This document shows, piece by piece, positions 1 through 64,000 of a stretch of 64,000 bases of DNA (positions are counted from its first letter, which is position 1; each line of letters opens with the position of its first letter). Both the position numbers and the translations under genes were made by a program. The DNA lies in contig CM034394.1 of assembly GCA_019925095.2 (NCBI GenBank), forward strand, positions 23,112,272 through 23,176,271. Direction: 5' to 3'. Origin of the DNA: Dendrolimus kikuchii. Lineage: Eukaryota; Arthropoda; Insecta; Lepidoptera; Lasiocampidae. The notes beneath the pieces were generated by a model. It worked only from the letters and a program-made list of their open reading frames with translations, was not told the DNA's origin and did not search any database.

Positions 1-22
1 GTCTATTTTGCTCAAAGGTTAA

Positions 23-115
23 GTAAGCATTGCTATTCAGCGTGGTAACGCCGCCAGCCTTTTGGGAACGTTCCCGGTAAGTGACAGTGGTTTGGGACCA
101 ATATTTTATCTATAA
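23..115 (+). pseudogene. Remnant C-terminus of a retroelement-like ORF
   Basis: A short open frame follows an in-frame stop and ends at TAA (113-115). It reads ...SIAIQRGNAASLLGTF... and ends in IFYL. This coding-like peptide resembles C-terminal tails seen in insect LINE polymerases, though that is recollection, not a search result. The AT-rich sequence downstream to about 250 includes an AATAAA-containing stretch near 211, as expected for a LINE 3' UTR. Only the last ~30 codons lie in the window. It could also be unrelated coding debris. Confidence 0.3.
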
Positions 116-330
116 TTTTGCTCTCCTTTTTTTTATTTAGTTTTAGTATTTAATTTTAGGTTTCTATTTTATAGTTTAGTTTAATTTTTAAAATAATTTT
201 GGTTGTTGTTACAATAAATGTTAATACAGTAAATTATTATTATCTTAAAAAAACATATTATTTATAATTAGAACAACATCAAACAAAGATTAGACAAAAG
301 ATATATATTTTGAACAATTTAATATAAGTA

Positions 331-1056
331 CCAAGAAGAAACCAGAACGAATGCAAGGATAATGGTCGATGATGTTATGCTGGAGCAAGTGAGTGAGTTT
401 GTATATCTTGGATGTGCTTTTAGCAGGGATGGAAGGTACACCGCTGATATAGAAAGAAGAGTGAATTTGGGGAATAGTGTGAATGGAGCGTTAGGTAAAC
501 TTCTAGGTGCTAAGAACCTCAGCCAAAAGGCCCAGCTTGCCATACACAACGCGGTGCTGGTACCTACGCTCGCGTATGGAAATGAGAGTTGGGTATGGAA
601 GCGAGAGCATGAAAGTAGAGTAAACGCGGTCGAGATGCGAGCACTGCGCAAAATCTGCGGAGTGACGCTCGCGGACCGCGTTCGTAATACCGAAGTAAGA
701 AAGAGAGTTGGTCTGAAAGAGAGTGTCGGGGTGAAGGTAAGGAAAGGAATGCTCCGGTGGTTCGGGCATATGGAAAGAATGCATGATGAAAGAATGACTA
801 AATAGATATACAATGCAAAAGTGGATGGATGCAGAAGTCGTGGAAGGCCACGACACACTTTCCATGATCAAATTGATCGTGTACTAGCAGAAGGTGATGT
901 CAGGAGCCTTAAGAACAGGCGAGCGTGCATGGCAAGAGTTATGAATGTCAAAGAAGCAAGTGAGGTGTGTAAGAATAAGCCTAAATGGCGCTCTGTTGTT
1001 CGTGCCTACCCCGCAAGGGAACTGGCGTGAAGTTATGTATGTATGTATGTATGTAT
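331..1056 (+). mobile_element. Family B LINE 3' end, copy B1 (one nonsense codon)
   Basis: This is a 5'-truncated non-LTR retrotransposon holding the last ~230 codons of a reverse-transcriptase ORF plus a (TATG)n tail. In frame from about 362 it carries the RT motif-E-like block (FVYLGCAF) and the usual LINE tail: LRKICGVTLADRVRN, then MLRWFGHMERM, then CRSRGRPRHT. The frame is open to 1030 except for one TAG at 803-805, where other copies have CAG, so one C-to-T change breaks it. The ORF ends ...AYPARELA just before the tail. I infer an RTE-like clade from the RWFGH...GRPR tail and simple-repeat 3' end, but the catalytic domain is missing, so clade is uncertain. No clean target duplication was found. 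Confidence 0.8.
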
Positions 1057-1150
1057 TGTCAATATTATAAAAATATAAATATGATTCATTTTTCATTATG
1101 TATTGATAGTAATCTAACTCTTCAAAAAATCTACCTATGAGGTAGAAATG

Positions 1151-1473
1151 ATTTTTTTTTTTAAATTTATTGCTGGAGATCAGCAGACAGGCAGACGGCC
1201 CACTTGATGGAAAGCGGTTACCATCGCCTATGGACATTTGCAACACCAAAGGTGCTACAAATGCGCTGCTGCTCTCTTAAAGGAGACTGGAACCTGGTCA
1301 AACACGAACGAACACAACACAAGGTTGTTATGGCGGTATACTCTAGACCAGGGGTGGTCGCCATCCAGTCGAGGATAATACCCTACCACCTGGCTGCGGG
1401 TTGTTTAGTCGCCTCTTACGACAGGCCGCCTGGCCGCAGGAAATTGTATTCTTTCACCGTTCCTGCACGGATA
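1151..1473 (-). mobile_element. Family A SINE-like repeat, copy A1
   Basis: This is a near full-length copy, read right to left. The family runs from an ATCCGTGCAGGAACGGAG head, through a GTCGTAAGAGGCGAC palindrome, to a CCGTCTGCCTGTCTGCTGA end and CAATAAAA poly(A), about 305 bp in all. The poly(A) appears here as the T-run at 1151. There is no perfect pol III box; GGTTCCAGT near the middle is only B-box-like, so whether it is a SINE or a LINE-derived non-autonomous repeat is open. ORFs across it are incidental. Confidence 0.75.
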
Positions 1474-2005
1474 TTACTCAGATGATTACTCAGAACTCTT
1501 TATTAATGAAACCATTACAAAAAAAAAACAATTGCAACAGACCAACCACAAAATTGTATTTTCTCCATCGAAATAACTTTACAGAAACTGTCATTAAACT
1601 CGAAAGTGATACAACCGGGAACAAATTCTAAACACGTAAAAACAGCTATTTCGTTGAGAACGAAAAAAGTTTTGAGCTGAGAGAAATAAGGTAGAATCCT
1701 TAATAGAGTGAGCGGAAAGTATGGCGAAAGAAAAGCCAAGTTAGCTGCGTATTACGCGCGTTATGTAAATCGCGGTGAGTTGCCGAGAGTTGCCCGTGGA
1801 AGTTCTTGAAAGCATCCGTGGACTGAGGGCCTTAAAAATTCAGAACGCCATAAGTGATACTTTTGCCGAGGAATTAAGAGTACCAGACTATGGATACGGT
1901 AACCTTATCCGGAACGTTCACATTCTAAATCTCCTTTACAACAACGTTTCATCCTAATAGTCCTTCTTACCTTAAGGAACGTTTTGAATTCTTTCGCCTT
2001 TCTAC
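1474..2005. other. No supported gene; AT-rich spacer
   Basis: Nothing recognisable on either strand. Short ORFs of 60-76 codons have no coding character. Confidence 0.6.
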
Positions 2006-2313
2006 TTTTTTTTTTATTGCACGAGTTCAGCAGACAGGCAGACGACCCACTTGATGGAAAGCGGTTACCATCGCCTATGGACATTTGCAAAGTTGCTACA
2101 AATGCGCTGCTGCTCTCTTAAGGGAAACTGGAACCTGGTCACTAATGCCGGAACACAACTCAAGGTTGTTATGGCGGCATACTCTAGACCAGGGGTGGTA
2201 GCCATCCAGTCGGGCAAATGCCCTACCACCTGGCTGTGGGTTGTTTTGTCGCCTCTTACGACAGGCTGCCCGGCCGCAGGAAATTGTATTCTTTTTCCGT
2301 TCCTGCACGGATA
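2006..2313 (-). mobile_element. Family A SINE-like repeat, copy A2
   Basis: Full-length copy with a T-run at 2006 (poly(A) of the minus strand) and the head ending at 2313. It is nearly collinear with A1, which lies only 530 bp away in the same orientation. Confidence 0.75.
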
Positions 2314-2629
2314 GAAAGTGCCACAATGCTACTTACCACAGTTTGCGCTCAGATACATATCGTAAACTTCTGACACCTGCATACTCTTCATCCTATTATG
2401 ATAACTCTGTGCAGTAACAGTGCAAGCTGTCAAACTCTGGAATGCGTTGCCTCTTATTTTCAGAGAGGCCAAAACATTACCTACTTTTTGCAAATCACTT
2501 CAAAAGTATTATTAATCGACTCCAAAAAAGAGAAGAAGGTTTTCAATTCTTCTGGATTTTTTGCATGTTCGTTACTCGATTTCTCCGTCAATTGTGAACT
2601 GATTTTCAAAATTTTTCTTTTAATCGAAA

Positions 2630-2831
2630 GGGTATACTCCCGAATTGGTCCCATTGGCACCATGTCAGGATATGATGAGTGGATTAGAGGAAAATAGAGA
2701 AAAACCCTCGAAATTTGTTAACCGACAATTTTCTTACACCATATCTTCGACAATTTTTAGTCTATACTCCCGAGGTGTTATCATGATCACCGAGTCAAGA
2801 TCTGGTGAGTGGATTCCAGTGAAATAGAAAA
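2630..2831. repeat. Diverged tandem duplication, ~128-bp period
   Basis: Two imperfect units (about 2630-2704 and 2759-2831) share TATACTCCCGA near the start and GGTGAGTGGATT / GATGAGTGGATT plus GAAAATAGA-type ends. The spacing is ~128 bp. The ORFs across it are incidental. No family is recognised. Confidence 0.45.
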
Positions 2832-2924
2832 GTAAGTAACTTATCTCCTTTTTTGAAATCAGTTAAAAATATTCTAATTTTCATCCCTTAAGATAATCGG
2901 GGGAAGGCAGTTAAACAATCTTTA

Positions 2925-3334
2925 ATAATATAAATGCGAAAGTAACTCTGTCTGTTTGTTATGCACTGCAAAAACTAATTGATTGACTAAACATGTAATT
3001 TCAAGACTGAGAATGGACTTTGAATACTTTTTAAATAAATCTTCCGGAGGCGGATGGTGCCTATGTAAAAACATAATCTTATCTTATACTAATAGATAAA
3101 GCTGAAGATTTTGTTTGTTTGAACGCGCTAATCTCAAAAACTGCTAGTCTGATTTAAAAAATTCTTTCAGTGTTAGATAGCCCGTTTATCGAGGAACGCT
3201 ATAAGCTATATATCATCACGCTAAAACCAATAGAAGCGGAGCACCAATGAAGAATGTTTCAAATTCGGAGGGTGTTTTTAACTTACTTTTTTTAAACTAC
3301 TCCACGTGGACGAAGTCGCGGGCAGAAGCTAGTG
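2925..3334. mobile_element. Family E repeat debris, copy E1
   Basis: A short stretch (2925-3030) has the ATATAAATGCGAAAGTAACTC start common to insect repeat 3' ends. It is followed by a better copy (3076-3334) running from TTATCTTATACTAATA to GACGAAGTCGCGGGCAGAAG and CTAGT. Family E ends recur at 23225, 23660 and 57350. No coding capacity is seen, so it is probably a non-autonomous retroelement. Confidence 0.6.
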
Positions 3335-3644
3335 CAGTATATTGTGTAACCCGTGTAGAAGCTCAGTAGTTAAATAAACAAGAGTAACACAAATAAAACT
3401 GTTTAATCGTTAACAATTGCCACGTTCAAAATTGCATCAAAATTTCCCAGAGCTGTATCATCCTGTGGTACACTTTATAATGTGCAAATTTTTCACTTCC
3501 CACACTCGATTGACGCGGAGTCAGATAAATGGGCACATTTGAGTGGCTGCCTCACTTGGGCCTGAGTTATCTTGATGCTCCAACTAACTTTCACTTTGAA
3601 AGCTCTCTAGCTAAGTGCGTACGAATTTATAAATTTTGTTTTAC
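3335..3644. other. No supported gene
   Basis: AT-rich sequence with no repeat, ORF or structure I can name. Confidence 0.5.
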
Positions 3645-4197
3645 TATGTCATAACGAGGAGTAATCTTTGAAAGATTTTTGTTTTAAAAATTGTATGTGT
3701 GACTATAACCACAGATAATTCTTCTCAAACGCGGTCGAGATGCGAGCACCGCCGCGTTCGTAATACCGAAGTAAGAAAGAGAGTTGGTCTGAAAGAGAGT
3801 GTCGGGGTGAAGGTAAGGAAGGGAATGCTCCGGTGGTTCATTCATTCATTGCATGATGAAAGAATGACTAAACAGATATACAATTCAAAAGTGGATGGAT
3901 GCAGAAGTCGTGGAAGGCCACGACACACCGTCCATGATCAAATTGATCGTGTACTAGCAGAAGGTGATATCAGGAGCCTTAAGAACAGACGAGCGTGCAT
4001 GACAAGAGTTATGAATGTTAAAGAAGCAAGTGAGGTGTGTAAGAATAAGCCTAAATGGCGCTCTGTTGTTCGTGCCTACCCCGCAAGGGAACTGGCGTGA
4101 AGTTATGTATGTATGTCATAATGAGGAGTAACCTTTGAAAGATTTTTGTTTTAAAAGTTGTATGTGTGAATATAACCACAGATAATTCTTCTCAAAC
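3645..4197 (+). mobile_element. Family B LINE copy B2 with long flanking duplications
   Basis: The element body runs from about 3727 to 4116. It is a LINE tail whose frame is open from 3699 to 4100 but has an internal loss: codons between MRAP and RVRNTEV are missing relative to B1, and FGHMERM is altered to FIHS. The body ends in TATGTATGT. It is bounded by an 86-bp direct repeat, 3645-3730 and 4112-4197, differing at about four positions by eye. Either this is an unusually long target-site duplication, or the LINE tail was caught in a local duplication. Confidence 0.7.
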
Positions 4198-4550
4198 TTT
4201 TATTAATACAAATATACTTCCTTTAGCCTACATCCGTCAACATATTATAATACAAAATAAACTTCTTAAGTATCACTTTCAATCTTTCGCTGTTTTAGCC
4301 TAAAAAATATTATTATCAGTTTTATTTCGGTCCAAATTGGACCTATGTTAAATCATAATATTATTGACTCTCTACTCTGTGCTGCACAATGTAAAACTCG
4401 TATCTCATTCTCTCGCAGGCTTAGTCCTATAGATGTATGTATTTATCTCTTTTTGTTTCATCGAGTGTCAAATCACAACGAGTCTAAAGAAGTTTCACTT
4501 CAAAAAGTCATTTAATTAATTGAATTCTGCCAGCCTTCTAGATGTAGGAC

Positions 4551-4692
4551 GTGCAGGAACGGAGAAAGAATATAAATTCTTGCTGCCGGACGGTCTATCG
4601 TAAGAGGAGACAAAACCCGCACCCATGTTATAGGGCATCTCTGGATGGCTACCAGCCCTGGTCTAGAGTATGCCGCCATAACAACCTTGAGT
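4551..4692 (+). mobile_element. Family A repeat, copy A3 (3'-truncated)
   Basis: Only the head half is present, from GTGCAGGAACGGAG to the AACAACCTTGAGT segment. The copy then stops without poly(A). Confidence 0.6.
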
Positions 4693-5520
4693 ACCAGCAT
4701 CAATACCAGCAAAAATACATAAATACTAATCGAAAGCAAGTTTCATTGAATTAAATACCAAATCATACTGTACTCTAACTAAAGAAATATATTAAAATAG
4801 TCTGTAGAATAAACACAGACTCGTATTCCCCAAACAAGAGTAAACTCCAAACTCTTTATTAAAAGCCACTGATCGTATTCCAGAACAAACACCACACGCA
4901 GTCCGAAGTTTGGTCAGTTCACACATTTTTGGCCATTATGCAAAATGGCCGGATGAGTTATCGCCCTTTGGGTGTTTTGTTTCCAAATTCGGCCTATTAG
5001 CGTTTCGGGTGAAGATATAAAGCCTTTTATTGGCCTATTACGTAAATTAACGGAATGTGTTAACTTTATTATTGCTGAGGATACGTTTATCATTTTCGAA
5101 TCTGGCCAAATCTCGAAGTTATGAGTACTTTTGTACATTACGTATAATTTTGCGGGTAGTTGTATTTCCGAATCTGATTACTTATACCCTCTTCAAATCT
5201 TTATTTTACTTTTGACAGCTCGATGATGCATCAATTAGTAATTTCCTAATGCTTTACCAACTCGATTTGTTATAAAAATCAACTTCATTTCTATATAAGT
5301 TCTAATATTATTTTTTAAAGTAGAACATTTTTATTATCAAATTGATTACTTTCGATTTATTTACATAGTGTCAATTGTTTAATAGTCTAGGCGTTATATG
5401 ACTCACAGAATATCACTATTACGTCACCCACAACAATAAGTATGACAATTATGTCATTTGTTTCATGTGGGTTTTACTGTCAATACAGATGCAACTTGAT
5501 AGATCTGCAAATATCCGTTT
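4693..5520. other. No supported gene
   Basis: Unremarkable AT-rich DNA. The 74-codon minus-strand ORF near 4914-5138 has no recognisable motif. Confidence 0.5.
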
Positions 5521-5835
5521 TAATCCGTGCAGGAACGGAGAAAGAATACAATTTCCTGCAGCCGGGCGGCCTGTGGTAAGAGGCGACTTAATAACCCACA
5601 GCCAGGTGGCAGGGCATTTGCCCGACTGGATGGCTACCACCCCTGGTCAAGAGCATGCCGCCATAACAACCTTGAGTTGTGTTCCGGCATTAGTGACCAG
5701 GTTCCAGTTTTCCTTAAGAGAGCAGCAGCGAATTTGTAGCAACTTTGGTGTTGCAAATGTCCATAGGCGATGGTAACTGCTTTCCATCAAGTGGGCCGTC
5801 TGCCTGTCTGCTGATCTCCTGCAATAAAAAAAAAA
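5521..5835 (+). mobile_element. Family A repeat, copy A4 (full length)
   Basis: Complete copy from ATCCGTGCAGG to GCAATAAAAAAAAAA. It is one of the best templates for a family consensus. The two overlapping ORFs of 70 and 103 codons are repeat sequence, not genes. Confidence 0.8.
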
Positions 5836-6007
5836 TCAAAAGTAAAATAAACGATTGAAAATAGTATAGATGGGTTTATCAAGAATTGAGAAATACTACA
5901 TTTAATACAGACGATTAAATTTTAATCTTAGGCGCTGGGCCGTTGCCAACGGCGTAGGCTGCCTACGGCGTGATATTATTATACGCGGCCTACGAATGAT
6001 CTATCTA

Positions 6008-6630
6008 CTGCGAAGCTGACAAGACGGCTTATCTAATGGAAAATATTTACAACTGCTGTAAAGCTGACAAGACAGCCTATCTAATGGAAAACGTTTACGA
6101 GTGCTGTGAAGCTGACAAGACGGCCTATCTAATGGAAAATGTTTCGGATTGCTGTGAAGCTGACAAGACGGCCTATCTAATGCAAAATGTTTACGATTGC
6201 TGCGGAGCTGACAAGACGGCCTATCTAATGGAAAATGTTTGCGATTGCTGCGAAGCTGACAAGGCGGCTAATCTAATGGAAAATATTTTTGATTGCTGCG
6301 CAGCTGGCAAGACGGCCTATCTAACGGAAAATGTTTACGATTGCTGCGGAGCTGACAAGACGGCCTATCTAATAGAAAATGTTTGCGATTGCTGCGAAGC
6401 TGACAAGGCGGCTAATCTAATGGAAAATATTTTTGAATGCTGCGCAGCTGACAAGACGGCCTATCTAACGGAAAATGTTTACGATTGCTGCGGAGCTGAC
6501 AAGACGGCCTATCTAATGGAAAATATTTACGATTGCTGCGAAGCTGACAAGGCGGCCTATCTAATGGAAAATGTTTTTGATTGCTGCGCAGTTGACAATA
6601 CGGCCTATCTAATGGAAAATGTTTACGTGT
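6008..6630. repeat. 48-bp minisatellite, ~13 units, open in frame
   Basis: Head-to-tail 48-bp units encode a 16-residue repeat on the plus strand, such as MENVYDCCEADKTAYL, inside a 220-codon ORF (6036-6698). Units alternate subtly (DCCGAD, DCCEAD, FDCCAA), which suggests higher-order duplication of 2-3 units. Because 48 is divisible by three, any frame open in one unit stays open in all, so the long ORF is weak evidence of coding; the minus strand is also open at 6412-6666. The right edge (about 6600-6650) reads GGCCTATCTAATGG...TTTGCAACACC, matching family A (GGCCCACTTGATGG...TTTGCAACACC). The array therefore probably grew from a family A relative. Confidence 0.85.
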
Positions 6631-6902
6631 ATAGGCACACGTTTGCAACACCAGAAGCGAAGCCAACGTGTTGCCAACTTTTAGGATGGGCTACATAGGA
6701 ATAGATTAGAGGAGATCGGATTCATTCTTGCATCGATAAGTAGGTTTCATCACCATATTTGTCTTCACCATTAGAAAAAATGCCTAAACTGTGCATGCTT
6801 CGCGGCCAGGATTCTAAGCTATGTCCTTTGAATGAGACATGTGTCTAATAGCCACTAAGCTATCATAACAAAAATACCTCAGCTTTTATCTTCTCACATT
6901 CT

Positions 6903-6998
6903 CCCATTCATTTGATTCGACATATTATGTCTTTTTCTTCCGAACTCCTCTATTCTACTAGCATATGTTCTCTGTCATACCAGAAATCATCATGTCTC
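6903..6998 (-). pseudogene. LINE ORF C-terminal fragment (CADPK type)
   Basis: The plus strand is the complement of a degraded LINE C-terminus, the same family as 51826-52040, where the minus strand reads VKDDM...KEKTYCADPK. The part seen here covers the same CATCATG / ATTATGTC landmarks. It is short and badly mutated. Confidence 0.4.
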
Positions 6999-6999
6999 A

Positions 7000-7560
7000 C
7001 AACGGATTGTGTATTTTTTTGGTTACTTTTCCTCTTATATCCATCAAACATCCAGTTTAACATTATTCATACTTAACTCTCTTCAAAATCTATATTTTTA
7101 GCAAAACGAAAACAGTAAATGCCAAAATAAAAGGCAGCAATTAATTCCAAACTTTAATTATAACTCGCGGACTTATTAAATAACTTAAGACTGACCTTTG
7201 AAACCGTGGAATTGGCTTGAAAATATTGAAAACGATTTGGGACCCGTGATAAAATTAACAAGATCTTGCCTAAAACTTTATATAATTATAAAAACGGCTA
7301 AGTTAATTTCGAATTGACCATGCAAACTGAGGGGTTCCGCAAGGTGATCAATTTGTACCGCTTTTGCAATTAATCTACAGAACCCTAAAGCCACAACACA
7401 CACAAGAACACGTATCTTATTTAATTGAAATTTTCTTGAATAGTATTTCCAGATTTCTAGCTTACCCGTTTCTGAATTAACATTAATTTAAAGGCTTTAT
7501 AAGCGTATAAAAGGGCCTACAGACTAAGTTTTGGATATTTCCCCAATCAAATTAATTTAT
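7000..7560. other. No supported gene
   Basis: AT-rich. Nothing seen on either strand. Confidence 0.5.
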
Positions 7561-7589
7561 TATGCCAGAAATAACATGAAACCAGACCG

Positions 7590-7860
7590 CCATCATCGTT
7601 CGATACGGATGTCCAACATATTTTAATGGAATGCAGCAAAAATAAAGATGGCAGAGAACAACTGATGAGGGAGTTGGGACTGAATCGTTTTGATGTAGGT
7701 ATTTTTACAGAAATTCTGGTAGAGCCAGCCTCATAGAAGGCTAGTTTGTTAGTCAACTTATTATTTAACATTTAATATATAAGTCATTATATGTTTAGTA
7801 GATGATGGGGCTGACATGCCTATTTGGCAAAAGTCCCAAATAAATAAAGATGAAAAAAAA
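7590..7860 (+). pseudogene. Probable LINE C-terminal relic
   Basis: The plus strand between about 7605 and 7735 reads DTDVQHILMECSKNKDGREQ and on to a stop near 7735. H-I-L-x-E-C followed by an R-containing helix is the pattern at the end of RNase-H-bearing LINEs (R1/I/LOA groups), where an HLLxxC motif follows RNase H. A 3' UTR-like stretch ends in AATAAATAAAG near 7845. The match is short and the assignment is inference. Confidence 0.4.
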
Positions 7861-8051
7861 TCGTTAGATACATTATAATGCATGACTCGAATTTTATATT
7901 TCACAAACCAAATTTTATGTGTACTGCAATTATTAAACATAAACCCCAAAAACCTAGACCTTTAACGGTCAAGTCCAAATAAATATTTTTGAGAAAAAAG
8001 TCCCCCCCTATCGAAAACTCTGACGTATATACCTTATTAAATATTGACTTG

Positions 8052-8140
8052 ATGACGGCCTCTGTGGTCTAGTAGTGTGTTGGCATACTTCTTAGAAAGC
8101 AGAAGTTCCAGTTTCGATTCCTGGCATGAAAAATTTCAAA
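8052..8140 (+). mobile_element. Family C tRNA-derived SINE, copy C1 (5' part)
   Basis: Starts GACGGCCTCTGTGGTCTAG and contains TTTCGATTCCTGGCATG, a recognisable but mutated pol III B box (consensus GGTTCGANTCC). Only the tRNA-related head is left. Confidence 0.6.
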
Positions 8141-8149
8141 AACAAACTC

Positions 8150-8480
8150 CAAGTTATGCAATATGCTGTTTTAAATTATTTAGTACCACCCAATTTCCGT
8201 GATAAATGGATATGATATACTTCTGTCGGAAGGACATGAATCAATGAAATCTCTGTTTTGTTCTCCATTAACTCAAAATTAGACAGTCAATGTTAGGTAC
8301 TAACGGAAGACCAGCGTTGGTTGTTATCAGTACTTAGTGAATTAAAACAAGTTTAGAATTGTAACTCAAACCTTTGTTTGTTTTTTGTTTATTTATTTAT
8401 TTATATTAATCCATTAACAAAAATATTTGTGTCTGAATATAAATACGTAGTCATAAATATCATTATGTAAATTTTAAATT
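8150..8480. other. No supported gene
   Basis: AT-rich spacer with a TTTA-rich run at 8385-8405. Confidence 0.5.
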
Positions 8481-8677
8481 TACATACATACATAACTTCA
8501 CGCCAGTTCCTTTGCGGGGTAGGCACGAACAACAGAGCGCCATTTAGGCTTATTCTTACACACCTCACTTGCTTCTTTGACATTCATAACTCTTGTCATG
8601 CACGCTCGTCTGTTCTTAAGGCTCCTGACACCACCTTCTGCTAGTACACGATCAATTTGATCATGGAAGGTGTGTCG
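8481..8677 (-). mobile_element. Family B LINE 3' end, copy B3
   Basis: Minus-strand copy. The tail appears as TACATACATACATAAC at 8481, then the last ~60 codons (QIDRVLAEGGVRSLKNRR through AYPAKELA). It is truncated at 8677 within the RGRPRHT region. Confidence 0.8.
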
Positions 8678-8960
8678 TTTGTACAATAAAGTATATTCTA
8701 TGCTATTCTGTTCTATTAACACTTAAGAACAAAAATAATCGCCAACTGCATAATATGCTTGTTTAAGAAGGAATGCTTTAAAGGTTACGCTTAAAAGATT
8801 GATTTTTGTATATATATATTCAACTTTAGATCAGTAGGTAGTTTGTTGAAAATTCAACAGCCTAATATGTAAAATTGTGCTTTATATTTAAAGATGGAAT
8901 TATTTTATTTTATTTTTCGTCTCATTATCATTATTATCTTGATAATAAATAAAAATGTTT

Positions 8961-9084
8961 GACGCCCCACCTGATGAAATTCGGTTATTGTCGCCATATA
9001 ATTTTGCAACACCAGAAGGTTGTTTTGGCGGCATACTGACCAGCGATGGCAGCATCCAGACGGGCGAATGCCCGCCCTATCACA
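8961..9084 (-). mobile_element. Family A repeat, copy A5 (diverged)
   Basis: Recognisable by GACGCCCCACCTGATG, TTTGCAACACCAGAAGG and the CCAGACGGGCGAATGCCC segment. Heavily mutated, with both ends missing. Confidence 0.45.
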
Positions 9085-9177
9085 TTTTTTAAATCTTTCC
9101 TAAACTCTTTATGCATGTAATCTCATTTAAGTAAATCTAATTAAACATTATTTTCTTTATTTCTTTCTAATGAATAT

Positions 9178-9679
9178 TGTTACAAGTTGGGCCACCTGCA
9201 TACCTGTAGACAAAGCACATTTATTACCCGCCGCGGCGTTTGAGCTAATAACATTAAAACTGTTTTATGATTATCTTCTTTTGTTTACTTTGTGTTTAAA
9301 ATTTGTAAATAGAAAACAGACTATTGTGTATTGTACTCGTTTATAGCCGTTCGCAGGCATAATTACGCGGAGTGCGGATTACGTTTTCTGGGAAATTGTG
9401 TCGACGCTTGCCAGGTAGACATATTGCATTGGTGCATTAAAAGGCAATGGCCCAATGGAGAGAGGGGCAGTCTAACGAGAACCACGATCAAGGCGAAACT
9501 TGTGTACATTCGATAACCTATATAGTGACGGACTTTGCGCGTGTTATTGAATCGCGCATTACGTTTGAACTGATTGTGTTCAGTTATATTTGTACCTGTG
9601 TTATACGTGTTTGTATAGTTCTAATAAATTCTATACTAATTCCAACGGCATTTTTAATTCGAGTCCCGCACTCGTAACA
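9178..9679 (+). mobile_element. Solo LTR, 502 bp, 4-bp ATAT duplication
   Basis: Begins TGTTACAAG and ends CTCGTAACA, giving inverted TGTTAC/GTAACA termini. It is flanked by ATAT on both sides (9174-9177 and 9680-9683). Inside, an arthropod initiator-like TTCAGTT at 9579 is followed 44 bp later by an AATAAA signal at 9623, which would suit a short R region. No internal retrotransposon sequence lies on either side, so it is most simply a solo LTR left by recombination. A diverged relative sits at 32765-33250. ORFs within it are incidental. Orientation is inferred from the initiator/poly(A) order. Confidence 0.75.
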
Positions 9680-10186
9680 ATATATAGTAGACGTGACACA
9701 ACTATAAACGATCCATTATTGCCATTTGTTTGAGGAACTCTAAAAAAGTTTAAAAAAATAATCTTAGCTGTTTTCGTGAAAAGAATGTAATTTGAAGAGG
9801 AAAAACAGTGGCAAGAGCAGGTGGGGGTCTACTTTTGACTTGTTTTTCAATCGGTGTTTTTCACCCCACCCCGAAGGGTGGTGAAAATGGGGCATTTTTT
9901 CACAAAGTGGAACAGTCATTAAAACTTTTTGACGAGCCCGACTTTAATTGTTACGGATATCTTGTTAGCACTGTCGAATTTTATACAATAAAGTATTTGT
10001 TCTTTGAAGGTTTCGTGTATCATTACAAACTGTTCAAGAAATTTTTGGCTGCAAAATATTCTAAAGATTTTCAAGGGTAAGCCTTCTTTTTTTTCTAAGG
10101 GTTCAGTAGCAATTGGATTGGACTTGGTTTTGACACATTTTGCAATAAATTCTATAACAATTATCTAGGTATATATTAATACGTGA
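9680..10186. other. No supported gene; small hairpin at 9864-9896
   Basis: The 90-codon ORF at 9808-10080 has no motif I recognise. Within it, TTTTTCACCCCACCC and GGGTGGTGAAAA can pair around a CGAA loop (about 9866-9894). Otherwise nothing supportable. Confidence 0.45.
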
Positions 10187-10650
10187 AGCAAAAGCTTTGT
10201 ACCCGTTTTTACGAAAATTGCGCGGACGGAGGAGTATTAAATTTCGCGCACTTATCTATACTAATTTTATAAAGAGGTAAAGTTTGTGAGTTTGTGACTT
10301 TATAGGGGGTAATCTCTGGATCTACTAAACCGATTTTAAAAATTCTTTTACTGTTGGAAAGCTACGTTAACAAGGAGTGTCATAGGCTATATAACTTGAC
10401 GCTATATATCACAGGAGCTGGACAGAGCCCGGGTGAAACCGCGCCGGATCGCTAGTAGTTTATATAGAAGGAGCGACGAATGCTAATATTTTTTTTAAAT
10501 TTATGTATAAAAAAATACATTAAATCAATAAAAAAAACATTACACACACTACCATGTATTGGACACACATACGCATATATAACTCTTTTGTTTATTGTTA
10601 AATTCAAATTAACAGTATAGCCTTGGCGAAATCTGTGATTATAGAAGTAT
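10187..10650. mobile_element. Composite repeat, inverted relative of 44690-45160
   Basis: Left flank (10187-10258, with GCGCGGACGGAGGAGTAT) and right flank (10463-10650, with ACTACCATGTATTGG and GGCGAAATCTGTGATTATAG) both match, in inverse orientation, the flanks at 45090-45160 and 44690-44875. The core between them (10259-10462) is a family E type repeat ending CGCTAGTAG. The core at the other locus is a different family E sequence. Confidence 0.6.
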
Positions 10651-10929
10651 AGTCTTTGACATTAATTATTATGGTCGAATTTCAAGCACGGGTTACCACT
10701 AGTATTATATCATTACATAAAAAATGAGATTTAAAATACCTTATTAATCTATCTTTAGAGGTAGATAGAAAACTCTTAATTGCGCACCATATACTCATAA
10801 AATAAACAAATTACAGTAGTCACAATAAACAGTAAAGGCAGGAATAATGGGCGGCCTTATCACTTTAGAGCGATATTTTCCAGACAATTCGGGCTTTATT
10901 ATAATATTTTCTTAATTTTTTGCAACTAC

Positions 10930-11215
10930 TATATATAATTAAAACAACGTTTTAACGGTATTAGGCGGTATTGAATTAGATTAGGCTCACATAGAGTAAA
11001 TAAAAACCATAAATAAAATATAAAATTAAATAATTTGAATGGATAAGTTGTGGGCTATAATAATTTTAACATTACCCATCCATTGACACTTGACCTCTTT
11101 GTCTTCTGTGATCACGGCTACTGTCGAAACGTCGAAATAATCTTAAAAGTTAAAAAAAATGCCGCGCTTAAAACCGTTAAAACATAGTGAATTATTAATT
11201 TTTATCTATAACATA
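10930..11215 (+). mobile_element. Family F repeat, copy F1
   Basis: Shares AATTAGATTAGGC, CATAGAGTAAATA, GTGATCACGGC and the CTTAAAACCGTTAAAAC end with 48770-49075 and 22925-23222. This copy has AACGTTTTAACGGT at its left edge, so its ends are inverted repeats. It is unclassified; no ORF is seen. Confidence 0.6.
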
Positions 11216-11324
11216 AAAAATCTGTTGAAGATGTCGAGTTTGTACAAAGCGTTTAAAAATAATAAAAAAAAGCAGAGGCTGATTTGGACGCAAGTTTTAG
11301 AATTTTTGTATTTCTGTATTCTTA

Positions 11325-11868
11325 GTGTATAGACATAGACATAGATAACACTTTATTGTTCACCAAAACAAAAGACACAAAATAATGCACAACAAGACAA
11401 TAGTTACTTGGTAAAACAAAAGGCGGCCCTATCGCTAAAAGCGATCTAATCCAGGCAACCTGACTCGAAGGAAATTCTTAAATTATCTGTAATTATTATG
11501 CAACACAAAAAAGAAAAAAAAATTACATACATGGACAGCAGATTACAACCTATTGTAAACTAGCACATATATTATTGCGTAAGACTTACATAATGATTCC
11601 TAAGTGAATTTTTAAATATGGCAAAAGATTTAGCTTTTCTGACATCAGTGGGCAAAGAGTTCCAAAGTAAGACAGCCTGCATGGCGAAGGAGTTGGAATA
11701 AAATGTTGAAGAGTGTGCAGGTGCCATTAACAGGAGATTATTAGTGGAGTGCAAATTGAGTGTATGTGACGTATGAAGGAAGTTGAAACATTCCTTAAGA
11801 TAAGGTATAAACAGTATACGATATAGTAAGTTGAGAAGATGAGCATTCCGGCGAAGTGAGATAGGCAC
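11325..11868 (-). pseudogene. LINE reverse-transcriptase C-terminus and 3' UTR
   Basis: The minus-strand ORF 11868-11572 (98 codons) ends in a typical LINE tail: FAMQAVLLWNSLPTDVRK followed by FAIFKNSLRNHYVSL. The N-(S/K)-LP block followed by an F-K helix recurs at the end of many Jockey/CR1-like polymerases. Downstream on the minus strand lies an AATAAAG and a short (TATGTC)-type tail (about 11325-11345). The element is 5'-truncated. It is a different family from B, since both tail and protein differ. Confidence 0.65.
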
Positions 11869-11939
11869 TAGTGCATAACGTGAAAACTATTCAACGGATT
11901 GAAAAAAAGCTCAACACAGAGATAGCTTTTACCCACGGT

Positions 11940-12172
11940 CACTTTTGTGGCGAGGCAAATACAGCCGACGTGCGCTCGGGAATGTTCGTTCGTTTCCGCG
12001 ATATCGAACTCCGACGCACCGCAGAACGCCGCCCGTAGCCGAGTACTGGAGGACAGGCAGTCTTGGGTATACCATTACGCCGTAAGGCTGCGCGCAATCG
12101 CTCCCACGGCACGCGCCAGGGAAGCCTATTATTTGCGAGACAAAACAACGCGACGTTGTCGTCCAAATTATT
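11940..12172. other. GC-rich island with two opposing 75-codon ORFs
   Basis: A ~230-bp block far richer in C+G and CpG than its surroundings, open on both strands (11947-12174 plus, 11939-12166 minus). Neither translation shows a motif I recognise. It could be a decayed exon, a CpG-rich regulatory block or part of a repeat. No start context or splice sites decide between these. Confidence 0.35.
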
Positions 12173-12174
12173 AG

Positions 12175-12778
12175 TTTAAGTAATTAAGTATTAAGGCTCA
12201 TGTAAATAGTTACTTCTAATATACACAATACAGTTTATAATATATGATTCGTTTAATTTTACCGACACCCATACTTTTATCTCGATAAATGTAATGCGAA
12301 CGATTCGCTAGCGTAACTAGTTTAAAATTAAATTCAGTTCAAAATTTTGTGTTGACAAATTCAATTATAGATCTTAGCTTTTAGATAATTTATAAGGGAA
12401 ACAGGTGCCTTAGGTCGGCCAAGTGTCTTTGATTTATTAATCCAATTAAGCTTTTATGTTAATAGTTCCAGTAAAGCGTAGAAAACAAAATATAATAATA
12501 TGAGAATTTCGCATTAATAACTACGGTTTAAAATTAATGGTTCATAATGGAATAAGTAGGGATTAGGCGGTTGCCATTGAACATGACTGTCATGTCGCAA
12601 TATCTTTGCGCTGAGCAAATTACTGACTTCTAATCCCATGAATTGTATTCTACTAGCGGTTCCGATAGATGTTGTCCTGCTTTGAAAAACCCACCACGTA
12701 CCGGGTCCAATTATGAATCTAAAGCATTCTGGGATCCGCTCACACACATAAAAATAATTTCATCTAAATCCTGAAAAC
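12175..12778. other. No supported gene
   Basis: AT-rich with no structure noted. The 77-codon minus ORF at 12514-12747 has no coding signature. Confidence 0.5.
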
Positions 12779-12899
12779 CGATTTCAGCACCACCTACCTG
12801 GTTTAATTGTGTGGAGTCCGATTGCAGCGCCACCTACCTAGTTCAATTGTGACTTTACACCATCCCGAGACCCACTCAACACACACACACACACACACA

Positions 12900-12935
<36 letters not shown>

Positions 12936-13225
12936 TAATTTCATCCAAATCCTTGAACCTCATTTCAGCAACATCTACCGGGTTTAATTGTGTGGAGTCC
13001 GATTGCAGCGCCACCTACCAGGTCCAATTAAGAATCTATACCATTCTCGAATCTACTTGAACACACACAAACAATACCAAAATAAGTTCAACCGTTTAGG
13101 AGGAGTTCAGCAGCGCCATCTACTGAGTACAATTGCGAATCTGAACCATCTAGGAATCAACTCAAATACAAAAAAAATCATCAAGATCGGTCCAGGGGGT
13201 AGGAGGAGTTCAATTTCAAGAAAAT
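12779..13225 (+). repeat. Family E repeat with 181-bp internal duplication and (CA)n
   Basis: Several passes through the GATTGCAGCGCCACCTACC module occur here. A ~38-bp stretch around GTTTAATTGTGTGGAGTCC (from about 12801) recurs almost exactly 181 bp later (from about 12982), so one unit including the (CA)n tract at 12875-12933 was duplicated tandemly. It ends with TCGGTCCAGGGGGTAGGAGG, the usual 3' region of this family. The ORF 12988-13233 is incidental. Confidence 0.65.
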
Positions 13226-15140
13226 ATATTTAGACTTTTAGATATAAAGATGAAAATACTGGGAAATTGTTATTAATCTTATTTGTAAAATCAGTCACGA
13301 AATGGCAAGCGTGCAATAAACATTATCTAATTAATAAACATTTTATAGTACAAAACTAGAGTTTTGGTATTCGTTTTGGGTAGCCAGAGGTAATTCAGGT
13401 TAACATTTAATCCAGTTGCTTATCTTGGGACTCCGTCGTATGAATATGTATTAAGTTGTCCACATTATATATTATAATATGTACGATACAAAACACACCC
13501 TTTAGTCGCCGCTTTGTTCTCGCGGACGTGTGAATTATTTCTAAGGCATGACTATGAATGTATAAATGAAACGAATGGAGTAGGTATTTTACCCTAGAGA
13601 ATGTTCCTTTCAAATGTTTCATAACTACTTCATCTACACTTCCTTGTCTCTTGGAATTGTTTCACTTTATGTAGATTTTGCTGCTTTAAGCTATGCGTGA
13701 GCAAGGCCTACCTCTTCAAAAAGACAGTAAACAGATATTTAAAGCCTCGGCGACATAGACAACATGTTGCTTTTTTCAGTGTTGCAGTTGTCACAAAGAT
13801 ATTATTTTTTTAGTATTTTTAAATAATCGGAAAATATTTAATGTAAATTAATGTCAAGCCAATCCTAAGAATCCAAATTTGTATTAAATTAAATAAAACA
13901 AAGTAGGATTTCATTGGATCACTGATTCCAATGTCTATGTTCTATTAATCTATGATTACTCTAAGAATGTTTATTTGACCATTAGCTAGTTGCAACTTCA
14001 CTCTGTGGTATTGATGGGCAGGACTGGGTCTGTTTAAATGAAGCACCAAATTAAGATAGATTATGTGGTGAAAACTGGTGACCAATCAATGCACCGCTGT
14101 GAAGTTGTGATGAATCTGTTGGTTGGTGATAAAAATGGGTTGATTATTGTGTGGACACCGTAAAAAAACAAGCAAGTTAATTAATTAATTTAACGACAAA
14201 CCTCCTTGTATCATAATTTATGTAATTAATAAGATATCCTTTATAATGTTATAGGACGTTATACTTGTGTGTCTAAACTGATTCTATAAATGCTAATTAA
14301 TATCGTACTTTTGTACAAGACATGTGTAATTAATATTATAAACGTAGTATGTTGATTAATGAAATTACAAAATTCAATTAATGTTTCATTTATTACCTTA
14401 TTGCAATAACAATTTAATATAATTTCAAGCTAGCAATTTCTATAGTAGCTTGAGATAATATTATGGAAGTCAAGAGTTTAATCATTATCAAGACTATTTG
14501 CCTACCGTCATATTAGTGTTATTTTTAATTATCCCTTTTATGCTAAACGTAATTCTTATGGACAAATTAATATCAAATTAACTTTATTACCATTATATAT
14601 AATATTACACTAAGTATGTATTTCATGAGAAAAAGTTCTAACACAGCCATCCATAGGTGACGGTAGTCAATTACAGCAAGTAAATATTAAAATGCTTGTT
14701 CAATATCTGGTAAGAACTAACATACTTGTGCACGTACGTGAGTCAGAATTTTCGAGTTATCCCCATCATACCCTCACTCTGGTATTGATACCTAAGACTT
14801 TTTCTATCTACATTCTCTCCTTTCTTCTATCTCTATATTTCCCTTTCACTTCAGCTTTCTTATCTTTTGTATCAAGAAATCGAATAGTCCAATTTATTCC
14901 GAGGGTTGCTGGAAGAAATCACTTTTAGGACTACCCTTTGTAAACATTATTAGATATAGTTTTAGTTTGTGAGTTTATTTTTGTATTAATATATAATAAT
15001 AAAGAGATATATCTATCCTATCTAATTCTGATGTTCGGTTCTATATGGTTTTTAGAGGACAGCCCAAAGCAGAGTCATGGACTTGTCGCAAACTCGCCAA
15101 TGCAAATATGCTAATGATATATAATGTATATACTAATTTT
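13226..15140. other. No supported gene
   Basis: About 1.9 kb of AT-rich sequence with no repeat I can name. The small ORF 14692-14928 ends NRIVQFIPRVAGRNHF, vaguely like a retroelement tail, and is followed by an AATAAAGA-containing stretch near 15000; I do not call it. Confidence 0.45.
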
Positions 15141-15450
15141 ATCGGTGTAGGAACGGAGAAAGAATACAATTACCTGCGGCCGGGCGGCCTGTCGTAAGAG
15201 GCGACTTAACAACCCATAGCCAGGTGGTAGGGCATTTGCCCGACTGGATGGCTACCACCCCTGGTCTAAAGTATGTCGCCATAACAACCTTGAATTGTGT
15301 TCCGGCATTAGTGACCAACCTGGTCTCCCTTAAGAGAGCAGCAGCGCATTTGTACCAACTTTGGTGTTGCAAATGTCCATAGGCAATGGTAACCGCTTTC
15401 CATCAAGTGGGCCGTCTGCCTGTCTGCAGATCTCCTGCAATAAAAAAAAA
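15141..15450 (+). mobile_element. Family A repeat, copy A6 (full length)
   Basis: Runs from CGGTGTAGGAACGGAG to CTGCAATAAAAAAAAA. A few bases are lost around the GGTTCCAGT segment (ACCAACCTGGTCTCC here). Confidence 0.78.
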
Positions 15451-15542
15451 TTAAGAGATCTTCTACCGAGGCCGATGTCGTGCCTCGCAAACCTAGACTC
15501 GCCTATTATTGTGGGAATTATATATAATATTCTTTATATACG

Positions 15543-15682
15543 CCGCCATTTAGGCTTATTCTTACATACCTCACTTGCTTCTTTGCATAAGCATGCACGC
15601 TCGTCTGTTCTTAAGGCTCCTGACATCACCTTCTGCTAGTACACGATCAATTTGATCCGTCTATCGACTTTTGCATTGTATA
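15543..15682 (-). mobile_element. Family B LINE fragment, copy B4
   Basis: Minus strand, truncated at both ends with no tail. It carries the VLAEGDVRSLKNRR-encoding stretch and jumps directly from the GATCAAATTGATC palindrome to the KVDG codons, so an internal deletion is present. Confidence 0.65.
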
Positions 15683-16295
15683 GTGTTTTATTTAATTTAT
15701 AAATTATTTCCAGAAATTGTTAGTAGCTCTATGTTTTTCATATATCAGAAGCTAGTCCTTTGTACGCAACGAGTTACTATTACTTATTTATTCTCAGACC
15801 GCGATAAGCTTTATTAGCGTCTTATTAACTGAATATTAACTTTGCTATAATAGTTGTTTTCTATTTATAAGAATACGACATTCACCATTAGAATGCTATA
15901 TTATCCCAGATTAATATAGGCTGTATTTATTACTAGAAAAATTAGGGATCCCTACTAAAACTTTAATAATGTAACATAAGGTGTAAAAAAAATTGTTTGA
16001 GTGGGACCGGGATGGATAGATTCACAATTAGACCCCGTAGGTAGCACTGGAATCGGGTTCTAGATTTTTTTTTGCAGGGCAGGATATCATCTGCTGGAAC
16101 CGCTAGAACAATATAAATTATTTAATTTCACAACAAAAAAACTAACCAATGTTAATTAATCAATATTACTTACGTAATTTACTTATAATTCTTCAATACT
16201 ATAAATAAAATACTGACTTTAGGACTACTGGATTCAAGTACTAACGTACTTAGAAGACTCAACCCTTTTTGATAATTATATGTAGTCCTAAGTAA
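15683..16295. other. Mostly AT-rich; family E fragment at 16003-16105 (minus)
   Basis: The only recognisable item is an inverted family E piece: GGGACCGGGATGG, then ACCCCGTAGGTAGCACTGG, then AATCGGGTTCTAG. It is the complement of the CGATTGCAGCGCCACCTACC module. Confidence 0.5.
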
Positions 16296-16519
16296 TATTA
16301 TAAATGCCATTGTGAGTTTGTTTGTGACCTTACTTGACTACGGAACAGATCGTTAGGGAACGTATCCATACTATGCGACCCAGTTTTTTGCAATTATTTA
16401 CCCCCTCCCAAGCGGTGACCACCCGTAGTGTATAGCAGGACCCCCCCGCCTCTCCCTTTACTTGTCACGTAGTAATTCATAAATATGCTTTTAAATTATT
16501 TTTGCATACAGAAATTTAA

Positions 16520-17043
16520 AAAAAAAGAACACTTTATTTCAAAACAGTCTATTCTGTATGGCGACTAAAATTTACAATAAACTACCATTAAAAATAAAGG
16601 AACTCAACATCAAAAGCTTTAAAATAGAATTACGACAATTATTAATAAATAAAGCATATTACACAGTACATGAGTATCTTAGTAAAGTAGTTCGTAATAC
16701 CGAAGTAAGAAAGAGAGTTGGTCTGAAAGAGAGTGTCGGGGTGAAGGTAAGGAAAGGAATGCTCCGGTGGTTCGGGCATGTGGAAAGAATGCATGATGAA
16801 AGAATGACTAAACAGATATACAATGCAAAAGTGGATGGATGCAGAAGTCGTGGAAGGCGACGACACACATTCCATGATCAAATTGATCGTGTACTAGCAG
16901 AAGGTGATGTCAGGAGCCTTAAGAACAGACGAGTGTGCATGACAAGAGTTATGAATGTCAAAGAAGCAAGTGAGGTGTGTAAAAATAAGCCTGAATGGAG
17001 CTCTGTTGGAACTGACGTGAAGTTATGTATGTATGTATGTATA
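16520..17043 (+). mobile_element. Chimeric junction: LINE C-terminus fused to family B copy B5
   Basis: One 162-codon frame (16558-17046) joins two unrelated LINE ends. Up to about 16689 the peptide (NSLFCMATKIYNKLPLKIKEL, then LLINKAYYTVHEYL) is the C-terminal helix region of a Jockey/L2-like polymerase. From 16690 it switches to family B (VRNTEVRKRVGLKESVGVKV onward). Family B then has a deletion near its end (ELSSVGTDVK in place of the AYPARELA region) before the (TATG)n tail. The fusion is a by-product of insertion, not a designed gene. Confidence 0.7.
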
Positions 17044-18051
17044 TAATTTAGGCTTTTATACGCAAGCGAAGCCACGGTAAAAACTTTAGCTTAGCTAGTT
17101 AATTTATAAATAACAATTACAAATAACACTCTACGCTTTGATCCAATTAGCTATATTAAACATTTCTAGAGCTCCTAAATTAAAACGTTAATAATGAATA
17201 GGATTTTTCGAAATGTCAATTACACGTTCGCCTGCACTGAGAGCATTATCACTTATTTATGCTCATTATGCCCAAAAGCTATTTCAGTCTCGCAATTAAC
17301 TGGATCTAACACCACACGGGAATACTTACGTCGTTTACTCGTCTAAAAATTTTAATTTGTCACCAAGTTGCTTTAGGGTTCTTTTCTGGATATAAATTTA
17401 TTTTCATTCACGATAAAAGGCCAAGCCTTTTCTAGTCAGTTTTATCCGTGCAGGAACGGAGAAAGAATACACGATGCGTTTTAACAAGAAGCAAAATTTT
17501 GTTTTGATCTTAGCTTTAATTACAAATGTAAATGAGGAAAAAATAGAAGACTACAGGCAAAACAATGGTTGTTCAAGTTTTAAAATCTCCTCCATTATTT
17601 GGCGTTCGGTACGAATGAACACATCATCGTTGCCGTTATCCTTGTCGTCCATCTTGAAACCACAAGTATAACCTTAAATCATATAAACGTCTAGATACCG
17701 CATAAACTGCACAAAAACGTCCACAAAATTGGTGCACTTGCTCCCCACGTATGTTAGTGTCGTTTTGACTACTTTGCTGGTTAGAGCTCTCGCGAAAAAA
17801 AACATTATGCCGTCCTGCGCTATTAAAATGTGTTGATAAAGAGGAAAGAATAAGGATGAGATCTCATTTCATCCGTAAGTTTAACAGTTTTCTCATGATT
17901 TCTTTATGAAAACATGAAATTTAATTTCGATAAATCAAAGGTTATCGTATTGATCTCGTTATGCTGTCAGCGCTGCTCTTCCGACTGGGATCAGCAGGTG
18001 AAGTTACGAAGGATAATACACAATACTTCACAAATTTTAATTTATTGCTTA
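17044..18051. other. No supported gene; 31-bp family A head at 17441-17471
   Basis: Apart from TTTATCCGTGCAGGAACGGA plus a few bases (the exact 5' head of family A, cut after GAATAC), nothing is identifiable. The 65-codon ORF 17474-17671 is unassigned. Confidence 0.5.
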
Positions 18052-18667
18052 CGAGTATATTACATACATACATACATACATAACTTCACGCCAGTTCCCT
18101 TGCGGGGTAGGCACGAACAACAGAGTGCCATTTAGGCTTATTCTTACACACCTCACTTGCCTCTTTGACATTCATAACTCTTGTCATGCAAGCTCATCTG
18201 TTCTTAAGGCTCCTGACATCACCTTCTGCTAGTACACGATCAATTTGATCATGGAAGGTGTGTCGTGGCCTTCCACGACTTCTGCATCCATCCACTTTTG
18301 CATTGTATATCTGTTTAGTCATTCTTTCATCATGCATTATTTCCACATGCCCGAACCACCGGAGCATTCCTTTCCTTACCTTCACTCCGACACTCTCTTT
18401 CAGACCAACTCTCTTCCTTACTTCGGTATTACGAACGCGGTCCGCGAGCGTCACTCCGCAGATTTTGCGCAGTGCTCGCATCTCGACCGCATTTACTCTA
18501 CTTTCATGCTCTCTCTTCCATACCCAACTCTCGCATCCATACGTAAGCGTAGGTACCAGCACCGCGTTGTGTATGGCGAGCTGGGCCTTCTGGCTGAGGT
18601 TCTTAGCGCCTAGAAGTTTACCTAACGCTCCATTCACACTATTCCCCAAACAATCGAGTATATTACA
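18052..18667 (-). mobile_element. Family B LINE, copy B6, 13-bp target duplication
   Basis: Minus-strand copy from the TACATACATAC tail (18061) to about 18650, bounded by CGAGTATATTACA at 18052-18064 and 18655-18667. The minus-strand frame is uninterrupted for 151 codons (18649-18194), from LGNSVNGALGKLLGAK through FGHVEIMHDERM to VRSLKNR. It is thus a recent-looking but deeply 5'-truncated copy, interrupted only near AYPARELA by the stop in CAAGCTCATC context. Confidence 0.82.
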
Positions 18668-18966
18668 ATACGTTTAAATAAGTTATGAACATAAACGGAA
18701 CCATTCCGTAGAAAAGTTAGTGTGTCACTGCAACCTTCTTTCACATTATTCGTTTTTGCATGGAAAGCTGCGAAACAGTTTTTTTAATTCTGTCTGTTTG
18801 TGATGTATCCAGGCTGCGATATTTTTATATTTGCAACGGGAATAGACTTCATACGGCATTTTGAATAAATTCTACAATTTATTTCCACCTTAAGCCACGT
18901 ATAGTAAAATACATTTGTGTCTATTATTTTGATTTTACAGAAGCTTAAATTTCTATGATTCATATA

Positions 18967-19331
18967 CTCGTATTGCATTGCGTCACGTTGCGTCGCGTTG
19001 CGTCGCTTCGCGTCGCGTCGCATCGAGTCGTGTCTTCTCGTATCGTGTTGTGTCGTATCGAGTCGTGTTGGGTCGTGTAGTAGCGTGTCGAGTCGTACCG
19101 TGTCGTGTCCTGTCGTGTCGTATCGTGCTGTGTCGTATTTCGTCGTGTTTTGTCCGGTTGTGCCGTGTTGTATCGTATTGTATCGTATTTCATCGTGTTT
19201 TGTCTTTTGTGCCGTGTTTTATCGTGTTGCATCGCGTTGTATCGCGTTGTATCGTGTTGCGTTGCACTACATTGTATTGCATTGCACTACATTGCATTAT
19301 TGTATCCCATTGCATTGCATTACATTGTAAT
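18967..19331. repeat. Degenerate pentanucleotide satellite, TCGTG-type grading to TTGCA-type
   Basis: About 365 bp of 5-bp units. The left two-thirds are mainly (T/C)GTCG variants. The right third shifts to ATTGC/ATTAC variants, so composition drifts from CpG-rich to AT-rich along the array. Because the unit lacks stops in most frames, long cysteine/valine ORFs appear on both strands; they are artefacts. Confidence 0.85.
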
Positions 19332-20240
19332 GTTAATATGCAACTGATGTTACTAAAGCGTTTCTTTGTTTTTGTATCAATCACTTAATTAATTGACACT
19401 TCAACTAAACTAAAATTATATTTAAAACTAGCATGTGCCACTAAAATTTTGCGTTTCCATAACGACGACATATTTGCTAGTGAATTTCAGGGGCATTGCA
19501 AAAAAAAATCGCGATCACGTCTATCCCACGGTCATAATGTTAAGAATACTGCGTGTAATGGAACGGGTAATTCAAAAATATGACAATTTCCACCGTTGTC
19601 GAGACTGCCCCTGACAAAAATCCATTGTTCGAAGATTACATGTAATTAGCTTTATCAGTTTTTTCATTCAATATTTTATATATCAAGAGTATCTTCATCA
19701 CCTTCACACACATTTATTGGGATAAAAACTATCTTAAGTATTAACTTGGGACATACGTTAGCTCTGTGTCAAGTTTAATTCGAATCTGTTAAGTAGTTTT
19801 CACGTGATGTTCTAATAGACTGACAAGCATAAATTCTAAAATTTACATTTTTGGTATCGGAGGGCTTTCTCTGAAACTTTTTGCTTGTTTTTTATATTTA
19901 AGTATATTTGCCGTTGTATGTTGCACTTTTAATTGGTTATAAATACTATATTATTGTTGTTTTAAATAAATCTTTGCTTTTTCTTCTATTCAAAATTTCA
20001 TTGACTCTTTCGGACTGATCGGACGAAAATGAACGACGAAAAAGGTTTGAGAGTAAAGTCTTTATTCTTTATACAAACACGACACACACAAACAGATTTA
20101 TTATATTACAGACTAGCTGATCCGTGCACACTTGCTGGACGTCAAAGAAAATTAATCACAAACAAATATACTATAATATGTCACTTAGGAATAATGCAGC
20201 TTTCTACTGGTGAAGGACTTTTTAAAATCGGTTTAGTACC
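19332..20240. other. No gene; diffuse family E type debris around 19430-19875
   Basis: ATTGGGATAAAAACTATC, TCTGTGTCAAGTTTAATTCG and TTTTCACGTGATGTTC resemble the 3' half of the repeat at 60160-60515. Otherwise unremarkable. The ORF 20029-20352 runs into family A debris. Confidence 0.4.
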
Positions 20241-20338
20241 TTTTTTATTGCATGTGTTCAGCATACAGGCAGATAGCCCATCTGCTGGTAAGCGGTTAAT
20301 ATCGCCTATGAACATTTGTAACATCAAAGGTGCTATAG
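20241..20338 (-). mobile_element. Family A repeat, copy A8 (diverged 3' half)
   Basis: T-run, then TTCAGCATACAGGCAGATAGC, CCATCTGCTGGTAAGCGG and ATCGCCTATGAACATTTG: an old copy truncated after GGTGCTA. Confidence 0.5.
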
Positions 20339-20427
20339 TTCGCGCCACGTAAAAATAAGGCTGGCTCTGAACTTGCGCAGTGAGCGTTTTATCGATCAAA
20401 TTGGTATGAAGGGGGCGAGACGGGGTG

Positions 20428-20687
20428 ATTTTTTTTTATTTATTTTTTTATTTTATTTTTTTAATTGCATGAGTTCAGCAGACAGGCAGACGGCTCACTT
20501 GATGGAGAGCGGTTACCATCGCCTATGGACATTTGCAACAACAAAGATGCTACAAAAGCGCTGCTGCTCTCTTAAGGGAAACTGGAACCTGGTCACTAAT
20601 GCCGGAACACAATTCAAGGTTGTTATGGCGGCATAGTTTAGAGCAGGGGTGGTAGCCACCCAGTCGGGCAAATGCCCTACCACCTAC
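20428..20687 (-). mobile_element. Family A repeat, copy A9
   Basis: A long interrupted poly(T) (20428-20463) followed by ~220 bp of good match, cut at ATGCCCTACCACCTA. The head with the GTCGTAAGAGGCGAC palindrome is missing. Confidence 0.72.
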
Positions 20688-20864
20688 CCCGGCGCACCGG
20701 TATTAGTAGCTAGTAAAGTACCTAATAAGATTCTACAATAAAACAATTACTCACAAAACATTACCCTAGTACTTTAGGATATGACTGTACAGCTGCGCAG
20801 ACACATCCCCTCCATTACCGCTCAGCGTTCTTTTTACGTGGCGGGACCTATACCAATGTACTGT

Positions 20865-20919
20865 CGCTCTCTAAAAGGAGACTGGAACCTGGCCACTAAT
20901 GGCAGAACACAACTCAAGG
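20865..20919 (-). mobile_element. Family A fragment, copy A10
   Basis: A 55-bp island (GCTCTCTAAAAGGAGACTGG to AACTCAAGG) with no flanking family A sequence. Confidence 0.45.
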
Positions 20920-21296
20920 GTCATTATAAGGATTATGTCGACATACGTAAAGGTGCTAGTCTGGATAATATTGCTCCATTACTGATAGTTAGATGTGCAA
21001 AAGCACAATGCATTTGACTTCTTTATTCCAAAAATCTATTTCGGATGGTATGAAAATAAGCGAATTAATCACTTGCATATCTGATGTACCTATCTTACAT
21101 TGGTTTCTTTCTTCGTTTTCTTTCATTCTTTCTTTTGAAATAATTATATTCTTATATATAATTATACATTGTTATATTTGTATATGCAAGCCATATAGAT
21201 AACTACATGGGAAAACTGTTAATCGGGTATAGTTTTTGAAATAGCATGTATTTAGTTGTAAACTGTACGTGTTTCGAATAAAATAAAATAAATAGT

Positions 21297-21421
21297 CTAG
21301 AACAGAGGTGTTAGCCATCCAGACGGTCCCAATATCCTACCAACCTAATTGTGGGATATTTTCTCGCATCTTACGATAGACCGCCAAGCCGTAGGAAATT
21401 GTATTCTTTCTTCATTCCTTC
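21297..21421 (-). mobile_element. Family A fragment, copy A11 (head half, diverged)
   Basis: AGCCATCCAGACGG, TCTTACGATAGACCGCC and AAATTGTATTCTTTC place it at the 5' half of the family. Confidence 0.5.
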
Positions 21422-22924
21422 ACTAAGAAACTCACAAACTTTACCTTTTTATACTTAGTGTAAATAACAGAAGTAATCTTATGAAATTTCAACTGTGCCT
21501 CAAAATAAACCAAACAAATCAGCATGATTAGAGTGAGTGTCCAAATCGATAACTTGTATGTTCCCTGAACGCCATAACGTTCTGGTAAATTGCGACAGAA
21601 ACCATAACCCGCCATTCAGGTGGCCGTCAACTGCCTTCCGTGCAATTTAGCTAGGTGCCAGACTGCCGGGCGTAGTGTCAACAATTGTGACGTTTACCCC
21701 AAGCTCGGTAAGACTTAATACTTTAGACGACAATGTCATATCGATGATATTTATTTTTGAAATTGACAAATTTTAATTAAAACAAATATCTACCCAATGT
21801 ATAGCGGTAAGAGGAAACATATTTGCAGTGAAAAATTGCCTGTATCACTGGCAGAGTGATAGGAAAGTTGATATATATCAAACTTCAGTAAACTGTTGGG
21901 TGTTGTAAAGACAATAGTGAGTTTTCGTTACATAGAGTTGTATAGAATTTGGTTCGCTGAGCTAGTGGGGCAAGTAACAATATATATTAAATGTAAATCA
22001 GATTTAATTAAACGAAACTTTTAGTCAACTTTTTCCTATACAGAAAGTGATTTTTTAAAGTGAAATAAAATATGTTCTTTAAAAGTCATCTTTATCGTAA
22101 TGGAATTCATTACGATAAGGCAGAAATAGTAAATATAGAAAAGTATTTCATTTGATTATTTGTTTTTATTCTGGTTTTTGATAACAGAATGATATGAATG
22201 TAATTTAAATTTTCTAAAGAATCTACTAGTGATCTTAAAGTAATTTTATCTCAGAAAATGTAATTGTTTCTTCCAAGTTATTGAATCATTTAATAAAATA
22301 GTGTTCTGGAAGTGATCTCTATATGATATAAAATAGTTTCTATACTTAGGGATTAGTTATTTCCAATTACATACTAACGCTATCCTTATAATTAGATCTT
22401 ATCCCTCCAAAAGTTGTCTATAAGAGGTAGCTTTAAGCAATAAAGTCGCCCATGTCAGATTATCGTGTTTCTTTCTATCATGTTTGTATACAGTAAATAG
22501 TGCTATATTATAGTGTAAAGGATGACTATTAAAGGACAGTCTCCTGTGAGTCTCACATGCTTTCGATGGTAATATTATCTATTGCAAAGTATTGGCGTTT
22601 ACAGTTTATTTGCCAGAAGTTATTCTGGTAAGTCCACAAACTACCGGACGTCAAATTGTACGTAGAGTATAGACGTTCCAAATATAGCTTAGAAACAGTT
22701 TGAACAGTGTTTAAGTATACTTGGAGCTACTATTTCATTCCGTACTCAATTATATTCTCTTGAAAATTCAACTGCAAATTCTAATACCTTTGTAATGGTT
22801 TATGTATTTACTAATGCCAAATTAGAGTTCTTTGAATAATCTAAATCTAATAGAAAAAGCACGATAAAAATATTAGCTCATTATTAGGTCTTTTGTTGAA
22901 GTAAAACTGCTACTAAAATAATAA
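21422..22924. other. No supported gene
   Basis: 1.5 kb of AT-rich DNA with no repeat, ORF or structure I can support. Confidence 0.5.
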
Positions 22925-23222
22925 AACTACGTTTTAACGGTTTAGGCGCATTGTTTTATTTGTTTTTTATTCTGACGTTCTGACCACTTAGTAGCCGTGA
23001 TCACGGAAGACAGAGATGTCCAGTGTCAAAGAGTAATGTTAAAGTTTTTATTTAGCCTACCGCCAACTTGTTAATTTTAATTATTAAGTTTTAATTTTCG
23101 TTTATGGTTATTATTTACTTTATGGGAGCGTAATCTAATTTACCACCGCTTCGCAATATGTTGCGACTGAAAGAGAAGCGACGCTGACGCAAAAAACTTT
23201 CTAGCAACATGCCTAGCTCTAA
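22925..23222 (-). mobile_element. Family F repeat, copy F2
   Basis: Inverse of 48770-49075. Starts ACGTTTTAACGG, includes AGCCGTGATCACGG, GTTGCGACTGAAAGAG-type and ACATGCCTAGCTCTAAT ends. Directly abuts a family E copy at 23225. Confidence 0.6.
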
Positions 23223-23224
23223 TC

Positions 23225-23998
23225 ATCTTATCTTATACTAATATATAAAGCTGAAACGTTCGTTTGTTTGAACGTGCTAATCTCAGAAACTACTGGTTTG
23301 ATTTGTAAAATTATTCCAGTTTTAGATAGCCCATTTATCGAGGAAGGCTATAGGCTATATATCATTACGCTAAGACCAATAGGAGCGGAGCACCAATGAA
23401 GAATGTTTCAAAATCGGGGTTTTTGTTAACTTACTACTTTTTTAACTATTTCACGCAGACGAAGTCGCGAGCAGAAGCTATTTTTATATAACTAGGATGC
23501 GCCCGCTACTTCGTTCACGCTTGACTTGAAATTCCAGCAGGTTTCCCGGAACACATAGCAACGCAGCATTTAAAAAAGAATGTAAGCTATCATTTTAGTG
23601 AAAACTGCATCGGAATAAGCTAATTTTTATGCACGTGGACAACTTCTAAATTGAAAAGTTTTTATCTATACATATAATAAAACTGTAGAGGTCGAATTTC
23701 TGTACAATTAAAAAAAAATGCTAAAAACCGAGTCAGGGGGATGTAAGAAGTGAAATAGAACTAATTTAGATTTTTTTTTCAAATTTTTTGTTTCTCTGTT
23801 TGTCTGTTTATCTGTCTGTTTGTACCGGCTAATCTCCGAAACGACTAAACCGATTTAAATAAAATTTTGTATGGTGGTAGCTTATATCCCTGGTCAATAT
23901 ATAGGATACTTTTGATCCCGAAAAATTAAAGAGTTCCCGTGGGATAGTTAAAAAACCGCACCACGCGGACGAAGTCGCGGGCATCAGCTAGTTCAAAA
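23225..23998 (+). mobile_element. Cluster of three family E repeats
   Basis: E5 (23225-23481) runs from TCTTATACTAATATATAAAG to GACGAAGTCGCGAGCAGAAG. A middle piece (about 23505-23655) carries CGCCCGCTACTTCGTTC and an ACTGCATCGGAATAAGC segment. E6 (23660-23992) ends CACGCGGACGAAGTCGCGGG and CAGCTAGT. The shared terminal motif shows they belong to one superfamily, but their cores differ. Confidence 0.6.
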
Positions 23999-24039
23999 TA
24001 AGTTCCACTGGAGAACACCTTTTGAAGGTCATACATATA

Positions 24040-24355
24040 GGTTAAAATTTAATTTTACTTCCTATTCTATGTACACCGCTTCGCAACGTGTTATTGCTGT
24101 TAAGGAGAAGAAGCGGCAAGAAACTCCCCAGCAATACGTCTATATAAATATTTTTTTTCTCTATATTTTTTATTCTATTTATCTACGAAGACGTCTTCAA
24201 AACGCTTCTGGGAAAAATACCGCGGGATTCCCGAGATAAAAAGCAGCGCAGATTTTAAATCTAACATTTACTGTCGATCAGCAAAAACCGCATGGAAATA
24301 GGCCCAGTAGTTTTTACGTGAATCTCGAACAAACAGACAGGAAATAAAAAAAATG
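24040..24355. mobile_element. Family F fragment (minus) and family E-like tail
   Basis: 24072-24148 matches the CACCGCTTCGCAACGTGTT / GAAGAAGCGGCAAGAAACTC end of family F. 24190-24355 (ACCGCGGGATTCCCGAG, AGCAAAAACCGCATGG, CCCAGTAGTTTTTACGTG) is an old retroelement-tail type sequence. Confidence 0.4.
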
Positions 24356-25762
24356 CTTCGTATTCTCCATCATGCATTAACATTAATATCCAATTTATCA
24401 CTAAAGAGCTTTGATTTTATTTCACCTACGCCGTGTACGGAGCTGACGTCATATTCAATATCTGTTTGGGACTTTTGACGTGTATTACATCGACGTTGTA
24501 CAGAAGAAACGTAGTCCAGTGTTAAAGCTATGATATATTTTCAGACACTTTTATATTTAATTTTTTAGCATTTGAAATCCTTTAACATAAACGTATAGTA
24601 CATATTTTACAGGAAAACTTTTTAATACCTTATTCATATTTTATATTAGTTAAGTAGTTAGTTAACTTGCGAAATTGGTCAATTAACATATTGTCATCGT
24701 TTGGACAGGAATTTGATAGTTAAGTAGTAAGTTGATGATTAAGTAGAAAAATACAAGCATTTTTTACTTTTTTGTCGAGTTAAGTTCATATTACCTACTT
24801 TTCCATGCATATTTCTCACTCCAAAAGACAGATAAATAGACGAGCGAGTTTAGTATAAAGCAATGAAGGAGTACCTACAAGACTGAGAAAGAAGAGTATT
24901 AGAGTATTATGCTCTCGCTCCGCTGATATTTGGACTCGCGTAGTCTTCGCAATCTCATCTTGCAAATTTCGGCGCACATTTTCATTATTATGATTAATTA
25001 TTGTTAAGTGTCGCATTTTTAAAAAGAAATATTTTATTTCATTTCTTTCCTTATTTCCAGTATACTCATTATACACCTTGATGTTCTGCCCTTAGCTTAT
25101 TACCATGTTCACGGGAACACAACATGGCCAATGCCACGAATCTTGCTAAACGGCGGCCTAAAGGGTCTCATCTATTACTTATTATCTATTACCTTGCACT
25201 TCTGTCATCTTCTTTCACCAAAACTGAGTACTAAACTAGATCCGTGCAAACTCATTAAGTGATCTTCTCTTGAAGCTTATTTAAGTTTTGCGCGTACTAA
25301 AATGTTTTTTGTGTAAATTTTATGTTCAAGTAGATATTCTGAGGTATAGTTGATTTAAAATAAAATAAAATATTCACTGCTATTTACCTGCCTGGTAGAC
25401 AAAGACATATCAAATAGCATATTGAGGGGGTTTATTTAAGTTTATTGGTGCATCTATTAGACGACGAATGCTGTACTTCAGATGTATATTACTTGCTTAA
25501 ATAATTTAACACTAAACTTGAGACTATATATACAGAAATCATAAGTGCTACGTGAAAATATTTCAATCTGTTTTTGGTATTGACAGATTTTGGAACGTAC
25601 ATAGACTACTTAGTTTTAACCTTGATAATTATGTAGCAATAAATTATTGCATGTACGTGATGTAACATATGTCATCTAATGTTTTTAGCTGCCATAGTTT
25701 TGAGCAAATAAATGAGTTGATTGTCAAGATTTATGTCTTTAGCACTGCTACGCATACGTTGC
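24356..25762. other. No supported gene
   Basis: AT-rich. The minus ORF 24816-25076 has no recognisable motif. Confidence 0.5.
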
Positions 25763-25956
25763 AGTGTACGAGCGGCCTTGATCCGCCGGTGTCGGTAGGG
25801 CTTCGCAGTTTAATCGCTGCCGATTATGACGTCACGACGGCGTATCGGAAATCTGTCGGCCGTCACTCCACCGCCGTGTCCGCGACATGTGCGCATTTTA
25901 AAATCAACGAGATGAAGCCCTTCCTCGGGACTTCATATGAATTAATTTCCTCTATA
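25763..25956 (+). other. GC-rich, exon-like block (unproven)
   Basis: A ~190-bp island, open in one plus frame (part of ORF 25669-25971). The left edge has AG dinucleotides after T-rich stretches (GTCTTTAG, GTTGCAG) and the right edge reads CTATAGGTACTG, which could be a splice donor. The peptide (SGLDPPVSVGLRSLIAADYD and on) is not recognised. A palindromic TGACGTCA lies inside at about 25827. It could be an exon, a regulatory block or chance. Confidence 0.25.
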
Positions 25957-25971
25957 GGTACTGTAATTTAA

Positions 25972-26420
25972 AACAAAGTTAGTTTGATTTTATTATTTGA
26001 ATAATTTAACATTACCAGTCCAGTTACATGAGAAACACTTTACAATCAATCGCTGTAGTGTACTTTTTGTAAAAAAGTAAAAAAAAATACCATCAAATCT
26101 TTTTTTTTTATTTAGGAACGTTATGGAGATTTTTTACAAAATATGCTAATCAAATTTACAATGTAAGCAAATATCAATATAATTGAGTAACGCAGGCGTT
26201 AGCAATGGGTTTTTCCTCATTGAATCCATAAAATCTTACCTATGGATAGAAGACGGTAACCTAAGATTATTTCTTTTACCAGAGTAACTTAAAAAGTTCT
26301 TAGAAGTACATATATGTATATAAAACCTTAAAAAAATTTAGATATTCAAATTAAAGAGTGTCAATCACATAATATTTATGCCAACTGTCACTTGTTTTTG
26401 TCAGTTCATTCGCACGTAAT
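25972..26420. other. No supported gene
   Basis: AT-rich. Homopolymer A/T runs near 26080-26110. Confidence 0.5.
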
Positions 26421-26426
26421 AAATTG

Positions 26427-26910
26427 TTTTTCAACACACTTGCTCATAAAGTGGCTCTATGGTCACTGCAATTACGCACAGAATGACACCCATTATCAAA
26501 CTGTGAGTAAAAAACATTATAACTCACTAGTGAGTTATAGATTTATTTTTTTAATTTTATTGGTTGAGTTGCTTTGTTCTTAAAAAAGTTTTTATTCAAA
26601 AAAAAAAAGATCGTGTTCTATAGAACAAATAAATTAATGTTCCTATTGCTTGCTCATTTCATGCAACTTCTTATTTAAATAGATAATTTTAACTCGTACG
26701 TGTTTAATAAATAAAACTTTCACTCATATATAACTTTTTTTATCTACTAAATAAATTGAGTTTTTGTTGTTATTTTATTCACAAGTGTGTTGAAAAACGT
26801 CGTATGATACACGTGTGTATTGATGATTACCGTCCTCGGCTCTCTTAAGACCCTCGCCTACGGCTCGAGTCTCAATGGCGCCTCGGCGGTAATCACCAAT
26901 GTTACACACT
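26427..26910. repeat. Nested inverted repeats, possible foldback element
   Basis: GTTTTTCAACACACTTG (about 26426-26442) reappears inverted as CAAGTGTGTTGAAAAAC (about 26782-26798). To its right, GATTACCG (26825-26832) and CGGTAATC (26886-26893), with matching GTGTGTA/TACACAC extensions, form a second inverted pair. Between them is a GC-rich CTCGGCTCTCTTAAGACCC segment. No transposase ORF or clear target duplication. Confidence 0.4.
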
Positions 26911-27254
26911 AGTACCATAATGTACTATTGTACAACGAGTTGCTAAAAACGCAAAATTATTGATAAAAGTGAGAGTTTAATTATAATGTAACTTTTAGAC
27001 AGTAAGAAGTATTAATTTTTATTTATATATAATTAAAATTTGTTGAGTTTACGATATTGCTACAAGTTACGTTCTATAGGATGTGTCAGCCATGCCGTCG
27101 TATTTGAGATAGACAGTAGACAGTGATATCGTTACTAGAAACCCTTAAATTACTTACATAAAAATTGTCCAATCACTAAAATTGTCCTAGTATGAAGTCC
27201 GTTAAGCTTCCCAATATTATACAAGAGTACGTGAATATGAAACCCTGTTTGTAA

Positions 27255-27349
27255 GACACGAGCCTGATACCCATGGCCTGATTAAATTCGAAACCGTAAA
27301 AAATCACGAGCGTACGTACACCATACGCTCGGCAGGCTCGTCGCGTGTC
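27255..27349. repeat. Nested hairpin: outer GACAC...GAGCCTG, inner 8-bp stem
   Basis: Outer arms GACACGAGCCTG (27255-27266) and CAGGCTCGTCGCGTGTC (27333-27349) pair with a small bulge. Inside, CGAGCGTA (27307-27314) and TACGCTCG (27324-27331) form a perfect 8-bp stem with a 9-nt loop. It stands out as GC-rich in AT-rich flanks. Function unknown. Confidence 0.45.
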
Positions 27350-28104
27350 CCACCCTTATTAAATATAATAGGTAGGTATCGTTACAAAACTACGGGCAAA
27401 GGTTAAACGCTGCTTTCAAGTTTGCATGTCTTTATGTCGTATTTGAGTTGCTCTGATGGTTGGTTGTTCTGTGCTTTAGGGTTATTTCGGGTGTTCATAG
27501 TTTTGATGTTTCGTATTCAATAGTAATTTCATTGTTAGATTCCATAGTTTGAAACTTTGTCAAAATATAGATGATGAAATTCGATTATCGCAACTTCTTC
27601 TGGTATATATAGAGCAAGTTGCATCACGTGATCTTGTAGATGTCCAATATTATTTATACTTACCATGCCCACCACTTTGTCTGCGCAGAAGAAGAAGTAA
27701 AACTTTACCCTGCGAAATACCGAAATGGGAAGTACACAAAATTTTGCAATAAAACTTCTGTTTTTATCTATAAAAGTTTCATTGAACTAAGTCATTCATC
27801 TCATAAAACCTCATTACATCATATTATTAAAAATCCTACATGTCTAACATAAACAACATATTTTATAATATTTCTCTATAAATCTAATGTAATAAAAAAC
27901 CTATGAAATCACAACATACATAAATACTAATCATAAGCAAATTTCATTGAATAGAATACCAAATCATAGGTAGGTAATATATATACCTATACACAAAACA
28001 AAATACCTTACCGACTTGAGAAAAGTTATGCTGCCTTCTAAGAACAGATTGACCTGCTATGAACTTTCATAGACCACGTGTTGTTACATTTTGCTGAATC
28101 GATT
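27350..28104. other. No supported gene
   Basis: Small ORFs at 27549-27852 have no recognisable motif. Confidence 0.5.
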
Positions 28105-28410
28105 TTATCCGTGTAGGAACGGAGAAAGAAAACAATTACCTGCGGCTGGGCGGCCTGTCGTAAGAGGCGACAAAACAACCTACAGCCAGGTGGTAGAACA
28201 TTCGCCCGACTGGATGGCTAATAACCTTGCCATTGGCCATAATAACCTTGAGTTGTGTTCCGGTATTAGTGACCAGGTTCCAGTGTGCCTTAAGGCAGCA
28301 GCAGCACATTTGTAGCACCTTTAGTGTTGAAAATATCCATTAGCCGATGGTAACCGCTTTCTATCAAGTGGACCGTCTGTCTGTCTGCTGAACTCGTGCA
28401 ATAAAAAAAA
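28105..28410 (+). mobile_element. Family A repeat, copy A12 (full length)
   Basis: From TTTTATCCGTGTAGGAACGG to GTGCAATAAAAAAAA. The middle is altered (CTAATAACCTTGCCATTGG replaces the usual ACCACCCCTGGTC). Confidence 0.75.
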
Positions 28411-28969
28411 GAACTCAGTAATGTTGATTATGTGAGTATTGTCTAAGAATAATTCTTGTTAACATTTGGCTCATACAACATTTAAGCGTTAGATATAAAA
28501 TAAAAAAGGAATTAAATAATACAATACAACACAAAACAAAAACTACAATTTGTCTAATTATCTATATCATTCTTAAGTCATAATTATCAATAATATTTTA
28601 AAAGTTTTAAAAAAAAAAACAAAAAAAATACAGTATTGTCTAAGAGACAAAATCATTTAAGCGTTCAGTAATATTTTAAAAGTTTTTCTTTCTTCTTTGT
28701 TATATCACATTTTTCGTATAATTAATTAGTGTTAAAACTGTTAAAACCTACGTTTACTTATTATCAAAGCACTGGCGACTTTTAGAAAAGTATTTAAATA
28801 TTCCATTGACTTTAACTAATTTTTATTCCTTCTGTGATTGTGTTACCGAATACATATATTGCATCTGGCTCAGCCTAATCTATTATTTTTCTCTTAAATT
28901 AGTAATGTATGTATGTATGTAAATTAGTACAGATTTATAAACTGCAACTCTGTGTGGGACTCAAGTCCC
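28411..28969. other. No supported gene; (ATGT)n at 28907-28920
   Basis: AT-rich DNA with A-runs at 28608-28628 and a short (ATGT)3 tract. The tract may be an unrelated microsatellite, as it is not followed by family B body sequence. Confidence 0.5.
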
Positions 28970-28983
28970 ACAATTATAATACA

Positions 28984-29120
28984 TGTAGGATGGTGGTTGC
29001 GTAGCAACTAGTTATTGATAGATGGATTGTGAGACGAGCATTGTAATATTTCTTTACTTTATTGTGTTTAATTAATATACGAGTTTGAAGATTTGTAAAT
29101 CATTTATTTAGTATCCTACA
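28984..29120 (+). repeat. 5' LTR (137 bp)
   Basis: Starts TGTAGGATGG and ends TATCCTACA, with a perfect 8-bp TGTAGGAT/ATCCTACA terminal inverted repeat. Very short for an insect LTR and without an obvious AATAAA. Identical by eye to the copy at 30666-30802. Confidence 0.9.
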
Positions 29121-29124
29121 TTTT

Positions 29125-29142
29125 TGGGGGCTCGTCCGGGAT
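29125..29142 (+). promoter_or_regulatory. Primer-binding site, tRNA-Pro type
   Basis: TGGGGGCTCGTCCGGGAT, four bases after the 5' LTR. It is the same 18 nt known as the tRNA-Pro primer-binding site of gammaretroviruses, complementary to the 3' end of tRNA-Pro including CCA. In this element it should prime minus-strand DNA synthesis from host tRNA-Pro. Confidence 0.85.
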
Positions 29143-29190
29143 ATTACAAAAATCGTCCGGGATATTACAAAAATCGTTCGGGATGGGGGC
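29132..29190 (+). repeat. Tandem 21-bp units overlapping the primer-binding site
   Basis: Units at 29132-29152 and 29153-29173 (TCGTCCGGGATATTACAAAA plus A) are identical. A third, partial unit (29174-29184) has TTCG for TCCG and runs into TGGGGGC (29184-29190), the first bases of the primer-binding site again. So the 3' part of the site is triplicated. Confidence 0.85.
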
Positions 29191-29334
29191 AGATGGCTTG
29201 AAGACTGTGTACAATATTATGTTGAGAATTTGAAGACGAATTTATACGATGTCAATTTTTTTTGAAGATGAATGTTGAAGAGGAAGCTGATTCTTTTATG
29301 ATGTTTTAGAATTAGTATTAAGAAGATAAAGACG

Positions 29335-30213
29335 ATGATGTATTTTGATTTCAAGAGTGTAGAAGACTCTGTCACTAAATTTTCAGGGGATGATCCTGAG
29401 TATACCGTGTCAAAATGGGCTCAGCAAATTGCGACAGCTACTGATAGATACTGTTTATCACCAGGTTTGACATTATTTATTGCAAAAAGATCATTGATTT
29501 CTACTGCAGCTTTGTGGTTACGAACTGAAAGTCCTTTCAAGACTTACGAAGAATTGAAAATTGCTTTATCTCAAGAATTTCCTGAAGAAAACTCGGATAA
29601 AGAACGTATTTTAGATCAGATGATGAAAAGAATTAAAGGCGAAAGTGGTTATGATTACGTTCTGAGAGTGAAAGAGTTGGGTAAAAGAGGGAGTATACCG
29701 GAAAATTTTACGAGGCTTGTGATTAAACAAGGGATAAAGGATACTAGCATAAGCGAACAACAAATAAAGGATTGGTTTTACAGAAAGCAACGATATGTGC
29801 AGGACGTAAAAATAAAGCAATCAGAGAAGATTACATCAGTCACAGTTACTATGACAATAAATAACACTATGTCAATGATGTATGAACAAAAGGACGATTT
29901 GAATAGCCAAAATTTTAAAAATGATAATAGTGGTTCAGTTTTATCTAAAAATCCTGATACTTTTATAGAAACATGTACTAGTAGCATCCCAATACCTTCA
30001 GAAGCAGAAATTATTTTACAAAGCAAATCTAAGGCTAAGAGTAAGAACAAAAAACAAGGAGTTTTAAAGAAAGAGGGGGAGAAATTACATTTCAAACGGA
30101 TAAAATCATTGAAGAGCAGGAGTTCTACATTTAGTGAAAGAAAATACGCCAATAAAGGCTTTTACAAAAATTTTGTGATATTGAAGGAAAAGACGAACTA
30201 CAGAAAAAAATGA
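29335..30213 (+). CDS. gag: Gag polyprotein of the gag-only LTR element
   Basis: A 292-residue protein, uninterrupted. Residues ~10-140 follow the Ty3/Gypsy-type capsid pattern: FSGDDPEYTVSKWAQQI, then LISTAALWLR (the conserved A-x-x-W), TYEELKIALSQEFPEEN (K/E-rich helix ending F), then DYVLRVKELGKRG and LVIKQGIKD. This resembles Gypsy/Arc-like capsids and suggests particle assembly. Residues ~230-292 are strongly basic (KSKAKSKNKKQ, LKSRSS), likely for RNA binding, with no CCHC zinc knuckle. ATGs at 29335 and 29338 are both possible starts; the first is chosen, 215 bp after the LTR. It overlaps the next ORF at ATGA. The capsid family is inference from pattern, not a profile search. Confidence 0.75.
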   Translation: MMYFDFKSVEDSVTKFSGDDPEYTVSKWAQQIATATDRYCLSPGLTLFIAKRSLISTAALWLRTESPFKTYEELKIALSQEFPEENSDKERILDQMMKRIKGESGYDYVLRVKELGKRGSIPENFTRLVIKQGIKDTSISEQQIKDWFYRKQRYVQDVKIKQSEKITSVTVTMTINNTMSMMYEQKDDLNSQNFKNDNSGSVLSKNPDTFIETCTSSIPIPSEAEIILQSKSKAKSKNKKQGVLKKEGEKLHFKRIKSLKSRSSTFSERKYANKGFYKNFVILKEKTNYRKK

Positions 30214-30428
30214 CTAATTTTAAAGGAAGAAGAGAAGTTAATAGAGTTGTGGATATAGCCTTTAAAAGAAAAGTATGGAGTAAAAGCTTTATGAAAGTAA
30301 GATTTTATATTGGAAAGAGACAGTTTCAAGATATAATTTTGTGTTATAAAGTCAGAAAGAAAAAGAAATGCTACAGACACTTAGATGGTTATTTGGATGA
30401 AGTAGAAAAATGGCCAGATGATGTATAA
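30210..30428 (+). CDS. Small basic ORF overlapping gag by ATGA (-1 frame)
   Basis: 72 codons beginning at the A of an ATGA junction with gag (gag stop TGA 30211-30213). The protein is lysine/arginine-rich (FKRKVWSKSF, KVRKKKKCYRHL) with an acidic end (LDEVEKWPDDV). The frame is -1 relative to gag, the usual gag-pol relation, and A-runs precede the junction. It may be a vestige of a former pol C-terminus or a new accessory ORF; I do not recognise it. Expression could be by termination-reinitiation or frameshifting. Chance openness cannot be excluded at this length. Confidence 0.4.
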   Translation: MTNFKGRREVNRVVDIAFKRKVWSKSFMKVRFYIGKRQFQDIILCYKVRKKKKCYRHLDGYLDEVEKWPDDV

Positions 30429-30665
30429 CTGGATCATGTAAATGTAATGATGAAATGCATTACGTGAATGTTTTGTTTTAATTAATATAAGAATAATTTT
30501 AGTTTTTATTTTCATTGAAGAATAGTTCATTGACTTTGTTTGTTTATATGTTAGTCTAGATTGTGTTTCATTTGTAATGATAGGATATTCTGTAAGTACG
30601 TATAATTTTATGTTCTTGGAAGCTTATAGAATATCTGAGGACAGATATTTTGCAGGATAGCCGAG

Positions 30666-30802
30666 TGTAGGATGGTGGTTGCGTAGCAACTAGTTATTGA
30701 TAGATGGATTGTGAGACGAGCATTGTAATATTTCTTTACTTTATTGTGTTTAATTAATATACGAGTTTGAAGATTTGTAAATCATTTATTTAGTATCCTA
30801 CA
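30666..30802 (+). repeat. 3' LTR (137 bp)
   Basis: Same sequence and length as the 5' LTR. The base run just before it (GCAGGATAGCCGAG) is a poor polypurine tract, so the plus-strand primer is not obvious. Confidence 0.9.
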
Positions 30803-31605
30803 TACATACATACATAACTTCACGCTAGTTCCCTTGCGGGGTAGGCACGAACAACAGAGCGCCATTTAGGCTTATTCATACACACCTCACTTGCGTCTTT
30901 GACATTCATAACTCTTGTCATGCACGCTCGTCTGTTCTTAAAGGCTCCTGACATCACCTTCTGCTAGTACACGATCAATTTGATCATGGAAAGTGTGTCG
31001 TGGCCTTCCACGACTTCTGCATCCATCCACTTTTGCATTGTATATCTGTTTAGTCATTCTTTCATCATGCATTCTTCCCATATGCCCGAACCACCGGAGC
31101 ATTCCTTTCCTTACCTTTACCCCGACCCTCTCTTTCTTACTTCGGTATTACGAACGCGTTCCGCGAGCGTCACTCCGCAGATTTTGCGCAGTGCTCGCAT
31201 CTCGACCGCGTTTACTCTACTTTCATGCTCTCTCTTCCATACCCAACTCTCGCTTCCATACGTGAGCGTAGGAGCGTAGAGCGCACCGCGTTGTGTACGG
31301 CGAGCTGGGCCTTCTGGCTGAGGTTCTTAGCGCCTAGAAGTTTACCTAACGCTTCATTCAAACTATTCCCCAAATTCACTCTTCTTTCTATATCAGCGGT
31401 GTACCTTCTATGCCTGCTAAAAGCACATCCAAGATATACAAACTCATTCACATGCTCTAGCATAACATCATCGACCATTATCCTTGCATTCGTTCTGGTT
31501 TCTTCTCTTTCAAACACCATAACCTTTGTTTTCTTCGCATTCAAATGTAAGCCTCTCGCCTGACAGTCATCTTTCATCATTGTGACTAGTGTTTGCAGTT
31601 CTGAT
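30803..31605 (-). mobile_element. Family B LINE, copy B7 (longest copy)
   Basis: Reads leftward and extends furthest 5' of all copies. The minus-strand frame from 31580 holds DCQARGLHLNAKKTKVMVF (the RT region after the YADD box), VYLGCAFSR and DIERRVNLGNS. A frameshift near 31275 (around AVHNAV) and further indels near 31120 break the frame before the RWFGH block. Its tail is now the junction with the LTR element, and its 12-bp target duplication is split by that element. Confidence 0.82.
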
Positions 31606-31890
31606 ACAATTATAATAATAAGATATTATGCCAAGGCAGGCGTGCGCTCATGCATGTAGGCGTCTCCACCGGCTTACTAGGATTTGTATGAGTTTTTATG
31701 ATTTAGTGCTATAGATACATAATAAGGCAAGCTGTGTCTTCATATAAAAGATCTACAGTGTACAAAATATTATATAATTAATATATTTAAGCATGTTTCT
31801 AAAAGTGTTCAGATTTGAAGACCTTAACAGAAAAAAAGCGGTAAAATCAAAAAATATATCACTGGCAACAATACCTTCTAGAAGAAATAA

Positions 31891-32135
31891 ATGCCTTGAC
31901 GGCTTGTATGGTTGAGCGGCCTTTGTCGGCCGAGCACACTGGAAAGCAGACGCTTCGGGTTCGATTCCTGCCATGATAAAATTTCGTAAATAAACTTTCA
32001 ATTGTTTACTGTGGTCTGGGTGTCTGGGAACGGTTCCAAAGTAGTCCGTTTTATATTACCCATAACACCGGTGTTAACTTGCTTAGCTTGGGGATACACA
32101 GTATGTGTGTTTGTATGCCGATTTATTATTCATTT
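31891..32135 (+). mobile_element. Family C tRNA-derived SINE, copy C2
   Basis: The head has GTATGGTTGAGCGGCC (A-box region) and GGGTTCGATTCCTG (31957-31970), a perfect B box of pol III promoters. The body (TATGGTCTGGGTG-type segment, GTTAACTTGCTTAG, CTTGGGGATACACAG, GTTTGTATGCCGATTTATT) matches C4 and C5. It is a full-length SINE of ~240 bp that ends in a T-rich stretch. Confidence 0.8.
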
Positions 32136-32215
32136 ACAAATTTCACAAATCTTAGGTCTGTATAAACATAATATATATGATATATTATAAATAAGTTCAC
32201 TTCCAAAAAAATACA

Positions 32216-32690
32216 CAACAGCCCATAAACACCCCACTACTGGGCTCGGGCCTCGCACTATAGGGGAACGGACAGTATACCACGCTTGTCCAAGGCGGTT
32301 TGGTAGGTTGGACACATCGGTTATCTCGATTCTCTTGCGAGAATACTGCAAGAATATTTACCACATTCTTCACAAAGCTTCTAAGTCCTGTATGTGACTA
32401 GATAGCCCATCAATCTTTTCTCGATTCATGCTTTCGTCAAATTTTAAACTTACTTTTGATCGAAGTCTGGACTTTCCATTTTTAACACATTTGATTTCAA
32501 ATATTTACTGTTATTTCTAAATTATCAAGCAAGTTTCATCACGATGTTTGCCGTCACCGTTGTTAGTGGTGGTAATTGTAACAATATGCACATTAGGTCA
32601 GGAAACTGCCTAAGAGGTGCATGTATTCCGGCTAGGTTTCGCAACCCGCGCTCATTGGGTTCGGGACGCGTGCGCTGAACATTACGCTAC
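32216..32690 (-). mobile_element. Family D SINE, copy D1, interrupted
   Basis: 32216-32345 starts AACAGCCCATAAACACC and runs to GTTATCTCGATTCTC. 32524-32690 resumes with CAAGTTTCATCACGATG and ends in a degraded tRNA-like segment (complement contains GCGCGGGTTGCGAAACC, a mutated B box). About 180 bp between them (32346-32523) is foreign relative to D2 at 48083. Confidence 0.6.
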
Positions 32691-32764
32691 CACGACTTTG
32701 TACTTTGTACGAAAAATATACATGTATTCAATGTTTTTTAGGCTTTTGATGAAGTTATTAATAG

Positions 32765-33250
32765 TGTTACAACCTAGACGCCGACAAAAACAAATTCACA
32801 CCTGCATACCTGTAAAAACATATTTTATTACCTTTCAGCATTTGAACTTCTTTTGTTTACTTATTTATTGACATGCGTTTACTAATTATTCTAGAGAACA
32901 GTCAATTGTTTTATTGTACTCGTTTATGGTCGTTGCGGTCGACTCATTAGCCAGGTGTGTCGGATTTAAAGTACAAACTGATTCTAGGAAATTCAGTCCA
33001 CGCGGCCTGACGGACATATTGCATCTGTGCAGTATAAAGCAATGCCTCGGTTGAGGGACGAGGCAGTCTGGCCATAACCACGAGCGAAGCAAGACGTGTG
33101 TACTACATTCGGTAATATATTTAGTGACGGACTTTGTACGTTTTATGGAATTACGATCTTCTGGATTCATAATTTCGGATTACGTTCGGTAATCTATGGC
33201 TTCTTTAATTCCGTTATGTTTTAGAGAAATATAAAGTTCTCGTGTATTTA
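32765..33250 (+). mobile_element. Diverged relative of the 9178 solo LTR
   Basis: Starts TGTTACAACC and keeps CACCTGCATACCTGTA, TTGTACTCGTTTATGG, GACATATTGCATC, GAGGCAGTCTGGCC and GTGACGGACTTTG in the same order and spacing as 9178-9679. The right end is unclear, and the TTCAGTT/AATAAA part has been lost or replaced. Confidence 0.65.
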
Positions 33251-33960
33251 GTTCAAGGAGTTTCATTGTTTTTTAAATATATACGGAACCATATCTTGCC
33301 TTTACAAATGCTCTGTTATAAAAATAATATTTTCACAATTATAATAAAATCAAGAATTTACAAGGTAATGAGCACACACAAAAGTACGTGAATTTATAAG
33401 TATTTATTAAAATCAGCGGGTGGTATTTACATGTTTATTTCTAAGATGTCGTGATAGCATCGTATTTCAGTCTACTACACGACTAAACAAATTGCGCGCT
33501 TGTTCATTGTTTGTATTTTGTATTAGATAACCGAAAAAATATTCGTCTGTATGAAGTTCATGGTTTCATATATTGTTTAGGCAATGTGAAATAATTTATG
33601 AGTACATTTTTACGTTATCCTGTAGTAGGGTACCGTTTTGCCAAATTAAAATGTTCATTTCTTAATATGCAGGTGTTTTGCAAAATACTTGAGTCAGCAG
33701 AGATACTTTTCTAAGTCACAGAGATGTTTGCCAATAAGCTGATATTAGACGGTTCATTCCTATCTTTCAAATTGGAAGAATCAACCAAAGTGATCGTATA
33801 TAAACATATAATTGAACAATTCAGTGTCATTGAATATCGACGTGGTCTTTCAGTACTGTGCCTTTCAATTGGACTTATTTATTTATTTGGACAACACAAC
33901 ATATAACAGTCAATAGTTCATTAGCATTGTCTATCTATCTATAATAATATAATATTCTAA
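33251..33960. other. No supported gene
   Basis: AT-rich. The 60-codon ORF 33724-33906 is unassigned. Confidence 0.5.
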
Positions 33961-34557
33961 ACATGCCGTATCTCGGGCCACGGACTGGTTGTGTCCAGTT
34001 ATATTTGTACCTGTGTTATACCGGCATAATTGCGCAAGTGTGCGGGGCAACACACGTGTGCAGCCCCGCTACATTACATCCCTTCCGGAAAAAAAATATC
34101 TCCCACAAAACAGTTTGTGCCAAAATCGAACTTTTATCTTCCAGTTTATTAATCGAATTTAATCGAATTAAAAAAAAAAAAACAAATTCCGTGAAAAGTG
34201 CTCCCCGCGTATTAATCGAATCGGAAAAAAATAATTAATTAATAAATTTTCAAAAAGCCAAAGTGATCAATTAACACAAAAGTACAAAAAAAGTACAAAA
34301 AAAAAACAAGTTAAAAAAACCCAGTGTACAAAAACTGAACTATATTCCCATTTTGGACTTAATAAGGAAAATAATCCGCGTAAATCCAAATTATTGAATA
34401 AGGTGTAAACCGGCTGCCACAAATAAATACCCTGACTGACGCAGTGTGGACAAAAAATCGGCTTACTCACATTTTTTGTGCCACCTTAATAGGCCGATCA
34501 CCCTACATACCCAATTGCCTAACTCAGTTATACAAAAAAAATATACTAAAACAAAAC

Positions 34558-35637
34558 ATGACGAGCAAAAACTGTCACACGTGCAACGAAACCATACAGA
34601 GTTCATCTTATTTGGAGTGTTCAAAATGTAACAAAAACTACGACCTGACCTGTGCGAACTTAACAGAAAAAGCATATAAGGCCCTGACCCAATCTTACAA
34701 AAAAAGCTGGTTATGCCCAAACTGTACCTGCTCCCGTCCCAAAGGCGAGGCTACACCGACTCCAAACCGCTTGTCAACAGATGGGGGGTCAAAGGACATT
34801 CACAACAAAACAGCAAAGCTTACTACAACCCGTAGTTCGAAACCTAAAACAAAGCCGAACAAAGAAAACTCGCTTAGTCTGACCGATCTCACCGATCCCA
34901 CACTTTTAACTGAAATTCGCCTATTAAGGCAGGAAATCAGTGACATGAAGGCGCAAAACGTGGAAATTAGCCTCTTGCGTCAGGAACTTCTTGAACTCAA
35001 ACACCAAATAACAGCTATGTCATCAACAGCTCTAGAAAACCAAACTAAAGTCCGCGAAGAACTAGAAACAGCCCAAAAGAGCATTATTGATCTTAAATGC
35101 ACAGTAACTCAACTTCAACAGCGCCTAAACTTCCAAGAACAGAACGAACTAAGAAATGAGATAGAAATCATTGGCATTCCGGAACTAAACAACGAGAACT
35201 TAGCCCACGTCATCCAAGTGACATCGCAGAAAATAGGCATACAACTTGCTGAAACAGACATCGACTACATGTCACGCATCGGTCCTAAACGTTCCCAAGA
35301 GACTCACTCATTGACTACAAGACAACATCAACCCCGTCCAATAATCGTTAAACTATTACGACGCCAGAAAAGAAATGAAATAATCAGCGCTGCCAAAGCT
35401 AGAAAAAATCTCACATCTGAAAGCATAGTTCCTGGGTCTCCCAAGAAAATATACATAAATGAGCGACTTACCAAAGACCATCGAGTGTTATTTCGTGAAG
35501 CCAGGGACCAAGCTGCAGCTAATAAATTTAAATACTGCTGGATTAAAAACGGAGGTATATTTGTCCGTGAAAATGATAATAAGCCAGCGATTAAAATTAA
35601 TAGCATTAATGACCTCAATAAATACGTTGTGTCTTAA
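34558..35637 (+). CDS. LINE ORF1 protein (PHD-like finger, coiled coil, RRM-like)
   Basis: 359 residues from the ATG at 34558; the upstream in-frame ATG at 34444 adds 38 residues with no motif, so the later start, immediately before the finger, is preferred. Residues 6-56 form a C4-x-C3 PHD-like finger: C6, C9, C21, C24, then YDLTC (C32) and C53/C56, with aspartate where the usual histidine would be. Residues ~116-200 are a heptad-rich coiled coil (TEIRLLRQEISDMKAQNVEI). Residues ~201-290 begin NEIEIIGIPE, as in LINE ORF1 RRM domains. A C-terminal block (LTKDHRVLFREARDQAAANK) completes it. The known role of the family is RNA chaperone and RNP formation. No stops or shifts. Confidence 0.85.
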   Translation: MTSKNCHTCNETIQSSSYLECSKCNKNYDLTCANLTEKAYKALTQSYKKSWLCPNCTCSRPKGEATPTPNRLSTDGGSKDIHNKTAKLTTTRSSKPKTKPNKENSLSLTDLTDPTLLTEIRLLRQEISDMKAQNVEISLLRQELLELKHQITAMSSTALENQTKVREELETAQKSIIDLKCTVTQLQQRLNFQEQNELRNEIEIIGIPELNNENLAHVIQVTSQKIGIQLAETDIDYMSRIGPKRSQETHSLTTRQHQPRPIIVKLLRRQKRNEIISAAKARKNLTSESIVPGSPKKIYINERLTKDHRVLFREARDQAAANKFKYCWIKNGGIFVRENDNKPAIKINSINDLNKYVVS

Positions 35638-35870
35638 ACCTGCCAGATATCATTGTGAATTAAATTCTGTATTAGATGTAAGTCCAATTACTGCCACTCG
35701 TATATGCCATGTGCCCGTAAGTTTTTATATCACTGTATTACATATATGCTTTACTCAGTACACAAACACACACTACACACATTTCAAATATACAACACTA
35801 TACAACACTAAACACCAAAACAGTATATACCCATTTTTGTTAAATGCTCATTGTCACACTAATCACATAA

Positions 35871-38800
35871 CATTTATGCAATATTACATGTCTCCATATT
35901 TATTACACTCATCTCCAGGCTCTCTTTCTACATATACTACACGTCGAACAAACATATCTTATAAAATTCAATATTGACATCATATCTGAATCAGATAAAG
36001 TCCTCAATATAAACTGTCATAATATCGAAAGCCTGGAAAAATGTAGTGAATACGTTCCAAACACAAAATCTAATTGGAAACTACTAACGTTTAATATTAG
36101 AAGTATATCAAAAAACTTTGATGAATTTACAGTAGTTCTGGGGCGCCTAAAAATTGAATTTGATGTTATTATTCTTACAGAGTGTTGGTTAAATGAATAT
36201 ATGACCTTACCATCTCTATCAGGATATAATTCATACAGAACAAATAAATACATAAACAAAAGCGGTGGGGTTACTGCGTATGTTAAAAATTCATGGGATG
36301 CTACAGTATCTGAACCAACAATTGAAGATTGTAATTGCCTAGAAATAGACCTGTGCCCTACTATCACTATACTTGGGGTGTATCGATCACCATCCTTTAC
36401 ATCTTTGGAGTCTTTTCTCTTTTCCCTTGATCAGTTACTGAAAAGTGTCAGTACAAAGCAACGTTTAATTCTTGCAGGTGATTTAAACATAAACATAAAC
36501 GAAATTACACTCAATGAACAAAGTTCTGACTATCTCAATATGCTAGCAGGACACTTCTTAATACCTGCAATTACTAAACCAACAAGATCAAATGCATGTC
36601 TAGACCACATCTTTGTAAAGAATCCAAATGACGAATTAGGTACAGGAGTAGGTTTAATAGCCCACACAGATATAACTGATCACAGACTGTGTATGTTATA
36701 CTTACCCTTTTCCCCAAAAAAACCTTTTAAAAAACATCGGACGAGATTAGTCACGAATTACTCCGCTGTAGCTGACTCATTAGAACAGATAGATTGGTCA
36801 ACTATAACTAAAAGTGAGGACGTCGATAATGCAACGATTCTATTTCAAAACTATCTAAGTCAGTCAATCTTAAAAAATACAAAAGAAATTGTTATTCCAA
36901 GGACCAAATACAACCTCAAACCCTGGATAACTCCCGGCTTAATGAGGTGTCAAAGAAATCGTGACTCCCTACATCTCCAATCAAAAAAAGATCCCACTAA
37001 CGTAGTCCTAAATATAACATATAAAAGATATCGCAACTTCCTGAATAAGCTTCTCATGAAGATCAAGACTTCATATGAAAATCAGCAACTGTCAAAATAT
37101 TGTAACAATCCCAAAATGCTTTGGCAAACGATAAACAATATCTGTAATTTATCTAAATCCCGCAATACACCAACAGAATTAATTAGACCTGATAATCCAA
37201 ACGACTCACTAAATGACTGTAACAGATACTTCGCAAACGTTGGTAGCGCCCTGGCAAACCAAACACTAACCAAACTAAACTGCACAGAGACCACCCTCGC
37301 TTCTGACATTAAAGCCGATAATTCTCCACTCCATTCGTTACTCATGTACCCTACTGATGAAGAAGAAGTGGGCTCATTCATCAATGAGCTCAGGATAGGT
37401 AGTGCTCCTGGTGCAGATAACTGTGACCCCCTTCTAATTAAAATGATAAAGCCTATCATAATACAACCTTTTACCCATATATGCAATATCAGTTTAAGCA
37501 CTGGAAAATTCCCGGATAAGTGGAAACTAGGCCAAATATCGCCAATTTACAAAGGTGGTGATAGAACCCTCCCTAGCAACTACAGGCCAATCACCTTATT
37601 AAGTGTATTCTCAAAGTTACTAGAGAAAGTAGTTAACAAACGGCTTGTCGATTTCTTGGAAAAATACTCTCTTATCTCTGATAAGCAGTTCGGATTTCGG
37701 CAGAATATATCAACAGAAGATGCCGTCCTAGCTCTAACAAAGTCAATCGCCACATCCCTGGACCAAAATCAATGTTGCCTAGGTGTATTCCTAGATTTAG
37801 CGAAAGCTTTTGACACGGTCTCGATTCCCATCCTCCTTAGTAAACTAAATCATATTGGTGTAAGAGGTATAAGTCACGAATGGTTTAAAAGCTACCTGAG
37901 TAATCGCTGTCAATTTGTTAAGGTGGGATCGCATTGTAGTGAACAGCATACAGTAAATTTTGGAGTACCCCAAGGCAGCATTTTAGGACCTACACTATTC
38001 TTAATATATATTAATGAACTGCCGAAAATTCCGATCCAGGGCGCTAACATAATATGTTATGCAGATGATACGGTTGTATTATTTAACAACAAATCCTGGG
38101 AGTCAGTGTTTAAAACAGCTCAGACAGGCTTAACCGACATCAGTAAATGGCTAAACAATAACCTACTAACATTAAACACTAAAAAAACTAAATATTTAAC
38201 GTTTCATAAAACCCGTGCTTCCCAACCTCGTACGCATCCTAAATTATATCTGTCGCACAGCCTAAGCTCTTGTATACAGTCCTCTGATCATCCCCCGTCG
38301 ATCGAACACACCACATCTATTACGTATCTTGGTATCCAACTAGATGAAAAATTAAATTTCAAAAGTCATATTACATCCCTATCTAAAAGAGTCAGAAAAA
38401 CCATTTACATCATGAAATCCCTCTGTAGCTGTGCGACACCAAAAACTTTAAAAATGGTTTACTATGCGCTGTGCCAGTCGTTACTTCTATACTGTCTTGC
38501 TGCTTGGGGAGGAATCCCAAAAACAAACATTATAGAGGTAGAACGAGCACAGCGAGCAGTACTTAAAGTTATGCATAAAAAACCGTACAGATATCCCACC
38601 AATACACTATACATAGAAAGTGACGTTTTGACAGTCCGACAACTCTATATTTGCAAGGTAGCCACAGCAATTCATAAACAAAACCTAAATGCCCCTAACT
38701 TCCAATACCTCAGCTCCCGTAGAATTTATAATATACCCTTACCTAAAATACATACAACCTTTGCCAAACGCCTTCCTCCATATATCCATATATCCATTTA

Positions 38801-38924
38801 TAATAAAGTATGCCAAAACACACCCTCCGCCAAAGAAATGTCAGCACCAAAGTTTAAACACCAAGTTAGTAAATGGTTAAAAACATTAAATTACAGTGAC
38901 ACAGAAAGCACAATACTAAACTGA
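35871..38924 (+). CDS. LINE ORF2: APE endonuclease and reverse transcriptase
   Basis: The frame is open from 35871 and the first ATG is at 36201 (907 aa from there). Endonuclease motifs begin before that ATG: LLTFNIRS at ~36080 and LTECWL at ~36175 (catalytic Asn and Glu), then GVYRSPS, AGDLNINI, LDHIFV and TDHRLCML. RT blocks follow in order: GQISPIYKGGD, SNYRPITLLS, FGFRQNIST, FLDLAKAFDTV, GVPQGSILGPTLFLIYINEL, YADDTVVLF (YADD at 38058-38069), LNTKKTKYL and YLGIQLDEKLNF. The C-terminus has C-x-L-x-AWGG and no RNase H. It nicks target DNA and primes cDNA synthesis there. All catalytic residues appear present; the missing ATG upstream of the endonuclease suggests a lost start codon, non-AUG start or reinitiation after ORF1. 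Confidence 0.88.
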   Translation, partial: HLCNITCLHIYYTHLQALFLHILHVEQTYLIKFNIDIISESDKVLNINCHNIESLEKCSEYVPNTKSNWKLLTFNIRSISKNFDEFTVVLGRLKIEFDVIILTECWLNEYMTLPSLSGYNSYRTNKYINKSGGVTAYVKNSWDATVSEPTIEDCNCLEIDLCPTITILGVYRSPSFTSLESFLFSLDQLLKSVSTKQRLILAGDLNININEITLNEQSSDYLNMLAGHFLIPAITKPTRSNACLDHIFVKNPNDELGTGVGLIAHTDITDHRLCMLYLPFSPKKPFKKHRTRLVTNYSAVADSLEQIDWSTITKSEDVDNATILFQNYLSQSILKNTKEIVIPRTKYNLKPWITPGLMRCQRNRDSLHLQSKKDPTNVVLNITYKRYRNFLNKLLMKIKTSYENQQLSKYCNNPKMLWQTINNICNLSKSRNTPTELIRPDNPNDSLNDCNRYFANVGSALANQTLTKLNCTETTLASDIKADNSPLHSLLMYPTDEEEVGSFINELRIGSAPGADNCDPLLIKMIKPIIIQPFTHICNISLSTGKFPDKWKLGQISPIYKGGDRTLPSNYRPITLLSVFSKLLEKVVNKRLVDFLEKYSLISDKQFGFRQNISTEDAVLALTKSIATSLDQNQCCLGVFLDLAKAFDTVSIPILLSKLNHIGVRGISHEWFKSYLSNRCQFVKVGSHCSEQHTVNFGVPQGSILGPTLFLIYINELPKIPIQGANIICYADDTVVLFNNKSWESVFKTAQTGLTDISKWLNNNLLTLNTKKTKYLTFHKTRASQPRTHPKLYLSHSLSSCIQSSDHPPSIEHTTSITYLGIQLDEKLNFKSHITSLSKRVRKTIYIMKSLCSCATPKTLKMVYYALCQSLLLYCLAAWGGIPKTNIIEVERAQRAVLKVMHKKPYRYPTNTLYIESDVLTVRQLYICKVATAIHKQNLNAPNFQYLSSRRIYNIPLPKIHTTFAKRLPPYIHISIYNKVCQNTPSAKEMSAPKFKHQVSKWLKTLNYSDTESTILN

Positions 38925-38938
38925 CCACAACACTAGGG

Positions 38939-39091
<153 letters not shown>

Positions 39092-39489
39092 AATACCACA
39101 CGCACTCATAGTTTTAGGTTAATTAATTAATAAATCAATTATATTTAAGTTTCTATAATAAAATTGTGTTGGGTGCCGCGATACAGACCTAGAGTCTAGT
39201 GCAGCAACCGCCGCCAAAAATAATTTGTAGCCTTAATTTTAACTACTATATAAGTTTTAGATGTAATTATATAAGTCAGAATACCTAAGAAATAAGGCAA
39301 ATCTTATTCACTATGAAGTAATATGTGCAAATAAATGAATCGTTCAGCATACCTTTCTAACGTGCACCCAAGACCATTTTTAAAACTTAAAATCCTGAGA
39401 TTTCAAATTGATTCAATGTGGTTGATCCGTCTAATATAACCGTTACGAAATTTTTCGCTACACATAAACGGATTCTTGTGCGCTCTGTT

Positions 39490-39648
39490 TTCTTACACCT
39501 TCTCCCAATTATTTGGGGTCGGCTCAATATATTTTTACCTTTCATACTCTTCCATTCTGGCATACTTCCTCTGTCACACCAGAAATCATCATGCCATCTT
39601 TCACACAATCTCTTTTTTGGTCTACCTACACATTTGTACCCATCAATC
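39490..39648 (-). pseudogene. LINE ORF C-terminal fragment (CADPK type)
   Basis: Complement carries the region aligned with 51826-52040 (landmarks ATTTGGGGTCGGC, CACACCAGAAATCATCATG, CTCTTTTTTGGTCTACC). It is frameshifted. It butts directly onto family A copy A13, which uses the boundary at 39649. Confidence 0.5.
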
Positions 39649-39932
39649 TTTTTTTATTCCATGACTTTAGCAGACTGGCAGACGACCCACCTGATGGAAA
39701 GCAGATACCATCACCTATGGACATAAGCAACACTAAAAGTGCTACAAATACGCTGCTGCTCTCTTAGTGGAGACTAGAACCTGGCGACTAATGCTGGAAC
39801 ACAACTTAAGGTTGTTATCGCGGCATACTCTAAACCAGGGGTGGTAGCCACCCAGACGGGCAAATACGGTTGGTTTGTCGCCTCTTACGACAGGCCGCAG
39901 GAAATTATATTCTTTCTCTGTTCCTGTATAGA
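39649..39932 (-). mobile_element. Family A repeat, copy A13
   Basis: T-run at 39649, then ACTTTAGCAGACTGGCAGACG through to CTGTTCCTGTATAGATG. A ~25-bp loss occurs in the palindrome region. The three ORFs covering it are incidental. Confidence 0.7.
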
Positions 39933-41127
39933 TGAAATTTTCCAGTTTAACACCTTCTCAACTCAACTTCTTCATCCCAATTTTTCAATAAGTAAACGCA
40001 AAAAATTAAAACGCACAGAACACTCAGATCTCTTCCATTACATTTGTTTTCCCATTTTATTTCACGTACACAGGAAAAGTGCGAGTGGCGTACAGCGCGC
40101 GGCACAAGTTTATGACACCAACTTGTCGGTTCGCTGTAATTTATTGCGGTAGACTTGAAGCTGACTCTCTCGCTATTAGCTGGATTGTACGTTTTATACA
40201 AGGAATAGACCGAGACTAAATTACTGACGGACATACCTAATCTAGGATACACTTATGTGTGAATTGTATCATGTGAAGAGCAACATGTATTTGTGTTATT
40301 GATTAGTCTCCCAATGAATAAGAAATATTTTTGGTCCTTCGTGCCGGATTAGTATACGCTGCTTTACGAACGAAACGTAAGGCAATGTTGTAGCACTTTT
40401 CGTATAATTACAAACTATTAGGTCAGCTAAAGTCACTGTTATTCAATAACTAAGGCACCTGTATCTCATTGAAACGATGTGAGCTCGAATTATAGTCAGA
40501 GCATGCATACTTAGGCAGTTTCTCTGACCAAAGAAATAAATCATGAAGAAATTAAATAATCGACCTATAAACCCAGGAATCTGCCTTAATCAAAAGTAAC
40601 AAAAAGCAGGTACATTTTTTGTTTTCTAAAAATGGAAAGCTTAAGCCCAGCAGTAGTACGTTAAGTACGTTAAAGAGCTGTTATTGTTTTTACGCTGTTT
40701 TAATATGAAACTAAAGTAAAACTAATTACAATAGAACTTTCGATATTTGACTAATTTATCCTAAAAATCGTGTTTTAAATAATGAAACATCAAAAAGTTA
40801 GAGACCTACGAAGAATACCTCAAGTCATGTAAAATATACAAACTTTTCAGAGTTACATTTTTAGTAGGTGATGATCATTTATCTTCCGTAATACAAGGCA
40901 AATTCACCGCTTCTTATGCTTTAATAGTAACTAAAATTTCTTTACAAGCAGTGGTAGACTCATGACTCTCAATAAGTAATCTGTAATATTCCATTTTGTT
41001 ATAAATACATTCATTTTTATTCAGATAATCATTACTGTCATCGACATTGACAAACTGCAAGAGTGTCGTTTACGCTGGTACCGCTAAGTTTTACGGAGAC
41101 CAGCTAATTATGTAGAGAACAAATGTC
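39933..41127. other. No supported gene
   Basis: AT-rich. TTTTTGGTCCTTCGTGCCGG at 40328-40347 loosely resembles the leader just downstream of LTRs in BEL/Pao-type elements, but no LTR is visible. Confidence 0.4.
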
Positions 41128-41343
41128 TAGCTATGCCGCCTCCGCCAGGTCCCGGTCGAAGGGGGAGGCCCAGGAAATGTAGGCTTGATGTTGTGAAGGA
41201 CGACATGCGTACCAATGGTCTCAAAACGGGGGATGCTGAAGACCGCGCGCAGTGGAGTAGAAAAAGTAGAAAGCGGATCCTGGGCGTCGGAGTGAACGCT
41301 CCGAACGCAACCCGGATTTACATCCGGATGATGATGATGATGA
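41128..41343 (+). pseudogene. RTE-type LINE C-terminus with (GAT)n tail
   Basis: The plus frame 41133-41381 reads GRRGRPRKCRLDVVKDDMRT, then DAEDRAQWSRKSRK and a GATGATGATGATGA tail at about 41327-41343. GRP(R/K)-x-x-W/RLD-x-V-K-x-D(M/L) followed by DRxxW is the usual end of RTE/BovB-like polymerases, and a GAT-rich tail fits. Strongly 5'-truncated. Separate from family B, which has a different C-terminus and tail. Confidence 0.65.
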
Positions 41344-42064
41344 ATCATTACTGTCATCAGCTTATGTACTTTATGGAATAACATTAAGACTAAATATACT
41401 TATAGGTATGAGCATAGTGTTATTATACTAAGGCAGCAAGAACAAAGACTACATAATAATTTTCATACATCTGAAAAAATGGCTTTCTTTGTTTCAAACC
41501 GACAATCAGAGATATATCACTACAAAACCATCACGTGAATGCAGTGAGCAATTGAGCTGTTACTTACAACTTGACAATTTTTCTATGAAACCCAAGCTAA
41601 GTCAGTTTCAGTCTTAAAATAAAGGAATTAAGTCCAATTCGTAGATCTAAGTATATTGGACATGGTGGAAATATAAGGGGGCTAGTACACGCGAAGTGCT
41701 CATATTAACTGATGTAGTATATCCATAGGTCTTGCAAAGTAAGGGAGATTCTAAACTAGGTTTTTAGGACATGTAGATCTATCTTCTACATGTAATCGTG
41801 TAATGCAATCGGAAACAAATGCTTTGTTTCTGCATTTGTGCTCGCTTGTCCTCATATTGTAGTCTTCAGTTTAACATGCACTTGAAGAGGTTAACTTATT
41901 GTTATAATTATTTTTTACAATCAGTTCTAGATTAATACAGAAATTTATTTACAAACTACAGGTTACCACGCGGCTACGCCTCGTGTCAAACCCTACCCAG
42001 TAGCTTTATTTTACTTACACAAGAACTTAATTCGGTTTTTTATATATAATATACCTATATATAT
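41344..42064. other. No supported gene
   Basis: AT-rich, nothing identified. Confidence 0.5.
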
Positions 42065-42396
42065 GAAGAGAGTGTCGGGGTGAAGGTAAGGAAAGGAATG
42101 CTCCGGTGGTTCGGGCATGTGGAAAGAATGCATGACGAAAAATGACTAAACAGATATACAATGCAAAAGTGGATGGATGCAGAAGTCGTGGAAGGCCAGG
42201 ACACACCTTCCATGATCAAATTGATCGTGTACTAGCAGAAGGTGATGTCAGGAGCCTTAAGAACAGACGAGCGTGCATGACAAGAGTTATGAATGTCAAA
42301 GAAGCAAGTGAGGTGTGTAAGAATAAGCCTAAATGGCGCTCTGTTGTTCGTGCCTACCCCGCAAGGGAACTGGCGTGAAGTTATGTATGTATGTAT
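42065..42396 (+). mobile_element. Family B LINE, copy B8
   Basis: Begins at KESVGVKVRKG (5'-truncated). A single-base loss in GACGAAAAATGAC (others GATGAAAGAATGAC) shifts the frame, so the visible ORF starts only at MTKQIYNAKVDG (42142) and runs cleanly to AYPARELA. Confidence 0.8.
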
Positions 42397-42860
42397 ATCT
42401 CGCTAAAACTCTAGAACGGCTGGACTGATTTGGCTAATTTTGGTTTTGAATTATTTGTAAAATTCCAGGGAAGGTTTAAAAGGTGAGTGAACATGAAAAA
42501 AATGCTTGAAATATAGTAAAAACAACAATTTTGCTTTTCCTTAGAAACTATTCCTACCTGTCAAATATTCGATGTTCGTCCCGTCGTTTAGAAATCAATT
42601 AAATTTAAAAGTCATAAAAAAAATTTAGCATAAATTTAACAGACAAGCAAAAAGAAGACCTGATGAAAAGCGCTTGCCATCGCTTATGCACATTTGTATC
42701 ACCAAAGTGCTGCCAGTGCTGTGCTGTGCTTAAGTGGACCCAGACTTTGGCGACCTAGCTCACTGGAATACAGAGGTTCCGCGTACGATTCTGTTATTTA
42801 GTATGGTCTGGATGTCCAGGATCGACCATAGTGTATTCGTAATTTATTTAACTAATTCCC
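42397..42860. other. Old repeat debris (family E, A and C fragments)
   Basis: 42397-42500 has ACTCTAGAACGGCTGGACTG, an old retroelement-tail signature. 42638-42737 is a diverged family A piece (AGACCTGATGAAAAGCG, CATTTGTATCACCAAAG). 42748-42850 resembles a decayed family C SINE (TATGGTCTGGATGTCCAGG). Confidence 0.4.
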
Positions 42861-43312
42861 GGTTTCTGAGGTTACTAGTTATGAGTTCAATAACAATTGA
42901 TTCCATAAAGTTATGTAATAGATAAACTTAGATTAACTGTTAACCTACAACTAGTATCAAAACTCGCCACTAGATGAATCTAATTAAGAAGGAATATTTA
43001 ATATTTATTAAATCAAACAAAAACGTCAACAACAAAACATCAAACAAAAGATATGGAATAGCTAAACGCCTAATATTGGTCAGTTAAGTTGTACCTAGTT
43101 TAACTATCGTAGGATGGTATTGTGGCGTTCTTTGAACGGAACTATTAATATTTGGTACTGACAACACTAGGACGGCCATTTTAGGCAACACTGGTTTCAA
43201 TACCTCAATTTGACAGCTGCACACAAGGGTCTTGATTCAAACAATGTTATTATTGTATTCGTAGCATAAAAAGTATACATATGTAAACCAAACAAACCAA
43301 TGTCAGAATAGA
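42861..43312. other. No supported gene
   Basis: Nothing identified. Confidence 0.5.
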
Positions 43313-43625
43313 ATCCGTGCAGGAACGGAGAAAGAATACAATTTCCTGCGGCCGGGCGGCCTGTCGTAATAGGCGACCAAACAACCCACAGCCAGGTGGT
43401 AGGGCATTTGCCTGACTGGATGGCTATCACCCCTAGTCTAAAGTATGTCGCCATAACAACCTTGAGTTGTGTTCCGGCATTAGTGACCAGGTTCCAGTCT
43501 CCCTTAAGAGAGCAGCAGCGCATTTGTAGCACCTTTGTTGTTACAAGTGTCTATAGGCGATGGTAACCGCTTTCCATCAAGTGGGCCGTCTGCCTGTCTG
43601 CTGAACTCCTACAATTAAAAAATAA
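43313..43625 (+). mobile_element. Family A repeat, copy A15 (full length)
   Basis: ATCCGTGCAGGAACGGAG to CTCCTACAATTAAAAAATAAA. The AATAAA-type end is mutated (CAATTAAA). Confidence 0.78.
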
Positions 43626-44367
43626 ATTTAAAAAAAAGATATGTAAACCAATCGGAATATATTATACCCAGAGATAAATCGTGTGTTTAATATTTCCTAT
43701 ATCGCATAACAAGTAAAGGAGCCCTCAATAACCACAACGTCGTATCGACGTCTTATGAGGTACCAAAGTATGTTCAAAAATGCAATTTTATAAGTTATTG
43801 AACCGACAGAGCTAACGAACTGATAAACTACAGTTAAAAGTACCTCAGAAACCGGGCATTAAGGATAGACAATATGTGTCTATCAACAGGTCATTTTTTT
43901 TCTTTTATAAAATTCCATTTAAACCATTTCAACTTTTCAAAAGTGGAGATGTTCTCATTAAAATTCGTTCCAAAAATCCCTTGCCATAAATAAAATCTTT
44001 TTTCCTATTCGAATATTGAAAAGTGTATTATAAAAGCCGAAACGAATCGGGTCACTTCACTCCATTAGCTTGTGAATCAATACTATAGGTAGAAAAAGCG
44101 TTAGGCATTCGTGCTACCGAAATTATTTGCTTTGGTAAGTGCCTTTTTAATAAGCATTCTTATTCAAGAGTTCACCAATAGGCTATACTAATAATAGCAC
44201 ATGTAGGTTAAGAAAAATGTTGTAGATACTGGGACGTCAATAAAAGGCGTACGTGAACGACTGACTGATTTATTCATAAGCTAGTGGTGGCACAATGATC
44301 GAAATTCGACCATAATTAATTTAAATTATAAGTTTGAACATTACTAAGGTTTTGTTGTCAAAGACTA
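43626..44367. other. No supported gene
   Basis: AT-rich, nothing identified. Confidence 0.5.
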
Positions 44368-44677
44368 TTTTTTTTTTCAGGAGATCAGCAGACAGGCAGA
44401 CGGCCCACTTAATGGAAAGCGGTTACCATCGCCTGTGGACATTTGCAACACCAAAGTTGCTACAAATGCGCTGCTGCTCTCTTAAGGGAAACTGGAACCT
44501 GGTCACTAATGCCGGAACACAACACAAGGTTGTTATGGCGACATACTGTAGACCAGGGGTGGTAGCCATCCAGTCGGGCAAATACCCTACCACCTGACTG
44601 TGGGTGGTTTTGTCGCCTCTTACGACAGGCCGCCCGGCCGCAGGAAATTGTATTCTTTCTCCGTTCCTGCACGGATA
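44368..44677 (-). mobile_element. Family A repeat, copy A16 (full length)
   Basis: T-run, GGAGATCAGCAGACAGGC, through to GTTCCTGCACGGATA. It looks among the least mutated copies. Confidence 0.8.
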
Positions 44678-44689
44678 AAACTACTTCTA

Positions 44690-45160
44690 TAATCACAGAT
44701 TTCGCCAAGGCTTCACTGTTAATTAGACTTTAACAATAAACAAAAGAGTATATATGCGTGTTTGTGTCAAATACATGGTAGTGTGTGTAATGTATTTTTT
44801 TATTGATGTAATGTTTTTTTGCATAATTAAAAAAAAATATTAGCATTCTGCACTCCTTCTCTATATAAAATACTAGCTGTCCCGGCAGAAGTTGTTCTGC
44901 CCGGAAGAAGTAAAATTTAGAACCCGATTGCAGCGCCACCTACCGGGTCCAAATGTAAGCTATCCTATCTTTCAAGTTGGATCAAACTGCACACGGTGTG
45001 AAAATTTGATTAAAATCGGTCAAATAGTTTAGGAGTCCATCGCAGACAAACAACGTGACACGTAATTTATATATATTAAGATAAGTGTGTGAAATTTCAT
45101 ACTCCTCCGTCCGCGCAACTTTCGTATAAAAGGGTACAAAGTTTTTACTTCACGTATTAT
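44690..45160 (-). mobile_element. Composite repeat, inverted relative of 10187-10650
   Basis: Flanks at 44690-44875 and 45090-45160 match 10463-10650 and 10187-10258 in reverse. The core (44876-45085) begins ACTAGCTGTCCCGGCAGAAG, includes CGATTGCAGCGCCACCTACC and AAAATCGGTCAAATAG, and is a family E member unlike the core at the other locus. Confidence 0.6.
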
Positions 45161-45275
45161 TAGATAGATACCCACACCTTAAATAATATGACATGTAACT
45201 ATCGTCACACTTCTTCCCACTAAATTCTCAAAATACTAAAACTAAACGAATACTAAACTAAATATAAAATACATG

Positions 45276-45470
45276 TTACATTTCTATAAATTTAAGTAAT
45301 GTTTGTTTAGCTCGATTTAATGCATGACGTGTTCGAGCGGACATGTCAGGAGGTGAAAGCGTGGCCTGCAGTCTAGATACCTTGGGCTGTGGTGACTTTT
45401 CAAGCTGCGGGGTTTGCAGCTCTGCCACTTTTCGCGACAACCTCAGGTCATTGATACCACCGCCAGACAT
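45276..45470 (-). CDS. Hypothetical 64-codon ORF, coding-like
   Basis: Starts MSGGGINDLRLSRKVAELQ and ends NRAKQTLLKFIEM; composition is more protein-like than its surroundings (RLQATLSPPDMSARTRH). No family recognised. Upstream on the minus strand it is preceded by GGTAGCCAGGACATG, so an AG acceptor just before the ATG is possible, making it a candidate last exon. It adjoins a family G foldback sequence at its 5' side and could be part of that repeat instead. Confidence 0.3.
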   Translation of the reverse strand: MSGGGINDLRLSRKVAELQTPQLEKSPQPKVSRLQATLSPPDMSARTRHALNRAKQTLLKFIEM

Positions 45471-45484
45471 GTCCTGGCTACCCT

Positions 45485-45905
45485 TGACTTAACTTGACGT
45501 TTTACGGGCAGATTGTTAATGTAATTGTCCAATTTGAAAACCTTCCCGTAAAACTTCAAGTTAAAACTTTGTTGCGATTCGTTGTCACTTATCCGTTGCC
45601 ATTCGTTTTTCCACTTGTCCGTTGAACTTTCACTTCTACTATGTGTCCCAACACACATTTCGATTTTTCGCAGGTTTACTGCAAATTATGATTTGGTTAG
45701 GTTAGGTACATTTTAATTAATGCATTTTTTATTTAAACATATTTTATTTTATCAAACAAAAAAAATTAATTCGATTCGGAACCAAAAAACGCATAGTCTA
45801 CTCTAAAATTATGCCGCCTCTCACAACGTCAAGTTTAAATTTATGCGGCTCCTCCACGCGGCCGTAACGCTTTTTCGTGACAGAAAAATCCTAAGACCCC
45901 CCCGT
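45485..45905 (-). mobile_element. Family G foldback-type repeat, copy G1
   Basis: Inverse of 50690-51150: shares CGTGACAGAAAAATCCTAAG, GCGGCATAATTT-type, ATAATTTGCAGTAAACCTGC and AACTTGAAGTTTTACGGG. It keeps an extra block (GCGGCCGTAACGC / GTGGAGGAGCCGC) that G2 lacks. The hairpin is incomplete here: the second arm diverges after AACTTGACG. ORFs within it (45443-45658) are probably repeat sequence. Confidence 0.6.
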
Positions 45906-46815
45906 CAATATAGAAGTTTCACTTCAATATTAAGATGTATGAAGCTCACCACGAAACATCGCGTTCAGCGTCTATCACCATCGCGTTGCTCGTCGTATCG
46001 CCAGTCACTAAGCCTGAGGTCGTGGCCAGGCTGTAATAAGCATATTATAATCATAATACATCGTACATGTATGCTTAGTGTAGATATTCTTTACAATATC
46101 TACCTAAAGAGGATATAGCTTTTAAAACAGACTTAGCGATTTGAAGCTTGTAAAAAGAACATTTTTAGTAACAATACAGAGTAAATTGTAAGTCAAGTTA
46201 TAGTCACGGGAACTTAAAGATGGTTCTTTTAAGAATAAAACTTTTATTGAATCCACGCAAGATACACATTTTAGCTTTACAGTTACAAAATATTTATACA
46301 AGTTACAGATTGGCTTTATAGTGCCAACGGCAAGATAGGAGAGCGCGGATAAAACTGGTGCTCGAGCCAGCTAGGCGTTCCACTCTCGCGACACGGAAGA
46401 AAAGGAACCCGCCAGCAAATATCTTGCTATGTGTTGACTGAAACAAAAAGTGATTTTTCAAGTTTGACTAACAACGACCCACTCTACTAAGTACATTAAA
46501 AAATATCTCTTTTGTAATGCGACCGCTTATATATAGTGTACTATCCCATATATATAGCCCCTGCGACGCGGAAGCTCATTGAGATTGAGGTGGGGGCAGA
46601 TTGGCCCGAGCTCTAAAGGTATGTCCATATTATAAATCGCTACTGACGGACGCGCCTAGGGTGGTATGGCTCACAACGTATCTGGATAAGGAAAATCTAT
46701 TAAAGTGTGCACATTATAAGTCGTAAGCCGCGGACGTGATCTTGAGCGTTCGGACGTTCTAAAGCAATCCGAAGAGTTACGGTTCTGGTGTGCACATTGT
46801 TCGAGCGCGTCCCAT
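45906..46815. other. No supported gene; LTR-like signals on the minus strand
   Basis: On the minus strand, TATATATATGGGATAG (near 46545) lies ~300 bp before an AATAAAAG (46236-46243), an LTR- or gene-end-like order. A minus TGTGAGCC at 46677 could be an LTR start, but no matching end or duplication is evident. Confidence 0.3.
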
Positions 46816-46816
46816 G

Positions 46817-47061
46817 TTTTTTTTTTTTTAATCGGCAGACAAACACACATATTATATATCCCCAAATTAAGCAAGTTACGCTTGTGTTATGGGTAATATA
46901 CAACGGACTACTCTGGGGCCGATCCCAGACACCCAGACCATAGTAAATAACGGAGAAAATACGTTTCCGAAATTTACTATACCAGGAATCGAACCCGGAG
47001 TCTCTGCGTTGCAGTGAGGTAGGCCGGCAAAGGCTTAACCCGCTCAACCACAGAGGCCGTC
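46817..47061 (-). mobile_element. Family C tRNA-derived SINE, copy C4 (full length)
   Basis: Complement begins GACGGCCTCTGTGGTTGAGC (A-box region) and carries GGGTTCGATTCCTGG at 46985-46998, a perfect B box. It ends GTTTGTCTGCCGATT and poly(A) (T-run at 46817). Nearly identical by eye to C5, so recently active. Confidence 0.85.
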
Positions 47062-47168
47062 TGGGTGGCTACCTTAAACGGCTGTTAACGGTAACGAGCG
47101 GGGAGATATCCCCTGTTTGCTCATTCAGGTATGGTACGTACTATAAAGTGTTTTTTCTTATAGTCCAC

Positions 47169-47540
47169 ACCAGTTAACTCTATAAATCACGTGGAGAAGT
47201 CAACGGGTTCTCCTAGATTCCACATTCACCGAGAGGAGGCCGCGTCGTGTTCCAAGCGCGTTCAGCTCTCCTCCCGTGGGGCGAGACATTGAAGTTCCAC
47301 GTCGGATGGAAAAGCTCGACGCCGAAGGCTACCTTCCCCTGTCAATGGTAGTGGCCTTAAGAACCCTCGCCTGCTAAGACACGTGGAGTTAGTTGAGCTT
47401 CGGCTTTCCCGTAGCCCTAGCATAAACCCTAATCTAGTCCCTAATCTAATCTCTAACTCGGACGCCCATAGTACTTCTTCAGGGGTAGTAGTGCAAACCC
47501 AACTTGGCAAATCCCAGACGCCCCCGCTGTGTTTCCTTTA
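47169..47540 (+). pseudogene. GC-rich coding-like block, frame broken
   Basis: A ~370-bp GC/CpG-rich island following a TTTTTTCTTATAG acceptor-like site (47150-47163). The plus strand offers coding-like peptides in three successive frames: VNSINHVEKSTGSPRFHIHR, FQARSALLPWGETLKFHVGW, and RRMEKLDAEGYLPLSMVVAL, then HVELVELRLSRSPS. If ancestral coding existed, two or more shifts broke it. The LDAEGYLPLSMVVAL piece is reminiscent of a La-motif helix, but this is too short to trust. It could be a retropseudogene, a decayed exon or a repeat 5' region. Confidence 0.25.
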
Positions 47541-48080
47541 GTCAGTTAGTCCTAATTCGGATTAATTCTCTTCGAAAAAAAAAGTTCCACAATCACGCTT
47601 GTCGTACTGTTCTCGCGAGAATGTAGAGAGCCGTTCTTTATTCAAAATGCTTTAAAAACACTGCTGATAGTAGCCCGCTAATCGCTCCCGCTCAGTTCAG
47701 CCTCATGAAGTTATGTATGGGATAGTATAACTATTTAATTTTTCAACAAAATATCGCATTGGAAATTCTCAATGACGTTTTTCCATTCTCTCCCCACGAG
47801 GGATCATCCTGTTACGTTATTCATGCGACGCCACGCGTAAATGTTTGCAATACAACGCTGCATGTCTATTTTGATTCGGCTATAGCGTAAAAGGGTGAAT
47901 ATTATATTGGAACTTCGAAATTTTGTTGCGATTTAGTTGTAGATTATCATATTGGTCAATACGCTTTGGATGACGTCTAGCGAGGTACAAAAAAAAAATG
48001 AAAAGCTTTATTCAATTTTACGTATTTAAACTTTACCTGTAACTAGAGTCGATTTTGTACAATGAACTTATAATATTATA
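47541..48080. other. No supported gene
   Basis: Nothing identified beyond the island to its left. Confidence 0.5.
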
Positions 48081-48082
48081 AT

Positions 48083-48255
48083 AACAGCCCATAAACGTCC
48101 CACTGCTGGGCTCGGGCCTCCCATTATAGGAAAACGGACAATGTACCCGCCACGCTTATCCAAGGCGGCTTGTCAGGTTTGAGACATTGCATATCTCGAT
48201 GTGCAGGTTTCATCACGATGTTTTCTTTCACCATTGTTAGCATGTGGTAATTGTA
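48083..48255 (-). mobile_element. Family D SINE, copy D2 (truncated)
   Basis: Starts AACAGCCCATAAACGTCCC and runs through GGCCTCCCATTATAGG, CCACGCTTATCCAAGGCGG and CAGGTTTCATCACGATG to GCACATAG, where the tRNA-like head is missing. Confidence 0.65.
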
Positions 48256-48496
48256 ACAATATGCACATAGTTTAGCTATTAAAATAAAAAAACACCCAAA
48301 TTTCAATAGAGAAGATGGTTGCCAAGTGCCAGCTGTTTGGGATCCGATCATCAAAACTATTAAGACCCAAACCCAGCAAAAACCAACTGCCAGACCATAA
48401 GACACCGTGAGCTCTTTCTCTGTGCACCGGAACACAAACCAACTTGACTGATAATTTCTTTTACTTTTCCTTCCACCCATTTTAATATTATATAAA

Positions 48497-48770
48497 ACTA
48501 GCTGACCCGGCGAACTTCGTACCGCCATATTTTCTGAATTCCTAAAAGACATTTTCATGACAGAAAAACAAAATCACAATAATCGGTCCAGGTGATTAGG
48601 AAAATTCTAGAACCCGATCTCAGCGCCACCTACCGGTTCTAATTGCGAATCTAAACCATCCCGGTACCCACTCAAATACACACACAAAATTTCATCAAAA
48701 TCGGTAAAGTCGTTCTCAAGTTATAAAATTACAACGAAAAGTGGCATTGATTGTTATATATATATATAGA
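48497..48770 (+). mobile_element. Family E repeat, copy E8
   Basis: AACTAGCTGACCCGGCGAAC to TTATATATATATATAG. Contains the GCGCCACCTACCGG module and the AAAATCGGTAAAGTCGTTC segment. Directly adjoins family F at 48770. Confidence 0.6.
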
Positions 48771-49075
48771 TTATTAGAGCTAGGCATGTTTGTTGAAGAG
48801 TTTCTTGCGCCGCTTCTTCTCTTCAAGCCATAACATGTTGCGAAGCGGTGGTAAATTAGATTAGGCATAGAGTAAATAATAACCATAAATAAAATTAAAA
48901 CTAAATAATTAAAATTAACAAGTTGGCGGTAGGCTAAATAAAACTTTAACAATACTCGTTGACACTTGACATCTTTGTCTTCCGTGATCACGGCCACTGA
49001 AAAGCGGCCGAAACGTCGGAATAACAAAAATCAAATAAATTACCGCACTTAAAACCGTTGAAACGTAATTTTACT
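48770..49075 (+). mobile_element. Family F repeat, copy F3 (best copy)
   Basis: From TTAGAGCTAGGCATG through CGAAGCGGTGGTAAATTAG, CTTCCGTGATCACGGCCAC, AGCGGCCGAAACGTCGG to AAAACCGTTGAAACGTAAT. No ORF. 'GAAACGTCGG' near the end recalls sequences flanking some retroelement 3' ends, but class is unknown. Confidence 0.6.
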
Positions 49076-49543
49076 ATGTATACAAGTCGCGAAAACTTAA
49101 GAAACAATAATATTCATTATACTCTTTCGTTGTGTTATTTTTTTAAATTCTACTCTCCTGGTTTACGAGTATTGCAACTATGGATTAAAAAAATAATGAT
49201 TTGTTTGTATTCGTTCAATGAAAGTGTGACATACGTGAACACAGTGGTATAACATTGCTCATTAAACATGTATGTAGGAGTGTATGAATATGTGGGCTTT
49301 ATCAGCTATTAGAAAATTTGTATGACAGCCGTAGGTTGTATTTTGTACACTGCATTTTCAAAGAAATGAAGGAAGAGCTCTATTGATTTCCTAACAACGC
49401 ACAAAATACATAACATGGATTCTCAAAAACAAATTTTACAAATTGAAGCTTGAATTGAAGTGCATATTTTTTCGCATTTTGGAAACAACAATTTACATAA
49501 AACCTTCTTATGTTTCGGGACTATCACACATACTATAACTAAG

Positions 49544-50050
49544 TAAGTAAGTCCACCTACGCTCACGTATGGAAGCGAGAGTTGGGTATGGAATAGAGAG
49601 CATGAAAGTAGAGTAAACGCGGTCGAGATGCGAGCACTGCGCAAAATCTGCGGAGTGACGCTCGCGGACCGCGTTCGTAATACCGAAGTAAGAAAGAGAG
49701 TTGGTCTGAAAGAGAGTGCGGGGTGAAGGTAAGGAAAGGAATGCTCCGGTGGTTCGGGCATATGGGAAGAATGCATGAAGAAAGAATGACTAAACAGATA
49801 CACAATGCAAAAGTGGATGGATGCAGAAGTCGTGGAAAGCCACGAAACACCTTCCATGATCAAATTGATCGTGTACTAGCAGAAGGTGATCTCAGGAGCC
49901 TTAAGAACAGACGAGTGTGCATGACAAGAGTTATGAATGTCAAAGAAGCAAGTGAGGTGTGTAAGAATAATCCTAAATGGCGCTCTGTTGTTCGTGCCTA
50001 CCCCGCAAGGGAACTGGCGTGAAGTTATGTATGTATGTAAGTAAGTCCAC
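49544..50050 (+). mobile_element. Family B LINE, copy B9, 13-bp target duplication
   Basis: Body 49557-50037, flanked by TAAGTAAGTCCAC at 49544-49556 and 50038-50050. It begins in the TYGSESWVW region. A one-base loss in GAGAGTGCGGGGTG (others GAGAGTGTCGGGGTG) shifts the frame; ORF resumes at MKVRKGMLRWFGHMGRM (49723) and is then open to AYPARELA and the tail. Confidence 0.85.
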
Positions 50051-50449
50051 TGTTGGGCAATGGAAAAAGCCCTAATTTTGCCATTGGTTACGTTTTTTGT
50101 GAAACATATTTAACTCATAAGATTTTAATTTTATAAATAAAATCCCGAACATTGTGTTCGGTGTGGTGTTAAATGTTTTCAAAATTCATTAAGTCCTATA
50201 TTTGGGAAATTACAAATAAAATAGTCACTCTAATAAACAAATTATATCGCCTCTACACATAATCTTTTAATTAATTGTGGTATTTTGACATAGATGATAC
50301 TAATTGAATGTGGTTATCAATGGAACTGATTGCGTATTATAATATTAAATCTCTAATGTGTTTTAGTTAATTGCAAATTAATTATGGAGTTTTAAACGTT
50401 TTTGCTTATTGCGACATGATTTAATTTTTACTGGTGAGTGCTATTGAAG
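50051..50449. other. No supported gene
   Basis: AT-rich spacer. Confidence 0.5.
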
Positions 50450-50682
50450 TAATCGGCAGACAAACACACACATTGTATATCCCCAAATTAAGCAAGTTAC
50501 GCTTGTGTTATGAGTAATATACAACGGACTACTCTGGGGCCGATCCCAGACACCCAGACCATAGTAAATAACGGAGAAAATACGTTTTCGAAATTTACCA
50601 TACCAGGAATCGAACCCGGAACCTCTGCGTTGCAGTGAGGTACGCCGGCAAAGCCTTAGCCCGCTCAACCACAGAGGCCGTC
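50450..50682 (-). mobile_element. Family C tRNA-derived SINE, copy C5 (full length)
   Basis: Same structure as C4, with the complement B box GGGTTCGATTCCTGG at 50606-50620. It lacks a poly(A) tract at its left end. Its right edge touches the family G repeat. Confidence 0.85.
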
Positions 50683-50689
50683 AAAGTGA

Positions 50690-51150
50690 AACTAAGTGAA
50701 ACTACTATATAAACGGGGGTCTTAGGATTTTTCTGTCACGAAAAAGCGTGGTGAGAGGCGGCATAATTTTTAAAGTACAATATGGATGCGTTTTTTGTTT
50801 CCGGATCGAATTCAGTTTTTTTGTTTGATAAAATAAAATATGTTTTTAAAAAAAGTGCATTCATTAAAATGTACCTAACCTTACCAAATCATAATTTGCA
50901 GTAAACCTGCGAAAAATCGAAATGTCTGCTGGGACACATAGTAGAAGTGAAACTTCAACGGGCAAGTGGAAAAACGAATGACAACAGTTAAGTGGCTAAA
51001 CGAATCGCAACAAAATTTTAACTTGAAGTTTTACGGGCAGATTTTTAATGTACTTGCCTAATTTGAAAACCTGCCTGTAAAACTTCAAGTTAAAATTTTG
51101 TTGCGATTCGTTTTGCCACTTATCCGTTGCCATTCGTTTTTTATCATTCC
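50690..51150 (+). mobile_element. Family G foldback repeat, copy G2, with long hairpin
   Basis: A 5' part (GGGGGTCTTAGGATTTTTCT, TGTCACGAAAAAGCGTGG, GAGAGGCGGCATAATTT) is followed by a hairpin. One arm, about 50975-51041 (AACGAATCGCAACAAAATTT, then AACTTGAAGTTTTACGGGCA), and the inverted arm, about 51070-51145, pair around a ~30-nt loop, with ~40 bp near-perfect at the inner end. A foldback/MITE-like, non-coding transposon; ends and target duplication not resolved. Confidence 0.65.
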
Positions 51151-51825
51151 TATAGGTCATATATAAAAGTTCCAAGCCTTAGTCTTTGTAGACAACTAAT
51201 ATCAATTATAGGTTAACGTTTTTTTGTCAAATTAAAACATTGCTATATAAAGAATTCTGTTTTTAGTCTACCTTTTATTTTACCTCATCTCAATAGATCT
51301 CCCCTTCATAATCGAAAAATAAAAAATGTACGAAAACTAGCGCCATCAAGTAGTCCAGGTACATCAAAAATTATAATTAGTTTCCATTTAGTCCACTTAA
51401 GTTCACTTTAGATGGCGTTGTGCAATATCGTTGAATAAATACATCGCGCTGACGAGATCTTAAGAGTATAAATGAAACCACGAGTTATGATCACGTTTAG
51501 TTAATCTCGCACACTTTTACTTGAAGTTTTATTTGAGCCATTTTTTTTTTACTTTTAGCATAAATTACACTGTTATATATTAGTTTTGTAAACTAATTTT
51601 GTTCTGTCTTTCCCTTTATTCCAATTTAGAACAAGTTATAACTTATTAGTACCATATAGTGAAATTTATAGAATTATCGAATGTAGCGTCATGTAATGGT
51701 ATATATAATAATATAATACCGATTATAGCGCCGTCTATCGGACAGGGTAAATGATATTTAGATATTTTATTCCAGTGAAGTTCATCTATTTTATAGGTAT
51801 ATAGTGTATTATCTATGTTTCACCT
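51151..51825. other. No supported gene
   Basis: AT-rich, nothing identified. Confidence 0.5.
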
Positions 51826-52040
51826 TCCATTAAGTATTTCGGGTCGGCACAATACGTCTTTTCCTTCCGTACTTCTCTGTTCTGACATAGGTCCTCCGTC
51901 ACACCACAAATCATCATGTCATCCTTCACATAATCCATCCATCTCTTTTTTGGTCTTGTTTACGTTTGTACCTGTCAATCTTTCAGTTTAAAAGATCTTT
52001 TTGCCACGTAACTTTCATCACATGCCCATACCACCGTCGT
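51826..52040 (-). pseudogene. RTE-like LINE C-terminus (CADPK type)
   Basis: The minus strand, with shifts, reads RRWYGHVMK ... then DYVKDDMMICGVTEDLCQNR followed by EVRKEKTYCADPKYLM. W-x-GHV-x-(R/K), D-x-VKDDM and (C/R)CADPK are the end signature of a common arthropod RTE-type polymerase. Three more fragments of this family lie at 6903-6998, 39490-39648 and 56710-56765. Confidence 0.6.
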
Positions 52041-53064
52041 GTAAACTTAAATAATTTTATCAAATAGGTAGCATTAAGCAATAAACCTATTGTTTTGTCT
52101 ATAATATGATTCTGTTGTTAATTTAAATTTTAAACAGTAATGAAAATTAATTTATTATGATATTCTGATGCTGGGACCGTATGTGCGATAATGTTACAAT
52201 TATAGGCCGTTTCACCCAGATGTGGCGATGGGTGTAGTGTGTTTTTGTGAAGCGATATTGTTTTTAATTGTTAATGATATTACATATTGACAGATAACAC
52301 TAATGTGGATATTCGTTAACGGCGTTATTTTTAACTCCAAGCAGCGTTCGGCCAGGATTAACAACATTAACATTATCCAAGATAAAACTCCCACCTCAAA
52401 AGTAAGATCATAGATAATACACTATTACTACTACTACTACCCGTGCGCAGAAGGTTTGCCGATAGCCACATAATGTCACGCGTCGATGGTCAGTAAGATT
52501 GACAAAAAAGGTTACATAAATAGTTGTTGCCATTAATTTATTATTTTAATTTATTATTGTATATACTTTACATAAGTATATAGTATATACAACAATAGTA
52601 AGTAATACAATATAATAATAGTAAGTAATTATCGGCAAACCTTCTACAAGCGGGTTATACTACACTATGTACAGGATGGCCAGAACCTAATCATTTTTAA
52701 GCTACATTCCGATGCTAAAATGACTACGAAATTCTGAGAAATATTTCTATATACAAATGTTTTGTATCCACGTCCAAATTTCCCATTTACATGAATACCG
52801 CTTGTAATAGTAACTGAAATGAAAACAGTACTAAAAAGATACAAGTCATTCCCGTAATCTGATATCTGGTTTCACTCTGTGGCCATCCAAACAAAATCCT
52901 TTAAAACAAATATTCTATTATGGTATTGCATACAGTGTAGATTTACGTATGTAAACAGTAAGAAGCAACAAAAATTTGGAATCAGTGCAGAACGGTAAGT
53001 CACGGTGACTGGCGTACCAACATTTAGAATACACTTGTGGCCATGAATCTTAATTTTATTAATT
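52041..53064. other. No supported gene
   Basis: AT-rich. CGGCAAACCTTCTAC-type and AGAAGGTTTGCCGATAG sequences (52449-52465 and 52632-52648) are short inverted repeats about 180 bp apart; nothing else found. Confidence 0.45.
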
Positions 53065-53067
53065 TAG

Positions 53068-53299
53068 TGCCGTGAAATCTGGCAACTTAACCAATGGTTG
53101 TCAATTTTGCCTTTATAGGTTTTCGTTTGCAAGATTACTATTACCTCTCACAAAATGGGTTTTTTGAGCATATGACTCTGTGACGTTACATGCTCAAAAA
53201 GTAATTTTGTTACAGGTAATTGTAATCTTGTAAACGAAAGTCGAAGACCTATAATGGCAAAATTGTCAACCGTTGGTTAAGTTGCCATATTTCACGGTA
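53068..53299. mobile_element. Palindromic MITE, 232 bp, TAG target duplication
   Basis: Nearly the whole element is one inverted repeat. The left arm from TGCCGTGAAATCTGGCAACT and the right arm ending AGTTGCCATATTTCACGGTA pair for ~110 bp each, through GGCAAAATTG, ACGAAA, GTAATCTTG/CAAGATTAC-type blocks, to a short centre around 53185 (GAGCATATGAC / ATGCTC). TAG flanks both ends (53065-53067 and 53300-53302). No ORF. The superfamily is unassigned; a 3-bp duplication would suit a Harbinger-like source, but TAG is not its usual TWA. Confidence 0.7.
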
Positions 53300-53302
53300 T
53301 AG

Positions 53303-54470
53303 AATATTAATCTTAGAAGTTTAGTACAAATAAAGTATACTATATAATATACAAAATACTCTGATATTCTATTGCAGTAAATTACCTACAATTTTTATAA
53401 GTTATTTTCTATACTTTTCTCTAAAGTAAGTATTCATGTGTTTACATGGATACACTTTTGTATAACTGATACTAATTGTTTTTGTTTACATTTATTAATG
53501 TTTATCTCAAGTTATGACTGTTCATTAACAACCAATGATGTTAACAAAATAATATAGTGCCAGGATTTACTTACAATTTGTTAACTTTATAAAGTATAAA
53601 AAATACCATTACAATACAAGTTTTAGAATTTGACACCATATTGAAATTTAACTAATTTATATAAACTACTGAGATTTTCGTTTCAAAACTATTTAATGTA
53701 ATAAAAAATATACTATTTCATAGAATATACCAGTATATTAAATATCACGATAATAGTTTTATTAAGCTTTATTAAGTATACTTCAAATCCGTTTACTGCT
53801 CAAATGAAAATTCTGATATAAAGTGTATTTGACAATTATTAGAACGTACACATATATGCTTATCTCATAGCAATTGGTTCGTTATTGACTATAAATAATA
53901 AATAAATGAAGACCCGAATAAAATCACTTTTACATTTATACTTTTTGTTATAATATAATATATTCTAGTCTAGGACTCAGAGATCGGCCTCAGAATAATA
54001 TATTACTCAAGATATAATATAACTTGCCTAGTTATGAAATTAAGACGTGTTTTATTTGTCTATTATATTTAATAGATATTTGTTTTTACAATTTTTTTAC
54101 TCTTTGTTAATAAATAGAAACTTATCTATATTAGAACACCATTATCATACAGTAATTATATATACTTGTACGTAACGATAAACACCTACAATATTATTCA
54201 TGGACATTGTGTTTACGATTTTACATATTAAATACCCACAAGTGACATATAATTCCATATCAGATACGATTGCACAATTATCTTAATTGCTGTTGTTAAT
54301 AATTCCAATACATAATATATCACTGCTTACTGATAGTAGGGATAAAATTAATATAATAATACATACTATGTTTATGAAGGAGTCATAAAACGATGGAAAT
54401 ATTATTAAATTTTATATTTAAAAACAATAAAAATATATTCAAGTCAGGATTTGTTATTTACCTAATTATG
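53303..54470. other. No supported gene
   Basis: Very AT-rich with no recognisable feature. Confidence 0.5.
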
Positions 54471-54854
54471 TCAATATTATACATACATACATACATACAT
54501 AACTTCACGCCAGTTCCCTTGCGGGGTAGGCACGAACAACAGAGCGCCATTTAGGCTTATTCTTACACACCTCACTTGCGTCTTTGACATTCATAACTCT
54601 TGTCATTCACGCTCGTCTGTTCTTAAGGCTCCTGACATCACCTTCTGCTAGTACACGATCAATTTGATCATGGAAGGTGTGTCGTGGCCTTCCACGACTT
54701 CTGCATCCATCCACTTTTGCATTGTATATCTGTTTAGTCATTCTTTCATCATGCTTTCTTTCCACATGCCCGAATCACCGGAGCATTCTCTCTCAACTCT
54801 CTTTCAGACCAACTCTCTTTCTTACTTCAGTATATTATATTATTCAATATTATA
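54471..54854 (-). mobile_element. Family B LINE, copy B10, ~11-bp target duplication
   Basis: Tail (TACATACATAC) at 54480, body to about 54833, flanked by TCAATATTATA (54471-54481 and 54844-54854). A ~20-bp loss joins GAGCATTCTC to TCTCAACTC within the KVRKG-encoding region, and ~10 bp of AT-rich filler sits at the 5' end. Confidence 0.75.
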
Positions 54855-55860
54855 ATATACTTATACATTATTAACAGGTTTACATACTTTATTTAATAAA
54901 GTTAAATAATATATAAATTCGAGAGTTAATATTTCTCCATGTTGGCACATAGTTATGTTACTTCTGTTGTCATAGGTTTTTTTAGTGCGCTTTATGAACT
55001 AATATTATAATGATAAATATGAACCAATTACCTCCTCTATCTAAATAATTTGTTTAAAGTATATAAATAATTTATATAAACAATAATAGTTTCATTGACT
55101 TTTCAACTGTTAAAACATCGATTTAAAAATTCTAGCTCAATTGAAACTACATTAGTATTCTTGTTCGAACACTGAGATTTCAATAGCAATTTCTATAAAA
55201 GACTGCCGTAACTTTATTGTTGGAGAACAGTTTGTGGCAATAAAAGTTAAAATTATATTGGACTCAAGTGTAACTTTATATTCAGTTCAATGCAACGAAT
55301 GTCCAATGGTTTAAATGTTCGAATAATATTAGAAAAGTAGTTTAGTTTTTAAACTTTGAGAATAAAACGAACCAGTTATGCTTTATTTTGTTTTCAATAT
55401 ACTAACTGCGATTCGCAGAAAGTTACGATTATATTAAAGTCAAAATTTGTTATTACATTTTTATACTCAAAATATTGATATTTTCATTGTTAACAATATG
55501 TGGGTGTGGTTTCTAACCTATGTGAAGAAAAGTGACTTAAATAAAAGAGACTTGTAAACGTTACTGTCTAAGGTTAAACACAACTATCTAAATCTGAGGG
55601 CAGCAGACAGACGTTGTTGGATTATCTCAGGATCTTATCCACGTAAGCTTTTAATCCGTATTATCCAGGAAGCCTTCTATTTTTCGGGATAAAACATCCC
55701 AAATTTACATCCTAGTCACAAGTATTCGAGTCGACAACATGAAAATAATCGATTCATAACATAAGCTGTTAAAGAAGAAAGAAAACTTACATTTAAATAG
55801 TAATTTTACATTTTCTAACAGATATCTTTGAAACGTACTTTTATCATTTAATTTTGTTTT
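54855..55860. other. No supported gene
   Basis: AT-rich, nothing identified. Confidence 0.5.
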
Positions 55861-55965
55861 ATTTTTTTATTGCCAAAAGGCGGCATATAGCCAGACAGCC
55901 CACCTGATGAAAAGTGGTCACCGGGTCCTATGGACGTTTGCAACACCAAGGGCGTTACTACGGCC
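55861..55965 (-). mobile_element. Family A relative, copy A17
   Basis: CAGACAGCCCACCTGATG, GGTCCTATGGACGTTTGC and AACACCAAGGGCG match the 3' half of family A, but AAAAGGCGGCATATAGC near the tail differs. It may be a sister subfamily. Confidence 0.45.
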
Positions 55966-56803
55966 CGAGTTGTTATTGTACGTGGAATAAACGTTCCAAA
56001 AAACCGTTGCGTAGTTGAGCGTGGTAGTTCAAGGAAATGAGTGTGAACATCGCAACAATCACAACTAGACTCGAAATCTTAAGAAAATATTACCTTTAAA
56101 CAGTTATTAAAAAGTGGATTCAAACTGAAATACAATTAGAAATCGCTTTAAAACCATTAAAACCTAGTTTTAACAATGTTTAATAGCCGTGAGTTCTTAA
56201 TTAAATAATAATTTTATAAGCGTACAATATTCATGTCTTACACTGTAAAAGTATGTGTTTACGCACAATGTGTGTACCGTAAGGAAAGCGTGACCGAAGC
56301 ACCTTAAACGTTCAACAGTTACTTCATAATGTTAATGTTATATAGCTATACACTATGTTTTCTGGTAGGTTCGTTAATTTTTTTTATACTATACATAAAG
56401 AGTACATCTAAAGAATTTATAATTTTAATCCCCTATATTACCCCCTTCAGATATGATATCCTGTTATGTATGTGCAATGCGCTGGTCATTAGGCTACGTT
56501 TTAAAAATGAACAAGTGCATTACAACCTCGAGTTTGATTCAGACGCGCCCGCTCTGTAGCTATCAGTTTCGACGATTTAACCACATATTCGGCATTTAAA
56601 AAAAAATGTTCAGTCTGGCTTCAGCTATTGGAGTTTTATCCAATTTTGAACCACTTCGACACACACATTTTAAAAAGGTTGAAACACCTTTGTTTATTTC
56701 TTATTTCTCTTTCCCCTTTTTTCAATCATTTGGCCTCGGTACAATATGTCTCTTTTTTACATAAAGGCATATATTATCAGTCACATGACAAATGATCTCA
56801 CCC
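55966..56803. other. No supported gene; CADPK-type LINE scrap at 56710-56765
   Basis: CATTTGGCCTCGGTACAATA and TGTCTC at 56727-56752 are a minimal match to the LINE fragment at 51826. The 76-codon ORF 56329-56559 is hydrophobic at its start but otherwise unrecognised. Confidence 0.4.
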
Positions 56804-56807
56804 GATT

Positions 56808-57121
56808 CACACTGTGATGACGTTCACGGTTCAATCTCGCTCCGGTCCCACTCCGTTGCCGGTCCGGTCAAATATTCTTAAACTAGAAAGAATTAAGAGA
56901 ATTCTCACTGTCGCATCACTCTAGTTTTGATTCGATATCGCGCCGGTACCGGTTCATCGAAAATATATTTGACTGAGCGAAATTAGAGCTGTCATGACTC
57001 AATCGACAGTGTGAATACACTTTTGTTTCTACTCTAGATCCAAACTAGTAGTGTAGTCACATCAGGTCTTAATCGGATCGACAGCGGAGCGAAATTGAAC
57101 CGTGAACGGCATCATAGTGTG
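56808..57121. mobile_element. TIR MITE, 314 bp, GATT target duplication
   Basis: Left end CACACTGTGATGACGTTCAC and right end GTGAACGGCATCATAGTGTG are inverted. The pairing continues through GGTTCAATCTCGCTCCG / CGGAGCGAAATTGAACC, giving ~37-bp terminal inverted repeats with three mismatches. GATT flanks both ends (56804-56807 and 57122-57125). The interior has no ORF. CAC termini and a 4-bp duplication would fit a CMC/Chapaev-like source, but this is inference. Confidence 0.75.
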
Positions 57122-57125
57122 GATT

Positions 57126-57676
57126 TACCTTTATATTTACTTAACTATACATGTCGATTAATCTTCCAGTTAAACATTATTTTTGTCCAATGTCTAAAAG
57201 ATAAATATTCGTATCCTTAGGGAAGAATAAGCTGCCCAAACAAATTTCCATCCCCTGTTATGGATTTATTAAGGATTCTGACATAAACTTAGTCAGTATT
57301 ATACTGACAATATTGTTAGCACAAATGCCAGATATATATTTGTATAAATAAATGAAATTGAAGTGTCTGTTTGTAACGTCAAACTAACAGCTTTTTACTA
57401 AATGCGTATGAAAGTATATACGGTACTAATATCAAAAAATCAGTTTTTAACATTTTTGTCTGTCTGTTTGTTCCGGATAATCTCTGAAGCGGCTGAATCG
57501 ATTTTGATGGAACTTCACTGGTAGATAGCTGATATTACAAAGAGTAACTTGGCTGCTTTTGTTTCAGAAAACAAATTGAATGGCCCACGCGAATGCCGCC
57601 GCCGTCGCCGCACCGGAAGGCAAATTAAATTAAATTAAATTCCCCGCGGACAAAGTCGCCGGTAACAGCTAGTTTA
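57126..57676 (+). mobile_element. Family E repeat, copy E9
   Basis: About 57350-57676: TGTCTGTTTGTTCCGG, ATCGATTTTGATGGAAC and a GCGGACAAAGTCGCCGG-type end followed by AACAGCTAGTTT. A GCCGCCGCCGTCGCCGC triplet run (57595-57611) and (AAATT)n lie within it. Confidence 0.55.
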
Positions 57677-58900
57677 TGAATAAAAATGTAGGCACCCACT
57701 TTCTAACTTGTAAGCAATATGTCCAATAATGTACTCTTATACGGGTGTTAAAGACCAATAATAGCTCAGTATCAATGGATCTAATAATCAAAGCACTAGA
57801 ATATTGTATTTATTCTGTTTGAGGGCAATGACTTGATTAATAGAAAAGTTATTTGATCAACATCGAAAAGATTTGACTAGTTTCTGCATAATGATAGGTG
57901 TAAACTGGACATATAACTAAGTTGTATACAAACCACGTTATTCTGGTATTTAGCAACTAAAAAATCCTTATGACATGTATATATGTATGTATATAAATTC
58001 AATAAGTTCAGTTAGTCCGTCATCAGCCAATCGGCCGTAGACTCTTCAGGTTTACACACCAAGTATCTTAATCTTCTGTTCTCCCCGTCTAGCCTGCAAT
58101 AACAGCCTAATGTAATTAAGACACCCATTCACCGAACCGAAAGCCTTTGACATTAGTTTAGAATAAGACATGGCCTTTATTCCAGAACTAGTCTGTTTCT
58201 TTGGACATCAGTTCTGTGATAATAATAACCTGTTCACTGCACTGGTTTCATTTGCATGCCCATTTTTTTTTATTAAATTAGAGTATAAAATATTTAAATC
58301 ATATTTTAATTTACTAAACGTGTTATTCATGGTTTTACGATGTAGGTCCGTGATGTTTTAGTCTTCTATATAGAGCTATTTAGCTCTATGTAAAGCTCAA
58401 TATATAGAGCATTCTTGGCCGGTTTTTTGAGTGATCAAAAGCCTGAAGGGTTAAAATAGACAGTTTCTCAGATCTGTATTACGAATATCACAAGTATCGA
58501 AATGTGTGTTTGTAGTAGAACTTCACGCTTTCTTACATGTTCCAATATATCTAGACACGTGTAAATTTCACTAACAGATTCTCTAAAAGCAGCCGATTTA
58601 GACCCCTTGGCGCAATTGAAAGAAGGATCAGTATAGCATTTCAACTTCTTAACCTTACATTTCTTCGTTAGGTTTGATCGATAATAAAATTACATTATAT
58701 ATTATTAAAATAGACGTGTTTGGTAAATTTGATGAGGCCAACGTTTGGTAAGTAATATATATCTAATCCCTATTAGTACAGTAATCTAGTTTAGGGTTCA
58801 TACCTTTGTTATATTTTGTACTTCTACTACAGCCAAAAGTTGTCAAAGTCGACTACAAGTTACCGGTTCAATCCTACTCCAAACTGATACTTTATTAAAA
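57677..58900. other. No supported gene
   Basis: AT-rich. A small palindromic cluster of AGAGC/GCTCT motifs occurs at 58361-58410. Confidence 0.5.
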
Positions 58901-58909
58901 TAATAATGT

Positions 58910-59600
58910 ATATCTTTGTACACCACGGGCCATAAAAATGGCCCAGACATTTGGAGGGCTTGCGTGGAGCCATGGGAAGGCCAACACGTGACACTGACCG
59001 GCGATTATCCCTGTCTACACCATATAGTAGTGCACCCAAACACAAGCCCCGGCCAGTATAGGACTATTGTGGGAAATGAAGACAAAAAGTACCGGGCTAT
59101 TGGGGTGAACGGCTAGTGGTACTAGGGGTCTGGGAATATGGGGACTATGGCGTCTGCCCGTCGCAATGTTCGGGGAACATGGAAAAATGGGCAGACTGTG
59201 ATTCGCCACTCCCTGCATGGGCCCCAAAAAATGCCATATAAGGCAGGGGTAACATGGGTGTGAGTGACTAAGAGGTGTAGAGAGGTGGGCTGCAGGTTCA
59301 CCGAAGCTACTTCTGACGTGATGCCATTTATCACTTCCACCCCTGGAGCTTAAGTCTTAGCTCTGGCGATCTCCACTCCGTGCCGGCTGCCTAAGGCAAA
59401 CACGGAGGTGGGGGCCTTGCCTTGGCCCCCGGAATCACGTACGAGGTGTCGCTACTCACCTAAGGCATCGCCATAAAGCCGGGAAGCCGTTACTAAAATG
59501 ACTATTATTAAGAAGTGCTACGGGGAATCTCTTTAATGTCGCTCTACGAAGGAAGGGCCCTGACGGACGTAACTTGCTAGACCCATAAATATTAATCAAA
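58910..59600. other. GC-rich block with strong paired RNA-like structure
   Basis: A 690-bp block clearly richer in G+C than the rest. Small ORFs on both strands (58916-59116 plus; 59015-59340 and 59456-59668 minus) show no family motif. At 59374-59430, CACTCCGTG pairs with CACGGAGGTG (with a bulge), TGCC/GGCA lies inside, and a second hairpin GGGGGCC-TTGCCTT-GGCCCCC follows directly. The loop TTGCCTT (59417-59423) is a perfect complement of AAGGCAA (59393-59399) in the first. It could be the 5' region of an unrecognised retroelement or a structured RNA. Confidence 0.4.
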
Positions 59601-60159
59601 TACCCATAATGTCGTGTATGGTCGCGAGCCATCACAATTGACTGAGATTTTTTATTTATTCTTTGCACATATAAGGTCTTTGGTGTAATGCTTTATACTT
59701 TTGAAGGTTTTTTTTTTCAATAAAAAAGATGTCCACATGATTCTTTTTCTCTCAAATAATGGGATAGTTTCCGAGGGAAAGAATTAGAAGAGTATGCAAA
59801 CGAAATTAAACAAAATACACCTTCGACAAAGAAAATGAATATATGATACATTATTTAACAGGCAAAACTTGCGGGTCTTTGATTTACAAATGTAAATATT
59901 ATGCGTGCGAAACTGACGAAAATAATTTATTTTTATTTTTGTAACTCTAGTACATAACTAGAGTTTTCCCCGCGGCTACGGCTACGGCTTAGTAGTTCTA
60001 TGTTACTTACATAAAAACTTAATTTACTTTTTCTAGTTAAGTTCACTATAATAACAAAGAAACTAAATCCATTTACACATCTGCATCAGTCGAAGGCAAC
60101 CTGATTTGAAGTAATGTAATAAATGAAATGTTATTTATGACAACTTAGGTATTTGTTAG
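59601..60159. other. No supported gene
   Basis: AT-rich, nothing identified. Confidence 0.5.
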
Positions 60160-60515
60160 TGAATTGAAAAAAAACGCGATTGCAGCGCTATCTATTTTGC
60201 TAATCCGTTTATTTTAATGAAGCCACGTTCTTTAACGGGATAAACTGTCTCATAAATGTTAACTCGGGTTATAAGCCGGCGCTATGTCGAGTTTCATTCA
60301 TATACGTTCAATGGTTACCAAAAACAGATGCAATGGCAGCGCCATTTTTTTCGTTATTTTCGTCTATCCCACGGAAACGACATCATTTATCGGGATAAAA
60401 GTATTCTAAATTACGCCCCGGGATATAAGCTAGCTGTGTCGAGTTTCATTTAAATCCGTTCAGTAGTTTTCACGTGATGCTCTCACAGACAGACAGACAA
60501 AAAATCTAAAAAATA
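60160..60515 (+). mobile_element. Old retroelement tail (family E-like)
   Basis: ATTGCAGCGCTATCTA, GCAGCGCCATTTTTTTCG, TCGTCTATCCCACGG, ATTTATCGGGATAAAAG, TTTCACGTGATGC and CAGACAGACAGACAAAAA follow in the order usual for insect retroelement 3' regions. A less preserved relative is at 19430-19875. Confidence 0.5.
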
Positions 60516-62460
60516 TATTTTCGGAATCTGCTGGTCCGAATTAGCCTCCCTGATTTTTTTCACATTCTTAAATGCATTGTACGAACTCGAACCATTTACG
60601 GATTTATTATTATATATATAGATTTCTCTGTATATTAAAAATAAGCTTTTTAAAAAGAGTTTTAAATACAAACTTCTGAGATCTTGGATATCATGTATCA
60701 GCAGAGTGCTAGCCAAGACAAGTAAAACGAGCCCAGACACGACGGGTCTATCTTGATTAGTACAGGAGTTCCTATGGCCACCTTCCGACTCCATCATCAG
60801 ATCAGCTCCATGGTACCATATTTTTGCATTGTCACGCGATATACATATGCATGCAAAATTTCAGCTCAAGCGGAAACCAGTAAGTTGGTCAAATTTAACA
60901 TGCAAGATTCCACCCGAACTTACATACATACATACATAACAGCTTGTAAAATCAGATAAAAAAAAAACAAAAGAACATCTATGTTCTAAATTCAAACCTT
61001 TAGTTTATTTGGTGGCCAGTACTATGTCGCACCAACTAAATAAAAACTATTTGTTGGAGATTTCAACAGCTAGATCACAGAATTCTAAACAATACCCATG
61101 TATTATTCGATCTAAATACCTCGGAAAACATCGAAAAACACATTGTCAGTAGGGATCTGCGAATGCTTGAATAAAAAGCTTTCAATTTGTCCCAATCCTA
61201 ACGTTGGTGGACATTTTGTGCCTATATCGGTACATTTGTATGGGGACATACTATGCCTATCTCTTTGAAAATAGTGCTTATAAGTTGTTAGCAAATTAAA
61301 ATTATCGATGAATTCAAATTTTATTTATTTTAATTTACAGCATAAAATTACTTACCCATAATAATTATTTTTATCAACGATTTACATGTGTATCTAGGCC
61401 AAGTGAGACATACTTAGGAGAACAGTTTTATCAATAATTAAGAAATACGTCAAACAAAAGTAAAATCTATATTTCATATAAATCTTGTTATAGCCGAGAT
61501 ATTTTTAACACTGACGTATCCATAGACATGCTTGGAATAATCTCTCTCCGTTACATATCATTGTTTAAATATTAATTTTGTCTCTTAGCTTCTTTATTAA
61601 AATCATTAAATTGACACATTTATTGTTTATACATTATTTGCTCCGCTGTAGTGCTTGTAATGACAAACAAACAGGGCTGTTGGCGTAATTTGAAATTAAG
61701 TTACTAATAAGTTTACTGCTTAAATACGTATTGTAAAGCAACACTCCGTCTTAAGTCAAATTGAAATATAAAATCGATAAACATGAATTAATTATACGCA
61801 GTTCTGTAGGTGCTATTTACATTCATAATAAATTATAAATACTGTGACTCGTTTGAACACAAATTTACAGTTAAGTGATGTTTTAAACTCTTCTTTTTCT
61901 TCGCCATGTATCAGTCAACTCAGACATAGGTAAGTTGTCAGACCACAATTTTTTATTTTATCCTGCATACACATGACAGTCATAATCTATATAGTGCTCC
62001 CAACTCAGCGTACATTAATATAATAGGAGATCCCAACTTGTACGTGAAATGAAGAGTTGCACTGTGTTCCCTCCTGGGTTGACTGACAATCTATGAAAAA
62101 ACATCAAAAACATTTGGATATATCACATTAATCTAAGATAATCATATATTGTATGCTCGGGCTCCATCTGGGATAATGTTATAGTTATTAATTATGTATT
62201 AAATGTATCTTATTTAGAGCGTTAAACATAACGCCGATAATAAGCAACTTTTTTAAGAACTGGCCGCCCTAATTCCTATGAAATTTCAACATGGCGGCTG
62301 TAATTCCGTGTTTTGTTATTTTGCAGATAAGTCGTTAAAAGGTCTTTCTATGACTTCATAAAACTTTTGTTACTGTATAGTTACGATGATGAAATAAATA
62401 TACTATTTTGATACAATCGATGTCATGAAACTATCGACAACACCACACCACTAATCACGA
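60516..62460. other. No supported gene; isolated (TACA)n at 60921-60938
   Basis: AT-rich DNA. TTACATACATACATACATAA resembles a family B tail but is followed by CAGCTTG rather than CTTCACG, so no LINE body is present. Confidence 0.5.
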
Positions 62461-62464
62461 CCCT

Positions 62465-62600
62465 TGTAAAAAGCTCAAGTGCCGTTTGGTGGGCCGCAAC
62501 CCGCTGGCGTGACGGAACGGAAGCGGTCCGTGTGTGCCGGACTTCCGGACCGTTCGTCCGGAACGTTACGCGCATTCCGATAGCGCTTACGCTTTTTTGT
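62465..62600. other. CpG/GC-rich island with TCCGGA repeats
   Basis: A sharp ~135-bp GC island: GGTGGGCCGCAACCCGC, then GGAACGGAAGCGGTCCG and CCGGACTTCCGGACCG, TTCGTCCGGAACG. Several TCCGGA/GTCCGG motifs are inverted on each other. No ORF is visible; it could be a regulatory CpG patch. Confidence 0.4.
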
Positions 62601-62919
62601 AAACATTCCCGCGTATCATTATAGGGGACTTAAATTTTATTATTTTTGTTTCAATTATATTTCTGATAAGCGCTCTTTGGGGGTTAACGATTTCCTGTAA
62701 GCTAGTTATATAACCCGATTGTGTTGAAATAAAACAGACGTATTTTATATATTTTGATAATAAATTAACGCTTTTGTTTATTAAAATAATGATGTAGGTT
62801 ATGTGGTTATTAAATACTTTATAACACGGTATCATTTCTATACATATCATTGAAAGAGACAAAAAGTACAATATTAAAATTAGTGTGTAAACCTATTACA
62901 AACAAACACAGCTTACATT
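62601..62919. other. No supported gene
   Basis: AT-rich, nothing identified. Confidence 0.5.
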
Positions 62920-63244
62920 GAAGATAATAAACATACATACATACATACATAACTTCACGCCAGTTCCCTTGCGGGGTAGGCACGAACAACAGAGTGCCAT
63001 TTAGGCTTATTCTTACACACCTCACTTGCCTCTATGACATTCATAACTCTTGTCATGCAAGCTCGTCTGTTCTTAAGGCTCCTGACATCACCTTCTGACA
63101 TGACATCAGTACACGATCAATTTGATCATGGAAGGTGTGTCGTGGCCTTCCACGACTTCTGCATCCATCCACTTTTGCATTGTATATCTGTTTAGTCATT
63201 CTTTCATCATGCATTCATTCTTTCATCATCATGAAGATAATAAA
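62920..63244 (-). mobile_element. Family B LINE, copy B11, 12-bp target duplication
   Basis: Body about 62931-63232, flanked by GAAGATAATAAA (62920-62931 and 63233-63244). It has a small local insertion (CTGACATGACATCAG for CTGCTAG) and a microduplication of CATTCTTTCATCAT at its truncated end. Confidence 0.82.
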
Positions 63245-64000
63245 GACAATCAAATATAATATGTTTTTGATACTAGTAATAATTAATTAGTAATTGTAAT
63301 GAATTTTAAACTTAATTCATTATCTATATTAATATTTCTCTATTTGTTCTGTAAGTTAAGTGAAAGCTTTTGTTAGAGTCATTTGTTTTCGGTAAAAGCT
63401 GAAACTAGTCATCAGGACTGCGCCATCTCTTATCGCAACATAATGCTGAGTTCTAGCATCATTGCCGTGTAGGTGATGTACGTTTTTTTTAATATAATTA
63501 TGTATTCAAGCATTACATGTACAATGTATTATTATTTTCTAGTATTTTATTTTCTGTTTGTACATATATTTGCAACAGTAAATACTGTATTTAGACAAAT
63601 AGAAACTAATAGAAAATTGTAATAGTATATAAGCCTAAAATGTATATAGTAATAAGTAACATTGTAAAACCTTGTTTTTGAAAATTAAAGTACCCAAAAG
63701 AAAAAAGACAAAAAATCACAAAAAAAAAAGAAAAGAAAGAATAAAAATAAAAATATATATACACACCCCAAAAAAGACAATAAGCCCGGATAATCTCGTT
63801 CGTCCGGAGAGAGGAAAAAAAAACAAAAAAAAACAGTAAATACTTTTCTTTCTTTCATTCCTTGTTCATACTTAGGACGTCATAAGTATGTGCGCTCGCA
63901 CAAAATCTGTGGGGCTGCGTAGTTTTGTAAGGAGATAAAAAGTATTTCAGCCCTCCGCTCCCGTATTCAGTAAACTTTAAAATTTTAAGTAATGCAATGA
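63245..64000. other. No supported gene; A-rich low complexity at 63670-63840
   Basis: Runs of A with interspersed G/C dominate 63670-63840. The remainder has no recognisable feature. Confidence 0.5.

What the first reader, a model, noticed from the sequence alone, without database searches (positions are those of the whole stretch)
28984..30802. Compact gag-only LTR retrotransposon with identical 137-bp LTRs
LTRs, tRNA-Pro primer site, intact 292-codon Gag and a clean TACA duplication are all present in 1.8 kb, with no pol at all. Elements with LTRs and a lone GAG are known mainly from plants; an apparently recent, intact one in an insect-like genome may be a new non-autonomous family that supplies its own capsid but borrows enzymes.
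Basis: partly seen in the sequence, partly recalled or inferred. Interest (0 to 1): 0.88.

Follow-up and report, generated by a model that had tools for sequence, protein, structure and literature searches.

The report
Gag-only retrotransposon family in a moth
A small mobile element in what looks like a moth genome carries only a capsid-type (Gag) gene and no copying enzymes; it is not a one-off fragment but one of a repeated family whose Gag shows signs of selection, and it shares its ends with a related element type that it may depend on.

Summary
The structure is real: identical 137-bp LTRs, an exact 18-nt tRNA-Pro primer site, TACA duplications, no pol. It belongs to a family: of 19 copies checked in the same 705-Mb genome, 15 have perfect 4-bp duplications. 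Gag is under purifying selection between subfamilies (dN/dS 0.26-0.52 in four pairs, bootstrap intervals below 1), though not measurably within the window's own. So this is not a lone deletion.

Corrections: the "292-codon Gag" is shortened; in 5 of 20 copies it continues through the next frame to 363-393 codons. There is no canonical polypurine tract.

Three loci share the LTR (94-100%) and primer site and then diverge; two carry another Gag, one of them with a zinc knuckle and 28% identical to this one. LTR and coding identities conflict, which points to recombination. Most likely the element supplies Gag and borrows enzymes in trans. No partner with reverse transcriptase was seen; 19 requests for it did not complete. 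Closest known kind: plant TR-GAG elements.

The parts
28980..28983 (.). left target site duplication TACA
   Evidence: equal 4-bp flanks in 15 of 19 copies
28984..29120 (+). 5' LTR, 137 bp, TGTAGGAT...ATCCTACA
   Evidence: 100% identical to 30666-30802
29125..29142 (+). primer binding site, tRNA-Pro, 18 nt, four T after the LTR
   Evidence: exact in 16 of the 21 family rows with a 5' LTR (not in L016, L018, L025, L026, L029)
29132..29184 (+). 2.5 tandem 21-nt repeats made of the 3' part of the primer site plus ATTACAAAAA
   Evidence: unit number varies between copies
29335..30213 (+). gag open frame, 292 codons; residues 6-137 homologous to the zinc-knuckle Gag of L012
30210..30428 (+). frame of the Lys/Arg-rich C-terminal part of the same protein in longer copies; out of frame with gag here; not pol
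30429..30665 (+). non-coding tail, found in all three subfamilies
30654..30665 (+). AGGATAGCCGAG before the 3' LTR: stands where a polypurine tract should; AGGATGGCCGAG in most copies
   Evidence: 15 of 19 exact, the other 4 (this copy included) one base off
30666..30802 (+). 3' LTR, 137 bp
30803..30806 (.). right target site duplication TACA (in a TACA run)

Best explanation
It is a member of a non-autonomous, Ty3/Gypsy-like LTR retrotransposon family, in what is probably a moth or butterfly, that encodes only a Gag. Shown: LTRs, tRNA-Pro primer site, target duplications, many gag-only copies, purifying selection on Gag between subfamilies, a related Gag behind the same LTR and primer site, and conflicting LTR and coding identities. 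Inferred: the LTR drives one RNA; its Gag makes or joins the particle; reverse transcriptase and integrase come from an element sharing the LTR ends and primer site, with both RNAs in one particle; template switching between them keeps the LTRs alike while the Gags diverge. This particular copy probably makes a shortened Gag and so would depend on other copies for it too.
For:: 60 matches in the host genome, 9 of them single-piece copies of about 1.8 kb at 92-100% identity, window included; 15 of 19 copies with equal 4-bp flanks; LTR pairs of 4 of 19 have no difference; 6 of 9 LTR-only loci have equal 4-bp flanks (solo LTRs); dN/dS below 1 between subfamilies; homology to a Gag with zf-CCHC; three loci share LTR (100, 99.3, 94.2%) and 23 nt including the primer site, then diverge; the window's LTRs are 98.5-100% like subfamily B but 94.1-96.4% like five of six listed copies of its own subfamily, while its Gag is the reverse.
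Against: No locus with LTR, primer site and reverse transcriptase was seen; the two loci with the other Gag are broken or truncated. No canonical polypurine tract. Within the window's own subfamily dN/dS is not distinguishable from 1, as expected for young dead copies but no proof of present function; 14 of 20 copies besides the window's have shorter frames. The capsid fold was not confirmed. Selection could date partly from an ancestor with pol. No formal recombination test was run; gene conversion is not excluded.
Confidence: 0.78

Rival explanations
1. Recurrent internal deletion derivatives: a pol-bearing element with this Gag exists and sheds gag-only copies from time to time; the purifying selection belongs to that element.
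For: Selection on Gag alone cannot say which element carried it. One search scored only the best 40 of 171 candidates, and pol was looked for only in the 41 loci fetched and with one probe from another clade, so a pol-bearing copy could be missed.
Against: All three subfamilies share the same order of Gag end, non-coding tail and 3' LTR, which points to one gag-only ancestor. The pol probe matched only L009, its own source, and that gag-pol has the same about 100-nt sequence of its own on both sides and looks nested.
Confidence: 0.12
2. A lone internal deletion of an ordinary element.
For: The window's own Gag frame is broken near its end.
Against: Many gag-only copies with their own target duplications.
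Confidence: 0.02
3. The Gag acts mainly on the partner or the host (as a competitor of the partner's particle, or a host-useful capsid), and selection reflects that.
For: It lacks a zinc-knuckle match and has a fast-diverging middle and a conserved basic C-terminal part, unusual for a plain packaging Gag.
Against: Copies sit between LTRs with target duplications at many places; no single locus stands out as a kept host gene in the data seen.
Confidence: 0.08

Closest known systems
TR-GAG elements of plants (Chaparro et al., not held; described in passages of PMC8704663 and PMC6022998)
   Same: LTRs, Gag as the only coding domain, no pol; one was reported to transpose in Arabidopsis ddm1
   Different: probably a moth host; the Arabidopsis case is highly similar to a potentially autonomous element, whereas here Gag is only 28% identical to the related Gag behind the same LTR and has no zinc-knuckle match
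CM-gag of Culex (Bensaadi-Merchermek 1997; title only, in the reference list of PMC3286476)
   Same: repeated insect element reported to contain only a gag gene
   Different: whether it has LTRs was not seen; no sequence compared
TRIM elements such as PbTRIM of harvester ants (PMC3532108, passages) and Helenus (PMC10886601, outline with abstract, and passages)
   Same: small non-autonomous LTR elements; 4-bp duplications in the ant and in animal Helenus
   Different: those encode no protein
HeT-A of Drosophila (PMC5009743, passage)
   Same: Gag-like protein only, no reverse transcriptase of its own
   Different: non-LTR, telomeric
BARE-2 of barley (title in the reference list of PMC6022998)
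   Same: non-autonomous LTR element described as a parasite's parasite
   Different: the mirror image: it lacks Gag

Membership tests
LTR retrotransposon | direct terminal repeats TG..CA with target duplication | tested here: met
   (equal 4-bp flanks in 15 of 19 copies)
LTR retrotransposon | tRNA primer site after the 5' LTR | tested here: met
   18 nt tRNA-Pro
LTR retrotransposon | polypurine tract before the 3' LTR | tested here: not met
   no purine run of 9 or more near the 3' LTR; a conserved non-canonical 12-mer stands there
TR-GAG-like (gag-only LTR element) | only a Gag domain between LTRs, no pol | tested here: met
TR-GAG-like (gag-only LTR element) | multi-copy family spread in that form | tested here: met
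   many gag-only copies with their own flanking duplications
TR-GAG-like (gag-only LTR element) | mobilised by the enzymes of another element | not testable with these tools
   enzyme donor not seen; searches for it unanswered
Ty3/Gypsy superfamily | Gag related to Retrotrans_gag | tested here: inconclusive
   no direct Pfam match; 28% identity, E 1e-9, to the L012 Gag, which matches zf-CCHC (2.9e-6) and, below cut-off, PF03732 (7e-4); the L038 Gag matches PF03732 above cut-off (3e-5)
Ty3/Gypsy superfamily | reverse transcriptase and integrase phylogeny | not testable with these tools
   no pol in this element; partner pol not found

The most novel reading that the evidence does not exclude
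A long-lived lineage of gag-only elements has kept, by selection, its own capsid protein, far diverged from the partner's Gag and without zinc knuckles, while repeatedly swapping LTR and primer site with the partner: an element that brings its own shell and borrows the enzymes.
Probability: 0.5. Interest if true: 0.75.

Novelty: new variant of a known kind. Interest (0 to 1): 0.62.

Why it matters
Many small non-autonomous LTR elements (the TRIMs) carry no protein, so what selects for a Gag in cis is an open question. Here several diverged gag-only subfamilies and a related Gag with the same LTR sit in one genome, which makes it testable whether a parasite element gains by supplying its own capsid.

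Tried and rejected
Gag in 5.8 billion proteins: none of 950 candidates at E 0.01 and none of 70, for residues 1-160, at E 10, though that library holds butterfly and moth proteins. Gag by tblastn in IMG/VR and GTDB: none; LTR, primer-site and tRNA patterns: none. Pfam: none; PDB sequence: one chance-level row, E 2.8. AlphaFold2 without an alignment: pLDDT 37 for the whole, 63 for residues 1-162, all helical; fold searches gave no match at E 0.001 and no capsid protein in the rows listed, which is no evidence against the fold. Rfam: nothing near a gathering score. I first read the 30210-30428 frame as a possible pol frame behind a slippery A-run (note); longer copies showed that it is the C-terminal part of the same protein. 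I first noted L009 as a candidate partner; reading it showed a nested gag-pol. A Gag-motif pattern was written after seeing the sequence and is not counted as evidence. My note of 16 of 19 exact pre-LTR motifs was a miscount; one search shows 15 of 19. A genome search for a reverse-transcriptase-bearing partner by its Gag did not complete.

Full report
What is there. Between 28984 and 30802 lie two identical 137-bp direct repeats with 8-bp inverted ends, flanked by TACA on both sides. Four T after the first repeat comes TGGGGGCTCGTCCGGGAT, which equals a published primer against the 3' end of human tRNA-Pro (PMC10993922, passage seen) and the proline primer site of murine leukaemia virus (PMC4587795, passages seen). 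The host's own tRNA-Pro was not checked. A 292-codon frame follows; none of 5000 first-order Markov sequences reached its 303 open codons. No pol was recognised in the 1545-bp interior.

Host. A nearby LINE has relatives in Plutella xylostella and Euphydryas editha (the only 2 of 120 listed rows that name an organism), and the assembly has 705 Mb in 49 contigs.

It is a family. One genome search was answered: 60 matches, with only the best 40 of 171 candidates scored, so counts are lower bounds. Nine single-piece copies of about 1.8 kb show 92-100% identity, the window's included; the other 51 rows are partial matches at 71-100%. I took 20 copies forward and 19 of them into the LTR check (L016 was left out because no 3' LTR was found in it). 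Family loci not taken forward: L009 (nested pol), L017, L028, L029/L030. In one search, 15 of 19 have equal 4-bp flanks; L006, L018, L020 and L021 do not; in L007 the last 8 bases of the 3' LTR do not match and its flank was read at the expected length. The 15 duplications all run T..A: TATA 7, TACA 3, TAAA 2, TGTA 2, TTTA 1; some lie in TA or TACA runs, where equal flanks are easier to get. Six of nine LTR-only loci also have equal 4-bp flanks (L015, L032, L033, L034, L036, L037; not L014, L031, L035), so solo LTRs exist. LTR pairs of 4 of 19 show no difference (L001, L003, L004, L021); with only 137 sites that sets a loose age limit.

The Gag. In 5 of 20 copies (L005, L007, L008, L021, L022) one frame runs through Gag and the next stretch to 363-393 codons. 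The remaining 14 of 20 copies have shorter frames. An A-run sits at the break (30204); slippage there could still yield some full product, which is untested.

Is it a Gag? It has no Pfam match and no better than chance match in PDB (three longer copies likewise have no gag match). But three loci, L011/L038 (one locus), L012 and L013, share the LTR at 100, 99.3 and 94.2% and the following 23 bases including the primer site, then diverge. L012 encodes a Gag with zf-CCHC (2.9e-6, above cut-off) and Retrotrans_gag (7e-4, below cut-off), besides a sub-cut-off match to an unrelated family (MGC-24); L038's Gag matches Retrotrans_gag at 3e-5, above cut-off. BLASTP of the window's Gag against L012's gives 28% identity over 135 residues, E 1e-9 for that single comparison; a subfamily B Gag gives 30%, E 2e-10; tblastn of the L012 Gag also finds the gag-only copies among the loci held (best E 6e-8). 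So it is a diverged Gag without a zinc-knuckle match, with a Lys/Arg-rich C-terminal part. L012 is a short insertion ending in a piece of LTR; L038 is split by a LINE; L013 shows no such Gag. After the L038 Gag comes a stretch that looks protease-like to my eye but has no Pfam match. A reverse transcriptase behind this LTR was not seen; a Gypsy-type pol probe from another clade matched only its own source among the 41 loci.

Selection. Subfamilies A (L001-L008, L010), B (L021-L023) and C (L024-L027) are my grouping by similarity. Pairwise NG86 dN/dS: L005-L021 0.43 (bootstrap 95% 0.31-0.57), L001-L021 0.52 (0.39-0.73), L005-L025 0.26 (0.15-0.41), L021-L025 0.33 (0.20-0.51); in none of 300 bootstraps each did the ratio reach 1. 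Within A: L005-L008 0.62 (0.32-1.38) and L007-L001 1.15 (0.56-3.19), not distinguishable from 1. Group means over the first 185 columns: A-B 0.375 (24 pairs), A-C 0.266 (18), B-C 0.362 (9), within A 0.641 (28; range 0.245-1.51) (L010 and L027 were not in it). Mean dS between groups was 0.27-0.60. Pairs share copies and are not independent. The pattern is that of masters under constraint leaving dead copies.

Mosaics. The window's LTRs are 98.5-100% identical to the three subfamily B copies but 94.1-96.4% to five of the six subfamily A copies listed (the sixth, L002, 99.3%; L004 and L006 were not listed). Its Gag is 91.3-97.6% like those five and 63.8-87.0% like B. The same LTR is 100% identical in L038, in front of another Gag. 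Recombination between element types explains this; template switching in shared particles is the usual route (general knowledge of retroelements). No formal recombination test was run, and gene conversion is not excluded.

Primer site repeats and 3' end. The 3' part of the primer site with ATTACAAAAA is repeated in tandem, and the number of units differs between copies (a strict pattern counted 0 to 4); L038 lacks the repeat. No purine tract lies before the 3' LTR; AGGATGGCCGAG stands there in 15 of 19 copies, one base off in the other 4. Its conservation suggests that it serves plus-strand priming; that is inference.

Verdict on novelty. All 11 papers found with the term TR-GAG are, by title and journal, on plants or on LTR tools and reviews applied to plants (listing). 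CM-gag of Culex is a prior claim of a gag-only insect element (title only). Searches for insect or lepidopteran gag-only LTR elements gave no paper, one plant paper, and a list of 16 in which the CM-gag reference was the only insect LTR-element lead I recognised, beside HeT-A (listing); this library lacks most subscription papers, and Repbase was not searchable. I rate it a new variant of a known kind.

Noticed in passing
34402-38924: LINE with two long open frames: ORF1 with Baculo_FP_2nd domain and a sub-cut-off PHD match, ORF2 with endonuclease and reverse transcriptase domains; the named relatives listed are from Plutella and Euphydryas.
   Followed up: partly
6000-6698: 232-codon frame made of a short repeated motif (ADKTAYLMENVYDCC and variants), probably a translated tandem repeat.
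   Followed up: no
323-805, 16495-17046, 18194-18673, 31054-31563, 49423-49875: By eye, pieces of one degraded coding sequence or its complement on both strands (such as RNTEVRKRVGLKESVGVKVRKGMLRWFGH), probably LINE fragments.
   Followed up: no
29132-29184: Part of the primer binding site repeated in tandem in the leader, with unit number varying between copies.
   Followed up: partly
L009 866-6536: A family copy split in its leader by a different gag-pol element whose own about 100-nt flanks occur on both sides, the left one shortened; LTR copies also stand in tandem and inverted at one end.
   Followed up: partly
L029-L030 (C30:3983583-3994340): Another copy of the family stretched to over 10 kb, near the L038 locus on the same contig; its leader and Gag start are about 97% like the window but its 3' part resembles subfamily B.
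   Followed up: no
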